Assembly (NCBI RefSeq): GCF_045679555.1
Contig: NC_092092.1
Location: 10,416,690-10,480,689 of the forward strand
DNA from: Salvelinus alpinus
Lineage: Eukaryota > Chordata > Actinopteri > Salmoniformes > Salmonidae
DNA length: 64,000 nt
Reading direction: 5' to 3'
Part shown: positions 1 through 64,000 of the stretch, one piece after another
Position numbering within the stretch: position 1 is the first letter of the stretch
Layout of the letters: each line of letters opens with the position of its first letter
The notes under the pieces: generated by a model
What the model was told of the DNA's origin: nothing
The model's input: the letters and a program-made list of their open reading frames with translations, nothing else
The model's database searches: none
Translations under genes and position numbers: made by a program

Positions 1-299
1 AAGTTGTAAATGCCAGGAGGTTTGTCATTATTGATCGAAAACAATCATTTTTCCACCTCTCCCACACTTACTTTACAAAATTCAAACTTGCAATGCTTTT
101 CTTTCATTATTTGTTTTTTTATGCATGAATACAATTGCTCACTGTTCGTTGTTGGCATTTCCTGCCTAAGTTTGCTCACTTCGCCAATGAAGTAATCATA
201 AAAATAATTGGCAACATCAAATGGTTTTGTGATAAATAATTTAAATCATATTAAATTATTATACAAAATTCTTGCAACCAATAGAATGTTATATATATA
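1..299. other. AT-rich sequence, nothing assigned
   Basis: No convincing gene, RNA or repeat is visible here. The small open frame near the left edge has no recognisable domain and looks like chance. Confidence 0.4.
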
Positions 300-605
300 T
301 GGGAGATACAACAGTCCCAGCTCTGCAGATTTTGCTGCGAAGAGACAGAATCATTAGAGCATTTGTTTTGGTACTGTCCATATGTAGATTGTTTTGGTCG
401 TAGTTCAAGGAATGGCTGAAAAATTGCAACATTTACCTGGAGCTAACTCTGCAGATAGCACTACTGGGTGATTTGAAAAGTCATAGTCAATCGATCAATA
501 ATAACTTTAGCAAAAATGTTTATCTTAAATTTACAATCTGTAGAAACTATGAGAATAGAAAGGTTCAGAACTTTTGTGAAACAGCACAGTTAAAAATATA
601 TGGCA
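300..605 (+). mobile_element. 3' remnant of an L1/Tx1-like LINE
   Basis: Translation at 300-400 gives a C-x2-C ... ETESLEHLFWYCP pattern, the Cys/His/Trp cluster found after the reverse transcriptase in L1/Tx1 non-LTR elements. It is followed, in a shifted frame, by a Lys/Asn-rich stretch (INNNFSKNVYLKFTICRN) like the C-terminus of these proteins. Only this end is present and it is out of frame, so it is a dead 5'-truncated fragment. The next LINE begins directly after it. The assignment is by motif recognition only. Confidence 0.5.
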
Positions 606-607
606 AA

Positions 608-636
608 CAGGGGTATGGTGCCCCACCATACCCCTG
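608..636. repeat. Perfect 13-bp hairpin at the LINE 5' end
   Basis: CAGGGGTATGGTG at 608-620 is followed by a 3-nt CCC loop and its exact reverse complement at 624-636. It sits at the junction of the L1 remnant and the 2A LINE, 12 bp before the ATG at 648. It may be a 5' UTR structure of the LINE or a junction feature. Confidence 0.75.
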
Positions 637-647
637 TCTGCACATTA

Positions 648-727
648 TGCCCAGAATCTATTCTACCACGGCCATAAATCTGCTCCTTTTATTCCTTGTC
701 CCCAACGCTCTAGGCGACCAGTTTTGA
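648..727 (+). CDS. Short hydrophobic frame overlapping the 2A frame
   Basis: ATG 648 opens a 26-codon frame with a hydrophobic core (INLLLLFLVPNAL) that ends in TGA at 725-727, overlapping the start of the long LINE frame by a few bases. It is signal-anchor-like. It is either the true leader of the LINE protein, separated by a frameshift, or a short upstream ORF. The sequence alone cannot decide. Confidence 0.35.
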
Positions 728-3681
728 TAGCCTTTAGCCGCACCCTCATCCTACTACTCCTCTGTTCCTCGGGTGATGTGGAGGTAAACCCAGGCCCTGC
801 ATGTCCCCAGGCACCCTCATTTGTTGACTTCTGTGATCGAAAAAGCCTTGGCCTCATGCATATCAACATCAGAAGCCTCCTCCCTAAGTTTGTCTTACTC
901 ACCGCTTTAGCACACTCTGCCAACCCTGATGTCCTTGCCGTGTCTGAATCCTGGCTTAGGAAGGCCACCAAAAATTCTGAGATTTCCATACCCAACTATA
1001 ACACTTTCCGTCAAGATAGAACTGCCGAAGAGGCAGGAGTTGCAATCTACTGCAGAGATAGCCTGCAAAGTTCTGTCATACTTTCCAGGTCTATGCCCAA
1101 ACAGTTCGAACTTCTCATTTTAAAAATTAATCTCTCCAGAAATAAGTCTCTCACTGTTGCCGCCTGCTACCGACCCCCCTCAGCTCCCAGCTGTGCCCTG
1201 GACACCATCTGTGAATTGATCGCTCCCCATCTAGCTTCAGAGTTTGTTCTGTTAGGTGACCTAAACTGGGATATGCTTAACACCCCGGCAGTCCTACAAT
1301 CTAAGCTAGATGCCCTCAATCTCACACAAATCATCAAGGAACCCACCAGGTACAACCCTAAATCCGTAAACATGGGCACCCTAATAGACATTATCCTGAC
1401 CAACTTGCCCTCCAAATACACCTCTGCTGTCTTCAATCAAGATCTCAGCGATCACTGCCTCATTGCCTGTATCCGCTACGGGTCCGCGGTCAAACGACCA
1501 CCCCTCATCACTGTTAAACGCTCCCTAAAACACTTCTGCGAGCAGGCCTTTCTAATCGACCTGGCCCGGGTACCCTGGAAGGATATTGACCTCATCCCGT
1601 CAGTTGAGGATGCCTGGTCATTCTTTAAAAGTTACTTCCTCACCATATTAGACAAGCATGCTCCGTTCAAAAAATGCAGAACTAAGAACAGATATAGCCC
1701 TTGGTTCACTCCAGACCTGACTGCCCTCGACCAGCACAAAAACATCCTGAGGCGAACTGCAATAGCATCGAAGAGCCCCCGCAATATGCAACTGTTCAGG
1801 GAAGTCAGGAACCAATACACGCAGTCAGTCAGGAAAGCAAAGGCCAGCTTTTTCAAGCAGAAATTTGCATCCTGTAGCTCTAACTCCAAAAAGTTCTGGG
1901 ATACTGTAAAGTCCATGGAGAACAAGAGCACCTCCTCCCAGCTGCCCACTGCACTGAGGCTAGGTAACACGGTCACCACCGATAAATCCGTGATAATCGA
2001 AAACTTCAACAAGCATTTCTCAATGGCTGGCCATGCCTTCCTCCTGGCGACTCCAACCTTGGCCAACAGCCCCGCCCCCCCCCCCCCCCCCGCTGCTACT
2101 CGCCCAAGCCTCCCCAGCTTCTCCTTTACCCAAATCCAGATAGCAGATGTTCTGAAAGAGCTGGAAAACCTGGACCCATACAAATCAGCTGGGCTTGACA
2201 ATCTGGACCCCCTATTTATGAAACTGTCCGCCGCCATTGTCGCACCCCCTATTACCAGCCTGTTCAACCTCTCCTTCGTATCATCTGAGATCCCCAAGGA
2301 TTGGAAAGCTGCCGCGGTCATCCCCCTCTTCAAAGGGGGAGACACCCTGGACCCAAACTGTTACAGACCTATATCCATCCTGCCCTGCCTATCTAAGGTC
2401 TTCGAAAGCCAAGTCAACAAACAGATCACTGACCATCTCGAATCCCACCGTACCTTCTCCGCTGTGCAATCCGGTTTCCGAGCCGGTCACGGGTGCACCT
2501 CAGCCACGCTCAAGGTACTAAACGATATCATAACCGCCATCGATAAAAGACAGTACTGTGCAGCCGTCTTCATCGACCTGGCCAAGGCTTTCGACTCTGT
2601 CAATCACCATATTCTTATCGGCAGACTCAGTAGCCTCGGTTTTTCTAATGACTGCCTTGCCTGGTTCACAAACTACTTTGCAGACAGAGTTCAGTGTGTC
2701 AAATCGGAGGGCATGTTGTCCGGTCCTCTGGCAGTCTCTATGGGGGTACCACAGGGTTCAATTCTCGGGTCGACTCTTTTCTCTGTATATATCAATGATG
2801 TTGCTCTTGCTGCGGGCGATTCCCTGATCCACCTCTACGCAGACGACACCATTCTGTATACTTCTGGCCCATCCTTGGACACTGTGCTATCTAACCTCCA
2901 AACGAGCTTCAATGCCATACAACACTCCTTCCGTGGCCTCCAACTGCTCTTAAACACCAGTAAAACCAAATGCATGCTTTTCAACCGTTCGCTGCCTGCA
3001 CCCGCACGCCCGACTAGCATCACCACCCTGGACGGTTCCGACCTAGAATATGTGGACATCTATAAGTACCTAGGTGTCTGGCTAGACTGCAAACTCTCCT
3101 TCCAGACTCATATCAAACATCTCCAATCCAAAATCAAATCTAGAGTCGGCTTTCTATTTCGCAACAAAGACTCCTTCACTCACGCCGCCAAACTTACCCT
3201 AGTAAAACTGACTATCCTACCGATCCTCGACTTCGGCGATGTCATCTACAAAATAGCTTCCAATACTCTACTCAGCAAACTGGATGCAGTTTATCACAGT
3301 GCCATCCGTTTTGTTACTAAAGCACCTTATACGACCCACCACTGCGACCTGTATGCCCTAGTCGGCTGGCCCTCGCTACATGTTCGTCGTCAGACCCACT
3401 GGCTCCAGGTCATCTACAAGGCTATGCTAGGTAAAGTGCCGCCTTATCTCAGTTCACTGGTCACGATGGCTACACCCACCCGTAGCACGCGCTCCAGCAG
3501 GTGTATCTCACTGATCATCCCTAAAGCCAAAACCTCATTTGGACGCCTTTCCTTCCAGTTCTCTGCTGCCTGCGACTGGAACAAATTGCAAAAATCTCTG
3601 AAGTTGGAGACTTTTATCTCCCTCAACAACTTTAAACATCTGCTATCCGAGCAGCTAACCGATCGCTGCAGCTGTACATAG
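724..3681 (+). CDS. LINE ORF: 2A leader, APE endonuclease, reverse transcriptase
   Basis: An open frame of 985 codons without a stop. The N-terminus is hydrophobic (residues 7-14, TLILLLLC) and runs into GDVEVNPGP at residues 17-25, a perfect 2A core. The APE-type endonuclease follows: HINIRSL, VSESWL, YRPP, GDLNWD, IDIILTN and SDHCL, about residues 45-255. The reverse transcriptase lies around residues 480-760, with DLAKAFDSVNHHIL, GVPQGSILG and YADDTILY, then YLGVWLD and the usual L2-type C-terminal region. A homopolymer C run at about 2075-2091 encodes a proline tract. Position 724 is a TTG; the frame is open back to about 577 without an ATG. A separate overlapping frame starts at ATG 648 and stops at 727, so a one-base shift could have split the original start from the body. 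The first in-frame ATG lies after the 2A motif (MHINIR). Confidence 0.85.
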   Translation: MIAFSRTLILLLLCSSGDVEVNPGPACPQAPSFVDFCDRKSLGLMHINIRSLLPKFVLLTALAHSANPDVLAVSESWLRKATKNSEISIPNYNTFRQDRTAEEAGVAIYCRDSLQSSVILSRSMPKQFELLILKINLSRNKSLTVAACYRPPSAPSCALDTICELIAPHLASEFVLLGDLNWDMLNTPAVLQSKLDALNLTQIIKEPTRYNPKSVNMGTLIDIILTNLPSKYTSAVFNQDLSDHCLIACIRYGSAVKRPPLITVKRSLKHFCEQAFLIDLARVPWKDIDLIPSVEDAWSFFKSYFLTILDKHAPFKKCRTKNRYSPWFTPDLTALDQHKNILRRTAIASKSPRNMQLFREVRNQYTQSVRKAKASFFKQKFASCSSNSKKFWDTVKSMENKSTSSQLPTALRLGNTVTTDKSVIIENFNKHFSMAGHAFLLATPTLANSPAPPPPPAATRPSLPSFSFTQIQIADVLKELENLDPYKSAGLDNLDPLFMKLSAAIVAPPITSLFNLSFVSSEIPKDWKAAAVIPLFKGGDTLDPNCYRPISILPCLSKVFESQVNKQITDHLESHRTFSAVQSGFRAGHGCTSATLKVLNDIITAIDKRQYCAAVFIDLAKAFDSVNHHILIGRLSSLGFSNDCLAWFTNYFADRVQCVKSEGMLSGPLAVSMGVPQGSILGSTLFSVYINDVALAAGDSLIHLYADDTILYTSGPSLDTVLSNLQTSFNAIQHSFRGLQLLLNTSKTKCMLFNRSLPAPARPTSITTLDGSDLEYVDIYKYLGVWLDCKLSFQTHIKHLQSKIKSRVGFLFRNKDSFTHAAKLTLVKLTILPILDFGDVIYKIASNTLLSKLDAVYHSAIRFVTKAPYTTHHCDLYALVGWPSLHVRRQTHWLQVIYKAMLGKVPPYLSSLVTMATPTRSTRSSRCISLIIPKAKTSFGRLSFQFSAACDWNKLQKSLKLETFISLNNFKHLLSEQLTDRCSCT
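772..798 (+). other. 2A ribosome-skipping motif
   Basis: The nine codons read GDVEVNPGP, an exact match to the D-x-E-x-N-P-G-P consensus of 2A sequences. These make the ribosome skip the final Gly-Pro bond and continue, so the hydrophobic leader would be released from the enzyme body between residues 24 and 25. 2A motifs are known in several APE-type LINEs of animals. Skipping activity is inferred from the motif. Confidence 0.85.
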
Positions 3682-4064
3682 TCCATCGGTATATAGCCCA
3701 CCCAATTTACCTACCTCACCCCCCCATACTGCTTTTATTTATTTACTTTTCTGCTCTTTTGCACACCAGTATCTCTACTTGCACATGATCATCTGATGAT
3801 TTATCACTCCAGTGTTAATCTGCTAAATTGTAATTATTCGATTTATTGCCTACCTCCTCATGCCTTTTGCACACATTGTATATAGATTCTCTATTTTTCT
3901 ACCATGTTATTGACTTGTTTATTGTTTACTCCATGTGTAACTCTGTGTTGTTGTCTGTTCACACTGCTATGCTTTATCTTGGCCAGGTCGCAGTTGCAAA
4001 TGAGAACTTGTTCTCAACTAGCCTACCTGGTTAAATAAAGGTGAAATATATATATATATTTTTT

Positions 4065-4421
4065 TTAATCAGTAGAGAGCTTTTCATGTCTCTATTTTGG
4101 TTTGGTCAGGGTGTGATTTGGGTGGGCATTCTATGTTCATTTTCTATGTTTTGTATTTCTTTGTGTTTGGCCGGGTGTGGTTCTCAATCAGAGGCAGCTG
4201 TCTATCGTTGTCTCTGATTGAGAATCATACTTAGGCAGCTTTTTCCCACCTGTGTTTTGTGGGTAGTTGTTTTCTGTTTAGTACCTGACAGGACTGTTTC
4301 GGTTTCGGTTATTCACTTTGTTATTTTTTGTTTAGTGTTCAGTTTAAATAAAAAGGCATGAACACTTACCGCGCTGCGCTTTGGTCCGATTCCTCTTCAT
4401 CCGACGACGACACCCGTTACA
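4065..4421 (+). mobile_element. LTR-retrotransposon LTR remnant (fossil)
   Basis: The sequence resembles a very common salmonid long terminal repeat that ends in a GTTACA-type terminus. It carries an AATAAA-like signal near 4345. Only LTR-like sequence is seen, with no internal coding region beside it, so it reads as a solo or partial LTR. Its left end abuts the LINE tail. Family assignment is from memory. Confidence 0.45.
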
Positions 4422-4604
4422 AGGATTGGAAATGATGCAGACAATTACATTGATGGAAGCTACAAGATAGCTGCAATATTAAAGCAGATCTACCCCCTAA
4501 AATAATAAATAATAATACTTTTAGTCCATAAACTGATTTATACTTTAGAACTGAGATGGTCTGAAAGGATAATAACATATTAGCCTGAAGGACATAAAAT
4601 ATCC

Positions 4605-4765
4605 CAACATAGCATTGTGAGAAGAAAAAAAAGCATTGAGCAAAAAAAGACATTGCACACATTAGTGAAATTGTGTTGGCCTTCGGGATTGTTTTCTGGC
4701 CAAGCATCAAGGGAAGCCTTGTGACAGAGTGCATGTGAGGGACAACATAGTTTTTATGTTCATGG

Positions 4766-4804
<39 letters not shown>

Positions 4805-5035
4805 AGTTAAAGGGTTGTGTATGCCTGCGGGCTGAAACTGATGCATTGGTGATGAGAAATGATATAAGAGCTGTTTTGTCATCCCAACACAGCATTTTGA
4901 GAGAAAAAAAACATTGCACGCGTAAGTGAAATTGTGTAGGCCTTTGTGATTGTGTTTTTTTGCCAACTATCAAGGGAAGCCATGTGAGGGACGACATTGT
5001 TTTTATGTTCATGGTTGTGTTTGTGTGGTGAAAGA
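4605..5035. repeat. Imperfect tandem duplication, about 280-bp offset
   Basis: About 4605-4790 (from CCAACATAGCATT to the TG run) recurs at about 4884-5035 (from CCAACACAGCATT). Both copies share CATTGCAC, GTGAAATTGTGT, TCAAGGGAAGCC and TTTTTATGTTCATGGTTGTG, and both end in a TG-rich stretch. The copies have diverged by many substitutions and small indels. Confidence 0.75.
4767..4801. repeat. TG microsatellite
   Basis: An uninterrupted TG run of about 35 bp at the end of the first copy of the local duplication. Confidence 0.95.
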
Positions 5036-5142
5036 GTATGTATTTCAGTGCATGTAAGTGCGGGTGTGTCGAATTAAATCTAATTTTATTTGACACACAC
5101 ATATTTATCAGATGTTATTGCGGGTGTAGCAAAATGCTTGAA

Positions 5143-5168
5143 GTGTGTGTGTGTGTGTGTGTGTGTGT
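5143..5168. repeat. GT microsatellite
   Basis: A pure GT run of about 26 bp. Confidence 0.95.
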
Positions 5169-5859
5169 CTCTAAGTGTGAGGGTAATTATATGCATGTGT
5201 GAGCGAACAATGGGGGTCAATCTAATAGCAAAGTGCAGGGCCGGTGTAATGGATGCTTTGAATGAATGACTCACAGGGAGAGAAGAGCAAGGAACAGAAG
5301 GAGAGATGGAGGGAGGGATGAGGGAGGCGGTTGGATATAGATAGAACTCTACAGAAAAAGCAGGGAGAGAGAGAGCTAAAGAAAGATCTGTTACGTCATT
5401 GCCAACATGTTAGGATCTTTTATGCGCTCCAAAATAATACGGACCATTGTCTTACATACAAAACACCGAAAGACCCCTCTCTCAACCCTGTTATTCTGAC
5501 TGTTCCAGTTCCAGGGATTTACTTCCAGTTCACTGAAGCAATTCATTTCCGATGGGAAGGTGAAAACAAACTGAGAAATTCTTAAGAAATCAATTTCAGA
5601 GAGGTGATTAGTTTACTGTAATGTGTGTGTGTGTATATGTATTTGTAGTGTGTGGTGCGTGTGTTAGCCTGTGCTGTGTGTCTAAAGAGACAGAGCCCTG
5701 GGGAAAGAGAAGAAGGCACTCGTCTGTGGCCTTCCCTCTCTACTGTCACTGCAGGAGCAAGAGCCGTATTACAGATCTCAGAGGGCCGATAACAAGCTAA
5801 CTGTCCCTGGACGAGACCTGAATGTCTCAGTAGTGCCTAAAAAGGTGCCTGTTGCAGAT
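5169..5859. other. Unassigned intergenic sequence
   Basis: No recognisable gene. It includes a purine-rich stretch (5275-5330) and short GT-rich patches near 5622-5660. The open frame at 5331-5585 has no recognisable domain. Confidence 0.4.
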
Positions 5860-5992
<133 letters not shown>

Positions 5993-6454
5993 TGAGACAG
6001 GGCCTTGGCACCTGTCAGAGTTTCACCCACAGACCCCACCTGTCACCTTGTCATTCCAAAGGTCTAACGTCAAATGTCCGCCCCCACACACAGGACCTTT
6101 TGGTTCCAGCCTTCCCTGTCCCTCTGTCTAATCTCCCTGGCACTAGGACCAGGGTCCATTTGTATCAAGCATCTCAGAATAGGAGTGCTGATCTAGGAGC
6201 AGTTCTGCCATAGAGATCATAATGAATAAGTTTACATTGATTGATAACTACTGTGAAAAATTACACTTTTACCTGATTTGTTTGATATTAATAGTTAGCA
6301 ATTAATACTTAACATATAGGAGGATATTTATGTCCTGTTAGTGTCTGTGTTTTTATAGTCTCCACTCTAGTTCCCTGCAGCTAATCTGGGCGTATGGTCA
6401 CTAGAGATGGCTTGAGCTGACAAATGACTTAAAGACTCCATTACATAGACAAGA
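5993..6454. other. Unassigned; contains a dispersed-repeat fragment
   Basis: The stretch near 6150-6210 (CATCTCAGAATAGGAGTGCT and onwards) resembles a short repeat common in salmonid DNA. Nothing else is assigned. Confidence 0.35.
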
Positions 6455-6837
6455 TGTTGTGGGTGTAACTGAGACAGAGATAGCCAGGAGGAGTTTAGAA
6501 CACTTCCTCATTGTCTCTAAATCATCCTTGCATCTGGGAAACTAAGCCAGGGTGGGGTTAAGACAACAACCCATGTGCAGAAAAAGACAGGATGAACCCA
6601 GAGTGGCTTATGATGCTCCTTGGTCTGCATGAGGGGTGTTGAACCAACCATGACTGAGCATTGTTAGTGTCAGCTATATAGAGTACTCTGCATTTGTGTA
6701 AAGGTTAGGTTACTCGGTCCAACACTCAAGGGTGTGGGGTCGACCAGCCTCATTATTGCAATAATTCATCGATATTAAATAAAGATGATTGTTTGAAGAA
6801 ATGACCAAATCTCTCTCAGTACTGAATTTCCACGACA
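6455..6837 (+). mobile_element. Probable solo LTR (fossil)
   Basis: A block of about 383 bp that starts TGTTGTGG and ends CCACGACA, giving the TG...CA ends of an LTR. It has a TATA-like CTATATAGAG near 6675 and an ATTAAATAAA polyadenylation signal near 6775, the usual order of LTR promoter and poly(A) signals. No internal retroelement coding region flanks it. Old or moderate age; the family is not certain. Confidence 0.45.
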
Positions 6838-7303
6838 CTGCTCTCTGTCACTCTTTTATCCCTGTAAAGATTGGGACAGTCTTCCCTTTGAGTGATCTCT
6901 AGGCCAGCACGTCATTATAATGTCCTTTTCTTTTGAAGATCTATGACACTTTTTTGTTCTTGCATTCAGTTCTGTAAAAGAAGAAGAAGAAGAGGAGAAA
7001 TGCAGCTCTATCTGGTACTCAAACGCTTTCCCATCACATTCGTCAGCTGTTTGCGAGTTGGGTACCAAGCAGGTCCAAAGTGCATGAGAGGAGATGACTG
7101 TGATTCAACAGTCACGTGGAATTTGACTGCGGTCACGACCTGTGACTGCCAGTGTGGCGGTAATACGGTCACTGCAACAGCTCGAGTTACAGTCTATTAT
7201 CAATTACCTAACCTTGGATAATCAGAATCTTGACATTACAGAACCTTGAGGGATATACATATGACACAATAAATTCTGTATCACCTGGGTAACAGAGTGG
7301 CAG
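6838..7303. other. Unassigned intergenic sequence
   Basis: Contains a GAA-rich patch (6975-7000) and, near 7105-7195, sequence rich in GTCAC and GGTAATACGGTCAC that resembles a dispersed fish repeat. No gene is recognised. Confidence 0.35.
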
Positions 7304-7494
7304 GTGGAGATAATGTATTTCACAATACAATTCTTGTAGATGCTCTTACCCAGAGCGTCTTACAGGAGCAATTAGGGCTATGTGCCTGGCTCAAGAGCAC
7401 ATCAACATATTTTTCATCTAGTCGACTCAGGGATTTGAACCATCAATCTTTCAGTTACTGGCCCAACGCTCTTAAGCGCTAGGCTACCCGTTGC
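7304..7494 (-). mobile_element. tRNA-derived SINE-like element
   Basis: Read on the minus strand, the element has an A-box-like TAGCCTAGCGC (7486-7476) and a canonical B box GGTTCAAATCC (7441-7431), the two internal RNA polymerase III promoter boxes, at tRNA-like spacing. The rest matches a repeat seen widely in fish. It abuts a short CTTA repeat at 7505-7520. Confidence 0.6.
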
Positions 7495-7519
7495 CCCGGT
7501 AAGTACTTACTTACTTACT

Positions 7520-7798
7520 TACAGATGTAGGATCTTAATTTGATCACCCTGTTGCAGGAGAACTGTCATGCAATGTAGGAAACGTAAAAATGGTCATGTA
7601 TTTGAGGCTTAAAAAGGCTTCTGAAGTTTCTAATTTCCACTTCGAAATTTCAGACTTGATTTTCCTCTACAAAAAATGTTTAAACCCCTACAAAAATGTC
7701 CAATAATTATAATCCACGCAATAATTCACATGTTCTGTTGCTGCAGGATTATTCTCCCACTGTAGCAAACTGGCTCAAACTAAGATCCTACACCTGTA
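7520..7798. mobile_element. MITE with about 25-bp terminal inverted repeats
   Basis: It starts ACAGATGTAGGATCTTAATT and ends in the near reverse complement (TAAGATCCTACACCTGTA). The inner ends also pair (TTGATC/GAGCC region). The element is 279 bp, has no coding capacity and is flanked by TA. It is a common salmonid non-autonomous DNA transposon type. Confidence 0.75.
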
Positions 7799-7918
7799 GT
7801 CCTCATTGTCCCGGGTGTGACATAAGGCCACAACAACCTTTTGCCACAGTCTGTCTTTGGCCACAGCTTGTCCTCTATCCAATGAGAGGCAATGCAAGAG
7901 GGTTATGAAAAAGTAGAG

Positions 7919-8007
7919 ACAGAACAATGTTTTATCTTCATGGTTAAACTCATCAGTATTCTGTGATGACATAGGAGTATGGAACTGGCAATGGCTTTAT
8001 GTGGCTT
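7919..8007. repeat. Left copy of a long direct repeat
   Basis: TTCATGGTTAAACTCATCAG followed by GTGATGACATAGGAGTATGG and CTTTATGTGG recurs at 10755-10853 in the same order. Together the copies bracket the LINE and LTR block between them. Confidence 0.8.
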
Positions 8008-10394
8008 ATTTTAACCTTTAATTAACCAGGAAAAGCCCGTTGAAAAAGCCCAAGGTCCAGTCTCTTTTTCAAGGGAGACCTGGCCAAGAAGGCAGCAACA
8101 ATCAAAACATTACAGAATTAAAACATGCAACAATACAATACAATTCAAAACATGATCCAGCCTAAAAAAAAGCATTTATACTCCTCTGTAACAGTCTCTC
8201 GCATTAAACATGTAAATTCATTCAGTGGCACTAACATATCTAGATGAAGCATGGCTTGTAGACTATTCCATACCTCTGGTGCACAAGACGAGAAGGCAGT
8301 CTTGCCTAATACTGTAAATGTCCTGGGGACTTTAAGTAGCAACCACCTAGCAGACCGGGTATGGTAACTGCTGGTGGTGAAGGAGACCAGACTACAGAGG
8401 TAAAGAGGGAGTTTACCCAAAAGGGCTTTGTAGATGAACACATACAAATGTAGCTTTCTGCGCATATAAAGTGAGGTCCAACCCACCATTTGGTACAAGG
8501 TGCAATGGTGGGTGAGTGACTTGGCATTTGTAATAAAGCGCAAGGATGCATGGTAAACAGAGTCCCAGTCTCTGTAAGACAGAGGAGGCTGCATGCATAT
8601 ACAACAAGTCACCATAATCAATTACAGAGAGAAAAGTGGCCTGAACAAGCTTCTTTCTAGCCATAAGCAGGAAGCTTATTACAAAAATAAAAAACAATTT
8701 CAATTAAAGCTTCATCAAAAGATTATGCATATGAACTTTAAAGGAGAACTTGCCATCCAACCATATACCTTGGTATTTGTAGGATGACACTTTTTCAATG
8801 GATAAGCCACCAGATGTGACAATGCTAGCCTTCTCTGTCTGAGTGTGAGCTCTGGTAAAGGTCATTCATTTAGTTTTTTGTACATTCAAGACCAGTTTGA
8901 GACCATAAAGGGAGGCTTGCGGTGCCTGAAAAGCAGTCTGGAGCTCTTCAACAGCCTGAACCAGAGGAGGAGCACATTAATATATGACTGTATCATCTGC
9001 ATACAGATACAACTTTGCTGGTTGCATCCTATGTCCCAAATTATTAATAAAAATTGAGAACACAGGAGCTAACATGGAACCCTGGGTCACACCTATATTA
9101 ATCTCAAGAAAGCTAGACTTGTGATTGTCAGTATATACACATTGTGTTCTGTCAGAAAAATAGTTCCTAAACCAATTTACTGCCCTTCACTGAGACCAAT
9201 GTTACTGAGTCTAGCTAGCAACAATTCATGGTCAACTGAATCAAATGCCTTTGATAAATCAACAAACAGAGCAGCACAATGTTGCTTTTAATCAAGTACA
9301 TTTATGATGTCATTTACCACTGCCATAGCTGCAGTTGTGGTGCTGTGCCCTGATCTAAAGACGGAACACTGCTCAGTATGTTATTTTCAATTAAGGCATT
9401 TTTTAACTGTGAGCTCACTAGGGATTCATAGACTTTGGCCAGGATAGGGAGTTTGGAGATAGGACCATAGTTATTAGCATCTGAGGGATCTCCACCCTTT
9501 AGCAGTGGGAGGACATAAGCTGATTTATAAATGCTGGGTATGGAGTTGGTCAAGAGACTCAAGTTGGAAATGTGAGCCACAGGTTCAGTAATAATACCAG
9601 CTGCTATCTTTAAGAGGTAGGGATCCAGGTTGTCTGGACCTGCAGACTTTTTAGTGTGTATTGCCTTTAGTGCTTTATAGGCCTCAGCATAAGAAACAGG
9701 CTCAAAGTTAAAATGGCTCACATGAGAGCCTATATCATAGTTGACTGTAACAGAGCTTACATTAGAGGCCTGGGCCCAATCCATTATCAAAAACTGAACC
9801 AGCAGATATGAAGTGCTTGTTAAAAAACCCTACAATATTGGCATTATCCTTCACTTCATTAGAATCAATCATCAGAACCTGACACTGATTTGATTAGCTT
9901 CCAGAACTTGGTAGGGTTGTTTAGGTTCTCTGTGACTGCGTTTAGATAGAAATCTGATTTGGACTTCCTGATCAATCCTGTACATTTGTTTTTAGCGCTC
10001 TGAAGGAGGCCCAGTCAACAGGAGCAAGTGTATGTCTAGCTTGAGCCCAAGAGATGTTTCTCTTTCAAATTAATTATGCCAAGTTATCTGAAAAACAGGG
10101 ATGGTCCCTTCCACTGATTCTAAATTTCTTAACATGGGCATGCTTATCACAAATGGACACACATTTCATATAAAAATAGTCCCAGGAAGTGTAAACATCA
10201 GGAATCAGACTTACTCTGTCAATATGATGGTACAGATCATGTAAGAACGCTTGCTCATCAAACTGTCTATAACAGGGTTTGGCTTTGGTCATGTTTGTAT
10301 TTCTAACACAAGCAATTGCATAGTGATCACTGACATCATTACAGAAAATCCCAGTCAATATGTATTTGTGAGGGGTATTCGGAATGTCCAATAG
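8008..10394 (-). mobile_element. Old L2-type LINE, 5'-truncated and decayed
   Basis: Minus-strand translation gives the end of an APE endonuclease (NDVSDHYAIACVR, near 10320), RT finger sequence (KSAGPDNLDPYLLK and VLPLLKGGD, 9480-9660) and the C-terminal region (YHASLRFITNA, THHCTLYQMVGW, GKLPLYL, near 8420-8530). The order matches the 2A LINE at 724-3681, so it is a diverged relative. The frame is broken many times and most of the RT core between 8700 and 9350 is unreadable. The 3' end at 8008 carries a CCTGGTTAATTAAAGGTTAA tail on the minus strand. The 5' end stops where an LTR fragment begins. Confidence 0.8.
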
Positions 10395-10660
10395 TGTCAC
10401 ACCCTGATCTGTTTCACCTGTCTTTGTGATTGTCTCCACCCACCTCCAGGTGTCACCTGTTTTCACCATTAGTCCCCGGTGTATGCATCCCTGTGTTTCC
10501 TGTCTCTCTGTGCCAGTTCGTCTTGTTTTGCCAAGTCAACCAGTGGTTTTCTTAGCTCCTATTTTTCCCAGTCTCCGTTTTTTTCCTAACCCTCCTGGTT
10601 TTTGACCCTTGCCTGTCCAGCCACCGAATCCGCCTGCCTGACCACTCTGGTCATTTAATC
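10395..10660 (+). mobile_element. Partial LTR of an LTR retrotransposon (fossil)
   Basis: It begins TGTCACACCCTGATCTG, the usual 5' end of a salmonid LTR family recalled as Gypsy-like, and matches that repeat for about 265 bp. No internal region is present. The 3' limit is approximate. Confidence 0.45.
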
Positions 10661-10754
10661 CAGGATGGCATTGAGTAAAGAGCAGTAACATACATAATTC
10701 CGTTTTTTTTAGGTCTTTCAGCACAGGTGTGCAACAACCAGGAGAAGTTGTGTA

Positions 10755-10853
10755 GAACAACGTAAACATTATTCTATCTTCATGGTTAAACTCATCAGTA
10801 TCCTGTGATGACATAGGAGTATGGAACTGGCTTTTTCTTTATGTGGATTATTT
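10755..10853. repeat. Right copy of the long direct repeat
   Basis: Second copy of the roughly 90-bp sequence at 7919-8007, about 2.84 kb downstream and with few differences. Confidence 0.8.
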
Positions 10854-10902
10854 TGTTTTATGCTAATCCTTAATCTTGTTGACTCAGTGATGGGGGTTTA
10901 TA

Positions 10903-11143
10903 CACTATTAGAAAAAAAGTTTTTCGAAAGGGTTCTTCGGCTGTCCACAAAGGAGAACGAACCCTTTTTTGTCCCAGGTAATACTATTTTTGGTTCCAGG
11001 TAGAACCAATTTTGGGTTCCATATAGAACCTTCTGTGGAAAGGGTTCTACATGGAACCAAAATGGTTCTACTTGGAGCCAACAAAGGTTCTTCTCCAATG
11101 GGGACAGCCGAAGAACCCTTTTAGGTAATTTTTTATAAGAGTG
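10903..11143. mobile_element. MITE with long inverted repeats and TA target duplication
   Basis: The element starts CACTATTAGAAAAAA and ends in its approximate reverse complement TTTATAAGAGTG, flanked by TA on both sides. Much of the body is self-complementary (GGGTTCTTCGGCTGTCC near 10928; GGACAGCCGAAGAACCC near 11102). No coding capacity. It is a common salmonid MITE. Confidence 0.85.
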
Positions 11144-11256
11144 TAGTGAAGACGAGGCTAATACAGAGAAAAACAAGTCATTCCTGTGATGGACAGTGAG
11201 AGAGAGACTAATATTCATTACCCCCCATCTCAGTGAAAGTGGCTGTAGATTAGAAC

Positions 11257-12646
11257 TACAGTGTCTTGCAACAGTATTCATCTCCCTTGGTGTTTTTCCT
11301 GTTTTAAATAGATTTTTATTTGGATTTCATGTAATGGACATACACAAAATAGTCAAAATTGGTGAAGTGAAATGGAAAAAAATAACTTGTTTAAAAAAAT
11401 TCTCAAAAATGGAAAAGTGGTGCGTGCATATGTATTCACCCCTTTGCTAAGAAGCCCCTAAATAAGATCTGGTGCAACCAATTACCTTCAGAAGTCACAT
11501 AATTAGTTAAATAAAGTCCACCTGTGTGCAATCTAAGTGGCACATGATCTGTCACATGATCTCAGTATATATACACCTGTTCTGAAAGGCCCCAGAGTCT
11601 GCAACACCACTAAGCAAGTAGCATCACCAAGCAAGCGACACCATGAACACCAAGGAGATCTCCACACAGGTTGTGGAGAAGTACAGATCAAGGTTGGGTT
11701 ATAAAAAAATATCCAAAACTTTGAACATCCCACGGAGCACTATTAAATCCATTATTCAAAAATGGAAAGAATATAGCACCACAACAAACCTGCGAGAGAG
11801 GGCCACCCACCAAAACTCACAGAGTTTGCCAAAAGGCATGTAGGAGACTCCCCAAACATATGGAAGAAGGTACTCTGGTCAGATGAGACTAAAATTGAGC
11901 TTTTTTGCCATCAAGGAAAACTCATCATTACCCCGAGAATACCATACCCACAGTGAAGCATGGTGGTGGCAGCATCATACTGTGAGGATGTGATTCATCG
12001 GCAGGGACTGGGAAACTAGTCAGAATTGAAGGAATGATGGATGGCGCTAAATACAGGGAAATTCTTGAGGAAAACCTGTTCAGTCTTCCAGAGATTTGAG
12101 ACTGGGACAGAGGTTCACCTTCCAGCAGGACAATGACCCGAAGCATACTGCTAAAGCAACACTTGAGTGGTTTAAGGGGAAACATTTAAATGTCTTGGAA
12201 TGGCCTAGTCAAAGCCCAGACCTCAATCCAATTGAGAATCTGTGGTATGACTTAAAGATTGCTGTACACCAGCAGAACCCATCCAACTTGAAGGAGCTGG
12301 AGCAGTGTTGCCTTGAAGAATGGCAAAAATCCCAGTGGCTAGATGGATGTGCCAAGCTTATAGAGACATACCCTAAGAGACTTGCAGCTGTAATTGCTGC
12401 AAAAGGTGGCTCTACAAAGTATTGACTTTTGGGGGGGGGTGTATAGTTATGCACAATCTAGTTTTCAGTTTTTTTTGTCTTGTTTCTTGTGTTTCACCCC
12501 AAAAATATTTTGCATCTTCAAAGTGGTAGGCATGTTGTGTAAATCAAATGATTCAACCCCCCCAAAAATCTATTTTAATTCCAGGTTGTAAGGCAACGAA
12601 ATAGCAAAAATGCCAAGGGCGGTGAATACCTTCGCAAGCCACTGTA
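11257..12646 (+). mobile_element. Tc1-like transposon, internally deleted
   Basis: The ends are TA-CAGTG at 11257-11263 and CACTG-TA at 12640-12646. Inside is a transposase pseudogene in plus orientation. The element is shorter than usual because part of the transposase is missing. Confidence 0.85.
11643..12425 (+). pseudogene. Tc1-like transposase pseudogene
   Basis: The N-terminal helix-turn-helix region is readable from ATG 11643 (TKEISTQVVEKYRSRLGYKK, then IPRSTIKSIIQKWKEY). The frame then breaks. The first catalytic Asp region (WSDETKIEL type) is at about 11875-11905. The second Asp and the Glu are in the last open segment, QQDNDPKHTA and [11 protein letters not shown] (12096-12425), which ends STKY-stop. 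About 100 residues between the DNA-binding and catalytic parts are missing. The protein cannot be made, so this copy could move only if supplied with transposase. Confidence 0.85.
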
Positions 12647-12720
12647 TGTTAATTTCACTGCCATTCCAACTCGCTAATTAGATGAGAATGTGTTTGGATC
12701 AGTAGACACATATGCAAGCA

Positions 12721-12721
<1 letters not shown>

Positions 12722-12810
<89 letters not shown>
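12722..12810. repeat. CA microsatellite
   Basis: A pure CA run of about 89 bp. Confidence 0.97.
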
Positions 12811-12811
<1 letters not shown>

Positions 12812-12827
12812 CTGTGTAGGAATATTC

Positions 12828-12872
12828 TCAGTAACAAAAGAGTGATCAAATTAAGATCCTACATCTACATTA
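12828..12872. mobile_element. Terminal scrap of the MITE family at 7520-7798
   Basis: GTGATCAAATTAAGATCCTA followed by CATCTACA matches the terminal inverted repeat of the MITE at 7520-7798. Only this end is present. Confidence 0.6.
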
Positions 12873-14157
<1,285 letters not shown>

Positions 14158-14345
14158 AAATGAAAGGGAAATGTGTGGGAGGGGATCTCACAACCAATAA
14201 ATGAAAGGGCAATGTGTGGGAGGGGATCTCACGACTAATAAATGAAAGGGCAATGTGTGGGAGGGGATCTCACGACTAATAAATGAAAGGGCAATGTGTG
14301 GGAGGGGATCTCACGAATAATAAATGAAAGGGCAATTTGTGGGTG
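14158..14345. repeat. 41-bp minisatellite, about 4.5 copies
   Basis: The unit AAATGAAAGGGCAATGTGTG continues as GGAGGGGATCTCACGACTAAT. Copies differ at only a few positions, and the last is truncated. Confidence 0.93.
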
Positions 14346-14559
14346 ATCTTACAACTTGCCTTATTAAAACACTCCAAACAGTGGATTTCAAGTCCCCTCA
14401 GAGTTGAATTAGGATAGATTTCTTGCATTTGTAACTATTGTTGGCGTTCATTACAGAAATGGCTGAAAATACAGCATACAGTATATGATGAGGTTATATA
14501 GTAGATTAATGATGTCAAAAGATTGTTGGCTTGTCATCAGCACTTCTTTCAGTCCAACA

Positions 14560-15085
14560 ATCAGATACAAAACAAGAATTGTAGATACTGTATGTCGAGT
14601 CATGCTATGGTTGCATATAGTTTCCTTGTCATGCTTGAAAGTGCGTAGAGAACCTTTGGGCACCCAAGGGAAACAAAGGTAGTGGTTCTGATACTGAAGG
14701 TAACCCCGAACCAAGGAGGGATTTACTCAAAGCAATGGTGCCACCTACTGGTTATTCTGGAGAAGTGTATAGTATGTCTGCTCAACAGTATTGGCTTTAT
14801 CAGCCACACTTAATAGGCTGACTGTTGTCTGGAACCGGACCCAGAACTTAGTTGGGGGTCTCAAAAAAAGAATGACAAATAATGTATGATCATTTATGCT
14901 TTGGCTGCGTAGAGTTTATTTGTCATGCTTAAAAGTGCATAGATAACCTTAGGGTTTCCCAAGGGTTACAAACAATGATGAATATAAACCTGCCTCACCA
15001 CTGCATCTCTGTTCTCCTCTCTCCCCCAGACCTGATACTGAAGGTAACCCTGAACCAAAGATGGATTTACTCATCCAATGTGAGT
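14560..15085. repeat. Diverged duplication of a roughly 130-bp segment
   Basis: Sequence from about 14600 (TTGTCATGCTTGAAAGTGCG ... TGATACTGAAGGTAACCCCG) recurs from about 14900 (TTGTCATGCTTAAAAGTGCA ... TGATACTGAAGGTAACCCTG). In the second copy an extra stretch with a pyrimidine tract and splice-like AG precedes the shared TGATACTGAAGG part. Confidence 0.75.
15030..15079 (+). other. Possible small exon
   Basis: A 50-nt segment preceded by TCCTCTCTCCCCCAG, a strong pyrimidine tract plus AG, and followed by GTGAGTAC, a near-consensus donor. One frame reads PDTEGNPEPKMDLLIQ without a stop. The diverged duplicate at about 14690 lacks these splice signals. No protein family is recognised and there is no neighbouring exon, so this may be chance. 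Confidence 0.25.
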
Positions 15086-15120
15086 ACCTGTTGTTTGAGG
15101 TACAGTAGGTCAATACAGAA

Positions 15121-16653
15121 ACAGTACTATAGCAGGTCTTTACATACACCTTAGCCAAATACATTTAAACTCAGTTTCACAATTCCTGACATTTAATCCT
15201 AGTAAAAATTCCCTGTCTTAAATCAGTTAGGATAACCACTTTATTTTAAGAATATGAAATGTCAGAATAATAGTAGAGAGAATGATTTATTTCAGCTTTT
15301 ATTTCTTTCATCACATTCCCAGTGGGTCAGAAGTTTACATACACTCAATTAGTATTTGGTAGCATTGCCTTTAAATTGTTTAACTTGGGTCAAACGTTTC
15401 GGGTAGCCTTCTACAAGCTTCCAACTATAAGTTGGGTGAATTTTGGCCCATTCCTCCTGACAGAGCTGTGTAACTGAGTCAGGTTTGTAGGCCTCGTTGC
15501 TCGCACACACTTTTTCAGTTCTGCCTATAAAATTTCTAGAAGATTGAGGTCAGGGCTTTGTGATGGCCACTCCAATACCTTGACTTTGTTGTCCTTAAGC
15601 CATTTTGCCACAACTTTGGAAGTATGCTTGGGGTCATTGTCCATTTGGAAGACCCATTTGCGACCAAGCTTTAACTTCCTGACTGATGTTTTGAGATGTT
15701 GCTTCAAATTATCCACATAATTTTCCTTTCTCATGACGCCATCTATTTTGTGAAGTGTACCAGTCCCTCCTGCAGCAATGCACCCCCACAACATGATGCT
15801 GCCACCCCCGTGCTTCACGTTGGGATGGTGTTCTTCGGCTTGTAAGCCTCCCCCTTTTTCCTCCAAACAAAACGATGGTCATTATGGCCAAACGGTTCTA
15901 TTTTTGTTTCATCAGACCAGAGGACATTTCTCCAAAAAGTATGATCTTTGACCCCATGTGCAGTTGCAAACTGTGTCTGGCTTTTTTATGGCGGTTTTGG
16001 AGCAGGTCCTTTGCTGTTGTTCTTGGATTGATTTGCACTTTTTGCACCAAAGTACGTTCATCTCTAGGAAACAGAACGCGTTTCCTTCCTGAGCGGTTTG
16101 ACGGCTGCGTGGTCCCATGGTGTTTATACTTGCGTACTATTGTTTGTACAGATGAACTTGGTACCCTCAGGCATTTGGAAATTGCTCTCAAGGATGAACC
16201 AGACTTGTGGAGGTCTACAATTTTCTTTCTGAGGTCGTGGCTGATTTCTTTTGATTTTCCCATGATGTCAAGCAAAGAGGCACTGAGTTTGAAGGTAGAC
16301 CTTGAAATACGTCCACAGGTACACCTCCAATTGACTCGAATGATGTCAATTAGCCTATCAGAAGCTTCTAAAGCCAAGACATCATTTTCTGGAATTTTCC
16401 AAGCTGTTTAAAGGCACAGTCAACTTAGTGTATGTAAACTTCTGACCCACTGGAATTGTGATACAGTGAATTATAAGTGAAATAATGTGTCTGTAAACAG
16501 TTGTTGGTAAAATGACTTGTGTCATGCACAAAGTAGATGTCCTAACTGACTTGCCAAAACTATAGTTTGTTAACAAGAAATTTGTGGAGTGGTTGAAAAA
16601 TGAGTTTTAATGACTCCAACTTAAGTGTATGTAAACTTTCGACTTCAACTGTA
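15121..16653 (-). mobile_element. Tc1-like transposon of the Sleeping Beauty relative type
   Basis: It has long inverted ends, each with two short direct repeats (TTTACATACAC motif), the IR/DR layout. The outer repeats are near 15139 and 16625, the inner ones near 15330 and 16430. The right end is CAACTG-TA at 16646-16653; the left end is more worn. The internal sequence matches the salmonid Tc1 family from which Sleeping Beauty was derived. The transposase is on the minus strand and broken. Confidence 0.9.
15349..16263 (-). pseudogene. Sleeping Beauty-type transposase pseudogene
   Basis: ATG at 16263 begins [20 protein letters not shown], the typical N-terminus with paired helix-turn-helix motifs; RKYKHHGTTQP and the GRKR basic patch follow. 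A deletion joins TTAKDL to LQNRHKKAR, removing about 35 residues of the second DNA-binding region, and the frame then shifts. The catalytic part is readable at 15525-15866 (KHGGGSIMLWG, MDNDPKHTS, SPDLN). The end reads KGNATKY-stop at 15349. Usual length is about 340 residues. Dead. Confidence 0.9.
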
Positions 16654-16654
16654 T

Positions 16655-17590
16655 ATGTCAGAGCGGCATTGGACTAAGATACAGTGGCATAGTATAGAGT
16701 ACAGTATATACATATGAGATTGGTAATGCAATATTTACAAACAATTAAAGTGACTAAGATACCGTAGACTAAGATACTAAGATACCGTAGTACAGTTTAC
16801 ACATACGAGATACGGAGACATTATTAAAATGGCTAATGTTTAATTTCCTTAAAGTGGCCAGTGATTCCTAATCTATGTCTATAGGCAATCGCCTCTGATG
16901 TGCTAGTGATGGCTGTTTAGCAGTCTGATGGCCTTGAGATAGAAGCTGTTTTTCAGTCTCTCGGTCCCAGCTTTGATGCACCTGTACTGACCTCGTCTTC
17001 TGGATGATAACAGGGTGAACAGGCAGTGGCTCGGGTGGTTGATGTCCTTGATGATCTTTTTGGCCTTCCTATGGCATTGGGTGCTGTAGATGTCCAGGAG
17101 GGCGGGAAGTTTTCCCTTGGTAATGCGTTGGGCAGATCGCACCACCCTCTGGAGAGCTTTGCGGTTATGGGCGGTCCAGTTGCTGTACCAGGCGGAGATA
17201 CAACCAGACAGGATGCTCTCAATTGTGCATCTGTAAAAGTTTGTGAGTGTTTTAGGTGTTAAGTCAAATTTCTTCAGCCTCCTGAGGTTGAAGAGGCACT
17301 GTTGCGACTTCTTCACCACACTGTCTGTGTGGGTGGACCATTTTAGGGAAACGGAGTGATGTGTCAGTGATGTGAACGCTGAGGAACTTGAACCTTTCCA
17401 CCTTCTCCACTGCGGTCCCATCGATGTGGATAGGGAGTGCTCCCTCTGCTGTTCCCTGAAGTCCACGATCATCTCCTTAGTTTTGTTGATGTTTAGTGAG
17501 AGGTTATTTTCCTGGCACCACACTCCCAGAGCCTTCACCTCCTCCCTGTAGGCTGTCTCATCGTTGTTGGTAATCAAGCCTACTACCGGA
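16655..17590 (-). mobile_element. Rex1/L2-like LINE, 5'-truncated
   Basis: Minus strand: the end of a reverse transcriptase frame at 16903-17585 (VVGLITNNDETAYREEV, LGVWCQENNLSLNINKTK, FYRCTIESILSGCISAWYSN, LKAIRLLNSHH-stop) plus a 3' UTR down to about 16655. The catalytic palm is missing, so it is a 5'-truncated insertion. It belongs to the same family as the longer copy at 45500-47870. Its 3' end abuts the Tc1 copy. Confidence 0.8.
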
Positions 17591-17732
17591 GAGAACATCT
17601 GGCTGCTGCTCTGTTGCCATGGAGAGGAAGGGAGGCCGGCACAACATCTGGCTACAGTCTCCCCAAGAGAGGTCAGGAAGAATTCATGTCTTTGTATCCC
17701 AACTCTACCAGATAATGTGGTCATTTAACTTT
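17591..17732. other. Short unassigned spacer
   Basis: An open minus frame continues here from the LINE, but no reverse transcriptase motif is visible. It may be flanking DNA or other repeat sequence. Confidence 0.3.
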
Positions 17733-19514
17733 GGGCTGCAAGCCCGATGTCGGTACACTTATGACAACAGCCAGCTCAAGTGCAGGGCGCGAAATTCAAA
17801 ATATATTTTTTAGAAATATTTAACTTTCACACATTAACAAGTCCAATACAGCAAATGAAAGATAAACATCTTGTGAATCCAGCCAACATGTCCGATTTTT
17901 TAAATGTTTTACAGCGAAAACACCACGTATATTTATGTTAGCTCACCACCAAATACAAAAAAGGACAGACATTTTTCACAGCACAGGTAGCATGCACAAA
18001 ACCAACCTAACTAACCAAGAACCAACCAAACTAACCAAGAAACAACTTCATCAGATGACAGTCTTATAACATGTTATACAATAAATCTATGTTTTGTTCA
18101 AAAAATTTGCATATTTGAGGTATAAATCAGTTTTACATTGCAGCTACCATCACAGCTACCGTCAGAAATAGCACCGAAGCAGCCAGAGTAATTACAGAAA
18201 CCAACGTGAAATACCTAAATACTCATCATAAAACATTTCTGAAAAATACATGGTGTACAGCAAATGAAAGACAGGCATCTTGTGATTCCAGCCAATATTT
18301 CCGATTTCTTAAGTGTTTTACAGCGAAAACAGAATATAGCATTATATTAGCTTACCACAATAGCCAGAAACACAAGCCATTTACCAGCAGCAAAAGTTAG
18401 CGATCGTAACAAACCAGCAAAATATATATAATTTTTGACTAACCTTGATAAGCTTCATCAGATGACAGTCCTATAACATCAGGTTATACATACACTTATG
18501 TTTTGTTCGAAAATGTGCATATTTAGAGCTGAAATCAGTGGTTATACATTGTGCTAACGTAGCATCTTTTTCCCAGAATGTGCGGATATTTTTATGACAC
18601 TCAACTATTCTGACCAAATAACTATTCATAAACGTTACTAAAAAATACATGTTGTATAGGAAATGATAGATACACTAGTTCTTAATGCAATCGCCGTGTT
18701 AGAATTCTAAAAATAACTTCATTAGGACATCCAGCTTAGTTATAGCGAGAGAGTGCCCAAAATCTGGGCGCAAACTACTAGTTCACATGTTCGACAGATA
18801 TATGAAATAGCATCATAAAATGGGTCCTACTTTTGATGATCTTCCATCAGAATGTTGTACAAGGGGTCCTTCGTCGGGAACAATCGTTGTTTGGTTTTAG
18901 AATGTCCTCTTCTCCAGTCAATTAGCACGGAAAGCTAGCAAAGTGGCGCGAAGCTCTCCTTCCTGAACAAACGCAGACAAAGCAACACAAAATTTCAATA
19001 ATCTAATAAAACTATATTGAAAAAACATACTTTACGATGATATTGTCACATTTATCAAATAAAATCAAAGCCGGAGATATTAGTTGTCTATAACGACAGC
19101 TTTACAGAAGGCAATACCAGGTCCCTTCTCGCGCGTTCCAGAAAACAGGAAATTGGGGTCACGTCATGCCAAGAGCTTTTATTCGACCTCAGATCATGTT
19201 ATACACTCCATTTCTTCTCTCACTGCCTGTTGACATCTAGTGGAAGGCGTATGAAGTGCATGTATACTAATAAATATCAAGCACATTTATAGGCAGGCCC
19301 TAGAACAGAGCATCGATTTCAGATTTTCCACTTCCTGTCAGGAAGTTTGCTGCAAAATGAGTTCTGTTTTACTCACAGATATAATTCAAACGGTTTTAGA
19401 AACTAGAGAGTGTTTTCTATTCAATAGTAATGATAATATGCATATTGTACGAGCAAGAATTGAGTACGAGGCTGTTTGAAATGGGCACCTTTTATCCAGG
19501 CTACTCAATACTGC
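17733..19514. mobile_element. 1.8-kb non-coding element with inverted ends and repeated internal modules
   Basis: The ends are TTTGGGCTGCAA near 17733 and TGCAGCCCAAA near 19505, forming an inverted repeat of about 11 bp. There is no long open frame. Inside, modules of about 390-400 bp recur. One part is CAGCAAATGAAAGA ... TCTTGTGA-TTCCAGCCAA ... TTTTACAGCGAAAAC (17850-17925, 18257-18330). Another is TTCATCAGATGACAGTC ... TATGTTTTGTTC (18046-18110, 18450-18510). A third, more diverged module lies near 18650-18900. The arrangement resembles a very common salmonid repeat; superfamily unknown to me. Confidence 0.65.
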
Positions 19515-19892
19515 CCCTGCAGCCCAAACAGGTTAACAGATGTTTTTATCCAATCTGACTTACATAACTGTCAACATTGACAGTTAGTGATACATATGAG
19601 CTGATATAGTGCTGGAAAGGACAGGATCAATAATGTATCTGTCTAATTCAGTGGTTTTCCACCTGTGGTAAAAGGGACCACTGGTGGTCTGCGGGGTACT
19701 GCAGTTGGTCCACGATTATGAGACATTTTTGGAAAATATTAGGGAACATTTGGGACAATAATTATAAACAATGTTCCGTTACCTTTCACAATGCAAATTG
19801 TTTAACAAACATCCATCTGTAATAATAGGCCTTTCATTTGTGGCATTTACTCAGATTGTCTCTAAATTTGAACAGCAAATATATTCTATTTT
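19515..19892. other. Unassigned, with a possible hAT-like fragment
   Basis: CAGTGGTTTTCCACCTGTGG near 19650 resembles a hAT-type terminal repeat and the tract that usually follows it. No second end is found. Confidence 0.35.
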
Positions 19893-20095
19893 AAAGGTCC
19901 AATGCAGCCATTTTTTTAAATCAATTAAGTACCTTACTGTGATTGTTTTCAATCAAAATGGTTTAAAAAAAAATATATATATATATATACTGTATATAAA
20001 AAATTGCTTCTTAGCAAAGAGCATTTTCTCAAGCAAGAATTTTGCTAGGACTGTCTGGGAGGGGTCTGAGTCGGGATTTTTTATTTTTTTTTGAG
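19893..20095 (+). repeat. Fragment of a dispersed salmonid repeat
   Basis: AAAGGTCCAATGCAGCC ... TTAGCAAAGAGCATTTTCTC ... GCTAGGACTGTCTGGGAGGG matches a high-copy salmonid repeat from memory. It includes an AT dinucleotide run near 19973-19988. Fragmentary; no coding capacity. Confidence 0.5.
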
Positions 20096-20175
20096 TGGCA
20101 AGTGTGTGGCGTCTTGGAGTGTAGTTTCCTTTCAGTTTCTAATGTTCCACGTCATCATCAGTTCCATGTCATCAG

Positions 20176-21790
20176 GTCGTTGGGTATGGACAAGAGTCTT
20201 TTCACGCGCCTTGAGAATCACAGTGAGGCTGTAGTCAAGCTGAACGTCCAGTACAGGAAGAACAGGTGGGTTATTCTCCCTAACAAAATCATGTCAACTA
20301 TTTCATCAAATTTTTCAAATATATATATATATATATATATTTTCAAATATCATATCTCCTTTTCTATGCACTCAAAGGTTGCTGTTTTCATCCATCAATG
20401 TTTTTAAACTAATTTCTTGGTGTCCCACCCTGTAAGATCATGTCCCTGAGAAACACTCATGTAAGGAGGCAGGCTGGAGTGTGGCTCATAGCGGACGGCC
20501 GACTCCATGCTAACCCTGCCCTCCCAGGGCTCTATCCAGAGGGAGCTGGGGCTGATCCATCCGGGAGACCTGGCCTGGGTCCAGGCAGCTCTCTCTCTCT
20601 TTTCTATCTCTCTCTCTCTCTCTTAGTAAACAGCATAGTGGGTCAATTTCCGGAACAACTAAGAGCGATTAGTTAGTGTAGTAATACCTCTACATGTATC
20701 AGTATTAATCACAAAACGGGGCACCACGGGGCATTTTGAATCAAAACGGTAGTGGAACACAAAGAAATGGATGTTGAACCAGTGACCAGATTACTGCATA
20801 CTTTCTTCAAGACAGATATGCAGTTCTGATACACAGTACATACAATCTCTATCATTGCTGTGAATCTATGTAAATCAGACAAATTATTTTAAAATGTATT
20901 ATTTTGTGTATTTCATTTGACTTTCATTGAAGCTCTCACCTTCAGTAGCAGGATGACTAAGCCGTGCATCAGATCAGCTTCCGTTTGGTTGCTGATTCCC
21001 CCCTTGTCAACCGTCTCCAGGACAGGAACCGGCCAGACAGCTGCAGCATGCAGACACAGGTCCAATAACATACTGTACAAAGGTCCAACAACACAGTTAC
21101 ACAATACACAGGTCAAACAAGCCACACTTAAAGGTAGAGTCAGCGAATTGCCATTGCCACTAGCAGCACAGCAGATATTGAGATGAACGAGATCTGTTAC
21201 AGTGTGGTAGCCAGGATACCAAAACAGCAGAGAAGTTTAGCCTTATACCCTCCTGTTCTACTAGGCTGGTTGCAGGGCCAGTGACATTGGGGTCATTGCT
21301 CCCTACAGACAGCAGCTGAAGGCCATCTTAGGCCTGCTAACTGCGCAAGCCTTCAGCACTGTGGAGGTCAACGCTATGGAGAAGTACAACAGTGTCATCA
21401 CATCATTTCCCTCGTCAGGAGTCACCCAGAAGGCAACGTGAGGGACCTTAAACCAACCATGTCTCTTGAGATATGAACCTTTACTTGGTCAAAGTGCATA
21501 ACTTTTGGATGGATAGTTATAACAGACTTTGAGCAAATTTCAACATTAATTATTTGTATCTAAATTGGACATATTGTATGGGTCATGACCTTCGACCTGT
21601 GTGTGACCTGGTCTGAGCTGTTGAAAGACTAGAGGAGGCTGAATGTGGCCATCACAAAAGCTCATCATGGTGGTCTCGGCCACCATCCTGCACTGCTACG
21701 CCCCTCTGGAGAAACTCCACAGCCACCTCAACCAGGAGAGCATGATCTCCTTTACACTGCCCAGCATGGCCTTATCAGTATGGCCTTAAC
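20176..21790 (+). pseudogene. DNA2: DNA2 nuclease/helicase pseudogene (C-terminal helicase exons)
   Basis: Four plus-strand pieces match consecutive parts of the C-terminal helicase domain of DNA2, the nuclease-helicase for Okazaki fragments and DNA ends. 20176-20265: SLGMDKSLFTRLENHSEAVV then LNVQYRKN, flanked by AG and GTGGGT. About 20437-20600: IMSL, then LECGS-stop-RTADSML and LIHPGDLAWVQAA after a frameshift. 21276-21436: [20 protein letters not shown] and VEVNAMEKY. About 21625-21790: LLKD-stop-RRLNVAITKA, where Trp is replaced by a stop, then a shifted frame with HCYAPLEKLHSHLNQE. A further exon lies inverted at 20936-21045. Upstream DNA2 exons are absent. Stops, frameshifts and the inversion make this an unprocessed pseudogene. 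DNA2 is near PBLD in human. Confidence 0.85.
20936..21045 (-). pseudogene. DNA2: Inverted DNA2 exon
   Basis: On the minus strand this reads WPVPVLETVDKGGISNQTEA followed by DLMHGLVILLLK, then a GTGAGAG donor. It matches the DNA2 segment ([20 protein letters not shown] in human) that belongs between the pieces at 20437-20600 and 21276-21436. Its position is right but its orientation is opposite, so a small inversion has occurred in this copy. Confidence 0.8.
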
Positions 21791-22017
21791 CTTGGATGAG
21801 AGAAATACAGTGATGAATGGATTCTGTAGTTTGCAGATAAGCTGGCTGATATATTGTAGAGGTGCTGTGATATGTCAATGTTGTATGGAGATCAGTATTT
21901 TACAGGTTTTAACAGTGCTTAAAGTTGTTGTATGATGATTGATAATAACTGTTCAATCCACTCAGGCATGTTTTTATTAATTGTCCCACGTTTTCCAGCT
22001 CCCTCCAGCAGCCCATG

Positions 22018-22466
22018 AGGTATGACTCCCCATGCACCTGTAACAGGACATCTGAGGTATGACTCCCCATGCACCTGTAACAGGACATCTGAGGTATGAC
22101 TCCCCATGCACCTGTAACAGGACATCTGAGGTATGACTCCCCATGCACCTGTAACAGGACATCTGAGGTATGACTCCCCATGCACCTGTAACAGGACATC
22201 TGAGGTATGACTCCCCATGCACCTGTAACAGGACATCTGAGGTATGACTCCCCATGCACCTGTAACAGGACATCTGAGGTATGACTCCCCATGCACCTGT
22301 AACAGGACATCTGAGGTATGACTCCCCATGCACCTGTAACAGGACATCTGAGGTATGACTCCCCATGCACCTGTAACAGGACATCTGAGGTATGACTCCC
22401 CATGCACCTGTAACAGGACATCTGAGGTATGACTCCCCATGCACCTGTAACAGGACATCTGAGGTA
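22018..22466. repeat. 37-bp minisatellite, about 12 copies
   Basis: The unit begins GAGGTATGACTCCCCATGCA and ends CCTGTAACAGGACATCT. The copies are almost identical, which suggests recent expansion or homogenisation. Three long minus-strand open frames here (Cys- and Gly-rich repeats) arise because 37 is not a multiple of three and no frame has a stop. Confidence 0.97.
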
Positions 22467-22614
22467 GAACAGTGCCTTTCATCTGATCACCATCTGGAAA
22501 TCAGCCTTCAGACTGATCAAGCAATGGATCCATCTCTAAATATTGATTACTTTAAAAAGTTGAAAGTATGCTACAGTATTTTTGGAGATGAGTGTTTTAC
22601 AAAGCCATTGCATC

Positions 22615-23933
22615 TATGGGTTGGTATGTTTATTGTTTTAACTATGGGTTGGTATGTTTATTGTTTTAACTGTGGGTTGGAATGTTTATTGTTTTAATTA
22701 TGGGTTGGTATGTTTGTTTTAACTATGGGTTGGTATGTTTATTGTTTTAACTATGGGTTGGTATGTTTGTTTTAACTATGGGTTGGTATGTTTATTGTTT
22801 TAACTATGGGTTGGTATGTTTATTGTTTTAACTATGGGTTGGAATGTTTATTGTTTTAACTATGGGTTGGTATGTTTATTGTTTTAACTATGGGTTGGTA
22901 TGTTTATTGTTTTAACTATGGGTTGGTATGTTTATTGTTTTAACTATGGGTTGGAATGTTTATTGTTTTAACTATGGGTTGGTATGTTTATTGTTTTAAC
23001 TATGGGTTGGTATGTTTGTTTTAACTATGGGTTGGTATGTTTATTGTTTTAACTATGGGTTGGAATGTTTATTGTTTTAACTATGGGTTGGTATGTTTAT
23101 TGTTTTAACTATGGGTTGGTATGTTTATTGTTTTAACTATGGGTTGGTATGTTTGTTTTAACTGTGGGTTGGTATGTTTATTGTTTTAACTATGGGTTGG
23201 TATGTTTATTGTTTTAACTATGGGTTGGTATGTTTATTGTTTTAACTATGGGTTGGTATGTTTGTTGTTTTAACTATGGGTTGGTATGTTTATTGTTTTA
23301 ACTATGGGTTGGAATGTTTATTGTTTTAACTATGGGTTGGTATGTTTATTGTTTTAACTATGGGTTGGTATGTTTGTTTTAACTGTGGGTTGGTATGTTT
23401 ATTGTTTTAACTATGGGTTGGTATGTTTATTGTTTTAACTATGGGTTGGTATGTTTATTGTTTTAACTATGGGTTGGTATGTTTATTGTTTTAACTATGG
23501 GTTGGTATGTTTATTGTTTTAACTATGGGTTGGAATGTTTATTGTTTTAACTATGGGTTGGTATGTTTATTGTTTTAACTATGGGTTGGTATGTTTATTG
23601 TTTTAACTATGGGTTGGTATGTTTATTGTTTTAACTATGGGTTGGTATGTTTGTTTTAACTGTGGGTTGGTATGTTTATTGTTTTAACTATGGGTTGGTA
23701 TGTTTATTGTTTTAACTATGGGTTGGAATGTTTATTGTTTTAACTATGGGTTGGTATGTTTATTGTTTTAACTATGGGTTGGTATGTTTATTGTTTTAAC
23801 TATGGGTTGGTATGTTTGTTTTAACTATGGGTTGGTATGTTTATTGTTTTAACTATGGGTTGGTATGTTTGTTTTAACTATGGGTTGGTATGTTTGTTTT
23901 AACTATGGGTTGGTATGTTTTGCTATTGTTTTA
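22615..23933. repeat. 28-bp minisatellite, about 1.3 kb, with unit variants
   Basis: The main unit is TATGGGTTGGTATGTTTATT followed by GTTTTAAC. Variants include GGAATG for GGTATG, a shorter 25-bp form (TATGTTTGTTTTAAC) and TGTGGG for TATGGG. About 47 units. It starts about 150 bp after the 37-bp array. Confidence 0.97.
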
Positions 23934-24478
23934 AAGATTTCTATTACAACAGAATGTGACCATTTGAAAGTTGAAGTACAGGTACCATTAACACTGAATC
24001 TGCACAATCATTAGGGCTATGTAGCAATACTCTGCAGCAAAACAAATTACTCAAACTTTGCTCTGACCTTTCCTCACACAGACCTGTTAGATTAAGATTG
24101 GTAATTAGTCATGTTTTTGATACAGTACTGATTGTCAAGCTTTTACTTTTTATATGTGAATAAATCATTTTTGGTATTATTGTACATGTTTATTTCCCTG
24201 TTAGTCAGTAAAAACTGTTGAAATACAGTCCTCACCATATGTATTTGAACAACGAAGCTAAAATTTGAATTCAAGTTTGGGGATACCTAAAGTGCTTTTA
24301 TTTCTTAAAGGAGAAGTTCACTTTATTATTTGAGGCAAATCTGTATTTTGGAATGTAAATGGCATGTTATAGAAGAATCCAGACACCTTGTTTTTTGCAA
24401 CTTACCCCGACCAGTGATACACTTCCTCAGTCGTCGTTCTGAACAAAAGCTCCAGAAACATAACTTTAGAAATGACAT
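23934..24478. other. Unassigned, with dispersed-repeat sequence
   Basis: CTCACCATATGTATTTGAAC near 24230 resembles a transposon-derived repeat. From about 24310 the sequence belongs to the repeat family that forms the inverted pair at 24479-24746. No gene. Confidence 0.4.
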
Positions 24479-24746
24479 TGCTCTCAGTATAGTGATGCAG
24501 GTCTTTAGATGTTGTACACATGAAACTGTGTCAATCCAAAATTTAACTGCAACATTATATTCCACTTTGTACAACTTGAGTCATACTTTCTTTGTGTGTG
24601 CATAAGCAGGCTACACATAGATATCACAGCTGGAAAGGGGAAACAAAATGGAATATAACTTATAATATAAATAAAATATAAAATTCGGATTGACACAGTT
24701 TCATGTGTACAACATCTAAAGACCTGCATCATTATACTGAGAGCTT
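24479..24746. repeat. Near-perfect 58-60 bp inverted repeat
   Basis: Arms at about 24479-24538 (GCTCTCAGTATAGTGATGCA to ACTGTGTCAATCC) and 24688-24746 (GGATTGACACAG to ACTGAGAGC) are reverse complements with about one mismatch, separated by about 150 bp. Weaker complementarity continues inward and outward, so it looks like two opposed copies of one repeat rather than a simple hairpin. Confidence 0.88.
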
Positions 24747-25253
24747 CCGTTTCTTAACAGATGTATTTGGGTGTGTTTTTATGTTGTTGCTTTTGTTCAT
24801 GTTTTATCTAAACCCCTACACTGCAGAATGAGCATGAGAAAGTATATTGCTGGCAGGGGAAGTTTCTCAAAACCAAAGTGAAATTGCAACAAACAAAAAT
24901 GTTTGGACCCTTCTATAACCAAAATACAGCTTTTGGTTTAAATAAAGTGAACTTCCTTAATGGTTAAACCGATATGTATGAAAATACCCCCAAATAAAAG
25001 GTGACATTCAGTAGTCACCTCATATTCAAAACTTGATCTCATATCCAAAATGCTGGAGTATAGAGACATTTTAAAATGTTGCATCACTGTCCAAATAGTG
25101 AGGATTGTATGCTGAATGTTGACTAACAATTTGACACAATGGAATAATCTCTCAAAACCCAAATAATCTGTAGACACAGTCAGAGTTTTTTTTAAATTTA
25201 ATTGCTACGCTTCTGTTGTACATTTAGCTAGGTCTGAGTAAACAGTATAGTCT
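24747..25253. other. Unassigned sequence downstream of PBLD
   Basis: AT-rich, 3' to the PBLD stop. It would include the PBLD 3' UTR. No other gene is seen. Confidence 0.4.
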
Positions 25254-27702
25254 CTACACAGTGAGAATCCCCTGCAGGACGGTGACCGCCTGGCCAGCGA
25301 TATTGAGCCTGCCATCATCCTGTAGCTCAAGCTCCAGCTCCCCACCACGGCTAGAGCACTGATAGGCTGTCACACAGGGGGAAAATATAGTATGTTAGTG
25401 GCAGTTCTTCAAATTATTCCATTTACATAATTATTGATTGGATTTTACTGGACTCAAGATGTACCTGTCCACCAGTATCTGTAAATGTATTGTTCTGTGC
25501 AATGGAATTTGACCTCCATGTTTAGATTACCCACCCAGCATCTTTTTCTTGCCAAGTTTCTCTGACCAGTAGCCTGCAAGGACAGTATGCGCAGAGCCTA
25601 AAGAAAATATAAAAAAATATATATATTTGAATTAAAGGTTCTAAAGGCCTACAGAATAAGACAGGCCAATGTCCTCTGTTCTTACCAGTCACAGGGTCCT
25701 CAGGAACCCCGAACCAGGGGAAGAAGTTTCTGGAGTAGAAGTCATAGCCAGACTGACAGCCAGGGTCTCCGATCATGGTGACAAGCAGACCCCTAACCCT
25801 CCCGCCAGTGTCTACACGGAGCAGAACTGCTGGGTCTGGCTGCAGGGACGTGAGCACTGACCTATAACCCAAGACTCACTGTTTCAATCCCTTTCAGGTT
25901 AAGTTGCCCTTCCATCCTCTCCGTTTCCCAACAGCTCAGGGATAATGAATAATGAGTGCTTTTATTATATATTTTAATGTTACCTGTCACAACTGTCAGC
26001 AAGGCGCACCATTAGCATTTTGGTGGTGGCACAGAGGCACACTTCTTGAACTGGCTGGTCTCCCACAGCAGCCTGCACATACACATTAAGACTGTCACAT
26101 CAAGTCTTATTCTTCACCATAAATTATAGAAACAGTGATAAGAAGGACGATGCACTTACTTTAACTATGTCTTTAAATTCTTTAAGACCCTGCGGATATT
26201 AAGCTTCAATTAGAACATTTAAAAAGTTACATTGATATGCGAAGGCTTTTATGCAATATTTATAATAGCATGTGCACTGAGTGCACAAAACATTAAGAAC
26301 ACCTGCTCTTTCCATAACAGACTGACCAGGTGAAAGCTATAATCCCTTATTGAGGTCACGTGTTATTTAACCTTTATTTAACTAGGCAAGTCAGTTAAGA
26401 ACAAATTCTTAATCACAATGACGGCCTACAATATTAGGTAGGTGTTCCTAATGTTTGGTATACTCAGTGTATATAACATGCTGAACATGAATGTACCACA
26501 TTGATTCCATCACCTACCACAGGAGTAGGTTTGTTCAGGGGGAAATTCATCACTATAGATTCCCCTTGTTGTCGCACATACAGCTCTCCACTCAGTGTCT
26601 CAAATACCACTGTTGAGTTGACATTTTCTGAAGGAAGGGGGTCGTGGGATAGAAACAGTTAATTGAATTGCAGTCTATACAGAAAGTGTGTACTTGTTAC
26701 AATTCACTCGCTTACATGTGAGATACTGTATTATAAACTGGGTGGTTCGAGCCCTGAATGCCGATTGGCTGAAAGCAGTGGTATATGAGACCATATACCA
26801 TGGATATGACAAAACATTTATTTGTACTGTTCTAATTATGTTTGTAACCAGTTTATAATAGCAATAATACACCTCGTGGGTTTGTGGTATATGGCCAATA
26901 TACCACGGCTAAGGGCTGTATCCAGGCACTCCGTGTTGACATACCACCCCCTGTTGCCTTATTGTTTAATGTCGTCACTGTCATTCTTACTTTTTTTGTA
27001 AAACAGTACTGCAGCTGAAGCCAGGGTGGCATGGCCACACAGAGGAACCTCAGTGGTGGGGGTGAACCAACGCAAACGGAAGCGTGCTCCTTCAATACAA
27101 CACATACAAGTTCCCATGTCAGTCATTTTAGGAAGTTGTGGTGAGTTGATTTACATTTTCTTTCCTCAATCCCCATTTACTCTCATTGGCAGCAGTCACC
27201 CCCTCTTAGTTAATTGCAATAAAACAGATTACCACCAGATGGCAGATTTGCAAACTTCTGCACAGAAAATTGTAAAAGTGGCATGGCTTTTTATATCGAA
27301 TACATTTGTAAGTTTCAACTCTATTTCAGAATGTCCAAAAAAAGATACCTGAGCTGAAGTCATCTTTTGAATTCAGCCGTATGATGAAGGCAGTCTCTGA
27401 CAGGTTCATCTCAGCAGCAATGTTCTGGTACATATCATCCTGCAATTCCTTTGGTTGAGAACAGTCAACAGTATTTTTTTTGCATGATTACATTGGTAAT
27501 ATTTAAGTATACCTGTGGTAAGATAACTTAAAGCATGTTGATTATTCAGCAATACATGAGCATATGCAATGACATGTAATCATGTATTATTTGCCCAAGT
27601 AGAAAAAAGTATACTTACATGTAAAAGCAGACAAACTGCTGCAGGATTTCCTTTGAAAGGTAAGTTGGTAAACGCATCAACAGTGAATACTGGAATCTCC
27701 AT
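25254..27702 (-). CDS. PBLD: PBLD, phenazine biosynthesis-like domain protein, complete
   Basis: Nine coding exons on the minus strand: 27702-27619, 27448-27349, 27086-26991, 26627-26518, 26189-26160, 26072-25984, 25861-25686, 25597-25535, 25366-25254. All have AG and GT at their edges and join in phase to 286 codons; human PBLD has 288. The start is [20 protein letters not shown]. Exon 3 carries the family motif [17 protein letters not shown]; exon 7 has [20 protein letters not shown]. The protein has the two-lobed PhzF/diaminopimelate-epimerase-like fold; its substrate in animals is unsettled, and mammalian PBLD is a cytosolic protein also called MAWBP. Some acceptors (exons 2 and 3) have weak pyrimidine tracts. 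Introns hold repeats at 26271-26473 and 26700-26965. In human, HNRNPH3 is divergent from PBLD, as its remnant is here. Confidence 0.92.
26271..26473. mobile_element. Deletion derivative of a Tc1-like transposon in PBLD intron 4
   Basis: The ends CACTGAGTGCACAAAACATT (near 26275) and GTTTGGTATACTCAGTGTAT (near 26453) are inverted copies of one Tc1-like terminus (AGGTGTTCCTAATGTTT on the right). Almost all the transposase region is missing. A SINE tail occupies the centre. Confidence 0.7.
26362..26433 (-). mobile_element. HpaI-type SINE 3' tail nested in the Tc1 remnant
   Basis: AACCTTTATTTAACTAGGCA followed by AGTCAGTTAAGAACAAATTC is the reverse complement of the SINE tail seen at 37382-37435. 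Only the tail is present. Confidence 0.75.
26700..26965. mobile_element. Palindrome-rich dispersed repeat in PBLD intron 3
   Basis: Contains ACCAGTTTATAATAGCAATA and a self-complementary core, GTGGTATATGGCCAATATAC followed by CAC. A related copy is at 57770-58030. It is a high-copy salmonid repeat from memory, MITE-like, with no coding capacity. Confidence 0.65.
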
Positions 27703-28900
27703 TACTTACTAGAGTAGGCCTGTGCTGATTTTACAGAGAGAAATTAATTAGTTTAACAGCTGCACGCCTCCAAATAAACTTTAACCAGAGGGTGTATCAT
27801 TCCAAAAGTCTAAAGTCCATTGCTTCCTTTCATTTTCTTCGTCTGCACCGACTTGATAGGGCTGGCTTGGCTAGACAATCTCCCCATAGAATACGCCCAA
27901 CATATTGCGCTTTCAGACCAGTGCAGGTGAAAAAGGTTAGGTAACTCTGGTCTCCTAGCTATCTTTATTTCATTGATTTGATAGAAACTGTAGGTAGGCA
28001 TCTACCCAGGGTAAATGTGTATTTTAAAATCATTGTAAAGAGGAGACAAGGAGAGAAACCCACCTAGACTATTTTGATCATTTATAGGCAGCAGTCCAAA
28101 CTAGACAACCCTCGGTCCTAAACCCTCGAATTACGTTTTACATCGTCAAATCCGAGTATACCTTATGTCCCTTGCCCAAGCGAGTGAGAGTGATGATCGG
28201 AGAGGCAACCTCCTTGGTGGAAATATTGAGCTTAAAAACGTATTAATGTACCTAGCAAGCGAACATAGCTAGCTAAAACTAACGTAACTGTCAGGTAGCT
28301 AGCTAGCTAGTTTTATAGTTTGGGCATTTATTCCAATAAATGTCAGAATTCCAAAAAATATGTTTATGAAACTAGCTACGTTTTATATATATATGGTTTT
28401 TTTTAAAGCTAGTTTTGTAATTTTGTCTGACATGCCGAAAACGCAGTCATGTTGATTACATTTGAGACTTCCTGTACACCGGAGTTTGACACGTGACTAT
28501 AGTTTGCATTGAATTGTGGGTCATATCAACCCCACAAGTGATTACAGTTCTTTACTTGCTCCCTCGAGCTAAATTGGTTGTAAAATCGAGGGCTGGGGTG
28601 GATAACGTTTGTGAATTGGACCTCCAATTAAGAGGGCAATCTAACTGCATCCGGTTTCGACGGTGATAACTCGAGGGAAAGTAGCTAGCGCGACGGTTGA
28701 GGGCGTCTGCGTTTCAAACTCAAAGTAGAAAGCCCGGTTTAAAACGGGCGTATTCTGTTCGATTCAACGTTTGTTGCATTGTGACTGTTTGTACTGAACG
28801 ACACGTCTCCCCAAAACTGCATTGTTCTACAACAGTTTAGTGTGTACGTTGTAGTGTGGCCTGATCAATATGGGTGTGAACATTTGAAAACACATAACTC
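27703..28900. promoter_or_regulatory. Upstream region of PBLD, probable promoter area
   Basis: It follows the PBLD start codon on its 5' side. It contains two TCGAGGG/CCCTCGA-type inverted motifs near 28562-28592 and is richer in CpG than its surroundings near 28640-28760. No exact core promoter is assigned. In human this interval is a shared PBLD/HNRNPH3 promoter, which is only an analogy here. Confidence 0.3.
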
Positions 28901-29822
28901 GTGCAGCACACACCATACATAATCTCCATCTGGGCTACCATAATCACATCGTTATTCAAATAGTCATTTAGTACAGTATCTGTCAGTTGAATAAAACGTT
29001 GCACAAAGTTTTATCGAACGAAACGCACCCCAGACTGACACTGCTGTGAGCGCTGCGTTATTCAAATCCGGTATCAGGATAAATAAAAAGCAAGGTCTGC
29101 TAACTTTTTAAAATTATGTTTAATTAACGCAAACAATAAATGGCAAATGCAATTTTCGTATATACGGGTTCGCTGTATCTCCGCGCAGGGTAGAACAGGG
29201 AACTGGCAGGAAGTACGTAAACAGCTGTTCTTATACCGTGATGATGTAGTTCCAACGCGTCTGTTGGCCTATCACAGTAGAGGCTGAGCGCGGTTTAAAC
29301 TTTGCTCAGCCTATGCTGGCACTCGGACTTGTCCAAGTCCCTTAGTGCTCTCCTCTGTCCGCATCTGGTTGTTGGGTAGATTAGATCCGTCTTGTGCCGC
29401 TACACTCAAACAGTTCCTTATATGGTATTGTCCAGTGTCCTAACCTCCCTGGTTGGCCTGGAGATATGCACCCCTCCCCTCTCCAGATTGACCACAGCTT
29501 TTATGGCCTGTCACTCAATGTTGGTCAGTCTTTACACACATACATCTGTATTGTTTGTGTGTGTGTGTGTAACAAAACAATATTCATCTTCATACAATAT
29601 GGTAGCAGGCTATAGCGCTTACTACACAATGTACACTTAGTATTACTTTCTTAGCTACAGTATACATATCTCCCTGGCATATTACATAAATTATGCAGCA
29701 GCATACAAGATATTGTTGGACTCCTTTTGTGCTATGCTCACTTGAACAGGAAGGTGGCGTGGTGTTCTTTTTTGGGCAAATTTTGTCATCAAACTTTGAC
29801 AAAGTCTGGAATTCTCTGGATT
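28901..29822. other. Unassigned, with a short GT repeat
   Basis: A GT run of about 16 bp lies at 29554-29571. No gene is recognised. Confidence 0.35.
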
Positions 29823-30008
29823 TATGGTGCTTTCAAGACAACTGGGAACTCGGAAAAAACAAGGTCGAATCATGATGTCAGTGATCTTCAGGTCGGAGCT
29901 CTAGAAAAAGGCCCGAGGTCCCGACTTGGAATTCCGAGTTGGATGACCGTATTTTCCAGTCGGTGCTCCCCCCCCCCCCGAGTTCCCAGTTGTCTTGAAC
30001 TCACTGAA
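29823..30008. mobile_element. MITE-like repeat with inverted ends
   Basis: TTTCAAGACAACTGGGAACT near 29831 pairs with AGTTCCCAGTTGTCTTGAAC near 29980. The internal sequence (TCGGAGCTCTAGAAAAAGGC and TCCGAGTTGGATGACCG) matches a common salmonid repeat. It includes a C run of about 10. Confidence 0.75.
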
Positions 30009-30609
30009 GTATGAGATTTCCCAGTTGTTTGAACGTAGCAGAAGTCATGCTAGAATTGACAGCATGGCCAATGTATTTAACCTTTTAATGACCCATGATG
30101 TTGAATGTTTATCCTTTTAAGCTTGGAAAAGCCCTTAAACCTAGACTTAGAACACACACCAAAACAGTCCAAAACAGAGAGGCTTAAAATTAAGAACTGC
30201 TTGTTTTTTTAAATGCATAGATACCAAATTATCAAAGTGTCTCCTACAGTATTTGTCAAAATGTAACTTGTCTATATCGTAATACTTTTTATGTCTCTGG
30301 ATTTATTTTTGTTGTGTGTGATATCTATATATTGTTTTGTACAATGTTCATGTAAACACTGCTTGTAGCTAACTTCGCTAAATTAAACTAGTCAATATAT
30401 ACAAGGTTTGCCACAGAGGAAGATGCAATCGACCTTGAGGCAAATAACTAGCTAGCTAACTAGTAAATGGTTTAACTAGCTACTAGTAAGTATCTGGAAA
30501 TTGAATTCCACATCAGGCCTAGCAAATAAGTTTATAAGGTATATGCATGATATTGCTAATGAAGACTTTTCTTGCCCTTTTCAAACATGGTCCAGACGAA
30601 GGGACTATG
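30009..30609. other. Unassigned AT-rich sequence
   Basis: No gene or repeat assigned. TAGCTAGC-type short palindromes occur near 30445-30485. Confidence 0.35.
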
Positions 30610-32190
30610 TACAGTGGGGAGAACAAGTATTTGACACACTGACGATTTTGCAGGTTTTCCTACTTACAAAGCATGTAAAGGTCTGTAATTTTTATCATAG
30701 GTACACTTCAACTGTGAGAGATGGAATCTAAAACAAAAATCCAGAAAATCACATTGTATGATTTTTTAGTAATTCATTTGCATTTTATTGCATGACATAA
30801 GTATTTGATCACCTACCAACCAGTAAGAATTCCGGCTCTCACAGACCTGTTAGTTTTTCTTTAAGAAGCCCTCCTGTTCTCCACTCATTACCTGTATTAA
30901 CTGCACCTGTTTGAACTCGTTACCTGTATAAAAGACACCTGTCCACACACTCAATCAAACAGACTCCAACCTCTCCACAATGGCCAAGACCAGAGAGCTG
31001 TGTAAGGACATCAGGGATAAAATTGTAGACCTGCACAAGGTTGGGATGGGCTACAGGACAATAGGCAAGCAGCTTGGTGAGAAGGCAACAACTGTTGGCG
31101 CAATTATCAGAAAATGGAAGAAGTTCAAGATGATGGTCAATCAACCTCGGTCTGGGGCTCCATGCAAGATCTCAACTCGTGGGGCATCAATGATCATGAG
31201 GAAGGTGAGGGATCAGCCCAGAACTACACGGCAGGACCTGGTCAATGACCTGAAGAGAGCTGGGACCACAGTCTCAAAGAAAACCATTAGTAACACACTA
31301 CGCCGTCATGGATTAAAATCCTGCAGCGCACGCAAGGTCCCCCTGCTCAAGCATGTCCAGGCCCGTCTGAAGTTTGCCAATGACCATCTGGATGATCCAG
31401 AGGAGGAATGGGAGAAGGTCATGTGGTCTGATGAGACAAAAATAGAGCTTTTTGGTCTAAACTCCACTCGCCGTGTTTGGAGGAGGAAGAAGAAGAACCA
31501 TCCCAACCGTGAAGCATGGAGGTGGAAACATAATTCTTTGGGGATGCTTTTCTGCAAAGGAGACAGGACGACTGCACCGTATTGAGGGGAGGATGGATGG
31601 GGCCATGTATCGCAAGATCTTGGCCAACAACCTCCTTCCCTCAGTAAGAGCATTGAAGATGGGTCGTGGCTGGGTCTTCCAGCATGACAACGACTCGAAA
31701 CACACAGCCAGGGCAACTAAGGAGTGGCTCCGTAAGAAGCATCTCAAGGTCCTGGAGTGGCCTAGCCAGTCTCCAGACCTGAACCCAATAGAAAATCTTT
31801 GGAGGGAGCTGAAAGTCCGTATTGCCCAGCGACAGCCCCGAAACCTGAAGGATCTGGAGAAGGTCTGTATGGAGGAGTGGGACAAAATCCCTGCTGCAGT
31901 GTGTGCAAACTTGGTCAAGAACTACAGGAAACGTATGATCTCTGTAATTGCAAACAAAGGTTTCTGTACCAAATATTAAGTTCTGCTTTTCTGATGTATC
32001 AAATACTTATGTCATGCAATAAAATGCTAATTAATTACTTAAAAATCATACAATGTGATTTTCTGGATTTTTGTTTTAGATTCTGTCTCTCACAGTTGAA
32101 GTGTACCTATGATAAAAAAAATTACAGACCTCTACATGCTTTGTAAGTAGGAAAACCTGCAAAATCGGCAGTGTATCAAATACTACCAAT
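30610..32190 (+). mobile_element. Tc1-like transposon, best preserved copy in the window
   Basis: The left end is TA-CAGTGGGGAGAACAAGTAT at 30610. The right end (GTATCAAATACT at 32173-32184) is the matching inverted terminus, shortened at its outermost bases. The transposase is on the plus strand and interrupted once. The element sits 28 bp before a remnant HNRNPH3 exon, inside what was its intron. Confidence 0.88.
30980..31979 (+). pseudogene. Tc1-like transposase with one frame interruption
   Basis: ATG 30980 opens 201 codons: helix-turn-helix DNA binding ([20 protein letters not shown]), a second HTH region ([17 protein letters not shown]) and the first catalytic Asp ([12 protein letters not shown]). 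Near 31490 a deletion of about 19 bp after VWRRKK shifts the frame. The remainder is open at 31473-31979 with [15 protein letters not shown], the second Asp in [10 protein letters not shown] and the Glu in [11 protein letters not shown], ending GFCTKY-stop. All three DDE residues survive. Usual family length is about 340 residues. Confidence 0.88.
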
Positions 32191-32538
32191 TAAATTAATC
32201 CTGTGCATCTCTTGCAGATTGTAACGTCCTGGGGAAAGTGAATGGAGTGTACTTCACGTTTTCCAAAGGAAGGAAGGTCCAGTGGGGAAGCTTTCGTGGA
32301 GTTGAAAACAAAAGAGGGTTTAAAAAAAACCTAGCTCGATTGTCCATTATATATAATCTATATATACTTGTGTTCACTTATGTACTTTCTGTATTGATTT
32401 GTTGTTAATTAAAAAAAATATTAAAAAATAATAATACAATTTTAAAAAGTATTGAGTTTTCGCGCGGAGAGTGAATCGAGGAGAATGGGAGGTTAGGGGT
32501 GGGCAATGAAGATGGCAACAGCAAGTAGTCATTCAATC

Positions 32539-32835
32539 ATGAACTGTATAGCGCCAGGCTGTATGAATTAGCTCCAAACAAATCCCTCGGTAAACTACCA
32601 TCGGCTGCCCAAGGACCTACAACTTTTGAAGAAGTGGCTCCATGTCCTGAAGAGGAAGGATGTGCCAGCTCGAGCTAGCAGGATCTCCAGACAGCATTTT
32701 GCGGAGGCAGACTTCGTGATGAAGGGCACTTTCGATGCGGCAACCGGGAGTTTCCGAATGGAAAGGAGTCATAGGCCTACGTTGAAGCCCTCTCTGCTTG
32801 CACCTCCATTTGACATTTCGAGGGTTATGGTGTAG
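32539..32835 (+). pseudogene. THAP-domain exon, disrupted
   Basis: From ATG 32539: MNCIAPGC, then a TAG where THAP domains usually have an aromatic residue, then VNYHRLPKD, LLKKWLHVLKRKD, RISRQHF and RPTLKP. This is the order of a THAP zinc-binding DNA-binding domain (C-x2-4-C, HRLP, C-x2-H, terminal Pro motif). The third Cys, expected in RICSxHF, is replaced by Ser. With a stop at codon 11 and a lost zinc ligand it is a pseudogene. It lies between two HNRNPH3 remnant exons. THAP proteins are related to P-element transposase, but no transposase core is seen. Confidence 0.65.
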
Positions 32836-33275
32836 CGACCAACCATCATTAACCGGTCATGACTGTTGTTAGCGTTAGACACTGTGCAACTTAGTTGCAA
32901 CTCTAGTTGAAGGTAACTAGCTAATTGCGTCTGAAGTGTTTTGTGTAACACCCCCAAGCAAATAACGTTAGCAAGCAACTCAACTGCAACTAAAATTGCA
33001 ACACAGTTTATCCGTGTACCCGTTATTGGTTAACGTTAGTTACTGTAGCTAGCTTCCACCTCAGTCAAGTACTGTAATACATTGTGTTGACATTTGTTTT
33101 TGTAATGTTTTGTTAGCTCCACCTCATTTATCTAGACTAAAGTTGACATAGCTAACTAATGTTTGCTGAAAAATATATGTCCCTGTATTTTCTCTGTGTG
33201 TGTGTGTGTGTTGACAAAGCATACAACAGGTAGCTTGTTAATGCCAACTGATATTTTGGGGTTCCGTTTCTTTTC

Positions 33276-33728
33276 AGGAGGACATCTTCATCCCTGAAAA
33301 TGTTTTCATCCTGGAGGAGACTACATACAAATCCATGTTATTTCTAAGGCTGTTTATTTCAAGTATATGCAGTGATTCTTGAATATAACTATAGCCTAAT
33401 AGATGCCTTAATTATTTTCCACCAACAGGAAAGAACAGTTAGTGCAGCATGCCAAACTGGCCCCTTGGTGCCAGAGTGTTCCTGTGCTGCGGTGGAGAAG
33501 AGGTCCACAGGGACCATCACTAAAGAGCTCAGGGCTCAGCTAGATTGCGCTCACGACCATCAGTATACAACCGAGTCCTGCCCCTATACGCCACAGATGG
33601 AACTGACGGAGAGTGAGATCAGTGAAGACCATAACTCGCTGTATGAACCTGAGAGCTCAATCACAATCATCACAGTGCGAACCAAGATATGCTATCGATC
33701 ACTTTGGCGGAGTGGGATGGTGTTCTGA
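33276..33728 (+). pseudogene. Possible downstream exons of the THAP gene
   Basis: TTTCAG at 33272-33277 precedes a segment reading EDIFIPENVFILEETTY. CAACAG before about 33429 precedes an open stretch containing VSAACQTGPLVPE and SEISEDHNSLYEPESSI that ends at 33728. The acidic, Ser-rich composition and AG-bounded edges fit exons 3' of the THAP exon, but no domain is recognised and the link is inferred from position. Confidence 0.35.
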
Positions 33729-35389
33729 AAATGGAGAAGGAGCATGCCAGTCAACAGCAAATTCAAAGATACACCCATCCATAAAAGGAATCGGAGTGAA
33801 ATTGTTTTGACTGTTTAAAAAAATTTACGTTTCAATGGATGTGCTACCATGTCCCTGTTCTGCTGTTTCGACTCTCTGTCAGCCTATTAATACTCAGCTA
33901 TGAAAAGCCAACTGACATTTGCTCCTGAGGTGTTGAACTGTTGCACCCTCTATAAACACTGTGGTTATTATTTTGATGTAAAATGGGCTTTTGTCAAATA
34001 TGTTTGCTGTGCTGGATGCTGTGTATTCACTAACTGAGTGATGGGACATTTTTATAGTATCTGTAACATATTTTGGTGTGTATTTAATTTGCATCTTAAC
34101 TTCTTAGTGGCAATCAGCAGCAGAAACAATAACAAAGGGTCTCCCTGCTCCTCTTTTGGTAAAAAGCTGACGGATGGGCCTGGAGAAATATAACCACTCT
34201 CAAATTCATAGACAGAGCTATAGATGCAAGGACTGACCATCCATGATATCAACATTGTAATCCTGTTTCTATGATCTGTTTCCACTACCATGTACCCAGT
34301 TCGCTCTGGATAAAGGCCTCTGCTAAATGGCATATATTATTAAAGTCCACTTTGACTCTGACAACGAGCTGCCCAGTGTAGTTACCATTCCTTTCCAATA
34401 GATGGTAGCCAAAGCTAGTTGAAGTCGATACTCTAGCCACAGGGACACGGGATTAGCACACACTGAAAGTAGTTTTATCTTCAAAGCAAGTTTATCAGGT
34501 TACACTTGAACCTGTTGTTATAGGGAACAAGCTAACTAATACTACTTTCACATAAGGCGCAGGCATTAGGTCTATGTCTTAGGCTAGATAAATTAAATTA
34601 ACTGGTTTTATTCAAACGTTTATTCATTGCCTTTGCTTCTAGCTATGCGCTTTATGGAAGAAACAACACACGCAGGGATGAGACGCCGTACACCTTGTCC
34701 AACTCTCGTGCCCATAGAGTGATCTGTCGATAAACTGCCAGCCTGTATGCTCTGAAAACAAAATTATAAGAAAAGTTAGTCTGATACCGATACTAAATCA
34801 CAATGTATTTATAACGAGCACACTCCATTATTGGTTAGAATGAGATTTCATGAATCATGATGCTGTCTGCCATTGGAACTCCGGTCGTCTAATCTAAAGG
34901 TAAATGTGTTACAAACAGCGCTGATGATAAACATCGTTATAGGATACTGATTATATATAGAGCACCGACACGTCCAATAAATACATCGCCATCTAGACAG
35001 ACAGGAACCTCTGACTGGATGTAATAATACAGCCACCATCCGCTGGGATGGTGTGTTGTATCGCCACTATCGCTCTACAACGCAAACTCTATTTTTGTCA
35101 AGAGTACCACACCTCTATATGTTAACAGCCTTTTAATACTGCATCATGATGAAAGTGCAAAACTAAACCTGCTGTAATATTAGCAGATTATGGGAAAGCT
35201 GCGCCATATTTTTACTGCGATTGTTTAAATACATTTTATTATTCCTTTCCCCTCTAAATCTATAATTAAGGCATCTGTTTGACCCCAACTATTTGGCTTA
35301 GATAAAGTTGCCAATTTGAAATCATGCAGTGTCTTGTCTGCTGATGTTCTCCATATGGCTGTTACCCCACTGGATTTACATCCATTCAG
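33729..35389. other. Unassigned sequence within the HNRNPH3 remnant
   Basis: CGCTCTGGATAAAGGCCTCT near 34302 is a short dispersed fish repeat. The rest shows no gene or clear repeat, and the missing HNRNPH3 exons were not found here. Confidence 0.35.
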
Positions 35390-36739
35390 GTACATATAAA
35401 TCTTTAAGAGCAGCCGGAATGAAATCCAGGCTTACTATGAGCTCCCCAGAAGGATGATGGGGCAGAGACCCAGTCCCTGCGACAGACCCATGACAGGCGA
35501 GGTGGGTTCTTCCTGGGCCAGCCTGAGGGGGTGCTCTTTTGGACCATATCCTTGGAGGCGGCTGCTACGCTGGGGGTATGTATGTTCAGTAGTTTTGGTT
35601 AGTGAAGTCAATTTAGTGTTTGAGAATGGACTGGATTGAGAATGGCTAATGGACTGACAAGCTGATCATTGATTCCCCATTCTCTCTCTGTCTGTTCACA
35701 TAGGCTATGGCGGATTTGACAACTACAATGGCTTCAGTAATTACTGTTTTCTAATGGAATAACGTTATTTGATGACCGAATTAGGGGCGATAGAGGAAGA
35801 GGTAAAATATGCTCGATAGAGGAAAAGGTTAGATATGCTCCTTTCTTTGTAATGTCAGACTGATAGTGTGCCTGCAATTCTTTCTCAGATACATTAACTC
35901 CTTTATCGCTGTGATTGCAGCTATAGGTGGCCATGGCAACGGTGGTGCAGGTGACACTAGCTCCCACAGCAACCATTTTGTACGTGAGGGGCCTGCCTTT
36001 CCGTGCCACTGAGGGAGACATAGCCAATGTAAGAATCACGTTTCTCTAGCACCCATAATCACTCCCATTCCTTTTTCCAATGATGTCAACACCTTAAAAG
36101 ATCATATTCACAGTACAATTATGTAACTCTAATTTGTACAATCATCATGTTCGTATCAGGCCCTTATTCTTTGGTGTGTGTGCGCCTTTTGGTTTAGTTC
36201 TTCTCACTATTGATTCCTGTGGGAGTTCATATCGACGTTGGACCCAATGGAAAATCCACAGGCCAGGCCGATGTTGAGTTTGTCTCATGAAGATGCCGTT
36301 TCAGCCAGGTCAAAGGACAAGAATCACATGCGTATGTGGATCTCTAAGTCTCTTAACTATTGCCCCGTTATGATAACCCCTTTCAATGAGAACCATTACA
36401 TAAATCATTTAAAGTTTTTTTGGGTAAATACTTTCATTCATCTCCTCTGATACCATCATCTGCCTGTATTTCAGAAAACACGCAGATGACAATGGTTGAA
36501 TCAATGTTTTTAATTTCTGGATTTCTTTATTTTTTGGTTTTAGGCCATGGTGGTGGTGGTTTCTATGGTAACTCAAGAGGCATGGGCTCAAGAGGGAGTG
36601 GACTGAGCGGGATGTTCTAAAACAGAGTTAACTAAACCTTGAAGATTGAATGTTTTTACGTTCATGAAAAGTACCTACTTCTACTCTCTACTTACTCTCA
36701 ATGAGTGGTGTAAAAAAAAATGATATATACCAGTACCAG

Positions 36740-36915
36740 TCAATTTTGGACACACCTACTCCTTCCAGGGGTTTTCTTAATTTTTTCTACGATGTAGAAT
36801 AATAGTGAAGACATCAACACTATGAAATAACACATATGGAATCATGTAGTAACCAAAAAAAGTGTTAAACAAATCAAAATATATTTGAGATTCTTCAAAG
36901 TAGCCACCCTTCATT
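36740..36915 (-). mobile_element. Terminal fragment of a Tc1-like transposon
   Basis: Contains TTTGGACACACCTACTCCTT, TAGAATAATAGTGAAGACAT and GAGATTCTTCAAAGTAGCCA, the 3' terminal region of a salmonid Tc1-like family. The same stretch is at 53636-53835. It stops before the transposase. Confidence 0.65.
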
Positions 36916-37281
36916 TAATAAAATGCATACAGATAATTATCCAACATGAGAAAATGGGTTGTTATCAGTGAGCTGTTTCTGATTTGATAAGCCAATGAAT
37001 GTGGTTGTGTTTTGATCAGCTAGCTAGCTAAAACAAAGTTATACCAGTCAGATGAGCGCTAACGTTGGCTTGCTAGCTAACCAACAAGCGAGGAAACCTA
37101 GCTATATTTTGCTAAGGAAGGTTTTTCATAAGGCTTAAGTCGTCAGTGTAAACTGCTGTTACACAGAAACTTGTGTGTAAGAGCACAAACAAATATCCAC
37201 AAATAAGTTGGCAAATGTCCTTGGCTGCTATGATAGCCAGTTAACTAAGTTAGCTAGCTATGTAACATTAGCTTATGTTAT
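36916..37281. other. Unassigned, GCTAGCTA-rich sequence
   Basis: Several TAGCTAGCT palindromes. No gene. Confidence 0.35.
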
Positions 37282-37437
37282 GTTCGAATCCAGGCTGCAT
37301 CACATCTGGCCATGATTGGGAGTCCCATAGGGCGGCACACAATTGGTCCAGCGTTGTCTGGGTTTGGCCGGGGTAGGCCGTCATTGTAAATAAGAATTTG
37401 TTCTTAACGTACTTGCCTAGTTAAATAAAATAAATAT
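37282..37437 (+). mobile_element. HpaI-type SINE, 5'-truncated
   Basis: It begins with the B box GTTCGAATCC at 37282-37291, then the SINE body (CATGATTGGGAGTCCCATAG, GGCGGCACACAATTGG), and ends in the LINE-like tail TGTAAATAAGAATTTGTTCT with TAGTTAAATAAA. The tRNA 5' part with the A box is missing or unrecognisable. Confidence 0.85.
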
Positions 37438-38732
37438 GTATGGCCAGTTCATGCACTAGATAGTTTCCCAAAGTTTGGTGTTGCTTTGAACCTGTCACAA
37501 TGCAAACAAAGGGCATTGCAAAACTAGCTAGGCTACTCGAGGTAGCCAGATTTGAGATGGGACAAACATTGTTTACACTGCAACTAGCTATGCTAACGTT
37601 TCATTCCCTCAACACAAACAATAGCCAAGAAAACAAAAAGCAGTTCGCTAGCTATGTTGAACCGTATACAGTCATTGGTTGAACCCCAAACGCACATGTA
37701 AACAGAGCCTCGGGTTGTGCACTACAGTGTGCTAATATGCAGCCAATTTACCAGACTGACAGCATCGCTATTTCAAACATCCCAAATAAATTCTAGCCTC
37801 TCTCCTGCCTTCTTGACATTATAATCCAAATTTGCACTGACTGATCAAATGTCAAGTTACTACCTGGAAATATGTAGTAGCCATTAACAAGTAAACTGGG
37901 GAGGGGGCGATTCCCCCAGAAATGTTTAGATATTTATTTCCTAATATCCACTCAGTTAAATTATTCAGTACTTTGAGAGTCACTTTCAGGAATTGTGCTA
38001 ATCCCAAAAATTGGCAACATAGTTTTAGCTTAAAAGCCCCAACGAGGGTCATTTTTAACCCAGATTTTTAATGATTGCAAAGAGACACTGTCAAGCAGTA
38101 ACACTTATTTTATTAACCTTTCGTAAGAAATAGTTTAAATTCCCTAAAATAATCATATTTTAACGTGTAGTTAAATCTTGTTTTTGAACAGATATTTTGA
38201 TCTTTATCCATAGCCACTTGTTATGAACATGTCTGTTATTCATTCAAAGTGTTTCTTTGGTACTCAGAGGCTGAGAAATTGGCAATTTAGCTAATCTGAC
38301 ATACCGGTACAACCTAAGATGGCCACCGGTAACAGACCTCTAGCTCTCACTTTTCAATGCTATAGGCTATCAACTCAGTTCCAACTGCATCTGAAGAATG
38401 AGACTAGAGACATTGACTGTAAGGTAATATGTATTTGCATTTGTTATTTTTGAGTCTGTGGCTGTCACACCCCTCGAGTGGCTAAATCTGGGTTGGTGAC
38501 ATATCCATATCTTTCCAGAGTTCATACTTCTCCATCTCTGACAAATTTGTTTACAATTGAGTCCACATTTTCAGCTCCAACACTTCAATTTTTAGAACAT
38601 CATTTGAAGTGCAAATTACAAAAAAAAAGAAATTGGAAATGTTGTATAATTACTTTCGGTATAAAAAAAAACATGGAAATTAAACAACATTTTCAGTGAA
38701 ACGCAGGCATGTGTGTGGCCCAAAAAATAAAG
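37438..38732. other. Unassigned intergenic sequence
   Basis: No gene, RNA or clear repeat recognised. AT-rich. Confidence 0.35.
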
Positions 38733-38960
38733 GAAAGTCACATGAGCACCACAATGCCTACTTCACCAATGCTCTAATAAGGTTATCCAGCACACAGCTT
38801 TGACCTACTACAGTAGTTTTGAATCCTAAGTAACCTGTCTATATGTTGTTTGAAGTACAATAGACCAACATAGCTACTGTAGTAGGTCAAAGCTGTCTGC
38901 TGGAACCCTTTGGTAGAGCATCACTGAAGTTAGGCATTGTGGTGCTCATGTTAATTTACT
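38733..38960. mobile_element. Foldback MITE with about 80-bp inverted arms
   Basis: Left arm 38737-38816 (CACATGAGCACCACAATGCC to TGACCTACTACAGTAG) and right arm 38876-38955 (CTACTGTAGTAGGTCAAAGC to GGCATTGTGGTGCTCATG) are reverse complements with about ten differences, around a 59-bp centre. No coding capacity. Confidence 0.85.
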
Positions 38961-39330
38961 TTTTTGGCTTCAGACCAATACCTACTTCTCACAACCCAAC
39001 CTGAACCTTTAGAACCACAGTATTACAACCCAACCTGAGCCTGTCTTTAAGACACAGGCAGGAAGTAGAAAGGGAAATATGCTAACCTACTTACTACCTG
39101 CTTTACCAAAAACAAACAAGTAAAGTGTGTTGGACAGTAATCTCTCAGAGAGACTAACATATGTGAGGTTTTCTGTTCTGGGATGCTGAGATTGGTAGGA
39201 CTGTATCTGACTTAGAAATATCAACATTTTTAAATAGTTTATTGTAGTGACTTTCAGTAAAAATATCGTGCACACGACTGATACAGTGTATTATAGTGAA
39301 AACCCTAATAGCTGTGCCTTACAACCTTGG
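38961..39330. other. Unassigned intergenic sequence
   Basis: Nothing recognised, apart from a short local repeat of CACAACCCAACCTGA-like sequence near 38990-39040. Confidence 0.35.
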
Positions 39331-39510
39331 CCGGGATTTAATCTGATCGCGCTTGTAGACAATGCAACTTTTAAAGACAATTTCAACGCATTTGCAGAGA
39401 TGGCATTAATGGTAAATGTTTCATATGTTGGCTGTATTAAAAATTATCTTTAAAAATGTCAAGCATGCTATAATGCGGATCTACCACAGATCGGATTGAA
39501 TCACACCCCT
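39331..39510. mobile_element. MITE-like repeat with inverted ends
   Basis: GGGATTTAATCTGATCGCGC near 39334 pairs with GATCGGATTGAATCACACCC near 39491. The body (GTAGACAATGCAACTTTTAA) matches a dispersed salmonid repeat. Confidence 0.6.
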
Positions 39511-40040
39511 TCTTAGTTACAATTAAATCCCCAAACAATACAAGTCAATTGGTAGATGTACTGTATATTGATGTCATAACTGTAAATACTTCAGTGCAGA
39601 GACTTATAGCTCAGTATTTCAGTATAAGTATCTGCTTCATTATCAATCACATGGTCTGTTGAGGGCGCAGTGTCTTGGTTTGAACCCAATCAGTCACAAC
39701 CAACTGTCACTTCCTTCAGCCTTCAGTTACAGTATCTGACTAATACTGTGTTTATCATAGCCCATCTTATCTCACGACTGTAAACCCATGGTAGGCAGTG
39801 TTCGAGAGCATCAAAACTGTGATGTATCGTGTAAATTGTGACTGATGGATCTACAAATAATATTGTAGTAGTTATTTATGATACAAGGTGATTTGTATAT
39901 CAGTCAGACTGGACTTGGCTTTAAAGTCGGCTGCTATGTGTTTATAGGCCATCTTATATCTTACATGACTTCTGTCCTGTGGTATATTTAATGTGTAGAA
40001 CCACACAGACAGTGATGTGATAGTCTGTCTCTAAGCATGT
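39511..40040. other. Unassigned sequence downstream of HTRA2
   Basis: No gene recognised. Probably includes HTRA2 3' flanking sequence. Confidence 0.35.
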
Positions 40041-40151
40041 TGTGGGTGTGATCATTCAGTATCCCCGTCCTCTTCAGTGTACCAACTGTCCTCTTCTTCG
40101 TACACTTCCTCTATATCATGCAGCTCCACTAACTGGCAACGTTTGATGACA

Positions 40152-43100
40152 TCACTCTGTGAACTCTGGGGTCATGTGTAGTCTGAGTAGGTCCTGACCC
40201 CTTCTGATCACCATGGTGATGCTGTCGCTGGTCCTCACGGCATTGTAAATCTCCTCTGACGTGTTCACCTTGGTGCCGTTGATCTCCAGCACTATGTCAC
40301 CTGGCTTCATACCTGCCCTGTGGAGGGTTATAACAACACTGTCACCTAACGTCATGCCTGCCCTGTGGAGGGTTATAACGACACCATCACCTAACGTCAT
40401 ACCTGCCCTGTGGAGGGTTATAACGACACCATCACCTAACGTCATACCTGCCCTGTGGAGGGTTATAACGACACTGTCACCTAGCTTCATACCTGCCCTG
40501 TGGAGGGTTATAACAACACTGTCACCTAACGTCATGCCTGCCCTGTGGAGGGTTATAACGACACCGTCACCTAACGTCATGCCTGCCCTGTGGAGGGTTA
40601 TAACGACACTCACCTAGCTTCATACCTGCCCTGTGGAGGGTTATAACAACACTGTCACCTAACGTCATGCCTGCCCTGTGGAGGGTTATAACGACACCAT
40701 CACCTAACGTCATACCTGCCCTGTGGAGGGTTATAACGACACCATCACCTAACGTCATGCCTGCTCTGTGGAGGGTTATAACGACACCATCACCTAACGT
40801 CATACCTGCCCTGTGGAGGGTTATAACGACACTCACCTAGCTTCATACCTGCCCTTCATACCTTTACAGTGCATTCCACATTCGTTCATTCTTAAGTGTA
40901 TTTCACTGACGCATGAAGAAAGAATAAACAATGTACACATCACAGTTGAATTGAATATGGAGACCTTATACACGGACATTACACGGTGCTCACCTGTTGG
41001 CTGGAGAGCCCATGATGACCCGGTGGATCATGATCCCGTAAGTGACATCAGGGAAGGAGGGGTCCCTCAGCTTCAACTCGGCAATGATACTGCAACAGAA
41101 TAGACATCCAACTATGACTAAATCCTCCACTGTCATTCATCCTACCCCAGGTAGGTGATAGCTTTCCTGTTAACTCAGGTGCAGCGCAATAGCTGTCATA
41201 TGACCTTTACCTTGGAGTCAGGGTCAGCATCATGACGCCGATGTATCTCCGCTTGGTGTCCAACACCCCCAACTGAGACTCTAGGAGAGACAATCACAAA
41301 AACCTTACACTTCCAAAAAGTGCAAATAACTTAAAGGTATGGTCTTATTAACCTGGTCTCAGACCTGTTGGTGGTGTCTGACCTAGTCCTATTGTCACAC
41401 AATGACCATAAGAGCAAACATAGGGAATTGGCTCTTACTAGCTCTGACAAACAGATCTGGGACCAGGCTATGGCCCTTTGTCAGCACGGTAAAGTAACTC
41501 ACTCTTCTTGTCGGAGGCTTGGTTCAGGAAGTGTTTGACATGATCCGAGGGGATCGCGAAGGAGATCCCTGCCGTCACCTTCATGGTGTTGATGCCGATC
41601 ACCTCACCGTCCAGATTAATCAGAGGCCCTCCAGAATTCCCAAACTGCAAGACAGAACAATCCAGAAGCATTATTGATCATGTCATACATTTGGAGAACA
41701 TAAGGCTTTACTCTTACTAGCCCTGGTTTTGCAGAGAGGGGCTTGTGATGTGTGGTTGTTCATACAACTTGTTCCTTACAAGCTGGACGCACCGATTGTA
41801 CATTTATCTGGATAAGAGTGTCTACTAAATTACTACTGGCAATTAGTTCACATCCATGACCAGACCAGTGGAGTTACGTCGACGGCTGTGGACCGCAAAG
41901 CTTTACAAGCAGGTTAGTGTCACTGTCAATGCTTTACTAGCAGGTTAGGGTCACTGTCAATGATTTACTAGCAGGTTAGGGTCACTGTCAATGCTTTACA
42001 AGCAGGTTAGTGTCACTGTCAATGATTTACTAGCAGGTTAGGGTCACTGTCAATGCTTTACAAGCAGGTTAGTGTCACTGTCAATGCTTTACTAGCAGGT
42101 TAGGGTCACTGTCAATGCTTTACAAGCAGGTTAGTGTCACTGTCAATGATTTACTAGCAGGTTAGGGTCACTGTCAATGCTTTACAAGCAGGTTAGTGTC
42201 ACTGTCAATGATTTACTAGCAGGTTAGGGTCACTGTCAATGCTTTACTAGCAGGTTAGGGTCACTATCAATGCTTTACTAGCAGGTTAGGGTCACTGTCA
42301 ATGCTTTACTAGCAGGTTAGGGTTACTGTCAATGCTTTACTAGCAGGTTAGGGTCACTGTCAATGCTTTACTAGCAGGTTAGGGTTACTGTCAATGCTTT
42401 ACTAGCAGGTTAGGGTTACTGTAAACAGACCAGGGTACTCACATCGATGGCAGCGTCTGTCTGGATATAGTCCATGTTGGGTTTGGACAGACCCAGCTCC
42501 TTGCTGCCCCGCTGGACTGAAGAGACGATACCTGACGTGATGGTGTTCCTCAGGGCAAACGGGCTGCCCATGGCAACCACAAACTCCCCCTGACGCACAT
42601 CCGACGACAGCCCCAGAGATAGGGTAGGGAGAGGGTGCTACAGAGAAGAGAGAGACACAGTTAGAGGGTAGGGAGAGGGGGCTACAGAGACGACAGACGG
42701 AGAGGGTGCTACAGAGAGGAGAGGGTGATACAAAGAGGAGAGAGGTACGGAGAGGAGAGAGAGACGGAGAGGGTGCTACAGAGAGGAGAGGGTGATACAA
42801 AGAGGAGAGAGGTACGGAGAGGAGAGAGAGACGGAGAGGGTGCTACAGAGAGGAGAGAGAGACGGAGAGGGTGCTACAGAGAGGAGAGAGAGACGGAGAG
42901 TGCTACAGAGAGGAGAGAGAGACGGAGAGGGTGCTGCAGAGGGTGATACAGAGGAGACAGAAAGGGTGCTACAGAGAGGAGAGAGAGAGACGGAGATACA
43001 GAGAGGAGAGAGAGACGGAGATACAGAGAGGAGAGAGAGACGGAGATACAGAGAGGAGAGAGAGACGGAGATACAGAGAGGAGAGAGACGGAGAGGGTGC

Positions 43101-44280
43101 TACAGAGAGGAGAGAGACGGAGAGGGTGCTACAGAGAGGAAAGGGTGCTACAGAGGAGAGAGACGGAGAGGAGAGGGTGCTACAGAGGAGAGGGTGCTAC
43201 AGAGAGGAGAGAGACAGACCGAGAGGGTAGGGTGAGTGTCAGGTCTCCATCATAACCTCTTACCTGGGCATTGATTTTTATAGTGGCTATGTCCGCCACC
43301 TGATCGACGTCTTGCACAGTGGCGTTATACGTCTCCCCATTGGTTAGCTTGACCCGGACTCCTCTCTTATTGGCCACTACATGGGCATTGGTGACTATGA
43401 GCCCATCACTGCTGACAATGAACCCAGAACCGTTGGAGATGGGGACTTCCCGACCGGAGAACGGGTGCCTGTCAGTATCATAGGTGAACATTATATGTTA
43501 CGTTATTGTTCATTGGTTATAATGGACATTTAGAACGCCATTTCGCAACACCCCTAGATACACACACACATTGAAAGTCACAGGGTCAGCTGCAGTGCGG
43601 AGTCCCTGGATGGAGAGCAATTGTCGGTCAGGGTTTATCATCAACTTGGTCTCAGATCTGTATGTGCTCTTGCCAACATTGCCAATCCAAACATGACATG
43701 ATAATCAGTGACAATGAGTTGGTACGATAGCACAAACGGGACTGTCACTATTGTATTTTGTTATCAAAACAAACTAGCCTATCAAAGCGGTCATGTGATC
43801 TTACCGGCCGACGATTTCAATATACACGACAGCGGGCGTAGCTTTTTCCACCACATCCGCAATGAAGTTGAACTTGAATCGTGGACTGTCGGGTTTAAAA
43901 GGAGAGGCACAGTGGGCTGTTGGCAAGACACGTTCTAGGAACGAATCACAAAGTAGACCTCTCCTCTCACAAACGTTGTTTTCCTCGTCCCCTCTGAAAT
44001 GCAGAACTGCTGCACTACCGAGTCCCAACCCAACAGCAACTGACTTGAGGAAAGTAGTCCGCTCTGAGCCACTGCCCCTGTCGCCTCCTGCGCTCCAAAT
44101 GATCGGAACATTGTTGACATGACAGGTGTTTGCGTCTCCCGTTGAGTGCTGTTTGTAACCGACAGAAGCACCGGAAACTCGTCCTAGTGTTCGCTCGTTC
44201 AAAATGTAACATTTTCGGAGATATTCCCCAGTGTACCTCCTGATTATCCAGAAGAGCGGACGATTGACATGTGTTGACAT
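40152..44280 (-). CDS. HTRA2: HTRA2/Omi mitochondrial serine protease, complete
   Basis: Seven coding exons on the minus strand: 44280-43805, 43468-43264, 42637-42443, 41644-41503, 41280-41211, 41089-40994, 40317-40152. Phases agree and the joined frame is 449 codons (human 458). HTRA2 is a trimeric protease of the mitochondrial intermembrane space for protein quality control and apoptosis. The N-terminus is Arg-rich, with a hydrophobic segment at about residues 77-95. [20 protein letters not shown] begins the protease. The triad is His188 (TNAHVV), Asp218 (VADIATI) and Ser296 (GNSGGP). The PDZ domain covers exons 6-7 ([31 protein letters not shown]) and ends [11 protein letters not shown] 44280 is the first in frame with the exon. 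Introns 2, 3 and 6 each carry a minisatellite; those in introns 2 and 6 copy the next splice acceptor. Confidence 0.93.
40318..40852. repeat. 45-bp minisatellite copying the HTRA2 exon 7 acceptor
   Basis: About 12 units. On the minus strand each unit holds CCCTCCACAG then GGCAGGTATGA, that is the intron 6 acceptor plus the first bases of exon 7, followed by AGGTGA and TATAAC. Two units, near 40605 and 40835, have lost two bases and read AG-GTGAGTG, a consensus donor. Because 45 is a multiple of three, long minus-strand frames run through the array ([14 protein letters not shown] repeats); they are repeat artefacts unless the intron is retained. Confidence 0.95.
41905..42425. repeat. 31-bp minisatellite in HTRA2 intron 3
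   Basis: The unit is GCTTTACTAGCAGGTTAGGG then TCACTGTCAAT, about 17 copies. Two unit types, ACTAGCAGGTTAGGG and ACAAGCAGGTTAGTG, alternate in the left half. It ends about 20 bp from the exon 3 donor. Confidence 0.96.
42638..43230. repeat. Polypurine minisatellite copying the HTRA2 exon 3 acceptor
   Basis: Units of roughly 30 bp, GAGGGTGCTACAGAGAGGAG then AGAGAGACG. On the minus strand each reads as a pyrimidine tract, CTGTAG and CACCCTC, the intron 2 acceptor and the first bases of exon 3. About a dozen GTGCTACAG units occur, plus shorter GAGATACAGAGAG forms. The unit at 42663-42690 also repeats about 18 bp of exon 3 (AGGGTAGGGAGAGG). Plus-strand Arg/Glu-rich open frames here are artefacts. 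Confidence 0.95.
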
Positions 44281-45499
44281 GTTGTTGCATCAGTCAGAAT
44301 GCAGTAAAATAACTTTTACAACTAATTCAACAATTCACACTCCTTTCTTGACCATATGGATCTACAACTCTTTCTGACGTTAGTAACCTACGGATTTATA
44401 AAAACGTAATCAGAAAACAATAAAAACTGTGGCTACTAGCTAGACGTACCAGCTCTCAGATCACGACCTAACAGGTCGAAAAAATAACCAGCGTCTCGTC
44501 AGTAACACACAAAAAAGTACTTCCGGGTCACAGAATTTCAGAAACGTTCTAATTATAAGCCCCGCACGCAATAGAAGTGTCAACCTGTATTTATTCATAA
44601 AATATGAAAAATGATTATCTAAACATTAACAATGATTCATATTCGTTCATATTTAAGTGACATTGGAATTACATTTGGGTTTTAAAACATGTTCCAAAGT
44701 CAAATAAATGCCCCCAATGCAACATAGTGTATATAAAATACATATAGGCTTATAGAGAGAACTATTCTAGGTGCCGAAGTAAGTGGAGTTGGGATTGCTC
44801 ACTAGGGTCTGTGGAATCTCTACATAGTGTTATTTCATAGGGGAGTGAGGTCTAAATGCCCAGCAATACTTTCTACTCCACCCACTCTATTCACTGCAAT
44901 GCAGGCCTATAGGTGATTAGTTACTTCAACAACACAACGTAAACAGTGAACTGGCAGACCTGTTAACAACCTAGATTAACCTAATGATGATGAGCCAGTT
45001 GCACCTTTTACACATTTAAATCAGTAATTCTCTTTAGTTGAGATTTTCCCCCATGTGGTTATAATTTTTTTTAACATAATAACATTATGCAAAGCTGCAA
45101 AAAATAGATTTTGTATGATACCGTCAATTAACAGCATTCTTACAGTGTTACGGTGCAAAATCCCAAAACCGGAAGTCTTAATGTTGCTGCTGTGACGCTA
45201 ATTTATGTTCAACCTTGATCGAGAAACACTTTTAACGCCACTTCCGGTGACTTATTCTTATCAGGTTAGGAGAATTAGGCGACACCGTCCCAACCAAGAT
45301 CACCACCATAGAGAATGATAGAAACCTCTAGTGGCCAAAATGCAATTTTAGTATGGGTAGCACCATTGAGGACTATCACCATTTTAATGTAGTCAATTGG
45401 GAGAGGGTTTCCTAAGGTTAGGGAAAGAGTTAGGGTTAGCTAAAATTCAAAAAAAGAAACTTTTGATGTCAATTTGACCAAAGCTGTATCCCGTCAGGA
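44281..45499. other. HTRA2 upstream region, nothing else assigned
   Basis: The first few hundred bases must include the HTRA2 5' UTR and promoter, but no core element is clear. CACTTCCGGTGAC near 45240 and CCGGAAGTC near 45172 resemble ETS-type sites. No gene recognised. Confidence 0.35.
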
Positions 45500-47870
45500 C
45501 ATTACCCTGTGCGGTGGGCTGTAAAACTTATACGGGTTGCGTTCCTGCCCGACTACATTGCAGATACCTTGACGGCCCTGAAAGAACGTCACTGGACTCT
45601 ATGTAAACTGGAAACCATATATCCTGAGGCTGCATTTATTGTAGCTGGGGATTTTAACAAAGCTAATCTGAAAACAAGGCGAACCACTGCTTTTAATCAT
45701 GGCAAGGTGACCGGAAACATGACTGAATACAAACAGTGTAGCTATTCCCTCCGCAAGGCAATCAAACAAGCCAAGCGTCGGTATAGAGACAGAGTCGCAA
45801 TTCAACAGCTCAAACACGAGATGTATGTGGCAGGGTCTACAGACAATCACGGATTACAAAAAAAAAAAAAACAGCCCCGTCGCAGACACCGACGTCTTGC
45901 TCCCAGACAAATTAAACAACTTCTTTGCTCGCTTTGAGGACAATACAGTGCCACTGACACGGCCCGCTACCAAAACCTGTGGGCTCTCCTTCACCGTGGC
46001 CAACGTGAGTAAAACATTTAAACATGTTAACCCTCGCAAAGCTGCTGGCCCAGACGGCATCCCTAGCCGCGTCCTCAGAGCATGCGCAGACCAGCTGGCT
46101 GGTGTGTTTACAGACATATTATATCAATCCCTATCCCAGTCTGCTGTGCCCACATGCTTCAAGAGGGCCACCATTGTTCCTGTTCCCCAGAAAGTTAAGG
46201 TAACTGAGCTAAACGACTATCGCCCCGTAGCACTCACTTCTGTCATCATGAAGTGCTTTGAGAGACTAGTCAAGGATCATATCACCTCCACCCTACCTGA
46301 TACCCTAGACCCACTCCAATTTGCCTACCGCCCCAATAGGTCCACAGACAACGCAATCACACTGCACACTAACCTAACCCATCTGAGCAAGACGCATACC
46401 TATGTAAGAATACTGTTAATTGACTGCAGCTCAGCATTTAACACCATAGTACCCTCCAAACTCGTCATTAAGCTCGAGACCCTGGGTCTTGACCCTGCCC
46501 TGTGCCACTGGGTCCTGGACTTTGACGGGCCGCCCCCAGGTGGTGAGGATAGGAAACAACATCTCCACCCCACTGATTCTCAACACTGGGGCCCCACAAG
46601 GGTGCGTTCTCAGCCCTCTCCTGTACTCCCTGTTCACCCATGACTGCGTGGCCATGCATGCCTCCAACTCAATCATCAAGTTTGCAGACGACACTAGTGG
46701 TAGGCTTGATTACCAACAACGACGAGACGGCCTACAGGGAGGAGGTGAGGGCCCTCGGAGTGTGGTGTCAGGAAAATAACCTCACACTCAACGTCAATAA
46801 AACAAAGGAGACGATCGTGGACTTCAGGAAACAGCAGAGGGAGCACCACCCTATCCACATCGACGGGACAGTAGTGGAGAAGGTAGAAAGTTAAGTTCCT
46901 CAGCGTACACATCACGAACAAACTGAAATGGTCCACCCACACAGACAGCGTGGTGAAGAAGGTGCAACAGTGCCTCTTCAACCTCAGAAGGCTGAAGAAA
47001 TTTGGCTTGTCACCGAAAACACTCAAACTTCTACAGATGCACAATCGAGAGCATCCTGTCGGGCTGTATCACCGCCTGGTACGGCAACTGCTCCGCCCAC
47101 AACCATAAGGCTCTCCAGAGGGTAGTGAGGTCTGCACAACGCATCACTGGGGGCAAACTACCTGCCCTCCAGGACACCTACACCACCCGATGTCACAGGA
47201 AGGCCATAAAGATCATCAAGGACAACAACCACCCGAGCCACTGCCTGTTCACCCCGCTATCATCCAGAAGGAGAGGTCAGTACAGGTGCATCAAAGCAGG
47301 GACCGAGAGACTGAAAAAGAGCTTCTATCTCAAGGCCATCAGACTGTTAAACAGCCACCATTAACATCAAGTGACTGCTGCCAACATACTGACTCAACTC
47401 CAGCTCACTTTAATAATGGAAATTGATGGAAATTGATCAAAAATCTATCACTAGCCACTTTAAACAATGCCACTTAATATAATGTATATGTATATACTGT
47501 ACTCTATCATCTACTGCATCTTGCCATCTTTATGTAATACATGTATCACTAGCCACTTTAAACTATGCACTTTTATGTTTACATACCCTACATTACTCAT
47601 CTCATATGTATATACTGTACTCGATACCATCTACTGCATCTTGCCTATGCCGTTCTGTACCATCACTCATTCATATATCTTTATGTACATATTCTTTATC
47701 CCTTTACACTTGTATGTATAAGGTAGTAGTTGTGGAATTGTTAGGTTAGATTACTCGTTGGTTATTACTGCATTGTCGGAACTAGAAGCACAAGCATTTC
47801 GCTACACTCGCATTAACATCTGCTAACCATGTGTATGTGACAAATAAGATTTGATTTGATAGGTGCGGTA
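45500..47870 (+). mobile_element. Rex1/L2-like LINE, partial
   Basis: A longer copy of the family at 16655-17590. Readable pieces: the end of the endonuclease (AAFIVAGDFNKANLKT, near 45640), then after a deletion the linker (YSLRKAIKQAKRRYRDRV) and RT motifs KAAGPDGIPSRVLRACADQL, VALTSVIMKCFERLV, LLIDCSSAFNTIVPSKL, APQGCVLSPLLYSLF and FADDTS. The thumb and C-terminal region follow, ending AIRLLNSHH at 47364. The 3' UTR runs to a GATTTGATTTGAT tail near 47862. The frame shifts at least four times, so it is inactive. It begins inside the endonuclease, so it is 5'-truncated. Confidence 0.85.
45825..47364 (+). pseudogene. Reverse transcriptase pseudogene of the Rex1-like LINE
   Basis: The open pieces are 45825-46643, 46489-46779, 46640-46894 and 47002-47364, in changing frames. 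The catalytic FADDT box is intact in sequence, but the frame shifts close to it on both sides. Poly-A at about 45859-45871 also lies in the linker. No full protein can be read. Confidence 0.8.
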
Positions 47871-49345
47871 AAGTCATCGGAGACTGAGGTATGCACAGAG
47901 GATCAGGTTGAAGAAGAGTCTGTGACAGTAGGAGTGAAGTTTATGGAAAAAGTGGACTCTTGCCTTTTGGCTGATCCATTTGTGTTTTTTTGGGGGGTGA
48001 AAAAAAAGAGTTGGGTCATGTGGAATCGGTGAGGGTAACTAGAAGTTGTCTAGTGATAATTGTTTGTGTTTCTGTTGGGCAGAGGAAGAATGAGTTCGAA
48101 GTAAAATAAATGGGGGCAAGAAAAGTGAATTGTTTCGTTCTCAAGAAAAGGGCACCAATGAAAGGAGTGATAACTGGGGTAACAGTAGATATAAACGTTG
48201 ACCAGCTGAGGGCAAAGATTCCCGGTGTATGTATAACAGTATTGCTTCCGTCCCTCTCCTACCTGGTCTCGAACCAGGGACCCTCTGCACACATCGACAA
48301 CAGTCACCCTTGAAGCACCGTTATCCATCGCCCCACAAAAGTCGTAGCCCTTGCAGAGCAAGGAGAACAACTACTTCAAGTCTCAGAGCGAGTGACGTCA
48401 CCAATTGAAACGTTATTAGTGCGCACCCCGCTAACTAGCTAGCCATTTCACACCGGTTACATATGTGATGCTCATCGTTTGATGCGACGCAGACAGGGTG
48501 GCGAGAGTGGGGAAACAGAAGAGTCATTGTCTGTTATTTTGAGTTTTAAAGTTGAGTCTTTGCCTGACAAAGATATATAAGTTATCCTGTACGAGCGTAT
48601 GTGCCGAATATATTAAGATGTTACAGGTGTCAAGTTTATGGGCATGTGGCAGCAGTGTGTAGGAGGGAGGGTCCAATGTGTGAGAAATGTGCAGAAGGGC
48701 ATGAGACAAAGGAATGTGTAGTATTGGGGAAAGTAGTGGAATGTGTTAATTGTAGCGGTGCCCATGGTGCTGGGGATCAGAAATGTCACTTGTGAGAGAG
48801 GCAGGTTGACGTTTCCAGGGTTAGAGTAGAGCAGAAGTTGTCAAATGCTGAGGCAGTGAAGAAAGTAGAGTTAGATGGGTGAAGGGGGAGGAGTGGTGAG
48901 AGTAGTAGAGATATATGTATAGAGGGATAGGCCAAAAAGTGAAATAAGTTTCAGTAAGATCGGATTTTTTGCATATTTAGCAATGGTTATCAATCGTACT
49001 GCAGGAATGGATCAGAAGTCTCAGGAAATTGAGGTTGTGGTGGCAGCTGCAGAGGTATTTGGGTGTGCGAGACTTGACAGCAGAAGCATTACAGAATGTG
49101 TTAAGTGATGATGTTCCATCCTTTCAGGGTGATGGCATGAGGTAGGAATAAATACATTTAATTAGTGGAGTAGGGGGGTGTTAATAAAATTTTATATAAT
49201 TTTGAAATTAGTGAGGATAGTGTTAGATGGTAGGGTATTTATTTAGTAAATTTTTATTTTTCAAGTAAAGTATAAGGGAGTTATACTCCAGTCTAGTAGG
49301 TGGCGGTAATGCAACAAATTGGATGCCAACCGCCGTTAAACCTCA
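47871..49345 (+). mobile_element. LINE ORF1 remnant with zinc knuckles (I/Nimb-like), internally deleted
   Basis: Plus-strand translation gives VRVTRSCLVIIVCVSVGQ (near 48035), MGARKVNCFVLKKRAPMKGV then VDQLRAKIPGV (48110-48230), and after an inserted element CDAHRLMRRRQGGESGETEE (near 48467). Then come two CCHC knuckles (CYRCQVYGHVAAVC, CEKCAEGHETKEC; 48615-48720) and a third partial one. This is ORF1 of a non-LTR element as recalled from salmonids. The ORF2 region is absent; the 3' end is AGGTGGCGGTAATGC ... AGAAGAAGAAG near 49340. Several stops; inactive. Confidence 0.6.
48238..48466 (-). mobile_element. tRNA-like repeat inserted in the LINE ORF1 remnant
   Basis: On the minus strand it contains GGTTCGAGACC, a perfect B box, at about 48277-48267, preceded by a tRNA-like segment (GTGGGGCGATGGATAACGG) that could hold an A box. 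The full unit, to TTTCACACCGGTTAC at the other end, is a common salmonid repeat. It interrupts the ORF1 frame between KIPGV and CDAHR. Ends resembling GTAAC/GTTAC suggest it may move as a MITE rather than a classical SINE. Confidence 0.55.
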
Positions 49346-49373
49346 TAGAAGAAGAAGCCATCCCTCTACAAAA

Positions 49374-49463
49374 ATGGCCATGTGGTGAAGATGACTGTGC
49401 TGCAGTGTCTACCTCACTGCAGTCTCCCTCGCTGCAGCACAGTCCTCTTCACCACGTGGCCAT
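49374..49463. repeat. 32-bp near-perfect inverted repeat (hairpin)
   Basis: ATGGCCATGTGGTGAAGATG then ACTGTGCTGCAG (from about 49375) is matched by the reverse complement CTGCAGCACAGTCCTCTTCA then CCACGTGGCCAT (to about 49463), with two mismatches and a 26-bp loop. It lies just after the LINE 3' end. Confidence 0.88.
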
Positions 49464-49567
49464 CTGTGTCAATTGCAAAGTTATAGTTCTTAGGGTTGTC
49501 CAGGGATTCCATAATACGCTAGTCATGGTTCTCCTGGGTGACGAAGCTCTTGGCTTCCTCCTGGAAC
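49430..49567 (-). other. Coding-looking minus-strand fragment, unidentified
   Basis: The frame starts near 49567 and reads MFQEEAKSFVTQENHD, a TAG, then RIMESLDNPKNYNFAIDTDG and HVVKRTVLQRG before a stop. It looks like real protein sequence with one stop, overlapping one arm of the hairpin. I do not recognise the family. Confidence 0.3.
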
Positions 49568-49670
49568 ATCAAATCAAAGTTTATTTTGACTGTTGCACAG
49601 GATATAACCGGTGTAAATTCTGAAACAATCCAGCGAAATGCTTACTTAAAAGCTCTTCCTCAACAATGCA
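49568..49670 (-). mobile_element. LINE 3'-tail fragment
   Basis: ATCAAATCAAAGTTTATTTT and GAAATGCTTACTT are the reverse complement of the Rex1-like LINE 3' tail region, ending in the GATTTGAT-type sequence. Confidence 0.55.
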
Positions 49671-49854
49671 CTGTTCAATATCAAAGGTAAGAAAATAAAA
49701 CATCCAGAATAGGATCTTAAAGTGCACAGATCAGAATATCTAAAAATAAAAACTAATTTAAAACAAATCTAAGAATAAAAACACATAGGTAGTGGTGGGT
49801 AAGCCATCCTACTCAAATTCTACTCAAATGTACTGTATATGTAAATGTACATCA
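49671..49854. other. Short unassigned sequence
   Basis: AT-rich; nothing recognised. Confidence 0.3.
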
Positions 49855-50030
49855 GCAGTTGTCAAAGTGCTTTACAGTTACAGTAGTTACCTAGCCTAAA
49901 CCCCACAGAGCAAGAAATGCCGAGGCAGAAGCAAAGTAGTGAGAAAAAACTCCCTAAAAGGCAGGAACCTAGAAAGAAACCTAGAGAGGAACCAGGCTCC
50001 GATTGGTGGCCAGGTAGAGATTTAAGAGTA
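49855..50030. repeat. Diverged copy of the dispersed repeat at 61945-62215
   Basis: Shares the order CAAAGTGCT-TTACAG, GCCTAAACCCCA, ACTCCCTAAAAGGCAGGAAC, CTAGAAAGAAACCTAGAGAG and GAACCAGGCT with the copy at 61945-62215. Confidence 0.6.
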
Positions 50031-50099
50031 CATGCAGCCATGTAGTAAGCACAGGATAATGTACATACTCTCCCAATATCACCTGCAGTTAGAACGCAT

Positions 50100-50190
50100 C
50101 AGTTTGTGCGTCCATAAAACCAGGGTCCAGTCCACTCACTACAGTCCCTATAATACAAAACCGGTCAGTTTAAACAAAAAATGTCATTTC
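50100..50190. repeat. Copy of a dispersed roughly 90-bp repeat
   Basis: CCATAAAACCAGGGTCCAGT then CCACTCACTACAGTCCCTAT. Related copies lie at 61330-61445 and 63275-63370, in mixed orientation. Confidence 0.7.
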
Positions 50191-51168
50191 TGGAAGAGAA
50201 CTTTGTAAATGAATAGGGTTAAGGGTTTGGTAAAGGCTTTTGTTAAAGTATGGGTAAGTATTCGATTAGCTAATCTGTCTGTCTGGATGCTGGTCATAAA
50301 AGTCCCCATAGTCTCTCCTGTGGAGAGGACAATCCTGGTGTTATGGGATAAGTGAGAAACAGAGGTAATGACGTTTCCATTGTGTCTTTAGACTCCTGGC
50401 TCAAGTGGTGCTTCCATATAATTAAATGATAACAATTGAACAGAAATGTAATAAGTATTCAAGTATATAGTATCGCCGTGGGTGCTACACACCTTACTAT
50501 GACTCGGGTTGGGATCAATTCCACTTAAATTCAGTCACTTCGAGGCATTCCATACCAACTGACTTTCCAAAAGCAATTTCAATTTCCTGAAATTATGTCA
50601 AGTGCAATGAAAATATGTTAAAATGTAATTTTCAATTGTCAGAACATCCAGTATTTGGAACAACCGATAGCATACTGCAGGCTTTTTTTGTTGTTGCCTT
50701 CAGCCCAGTTTCACACAAACATTCGAGTACTCAATTTTCATAAGAGAACTCCAAGAAAATACTTTCTTTCAAATGCCCATCCCTAGAATTGACCACACCA
50801 CTGCCTCAACTGCAATTAGGCTACCCAGACTTTTTTCGGTCATGAAAAGTGCCATAGAAGTTAAAATAATAAGTGTATATTATGTGGGCTACATCGCTAC
50901 CTGACAAAGAACAATGGATAAACATCCTTTCTCTGGGCTCTACCCAATTTATTTTCAAAAAGTAACCATGTACAAAATAAAGTAAAACATTTGTGCTTAG
51001 CTCATGATTGACGCCTTAATAGGCGACTATATCAATGGAATTTACCATTGAACAGATTCCCAGATTTCAGACAGTACCTTTAACCACGAGCAGTGACCTG
51101 AGGGGTATGTCCTCTTAATATTGTATCTTTCAACTAACACATTTTACACAAAGGATTTTTACATGTTC
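50191..51168. other. 3' flank of the zinc-finger gene, nothing else assigned
   Basis: No other gene is visible. The part nearest 51168 should include the 3' UTR of the zinc-finger gene. Confidence 0.4.
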
Positions 51169-54100
51169 TCAGTCATTATGAATATTCTTTCTGTGAGTTC
51201 GCAGATGTCTTTTCAGACTTGATGCTAACTTCAAGTGAGTTCCACACAACTGACATTGTACTCCCTCACCTCTATGAGTCCTCATATGAACTGTCAGGTT
51301 TCCCTTCAGACCGAAGCATCTGCCACATTCATTACAGCGATGAGGTTTCTCCTCGGTGTGAGTCATCATATGCTTTGACAGGCTTCCATTCTCACCAAAG
51401 CATTTGCCACATTCTTTGCACCAAAATGGTTTCTCCCCAGTGTGAATCCTCATATGCTTTTTCAGGTTTGACCTGCAGAAAAAGGCTTTGCTACATTCTT
51501 TACACCGATGCGATTTCTGTTCCGTGTGCTTTTTCTGATGAAATTTCAGACCCCCTTTAGTCGTCAAGCATCTTCCACACACGTCACATTTAAAAGCCCC
51601 CCCTCTATGAACACCCATATGATTTTCCAGGTTCTCTTTGTGAAAGAAACATTTGCCACATTCGGTGCAGCAATATTGTCTCTCCTCCGTGTGACGCTTC
51701 ATGTGCCGGGTCAGGTAGCCGTTCAGGGTGAAACATTGTCCACATGTGTCGCACATGTATGGTCTCTCATCACTGTGCCGATTCCGCCGATGCCTCATCA
51801 GACTACGTGCTGCCGTAAAGCATTTTCCACACACGTCACATTTTAGATCAGGCAATCCACTGGTTTCTTTTCTTGGTCTCTCTTCACTGTGATGATTGTG
51901 TTGATGTCTTTTCAGATTCGCTGCTGTCGCCGAGAATTTCCCGCACACGCCAAATTTCAGATCAGGCGACTCACCGGTGTGTTTCCTTGGCCGTCCTCTT
52001 CCCCTCTTTGACCTTGACGGTGGTATTCTGCTCACCACTCCATCCACTTTTCCATTGTCACTGTCTGGGTTTACATCAGAGTGGGGCTGATAGTCACTGG
52101 TTGATTGGGACTCTCTGTTGCTCTCGTCTTCTGATTCTGTTTGGTTCTCTACCGTTCTGATGTTGATCGAGTCCCATATAGACTCTACGGCATCAGAGTC
52201 CACCGGCTCCAGATTGGCGCTCCATTCCTGCTCACAGTGCTGCTGGCCACAGTTAACCTCCTCTTCAGAAAGAGTGAGTTGCTGGAGGTCTGGAGGGAAG
52301 AAAGGATGAAAGAGCAAAATTAAAACACTGAAAAGTGACAAGAAATGGGGCTACTACCTACCTTTGACTGATTATTGGACTGAACACACCATGCATCCCA
52401 GTAAAATATAATAGGCTTACTCTTTCAGACACGGATTAGATACAATTTAATACAAAATGGCCTAAAATATAGATTATGAATAACAGTTTTTGCTGTGAAA
52501 TTGGTAGCCTCTAGCACACTCAGACGAGAGTGCTCTGAAATCGGAGTAGATAGCCAGAGTGAATTTATGAACGCACCCGGAATCATCTTCTACATGTGGC
52601 CGTGTCACTTAGAAATGAATAGCTCCTGCAAAGACGTTGGGAAATGCGAGTTGTCCGGCATCTAAGTTGGCGAGGGAACTCCTCACACAAAAAGTGGTTT
52701 AAATATTGTTATGAATATTCTCTGGTTATCGGAGTTCCACCTGCAACTCGAAACAGGTGTGTATAAGACACCCAGTGCCTTCCGAATCCAAAATGTAGAA
52801 AGTATTGCCAAGTAGAGGGTTGGTTGAAAATAAGTTAACCAGCTTAGCTATGCCGCTGGAGGTTTGATATAGATTCCGAATGCACTGTAAGTATAGGCAA
52901 AGTATTCAGACCCCTTGACTTTTTCCACATTTTGTTACGTTACAGCCTTATTCTAAAATTGATTAAATATTTGTTTTTCTCATAAATCTACACACAATAT
53001 ACCCCATAATGACAAAGCGAAAACAAGTTTTTATAAATGTTTACAAACTTAAACATAAACAGAAATACCTTATTTACATAAGTATTCAGACCCTTTGCTA
53101 TGAGACTTTGAAATTGAGCTCAGGTGCATCCTGTTTCCATTGATCATCCTTGAGCTGTTTCTACAACTTGATTGGAGTCCACCTGTGGTAAATTCAATTG
53201 AACGGACATGATATGGAAAGGCACACACCTGTCTATACAATAAAGTCCCAAGTTGACAGTGCATGTCAGAGCAAAAACTAAGCCATGAGGTCGAAGGAAT
53301 TGGTCCAGTGGAAACAAATGGGCTTGTATGAAATGAGACTCTCTTTGTCCACTAGCAAAGACTAGCAAAGCTTTGTCTATCAGGCAAATTACGTTTACAG
53401 AAGAGGAATTCCAAAATATAAGGGAGATTCTCAGTTGGTTGCTTGACTCCTCACGTCTCGTCCTCCATCCTCTCCTTGCCTCTTTTTCAAAAAGGTAAAA
53501 GGTAGTCAAGGAGAGGAGGCGAGAAGTGGAAAGAAATGTGCTTGTATGAAATGAGATTCTCCTTCTCCACTCATAGGTCATCGGGCACATGACGTTTACA
53601 GAGGAGGAATCCCAAACTGTACAGTATCAGTCAAGTCCAGGGTTTTTCTTTATTTTTACTATTTTCTACATTGTAGAATAATAGTGAAGACATCAAAACT
53701 ATGAATTAACTATGGAATCATGTAGGAACCAAAAACAAAGTGTTAAACAAATCAAAATATATTTGAGATTCTTCAAAGTAGCCACCCTTTGACAGCTTTG
53801 CATACTCTTGGCATTCTCTCAACCAGCTTCACCTGGAATAACACACTCACTTTCTGTCTCACACAGATCTTATTACACTGTTACCATCTGTTCTTGTACT
53901 CATGTTTCTTAACTTTGTATTATGACATTTCAGATATAGATATGACAATATTTTTATGACGTAGGTTATGATGTAGTGAACTACTTTTTCAAAGTAACTT
54001 AAACAGTAACAAAATACAGTGTATTCCTCTTAAGGATTGCTTTACTGTAGTTTTAACGTCTTCCAGTGTGATGTAATTGGTAGCTTGTTAAACTATATAT

Positions 54101-57100
54101 TTCAGAGTACCTCCCCCAACACTGTATACAAAGCATTCGGAAAGTATTCAGACCCCTTGACTTTTTCCAAACTTTGTCATGTTACAGCCTTATTCTAAAA
54201 TGTAGTAAAACTATTTTTTTACCTCAATCTACACACAATACCCCATAATGACAAAGGAAGAGAACAGGTTTTTAGAAATGTTTGCAAATTTATTACAAAC
54301 CAAAAACATTTTGCATAAGCATTTACTCACTACTTTGTTGAAGCACCTTTGGCAGCGATAACAGCCTCGAGTCTTCTTGGGTATGACGCCACCAACATGC
54401 TTCACCGTAGGGATGTTGCCAGGTTTCCTCCAGACGTAACGCTTGGCATTCAGGCCAAAGAGTTCAATCTTGGTTTCATCAGACCAGAGAATCTTGTTAC
54501 TCAAGGTCTGAGAGTCTAATGTCTTTGAAAATTCCAAGTGGGCTGTCATGTGCCTTTTACTGAGGAGTGGCTTCCGTCTGGCCACTACCATAAAGGCCTG
54601 ATTTGGTGGAGTGGTGCAGAGATGGTTGTCTTTCTTGAAGGTTCAGAGGAACTCTGGAGCTCTGTCAAGAGTGACCATCGGGTTCTCTTGGTCACCTCCC
54701 TGGCCAAGGCCCTTCTCCCCCGATTGCTCAGTTTGGCCAGGCGGCCAGCTCTAGGAAGAGTCTTGGTAGTTCCAAACTTATTCCATTTAAGAATAATGGA
54801 GGCCACTGTGTTCTTCGGGACCTTCAATGCTGCAGACATTTTTTTGTACCCTTCTCCAGATCTATGCCTCGACACAATCCTGTCTCTGAGATCGACGAGC
54901 AAGTCCTTCGACCTCATGGCTTGGTTTTTCCTCTGACATGCACGGTCAACTGTGGGACCTTATAAAGAGAGGTGTGTGCCTTTCCAAATGATGTCCAATC
55001 AATTGAATTTACTACAGGTGGACTCCAATCAAGTTGTAGAAATATCTCAAGGATGATCAATGGAAACAGGATGCACCGGAGCTCAATTTCAAAGTCTCAT
55101 AGCAAAGGGTCTGAATACTTTGTAAATAAGGTATTTCAGTTTTTTTATTTGAATACATTTGCAAACATCACTAAACACTCGTTTTCTCTTTGTCATTATT
55201 GGGTGTTGTGTGTAGATGGCTGAGGAAAAACATTTATTTAATAAATTTTAGAATAAGGCTGTAATGTAACAAAATATAGAAAAATTCAAGGGGTCTGAAT
55301 ACTTTCCGAAGGCAATGTGTGTGTGTGTGTGTGTGTGTGTACATATATTTTTTTTAGCTAAACAGGTGGGACTCAAAACTGGTGTGGTTCTGCCCCACCT
55401 GCCCTGAATGACGAGTCACCACTGAACAAAACAGCCTAATGCATGGCTGGCTACTACTGCCTGATTTTATTCCAGACACCGATTTAGATGAAGGTAGTTT
55501 AATTCTAACCGCATTTATTCCAGACACCGATTTAGATGAAGGTAGTTTAATTCTAACCGCATTTATTCCAGACACCGATTTAGATGAAGGTAGTTTAATT
55601 CTAACCGCATTTATCCAGACACATATTTAGATGAAGGTAGTTTAATTCTAACCGCATTTATCCAGACACATATTTAGATGAAGGTAATTACATTTGTAAT
55701 TTTATGTTCTAATGATCTGTTGTTTAGTAAACATGCCTGGGTGAGAATAAATAATAATAGCAAACATGGGCTTGGATCACGACATTATGACAGACTTCGT
55801 CAGCAATGGAATAATTATATGGACAGACAAAGTAGGCCACTTTCTGAATTTAGACAAACTTAGAGCGCATGGAATCTTGATTTTCAAAATTACTTTTAAA
55901 AGAGCTCAAACAAGAGCCACAATTTTAGTTGATGTAGTTACCTTTGACCTTTTTCAAAAAGAGGAGACAACCACAGCAGAGAAGTGTTGCCATATTCTTG
56001 GTTTTCCCGCAAATTGGGTTACTTTAAAAAGGATGTCATGAAAATGTATTGGTCGCGGGTTGCTGGTTTTTGGGCTATTTCTAAGTTGCACCGCGGCTGC
56101 CATGGCATTTCTCTTTAAAATATATATATATATTTCACTGTGACCTGCAGCTTACTGTCAGGTGTGAGTGAGTGATGGGGAGGCCCAGAGGGGTGTGTGT
56201 CTGTTGAGAGGGAACTACAGCTATTGGCTGAGTCACGTGAGCATGAGGAGAATGCGCGCACCTCATGACAACTTTTTACCAGTTGTAAATAGACTATTTA
56301 GATTGTCATTACGGAGACATCTATTTTAAACCCGTTTTCCGTAAATCATATTAATACGCTAGAACTGATGCACATCAAGAAATAGTGCAGACAAAGCACT
56401 GGAAAACGACTTTGGGCGCACTAGAGCTTATTATATACATTCGCTTGGAGGTGGTTTAAACTGCAGTCGAATGTTGACATTACTAGAAAAGGGTATCAAA
56501 TTTTATTAGTCACATGCGCAGAATACAACAGGTACCTTACAGTGAAATGCTTGCTTACAAGGCCCTAACCAACAATGCCGTTTAAAAATACAAATAATAA
56601 GAAATAAAAAAAGAACAAGTAATTAAAGAGCTAAATGTTTTATGCATGCTTAGTTCTTGGGGGCTGCACGAGTGGAAATCTGAAATGGAAGTTATGAGAC
56701 TCCCTCGTGTGGTTCTTTTTATTTGTTAAGTCCTCATTGAAACTGACATTAAAATGTGCCTTTGTTGGCCATCAAGTAAACTATTAATGTATATGCCATT
56801 GTAGGCTACCATTTGATACAATAAATATGTTGAAATGACGATATCAATGGCTTCATTGCAAATCAATTTGTGCCACTTGTGTAGCCTATAGGAGCTGGCA
56901 TACCAATTGAATAAATAGCCTATAACTTCAGTTTATTGTTGTTGTAGCCTTATGTTATTATGCAAATTTTTATGGACGTTTAATTAATTAAATTGGAAGT
57001 TATCAAAGTTCTATCGCAACTGCCGATCAGTTGCTAGAACGCATTAGATTGATGGTAACAGTAGTCAGATTAGGCTACAGGGAGAAAAATAAATAAAAGT

Positions 57101-57206
57101 ATATTCACTTCATATTTACTTAACCAGGCAAGTCAGTTAAGAACAAATTCTTATTTACAATGACGGCCTACCAAAAGGCAAATGGCCTCCTGCGGGGACG
57201 GGATAA

Positions 57207-57238
<32 letters not shown>

Positions 57239-58505
57239 TAGGACAAAACCACATCACGACAAGAGAGACAACACTACATAAAGAGAGACCTAAGACAACA
57301 TCACAGCATGGTAGCAACACAACAACGTGGTAGCAACATATTATTAATATTTAATTCAGAGATTGAAATTATGACCCCCATCCTCAGTAGCCTATTCCAG
57401 CAGGCTATTGGGAAACACAAGCACTTCTTACCTCGAAATCGCCTCGCTATTCATGTGGAATAAATGAGTCTGTTAATTTGAACTAAGCAAGCTGCTAGAT
57501 CATTCAACTTACATCAGGCCTACATCTTGTCTAGGCTACTAAAATTAGATGTTGGCCTATCAGGGGCTATAGGATACCATTTATAATGGTTTTTAGTCTC
57601 AACATCTGGCACATAAGAGCACAATTGCAAGAAAATAGCCTAACATTAGTTTATGTTCATCCAAGTGTTTCTTGCTCAGACTGAGATCCTCTGTCCAACT
57701 TTCATCACTCAAACTCTCCTGTCAGATTTATCTATAGTTATGCACATGGGCAAACGGGTTTTATTTACAATTATAAACCTGGTTCAGCCCTGAATGCTGC
57801 TTGGCTGAAAGCCAAAGTAAAATCAGACCATATACCACAGGTATGACAAAAAAACTTTTTACGGTTCTAATTACATTGGTAACCAGTTTATAATAGCAAT
57901 AATGCACCTTTGTGATTTTTGGTATATGGCCAATGGCTGTATCCGAGCACACCTTGTTGCGTCATGAAATAACAGCCCTTAGCCATGGTATACTGGCCAT
58001 ATACCATACTCCCTTGTGACTTAATCATACGAGTTAGATCGACATACATTGATGGGAAAAAAATTGGCAAGTTTAATTAGGGTGTGAAATCAAATTAGCC
58101 TAGGTTCAGGCCTTTTGGGGGGGCTTTGAATCGTCATTTGTCTCGAAAATGTAGCTACACCTGGCAACCCTGCGGAGGAGACGCGAGGAATTGAGCAAAA
58201 CATTTGAGATTCTCCCACTGTCAGTATATGGCTAATATGTGGTACGCAAAGCCTCTAAAATTGTGCTAAATGTCAAATGAAAGGCAAATAGAGAGATATA
58301 GTCACAAACCTGCTAATCTATGCAACTTTATCTCTGGTTTGAAAACCAAATCCAGGATTCTTCGTAAACGTTCATTCGCCCGTCTCAAACGGCAGATTTC
58401 TTCCTGGTGCTCTGCTATCGTTTTTTTAACTGCCACGGATATCTCCAAAGGAACTGCGATTAATTTTTCGTTGAGAAACAGATTAAGCAGCTGTAGTTTA
58501 TACAT
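51169..58505 (-). CDS. C2H2 zinc-finger protein with AT-hook, two coding exons
   Basis: Exon 1 is 58505-58310 (MYKLQLLNLFLNEKLIAVPL, heptad leucines in IAEHQEEICRLRRANERLRR, end KPEIKLHRLA). Exon 2 is 52289-51169, opening DLQQLTLSEEEV. The joined phase gives 438 codons. This exon pairing (HRA/DLQQLTL) is typical of a large salmonid zinc-finger family. After an acidic, Ser-rich linker comes an AT-hook (KRGRGRPRK), one degenerate finger (FGVCGKF, first Cys lost) and eight good C-x2-C-x12-H-x3-4-H fingers, from CDVCGKCFTAARSLMRH to CQLCGTHLKLASSLKRHLRT. Likely a nuclear DNA-binding regulator; target unknown. ATG 58553 is an alternative start adding 16 residues. The donor GTTTGT is weak. The 6-kb intron holds Tc1 remnants and other repeats. 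Confidence 0.82.
52888..53300 (+). mobile_element. 5' part of a Tc1-like transposon
   Basis: GGCAAAGTATTCAGACCCCT near 52898 begins the terminal repeat. The inner part contains ACAACTTGATTGGAGTCCAC and the transposase start (ATGAGGTCGAAGGAATTG, MRSKEL, near 53285). It is cut off soon after. Same family as 54128-55312. It lies in the zinc-finger gene intron. Confidence 0.75.
53310..53625. repeat. Two direct copies of a roughly 90-bp module
   Basis: CTTGTATGAAATGAGACTCT ... TTACGTTTACAGAAGAGGAA (53322-53410) recurs as CTTGTATGAAATGAGATTCT ... TGACGTTTACAGAGGAGGAA (53540-53612). Between them is a TCTCC/GGAGA-rich, partly self-complementary stretch (TCCATCCTCTCCTTGCCTC / GTCAAGGAGAGGAGGCGAG). 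Confidence 0.75.
53636..53835 (-). mobile_element. Terminal fragment of a Tc1-like transposon
   Basis: The same terminal sequence as 36740-36915 (TAGAATAATAGTGAAGACAT, GAGATTCTTCAAAGTAGCCA), extending into the transposase 3' end region (TTGGCATTCTCTCAACCAGC). Confidence 0.7.
53836..54127. other. Unassigned intronic sequence
   Basis: AT-rich; nothing recognised. Confidence 0.3.
54128..55312 (-). mobile_element. Tc1-like transposon, internally deleted
   Basis: Both ends carry the same terminal sequence: TCGGAAAGTATTCAGACCCC near 54137 and its reverse complement GGGTCTGAATACTTTCCGAA near 55291. The transposase on the minus strand is broken and shortened. The element is in the zinc-finger gene intron, in the same transcriptional direction. 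Confidence 0.85.
54340..54917 (-). pseudogene. Tc1-like transposase pseudogene
   Basis: It begins MRSKDLLVDLRDRIVSRHRS at 54917 with helix-turn-helix sequence (GEGYKKMSAALKVPKNTVAS and LPRAGRLAKLSNRG). The frame then slips (TELQSSSEPSRKTT). A second open piece carries the first catalytic Asp ([13 protein letters not shown]) and IPTVKHVGGV, where it stops matching the family. The second Asp and the catalytic Glu are deleted, so it cannot act. Confidence 0.85.
55313..55471. other. Short GT run and unassigned sequence
   Basis: A GT run of about 26 bp at 55315-55340, directly after the Tc1 end. The rest is unassigned. Confidence 0.4.
55472..55685. repeat. 48-bp minisatellite, about 4.5 copies
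   Basis: The unit CAGACACCGATTTAGATGAA continues GGTAGTTTAATTCTAACCGC then ATTTATTC. The last two copies are shortened to about 45 bp. The unit length keeps one frame open (PDTDLDEGSLILTAFI). Confidence 0.95.
55686..56485. repeat. Probable long dispersed repeat, unclassified
   Basis: From memory, the sequence around 56045-56470 (GGTTGCTGGTTTTTGGGCTA, CTGTGACCTGCAGCTTACTG, CTGATGCACATCAAGAAATA) recurs in salmonid genomes. It may begin at the 48-bp array. The open frame at 55766-56041 has no recognised domain. I cannot give a family or ends. Confidence 0.4.
56486..56615 (-). mobile_element. LINE 3'-tail fragment
   Basis: ATCAAATTTTATTAGTCACA then GTGAAATGCTTGCTTACA is the reverse complement of the Rex1-like LINE 3' end, running into LINE UTR sequence. 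Confidence 0.6.
56616..57104. other. Unassigned intronic sequence
   Basis: AT-rich; no gene or clear repeat. Confidence 0.3.
57105..57340 (-). mobile_element. SINE/LINE tail fragment with AT repeat
   Basis: TTACTTAACCAGGCAAGTCA then GTTAAGAACAAATTCTTATT is the reverse complement of the HpaI/L2-type tail. It is followed by GGCAAATGGCCTCCTGC, an AT dinucleotide run (57207-57233) and ACATCACGACAAGAGAGACA, which resemble L2 3' UTR sequence. Confidence 0.55.
57770..58030. mobile_element. Palindrome-rich dispersed repeat, second copy
   Basis: Same family as 26700-26965: CAGCCCTGAATGCTGCTTGG, GGTAACCAGTTTATAATAGC and GGTATATGGCCAATGGCTGT. It ends with an inverted TATACTGGCCATATACCA. Confidence 0.65.
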
Positions 58506-58854
58506 GTTAGGGAAGAAAGGAATGAGATTGAGAAATTGTTGTTTTTGCAGCAAGATTCGCTAGTTACGGTCGGACACAATGTTGCTGCTGCTTCTATGGT
58601 ATCATGGTGGTCCGCAAAAAATCGTTTATGTGCATGCCGCCACCTACTGTGCTGGAACGTACGATCAATCATGATCTCCCCAATTCTATACTACCATGAA
58701 GATAAAATTCAAAACCAAATAAATCCCTAACTTCTAACACACCCTCCCCCCAAACCCCCTTTCCCAACCCCATTAAACGTTATATATCATGCTGAAACAC
58801 TCCACCCTTCAGATTGTTCAGCATGTCAACAATCATTTCAACAGCAACATCTGT

Positions 58855-58920
58855 AGGCGTCATTGTAAATAAGAATTTGTTCTTAACTGACTTGCCTAGT
58901 TAAATAAAAAAAATTAAAAA
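58855..58920 (+). mobile_element. HpaI-type SINE tail
   Basis: GTCATTGTAAATAAGAATTT then CTTGCCTAGTTAAATAAA, followed by A-rich sequence. Only the tail is present. Confidence 0.75.
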
Positions 58921-59294
58921 AATTACTCCAATATCTCCTTTGTCATCTCCACAATAACCTTCAACCTACCATTTCTGCTTTCCACAACCCAAGTCGTATT
59001 GATAACCTTACCAATAAAAGCAATGAAGTCAACTTTATTCATTATCAGTGTCCTTTGAAACTGCACATTCATGAACACAAGATTTCTGAACAGGCCTGGA
59101 AACCCTGCCAGGACCATCAGAAACACCGGACAGTAGGGTCGGACCATCAAGTTAAATCCAATATTTTCATATTGGACATACATATTGCACCATACAAAAT
59201 TATCTGTACGTCGATTCTACTCAAGAGCACTTCTAGTTTCCAAATCCACAGTTTACACTCTGAGGAACATCACTTATTCTACAAACAAACAATA
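58921..59294. other. Unassigned intergenic sequence
   Basis: The minus-strand open frame at 58923-59183 has no recognisable domain, although GFPGLFRNLVFMNVQFQ looks protein-like. No call. Confidence 0.3.
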
Positions 59295-60637
59295 TACAGT
59301 TGAAGTTGGAAGTTTACATACACTTAGGTTGGAGTCATTAAAACTCGTTTTTCAACCACTCCACACATTTCTTGTTAATTAACAAACTATAGTTTTGGCA
59401 AGTCGGTTAGGACATCTACTTTGTGCATGACACAATACATTTTTCCAACAATTGTTTACAGACAGATTATTTCAAATATAATTCACTGTATCACAATTCC
59501 AGTGGGTCAGAAGTTTACATACACTAAGTTGACTGCGCCTTTAAACAGTTTGGAAGATTCCAGAAAATGATGTCATGGCTTTAGAAGCTTCTGATAGGCT
59601 AATTGACATAATTTGAGTCAATTGGAGGTGTACCTGTGGATGTATTTCAAGGCCTACCTTCAAACTCAGTACCTCTTTGCTTGACATCATGGGAAAATCA
59701 AAAGAAATCAGTTAAGACCTCAGAAAAAAAATTGTAGACCTCCGTAAAGTCTGGTTCATCCTTGGGAGCAATTTCAAATGCCTGAAGGTACCACATTCAT
59801 CTGTACAAACAATAGTACGCAAGTATAAACACCGTGGGACCACACAGCCGCCATACCGCTCAGGAAGGAGACGTGTTCTGTCTCCTAGAGATGAACGTAC
59901 TTTGGTGTGAATATGCAAATCAATCCCAGAACAACAGCAAAGGACCTTGTGAAGATGCTGGAGGAAACAGGTACAAAAGTATCTATATCCACAGTAAAAC
60001 GACTCCTATATCGAAATAACCTCAGCAAGGAAGATGCCACTGCTCCAGAACTGCCATAAAAAAGCCAGACTACGGTTTGCAACTGCACATGGGGACAAAG
60101 ATCGTACTTTTTTGGAAAAATGTCCTCTGGTCTGATGAAACAAAAATGGAACTGTTTGGCCATAATGCAAAATGGCTTATGGACAACAAAGTCAAGGTAT
60201 TTGAGTGGCCATCACAAAGCCCTGACCTCAATCCCATAGAAAATATGTGGGCAGAACTGAAAAAGCGTGTGCGAGCAAGGAGGCCTACAAACCTGACTCA
60301 GTTACACCAGCTCTGTCAGGAGGAATGGGCCAGAATTCAACCAACTTATTGTGGGAAGATTGTGGAAGGCTACCTGAAACATTTGACCCAAGTTAAACAA
60401 TTTAAAGGCAATGCTACCAAATACTAATTGAGTGTATGTTAACTTCTGACCCACTGGGAATGTGATGAAAGAAATAAAAGCTGAAATAAATCATTCTCTC
60501 TACTATTATTCTGACATTTCACATTCTTAAAATAAAGTGGTGATCGTAACTGACCTAAAACAGGGCATTTTTACTAGGATTAACTGAGTTTAAATGTATT
60601 TGGCTAAGGTGTATGTAAACTTCTGTCCTCAACCGTA
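59295..60637 (+). mobile_element. Tc1-like transposon of the Sleeping Beauty relative type, second copy
   Basis: The left end is TA-CAGTTGAAGTTGGAAG at 59295. Inverted ends of about 230 bp hold outer and inner direct repeats (GAAGTTTACATACAC at about 59309 and 59510; GTGTATGT-AACTTCTG at about 60432 and 60609). The right end is at about 60635. It is opposite in orientation to the copy at 15121-16653. The transposase is broken and the element is about 0.25 kb shorter than usual. Confidence 0.92.
59689..60427 (+). pseudogene. Sleeping Beauty-type transposase pseudogene
   Basis: The start is MGKSKEIS, then a TAA in place of the usual Gln codon. Then DLRKKIVDLRK, VPHSSVQTIVRKYKHRGTTQ, GRRRVLSPRDERTLV and a frame break. 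The middle matches SISTVKRLLYRNN. The last open piece is 60077-60427: NVLWSDETKMELFGHNA is joined straight to [20 protein letters not shown] then NPIENMWAEL, so the second catalytic Asp is deleted, ending KGNATKY. Its lesions differ from those of the copy at 15349-16263. Confidence 0.92.
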
Positions 60638-61249
60638 TTTATTCAAAAGTCAAGAGATGCAATTTGGTTAAAAAGCATACTTAATTCATAAATATCACAA
60701 TGAAGTTAATTAATGAAATACTATTCATGAAATGTATCATCAGTAAAACAGAATTTTCTAATTCTATGCAAGATCCTCTTCATAGTCAGCCCACTGGGCA
60801 CAAACTGGTTGAATCAACATTGTTTCCATGTCATTTTAAGAAAAATATACATGTGATAATTGGAGGGATATTAACCTGATCTCACTAGGATACTGCCTCA
60901 AAAATATATATTTGATTTGTCTCGCCAAACACTTAACCTAGTGCATATTTTCGCACGTAAGGCTGGCTGATTTAAATGTGTGAAGTCTGCAGCCTTCTCA
61001 TCATTAGGATAATGTAGGTAATTTCCAGGTATGCCAGACAGTTAACACTCCATTTACTGATCACATTGTTTCCATTGTTTTTGCTGAAGCAGTTAGCTTC
61101 TCACCTAATCACCTGCTAATAGTCAGAATTTGTCACCTCAGTTATAGGGCAAAGCCAACAGTGCAAGTCTGGCATAGAATGGCATTTTATTTCACACTGG
61201 AAGCAAACAAAGAGTAAGCTAAAATAGTTAAAGCGACAGCACAAAAGTG
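60638..61249. other. Unassigned, with a repeat fragment
   Basis: CCCACTGGGCACAAACTGGT then TGAATCAACATTGTTTCC near 60789 is a short dispersed fish repeat. Nothing else is recognised. Confidence 0.35.
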
Positions 61250-61580
61250 CAGACTGGACCCATGTTTTATGGACACAAACAATCAATAGTTTTTCCTGTA
61301 CAGTGCTATATGTCCAGGGGCCACACACAAACCTATTTGACCACAGTAAAAGTCTAGCAACACTTCCTATGACCTAGCTTTTTGTTCAAACTCATCTGTT
61401 TTGTAGTTTAGGGATTCTAGTGAGTAGACTGGACCCTGGTTTTATGGACACACAATCGATTGTTTTTCCTGTACCGTGTCCAAGCACCCCACATTAAACT
61501 GTTTGACCACCGTAGAAGTCCAGCAGCACTTCATATGAGCTAGCTTTTTGTTCAAACTCATCTGTTTTGTACAGATAATT
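61250..61580. repeat. Tandem duplication, about 170-bp unit
   Basis: CAGACTGGACCCATGTTTTA ... GACCTAGCTTTTTGTTCAAA then CTCATCTGTTTTGTA (61252-61404) is repeated as AGACTGGACCCTGGTTTTAT ... GAGCTAGCTTTTTGTTCAAA then CTCATCTGTTTTGTA (61427-61572). Part of the same unit occurs inverted at 63275-63370 and again at 50100-50190. Confidence 0.85.
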
Positions 61581-61944
61581 GTGTACAGTGCAATGTATGG
61601 GTCTTTCTATAAACAATGGGGCCAATGTGTGACATCGGGATCAACATTTCAAAATGGTTTGAAACCAAAATAAAAAGTATTTTTATGCAGTTCCACATGT
61701 ACTTAGAGGAATATATGCAAATTGGCCCATAACTCTACCTATACAACAAAATAGGCCTAGGATTATACATCCTTTAAGCATTAAAAAAAAAATACAATTT
61801 TCAAGGACCTCAATGATATACAATTGTATCATTTATAGAATAATGTGGACATACCTGACTAAATAAATAGAAAACATGAACTCATTACCTTGATGCTTTC
61901 TCTCTTAAATCTAAGGAGGCCTTGCTGTCAATCAATCAATTAAT
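61581..61944. other. Unassigned intergenic sequence
   Basis: AT-rich; nothing recognised. Confidence 0.3.
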
Positions 61945-62215
61945 CAATCAAATGTATTTATAAAGCCCTTCTTACATCAGCTGATGTCACAATGTGCTGT
62001 ACAGAAACCCAGCCTAAAACCCCAAACAGCAAACAATGCAGGTGTAGAAGCACAGTGGCTAGGAATTCCCCCTAGAAAGGCCAGAACCTAGGAAGAAACC
62101 TAAAGAGGAACCAGGCTATGAGGGGTGGCCAGTCCTCTTTTGGCTGTGCCGGATGGAGATTATAACAGAACACGGCCAAGATGTTCAAATGTTCATAGAT
62201 GACCAGCAGGGTCAA
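61945..62215. repeat. High-copy dispersed repeat
   Basis: AATGTATTTATAAAGCCCTT, GCTGTACAGAAACCCAGCCT, GAAACCTAAAGAGGAACCAG and GGAGATTATAACAGAACACG match a very common salmonid repeat; a diverged copy is at 49855-50030. No coding capacity. Class not certain. Confidence 0.6.
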
Positions 62216-62753
62216 ATAATAATATCAATGTCAATCAAGCAGACAACAGATGATCAACATCAATTCACTAGGGATATTTGTAGAAATAGGGCCTAACATA
62301 GAATAATGTGGACGTGCCTGACTAAATAAATTGGATGCATGCATGTCGATTTTCTGAAGCCTATTGTGGCCGAAGCAGGCACAGATAATACATCCATGAA
62401 TAGCCGTAGTATTAATCTCACCATTGCTGTTTTTATAATGAAAAAGCGAACAAAAATGGGTTCCTTTTGTAATGGAAGGATTTGTATGGAAAGCCAAGTT
62501 GAAGCCAACATGTTGTCCTCATAATAACCGCACGTGGTTTTACCGCAACAGAGTAGCACAACACCCTCCAATTGAAGCGGCAGGAAACAAAGGAAAGTGG
62601 CCACATCTCTCACAAAAACAGATCAAAAATTAAATCATGCATCATTATAAGGCAGCAGGAGAACTTGTAAATTGGCTACAATAATTACAAGGACTTTTCA
62701 AGTACCAAATTGAGGAAATATTTACATTTTCAGGGTAGGCATATTTCCAGTGG
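62216..62753. other. Unassigned intergenic sequence
   Basis: Open frames on both strands here have no recognisable domain. Confidence 0.3.
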
Positions 62754-63225
62754 TGTAAAGTACTTAAGTAAAAATACTTTAAAGTACTACTTTTTTGGGG
62801 GGGGGGGGGGGGGGTATCTGTACTTTACTATGTATATTTTGGACAACTTTTACGTCACATTTAAAATAAAAAAATAAAAATGTACTTTTTACTCCATACA
62901 TTTTCCCTGACATCCAAAATTACTCCTTACATTTTGAATGCTTAGGAGGACAGGGAAATTGTCCAATTCACACACTTATCAAGATAACATCCCCGGTCAT
63001 CCCTACTGCCTCTGATCTGGCGGATTCACTAAACACACATGCTTCATTTGTAAAGGACGCCTGAGTGTTGGAGTCTGCCCCTGGCTCTCTGTAAATAAAT
63101 AAAAAAACAGAAAATGGTGCCGTCTACTTTGCTTTATATAAGGCATTTGAAATGTATACTTTTACTTTTGATACTTAAGTATATTTTAGCAATTACATTT
63201 ACTTTTGATACTTAAGTAGCCTACT
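62754..63225 (+). mobile_element. hAT-like non-autonomous element, 3'-truncated
   Basis: The left end CAGTGGTGTAAAGTACTTAA then GTAAAAATAC is a typical fish hAT-type terminus. The body has ACTTTTTACTCCATACATTT and ACTTTTGATACTTAAGTA repeated twice near the right limit. The matching right end is absent. A pure G run of about 18 lies at 62797-62814. Confidence 0.7.
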
Positions 63226-63274
63226 GTATACATCACATAAAAGTATAGCACTGTACAGAAAAAAACTATAAATT

Positions 63275-63370
63275 GTGTCTGTAAAACCAGGGTCCAGTCT
63301 ACTCACTAGAGTCCCTAGAATACAAAACAGAGGAGTTTGAACAAAAAGCTAGGTCAAAGGAAGTGTTGCT
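63275..63370 (-). repeat. Inverted copy of the 61.3-kb duplicated unit
   Basis: AAAACCAGGGTCCAGTCTAC ... ACAAAAAGCTAGGTCAAAGG is the reverse complement of 61345-61445. Confidence 0.85.
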
Positions 63371-63374
63371 GGTC

Positions 63375-63490
63375 TTTTGTATTTGTATTTATTATGGATC
63401 CCCTTGGCAGCAGCTACTCTTCCTGGGGTCCGGCAAAATTAAGGCAGTTATGCAATTTTAAAAACATTACAATACATTCACAGAATTCAC
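63375..63490. repeat. Dispersed repeat fragment
   Basis: TATTTATTATGGATCCCCTT, AGCAGCTACTCTTCCTGGGG and AAATTAAGGCAGTTATGCAA form the start of a high-copy salmonid repeat, possibly an L2-type LINE 3' end read from the minus strand. Confidence 0.5.
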
Positions 63491-63843
63491 AACTGTGGTC
63501 AAACAGCTTAAAGTGGGGCTTAATGAAAACATTAAGCTTAAAGAAAATACTTGAGTCATTGCTAGCACATGGGGTCAATGTTCGAGTTGCGGGGGGGTTG
63601 TCAGAGAAGAGTCCAAAGTGTAAAACTGTACATGATTAGAGATCACGTAGCCCTCCCCACCTCTCCCTGCCCTAAAGTATTTCCCCCAGACATTTGCAAG
63701 AGCAAATCAGACACAAGATGTGTGTGGCAGGCCCTATTCAGGTGATTGATGTCGTAGAATGGTGCAGTGTGTATTGTGTAATATTTTCATTGAAAATCTA
63801 CCTTGAATTTACAAGCCAAGTCCACTCTAATGACCATATCATA
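63491..63843. other. Unassigned intergenic sequence
   Basis: No gene or repeat recognised. Confidence 0.3.
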
Positions 63844-64000
63844 CAGTGCCGTGAAAAAGTATTTGCCCCCTTTCAGATTCTCTATTTTTGCATATTTTTT
63901 TTATATTGAATGTTATCAGATCTTCAACCAAAACCTAATATTAGATAAAAGGGAACCTGAATTTACAAAAAAATAAAATACATTTTAATTAACAAAGTTA
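63844..64000 (+). mobile_element. Start of a Tc1-like transposon running off the window
   Basis: TACAGTGCCGTGAAAAAGTA then TTTGCCCCC is the terminal repeat of a Tc1-like family. The transposase region lies beyond the window. Confidence 0.75.

Follow-up and report, generated by a model that had tools for sequence, protein, structure and literature searches.

Does a fish LINE use ribosome skipping at a 2A (StopGo) motif to release a signal-like leader from its APE endonuclease and reverse transcriptase (RT)? The question arises from a retrotransposon in the window, that is, the whole stretch of 64,000 nucleotides of Salvelinus alpinus DNA analysed here (NC_092092.1, positions 10,416,690 to 10,480,689; host genome, 2.37 Gb). 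The sequence-only reading described an L2-type LINE with an intact 985-codon frame headed by a perfect 2A motif, and proposed that the 2A sheds a hydrophobic leader, leaving part of the protein targeted and part free. The element is a copy, truncated at its 5' end, of an L2-like APE-type LINE that has a single ORF and was active very recently; judging from sequence comparison, we consider it probable that StopGo releases the leader from APE-RT in this LINE.

A truncated LINE copy in the window

The features of the locus are as follows.

580..3681, + strand: open stop-to-stop frame (1033 codons), element only from ~618, motif without a preceding ATG (ORF reading)
594..601, + strand: probable 5' target-site duplication, AAATATAT (8-bp match to 4044-4051; AT-rich, limits uncertain)
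603..641, + strand: inverted repeat able to fold back, at the 5' junction, with 18 pairs and a loop of 3 (first element bases duplicated inversely past the truncation point)
618..4051, + strand: LINE copy, family A, 5'-truncated; longer copies share 4.3-4.9 kb (sibling alignment)
739..771, + strand: Arg and hydrophobic run RTLILLLLCSS, the 2A upstream context; Arg -11, LLL and SG are common to six families (family comparison)
772..798, + strand: 2A/StopGo core GDVEVNPGP, the skipped bond being predicted to lie between Gly (793-795) and Pro (796-798) (motif)
862..1455, + strand: APE endonuclease domain, PF03372 (Pfam)
2356..3081, + strand: reverse transcriptase domain, PF00078 (Pfam)
3972..4040, + strand: stable stem-loop at the end of the 3' UTR, before the A/T-rich tail (-25.4 kcal/mol, z -2.8)
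4044..4051, + strand: probable 3' target-site duplication, AAATATAT (8-bp match to 594-601)
8172..10397, - strand: second LINE, broken, family D, 5'-truncated before the place of the NPGP block (query for finding other families)

The sequence GDVEVNPGP, encoded straight behind SRTLILLLLCSS, is the sole match to NPGP or D(V/I)ExNP in a six-frame scan of the 64 kb, where base composition predicts ~4e-5 chance matches to D(V/I)ExNPGP. Translation and Pfam searches bore out the succession of hydrophobic run, motif, APE and RT in one stop-free frame: APE occupies residues 47-244 of the window protein (2.7e-07), with no stop between motif and domain, and RT occupies residues 545-786 (1.5e-31), the frame being stop-free up to this domain. 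In a PDB search, the window protein matched LINE-1 ORF2p and R2. APE and RT in one ORF, dispersed copies, 5' truncation and a short target-site duplication (8 bp, AT-rich, probable) place the element among the APE-type non-LTR retrotransposons (LINEs), and it is presumably an L2.

The openness of APE-RT thus stands, but the frame is neither intact nor headed by the 2A. The 985-codon frame is an artefact of a TTG start, called under a bacterial start rule, in a 5'-truncated copy. We rejected the TTG at 724 because the host is eukaryotic and the siblings begin upstream. No in-frame ATG precedes the motif in the window copy (open from 580), and the first one, at nt 856, encodes residue 45, right where APE begins. 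Five extended siblings are 97.9-98.7% identical to this copy, and, because sibling homology begins only at w618-620, upstream of which the siblings differ, the true start and the ~80 first codons are missing from it. The window copy is unable to encode the leader, and the signal-like segment is absent. A short ORF in an overlapping frame (window 647-727) lies immediately 5' of the block.

UnaL2, a LINE with a single ORF, is represented in Rfam by a 3' element. No Rfam family matched the stem-loop at 3972-4040 (E<=10), and nothing reached the gathering score in a scan of window 1-4400. Recognition of a 3'-end stem-loop is described for stringent-type LINEs in the abstracts of PMC5135761 and PMC4176376.

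Full-length copies of family A

Full-length siblings contain one ORF of ~1,097 codons from the first ATG, with the 2A at residue 130-132 (132 in L018) and 129 or 131 codons ahead of it in five family-A copies. Their leader, 126-139 residues long, opens with a signal-like segment located ~100 residues further 5' than the 2A block. The ATG contexts are less than ideal. No open stretch of at least 100 codons, as would be expected of an upstream ORF1, was found within 1.25 kb before the ATG at five family-A loci, and family A does not belong with the two-ORF L2 elements that have a separate ORF1. A search for relatives among viral contigs yielded no match. The earlier suggestion of a signal-like leader holds for full-length copies, but not the idea that the 2A block is itself the N-terminal signal, given its position at ~130.

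The core DVEVNPGP is kept in all 46 scored family-A copies, and 42 of these have the same upstream leader, the exceptions being the window copy (L001), L022, L029 and L050. Among the matches listed, the 150 N-terminal ones that were scored all show complete identity over 164 aa, and therefore elements with the block have been mobile recently. The check on siblings proposed in the sequence-only reading found the motif throughout, in copies too alike to prove selection: we rejected sibling conservation as such proof, this being a burst of identical copies in a family that is too young. The 5' UTR was likewise rejected as a neutral yardstick because its alignment (42 sequences, after L001, L022, L029 and L050 were dropped) was inflated by truncated or misaligned ends. 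Across 25 intact family-A copies, the ratio of non-synonymous to synonymous variants is 15:9 in the leader, compared with 5:12 in APE and 14:40 in RT, the latter two both biased downward by a query that covered APE/RT. The family-A leader sequence looks to be under weak constraint.

A block shared by six LINE families

In the same genome, six families (A and C-G) carry the block R-x-(hydrophobic)-LLL-xx-S-G-(D/N)-(V/I)-x-x-(N/H)-P-G-P just 5' of APE, and most leader pairs between these families do not align. The families were labelled by eye from shared text. Out of 151 reported matches, 37 short pieces were fetched from those listed; 36 were picked for covering the block at 43-68% identity, and the other, L114, starts after it. 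Block-less families are under-sampled in this set, as matches starting after the block were, apart from L114, left out of the fetched pieces. The assignment of the second window LINE to family D is inferred from RT matches and N-terminal matches that lie close to each other on C9. In 34 of the 37 pieces, NPG, NxGP or PGP is kept in a frame; L088, L097 and L114 lack these, with the changes inside the block.

In the six family-typical sequences, R-11, L-6 to L-4, S-1, G0 and P-G-P are invariant. The upstream runs are LLCSSG in A, LLLISG in C and D, LLLLSG in E, LLLVSG in F and LLMISG in G, so that each is L-rich and ends in (A/S/C)G. The canonical D and E are confined to family A, whereas the other five families have N at p12, with p14 being Q in C and E, R in D and H in F and G, giving the non-canonical cores NVQPNPGP, NVRPNPGP, NVQSNPGP, NIHPNPGP and NVHVHPGP. 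All 11 family-G copies that were read (typical form SGNVHVHPGP) have N at p12 and H at p14, and 10 of them have H at p16. Only family A matches the strict core (D/G/C/N)(V/I)ExNPGP; the blocks of C-G, which depart from it at p14 and, in G, also at p16, are StopGo-like and were not classed as members. The refutation that the sequence-only reading set for itself, siblings without conservation at D, E, N, P, G and P, is half borne out: the siblings retain all six residues, but in the related families P-G-P and, for the most part, N persist, with N in place of D and Q, R or H in place of E.

Such non-canonical cores escape any search that demands E at p14.

No block was found in the two-ORF esterase family B, in which the tested ORF1 (L059) matches GDSL lipase and an upstream ORF of at least 150 codons is present in five of the 10 fetched N-termini. 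These 10 were among 20 N-termini fetched in total, the remainder being five of family C with the block, two truncated ones of family C and three unclassified. Leader length up to the ..PG is 126 in C, F and G, 136 in E and 128/139 in A (L018). The N-terminal hydrophobicity exceeds that of shuffled sequences in A, C, E and G (2, 7, 4 and 13 of 2000) and more weakly in F (92 of 2000), compared with 490 of 2000 for the control, ORF2 of family B. The one family-G copy read is a relic interrupted by stops, and the leader start of G is taken from a single broken copy; the start in D is unreadable. Five family-C copies share a 5' end ~410 nt ahead of the ATG. No Pfam domains were found in the leaders of A and C or in a 92-residue part of that of E.

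These data bear on two other readings of the leader. According to the first, the hydrophobic run together with the 2A is itself a signal, so that skipped protein is cytosolic and unskipped protein is exported. The block indeed looks like the hydrophobic N-terminal 2As of the sea urchin SpNLR proteins, for which passages of PMC4981915 describe both activities, and an export/cytosol toggle is conceivable. However, the SpNLR-type arrangement, with the 2A at the extreme N-terminus, does not apply to a block at residue 132 (L018), a separate N-terminal signal-like segment is present in A, C, E and G (weaker in F), and an exported APE-RT would be of no obvious use, making this reading quite improbable. 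According to the second, which we regard as highly improbable, the leader is untranslated in the productive message, APE-RT is initiated at an ATG further downstream, and the block survives as a passenger from an earlier arrangement. The variant ratio in the family-A leader, the long APE-RT frame retained in the truncated window copy and the overlapping ORF at 647-727 all fit this notion, but copies from families A, C, E and F have leader frames of comparable length, open from the first ATG; the block is held although A and C are only ~46% alike in APE; and the first downstream ATG of the window protein is at the very start of APE.

Probable StopGo separation of leader and enzyme

In the probable scenario of StopGo release, translation of full-length copies would begin at one of three clustered ATGs and produce the leader of 126-139 residues with its signal-like hydrophobic opening. 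The block (hydrophobic run and SGDVEVNPGP) would then stall the ribosome and, judging by the motif, the Gly-Pro bond would be skipped, freeing the leader and a separate APE-RT starting with Pro. The hydrophobic run would be, first of all, the exit-tunnel context that StopGo requires. One message without an ORF1 could in this way supply an ER-routed leader along with a cytosolic or nuclear enzyme. The sequences themselves show the anatomy, the presence of the motif throughout family A and the retention of the block from family to family; from these we infer the skipping, the ER routing and any role of the leader.

In reticulocyte lysate, natural sequences with N12, H14 or H16 each reach a StopGo activity of ~90% or higher, according to passages of PMC12846837, which also define an LLLLSG-like upstream class that family E matches exactly and C, D and F closely. 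On the other side, Q or R at p14, as in C, D and E, is absent from the active variants reported in those passages. A further point against StopGo, not confined to these three families, is the inhibition of 2A that signals at the N-terminus can cause in cells (PMC2978324). It is conceivable, if unlikely, that the block is kept for another reason, as an internal membrane anchor or a signal-peptidase site, with StopGo operating in family A alone or nowhere. The Q or R at p14 would fit, a hydrophobic run followed by S-G could serve as a membrane segment or peptidase site, and part of PMC4981915 describes cleavage close to the motif in SpNLR2A6-P3A, for which signal peptidase is presumably responsible. 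Nevertheless, neither function calls for N/H-P-G-P, whereas all six family-typical sequences have P-G-P, and the changes at p12 and p16 fall within the set active in vitro.

Although 2A in APE-type LINEs is already known, the altered cores combined with a signal-led leader look like a new variant. A broader proposal is tentative and, in our estimation, doubtful: throughout a single-ORF L2-like lineage, StopGo might yield a secretory leader (~126-139 residues) and a free APE-RT, the blocks having drifted to non-canonical cores, the esterase two-ORF family being without the block and the leader replacing ORF1. If true, StopGo would be a mechanism retained for a long time in a lineage of vertebrate LINEs rather than the oddity of a single element, and natural non-canonical cores would add to the range of sequences known for a reaction on which much of biotechnology draws. 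LINEs without ORF1 would also become open to a direct test: does retrotransposition require the leader, and what use would a LINE have for a peptide of secretory type?

Comparison with known systems

Odon et al. 2013 reportedly described 2A-bearing APE-type LINEs of multicellular animals, which resemble family A in being APE-type LINEs with a canonical D-V-E-x-N-P-G-P near the start of the RT ORF. Among the matches listed in our literature search, no paper dealing with 2A in L2 LINEs of salmonids or other fish was found; the key work on 2A in animal LINEs lay outside its scope, and we do not claim absence from print. The core GDVEVNPGP in its exact form turned up in a single paper, which tabulates picornavirus sequences. 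Of six related strings, a set without NVHVHPGP, DVHPNPGP appeared only in a mycovirus paper and the other five gave no match.

The fish L2 LINE ZfL2-2, described in part of PMC3880073 as lacking ORF1p, is, like family A, an APE-RT LINE without ORF1. Passages of PMC4120745 describe L2 subgroups that have either a single ORF with an N-terminal PHD domain or esterase-type ORF1s, a modular N-terminus also apparent here, with an esterase-like ORF1 in family B; unlike those subgroups, the leaders of A and C and the tested part of E match no Pfam domain. The terms 'signal peptide' and 'transmembrane' are absent from its main text (text search). The viral StopGo sequences of the LLLLSG class share the L-rich run ending in SG before the octapeptide and include active forms with N at p12, H at p14 and H at p16, but they belong to RNA viruses and lie between polyprotein parts, and Q or R at p14 is not reported in the relevant passages (PMC12846837). 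The sea urchin NLR 2A (Roulston et al. 2016, PMC4981915), in the passages that describe it, likewise has a hydrophobic run before a DVExNPGP core, and coupling to secretion was considered; there, however, the 2A is itself the N-terminus (26 aa) and the signal, whereas here the block is internal and a separate signal-like segment lies upstream.

The 2A motif and the truncated window copy

The motif GDVEVNPGP noticed by the sequence-only reading is real: it lies at window positions 772-798, preceded by a hydrophobic run, and is the sole match in the six frames of the window, with ~4e-5 core matches expected from base composition. Endonuclease (APE) and reverse transcriptase (RT) domains follow downstream, the RT part matching LINE-1 ORF2p and R2 structures in sequence comparison. 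The 985-codon frame (724..3681) that the same reading considered intact and headed by 2A did not hold up: its start at 724 is a TTG drawn from a list of bacterial starts, the open frame extends upstream to 580 with no ATG ahead of the motif, and an in-frame ATG first occurs at residue 45 of 985. Homology with five extended sibling copies is confined to ~618 to ~4050, an 8-bp duplication probably flanks the window copy, and a fold-back of 18 pairs is found at its 5' junction. The window copy is a 5'-truncated insertion, with the true start and ~80 codons gone.

The following features were observed within this copy:
603-641: the 18-pair fold-back, in which the first bases of the truncated 5' end are repeated after it in inverted orientation; possibly a trace of cDNA snap-back
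647-727, plus strand, second frame: overlapping 26-codon ORF, MPRIYSTTAINLLLLFLVPNALGDQF, also signal-like in a translation read by hand, which stops just ahead of the 2A region; sibling copy L022 has a version of it, MPRIYSTTPINLLLLFFVPNS, in frame with 2A
2071-2090: long C run within the coding region; sibling matches are, overall, shorter by 1-3 codons, so slippage may occur here

Full-length family A elements

The sibling search of the 2.37-Gb genome yielded 144,958 first-look candidates, of which 46, with 98-100% identity to the query, were scored. The frames of the siblings, which like the window LINE belong to family A, extend further upstream than that of the window copy and mostly span 1108 codons from stop to stop. 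At least 4.3 kb is common to five extended loci, one pair sharing 4.94 kb and another 4.61 kb; given these different shared lengths, the 5' UTR appears to differ among copies, measuring 0.65 kb in some and as much as 1.24 kb in others. No open stretch of at least 100 codons was found in this upstream part of the five loci, so they have no ORF1 of the usual size. A two-ORF L2 was rejected for family A; “L2” and “salmonid”, as used in the sequence-only reading, are plausible labels for this LINE and its host. In pairwise comparison, L002, L004, L006, L007 and L018 share 0.65, 0.94 or 1.24 kb of 5' UTR, perhaps reflecting alternative or repeated 5' ends upstream of the ATG.

In locus L018, the ORF comprises 1,097 codons from the first ATG, with 2A at residue 132. 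In the five copies, the 2A core lies behind 129 or 131 codons. The wider block just before APE consists of the Arg, hydrophobic run, SG and 2A/StopGo-like core. Three ATGs lie within 12 codons, the third having A at -3, and the leader from this third ATG to the Gly of the block is 128 residues long. The leader start is strongly hydrophobic, to an extent matched by only 2 of 2000 shuffles, and a second hydrophobic run adjoins the 2A core. At the 3' end, the element forms a stable stem-loop.

Conservation among sibling copies

The core seen in the window is kept in the siblings, being identical in 30/30 and 16/16 copies, and the leader is also present in 42 of the 46 scored copies (all but the window copy, L022, L029 and L050). 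An N-terminal query retrieved at least 150 loci without a single difference over 164 residues, a very recent burst in this genome (G000 in our labeling); the full 1108-codon frame is present in ~83 of those 150 listed loci by hand count. Because of this identity, sibling conservation says little on selection. Block-bearing family A elements have been mobile very recently. Among 25 intact copies, N:S variants were 15:9 in the leader, 1:3 in the hydrophobic run plus 2A, 5:12 in APE and 14:40 in RT and the rest, the last three ratios, not the leader's, being biased downward because the query used to select the copies spanned almost the whole of those regions.

Related blocks in other LINE families

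A second LINE of the window led to further families of the same genome:
8172-10397, minus strand: second LINE, 30-56% protein identity to the first LINE over fragments

Family B, a two-ORF esterase family, lacks NPGP in all 10 N-termini that were read; five of these have a second ORF of at least 150 codons upstream, which gave a GDSL-lipase match in the single copy tested. Family C has the layout of family A: its ATG is in good context, its start is signal-like, and its leader has 126 residues to ..NPG (122 in a copy with a four-residue deletion). Its block, LVILLLLISGNVQPNPGP, is found in 5 of 7 copies, one of them changed in the run; the remaining two are truncated. Five copies have a common 5' end ~410 nt before the ATG, so an ORF1 is absent. 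Families beyond C were reached with an N-terminal family C query.

Typical blocks of families D-G, from 37 short pieces, with scattered changes in single copies
Family D: YIVMLLLLISGNVRPNPGP
Family E: RLAIILLLLLSGNVQSNPGP
Family F: CFIILLLLVSGNIHPNPGP
Family G: ALIVLLLMISGNVHVHPGP

The form SGNVHVHPGP of family G is backed by ten more copies, core position p16 being H in 10 of 11 and Q in L129; other changes in this block occur in L125, L126, L127, L128 and L130. For family G, G000 contains at least 150 matches, with 88-100% identity over 66 residues and open frames of 66-408 codons.

Across the six families (A and C-G), the family-typical block is invariant at R-11, L-6, L-5, L-4, S-1, G0 and P-G-P; N at p16 is kept in five of the six, p13 is V or I in all, and D and E of the core are confined to family A. 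For the 29-residue end blocks of A and C, the alignment score is 68, which 0 of 1000 shuffles reached; for their whole leaders it is 32, a score that 48 of 300 shuffles reached. In the middle of the leader, A shows no alignment with C, E, F or G (score reached in 30, 191, 159 and 83 of 300 shuffles), and neither do the pairs C-E, C-G and E-G (156, 298 and 152 of 300). The C-F pair aligns (0 of 300), whereas the result is marginal for E-F (10 of 300) and F-G (26 of 300). APE identity among A, B and C is 44-47%. Thus, the block has been retained while most of the leader has diverged. Measured to ..PG, the leaders are similar in length (126 in C, F and G, 136 in E, 128 or 139 in A); of three E copies read, one is frame-broken, a single broken copy supplied the G leader, and the start of D was not readable.

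Other features of the window

4076-4277: interspersed repeat containing an almost perfect hairpin at 4178-4227 that weakly scores against mir-154 (25.8 bits, gathering 52); similar stretches occur upstream of the L006 copy
21909-22482: tandem repeat, open in several frames (by eye)
30980-31979: two overlapping ORFs resembling a frame-broken Tc1-like transposase (translations judged by eye)
40152-40613: tandem repeat running into an HtrA-like PDZ segment (by eye)
43801-44280: another HtrA-like piece (by eye)
45957-46695: piece of another reverse transcriptase, with 26-39% identity to the window LINE
51169-52341, minus strand: ORF of 390 codons, by eye resembling a C2H2 zinc-finger protein

Proposed mechanism and comparison with StopGo

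The presence of 2A in APE-type LINEs is reportedly already known from Odon et al. 2013. Neither an altered-core series in fish LINE families nor a signal-led leader ahead of such cores was found in the literature searched, key papers on 2A in animal LINEs being outside that search.

Most likely, judging from sequence, the signal-led leader would be made first, StopGo would then occur at the block, and free APE-RT starting with Pro would result. According to PMC2978324, a signal at the N-terminus can, depending on the upstream residues, inhibit 2A in cells, so that skipping might be incomplete and some fusion product could enter the ER. This possible ER entry is what survives of the earlier idea that the protein is part targeted and part free; a sea urchin-type N-terminal 2A signal, as described in PMC4981915, is rejected because the block is internal.

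In PMC12846837 (2026), one natural upstream context of StopGo is an L-rich stretch that ends in (A/S/C)G, and natural sequences that have N at p12, or H at either p14 or p16, show ~90% or more skipping in reticulocyte lysate. Families C-G lack the strict core, and we describe them as StopGo-like rather than as StopGo members. Q or R at p14 in C, D and E falls outside the set of variants tolerated in that study. The typical p12 and p16 changes of C-G fall within this set, which covers single changes rather than combinations, as does the H that F and G have at p14. The core of family A is canonical StopGo.
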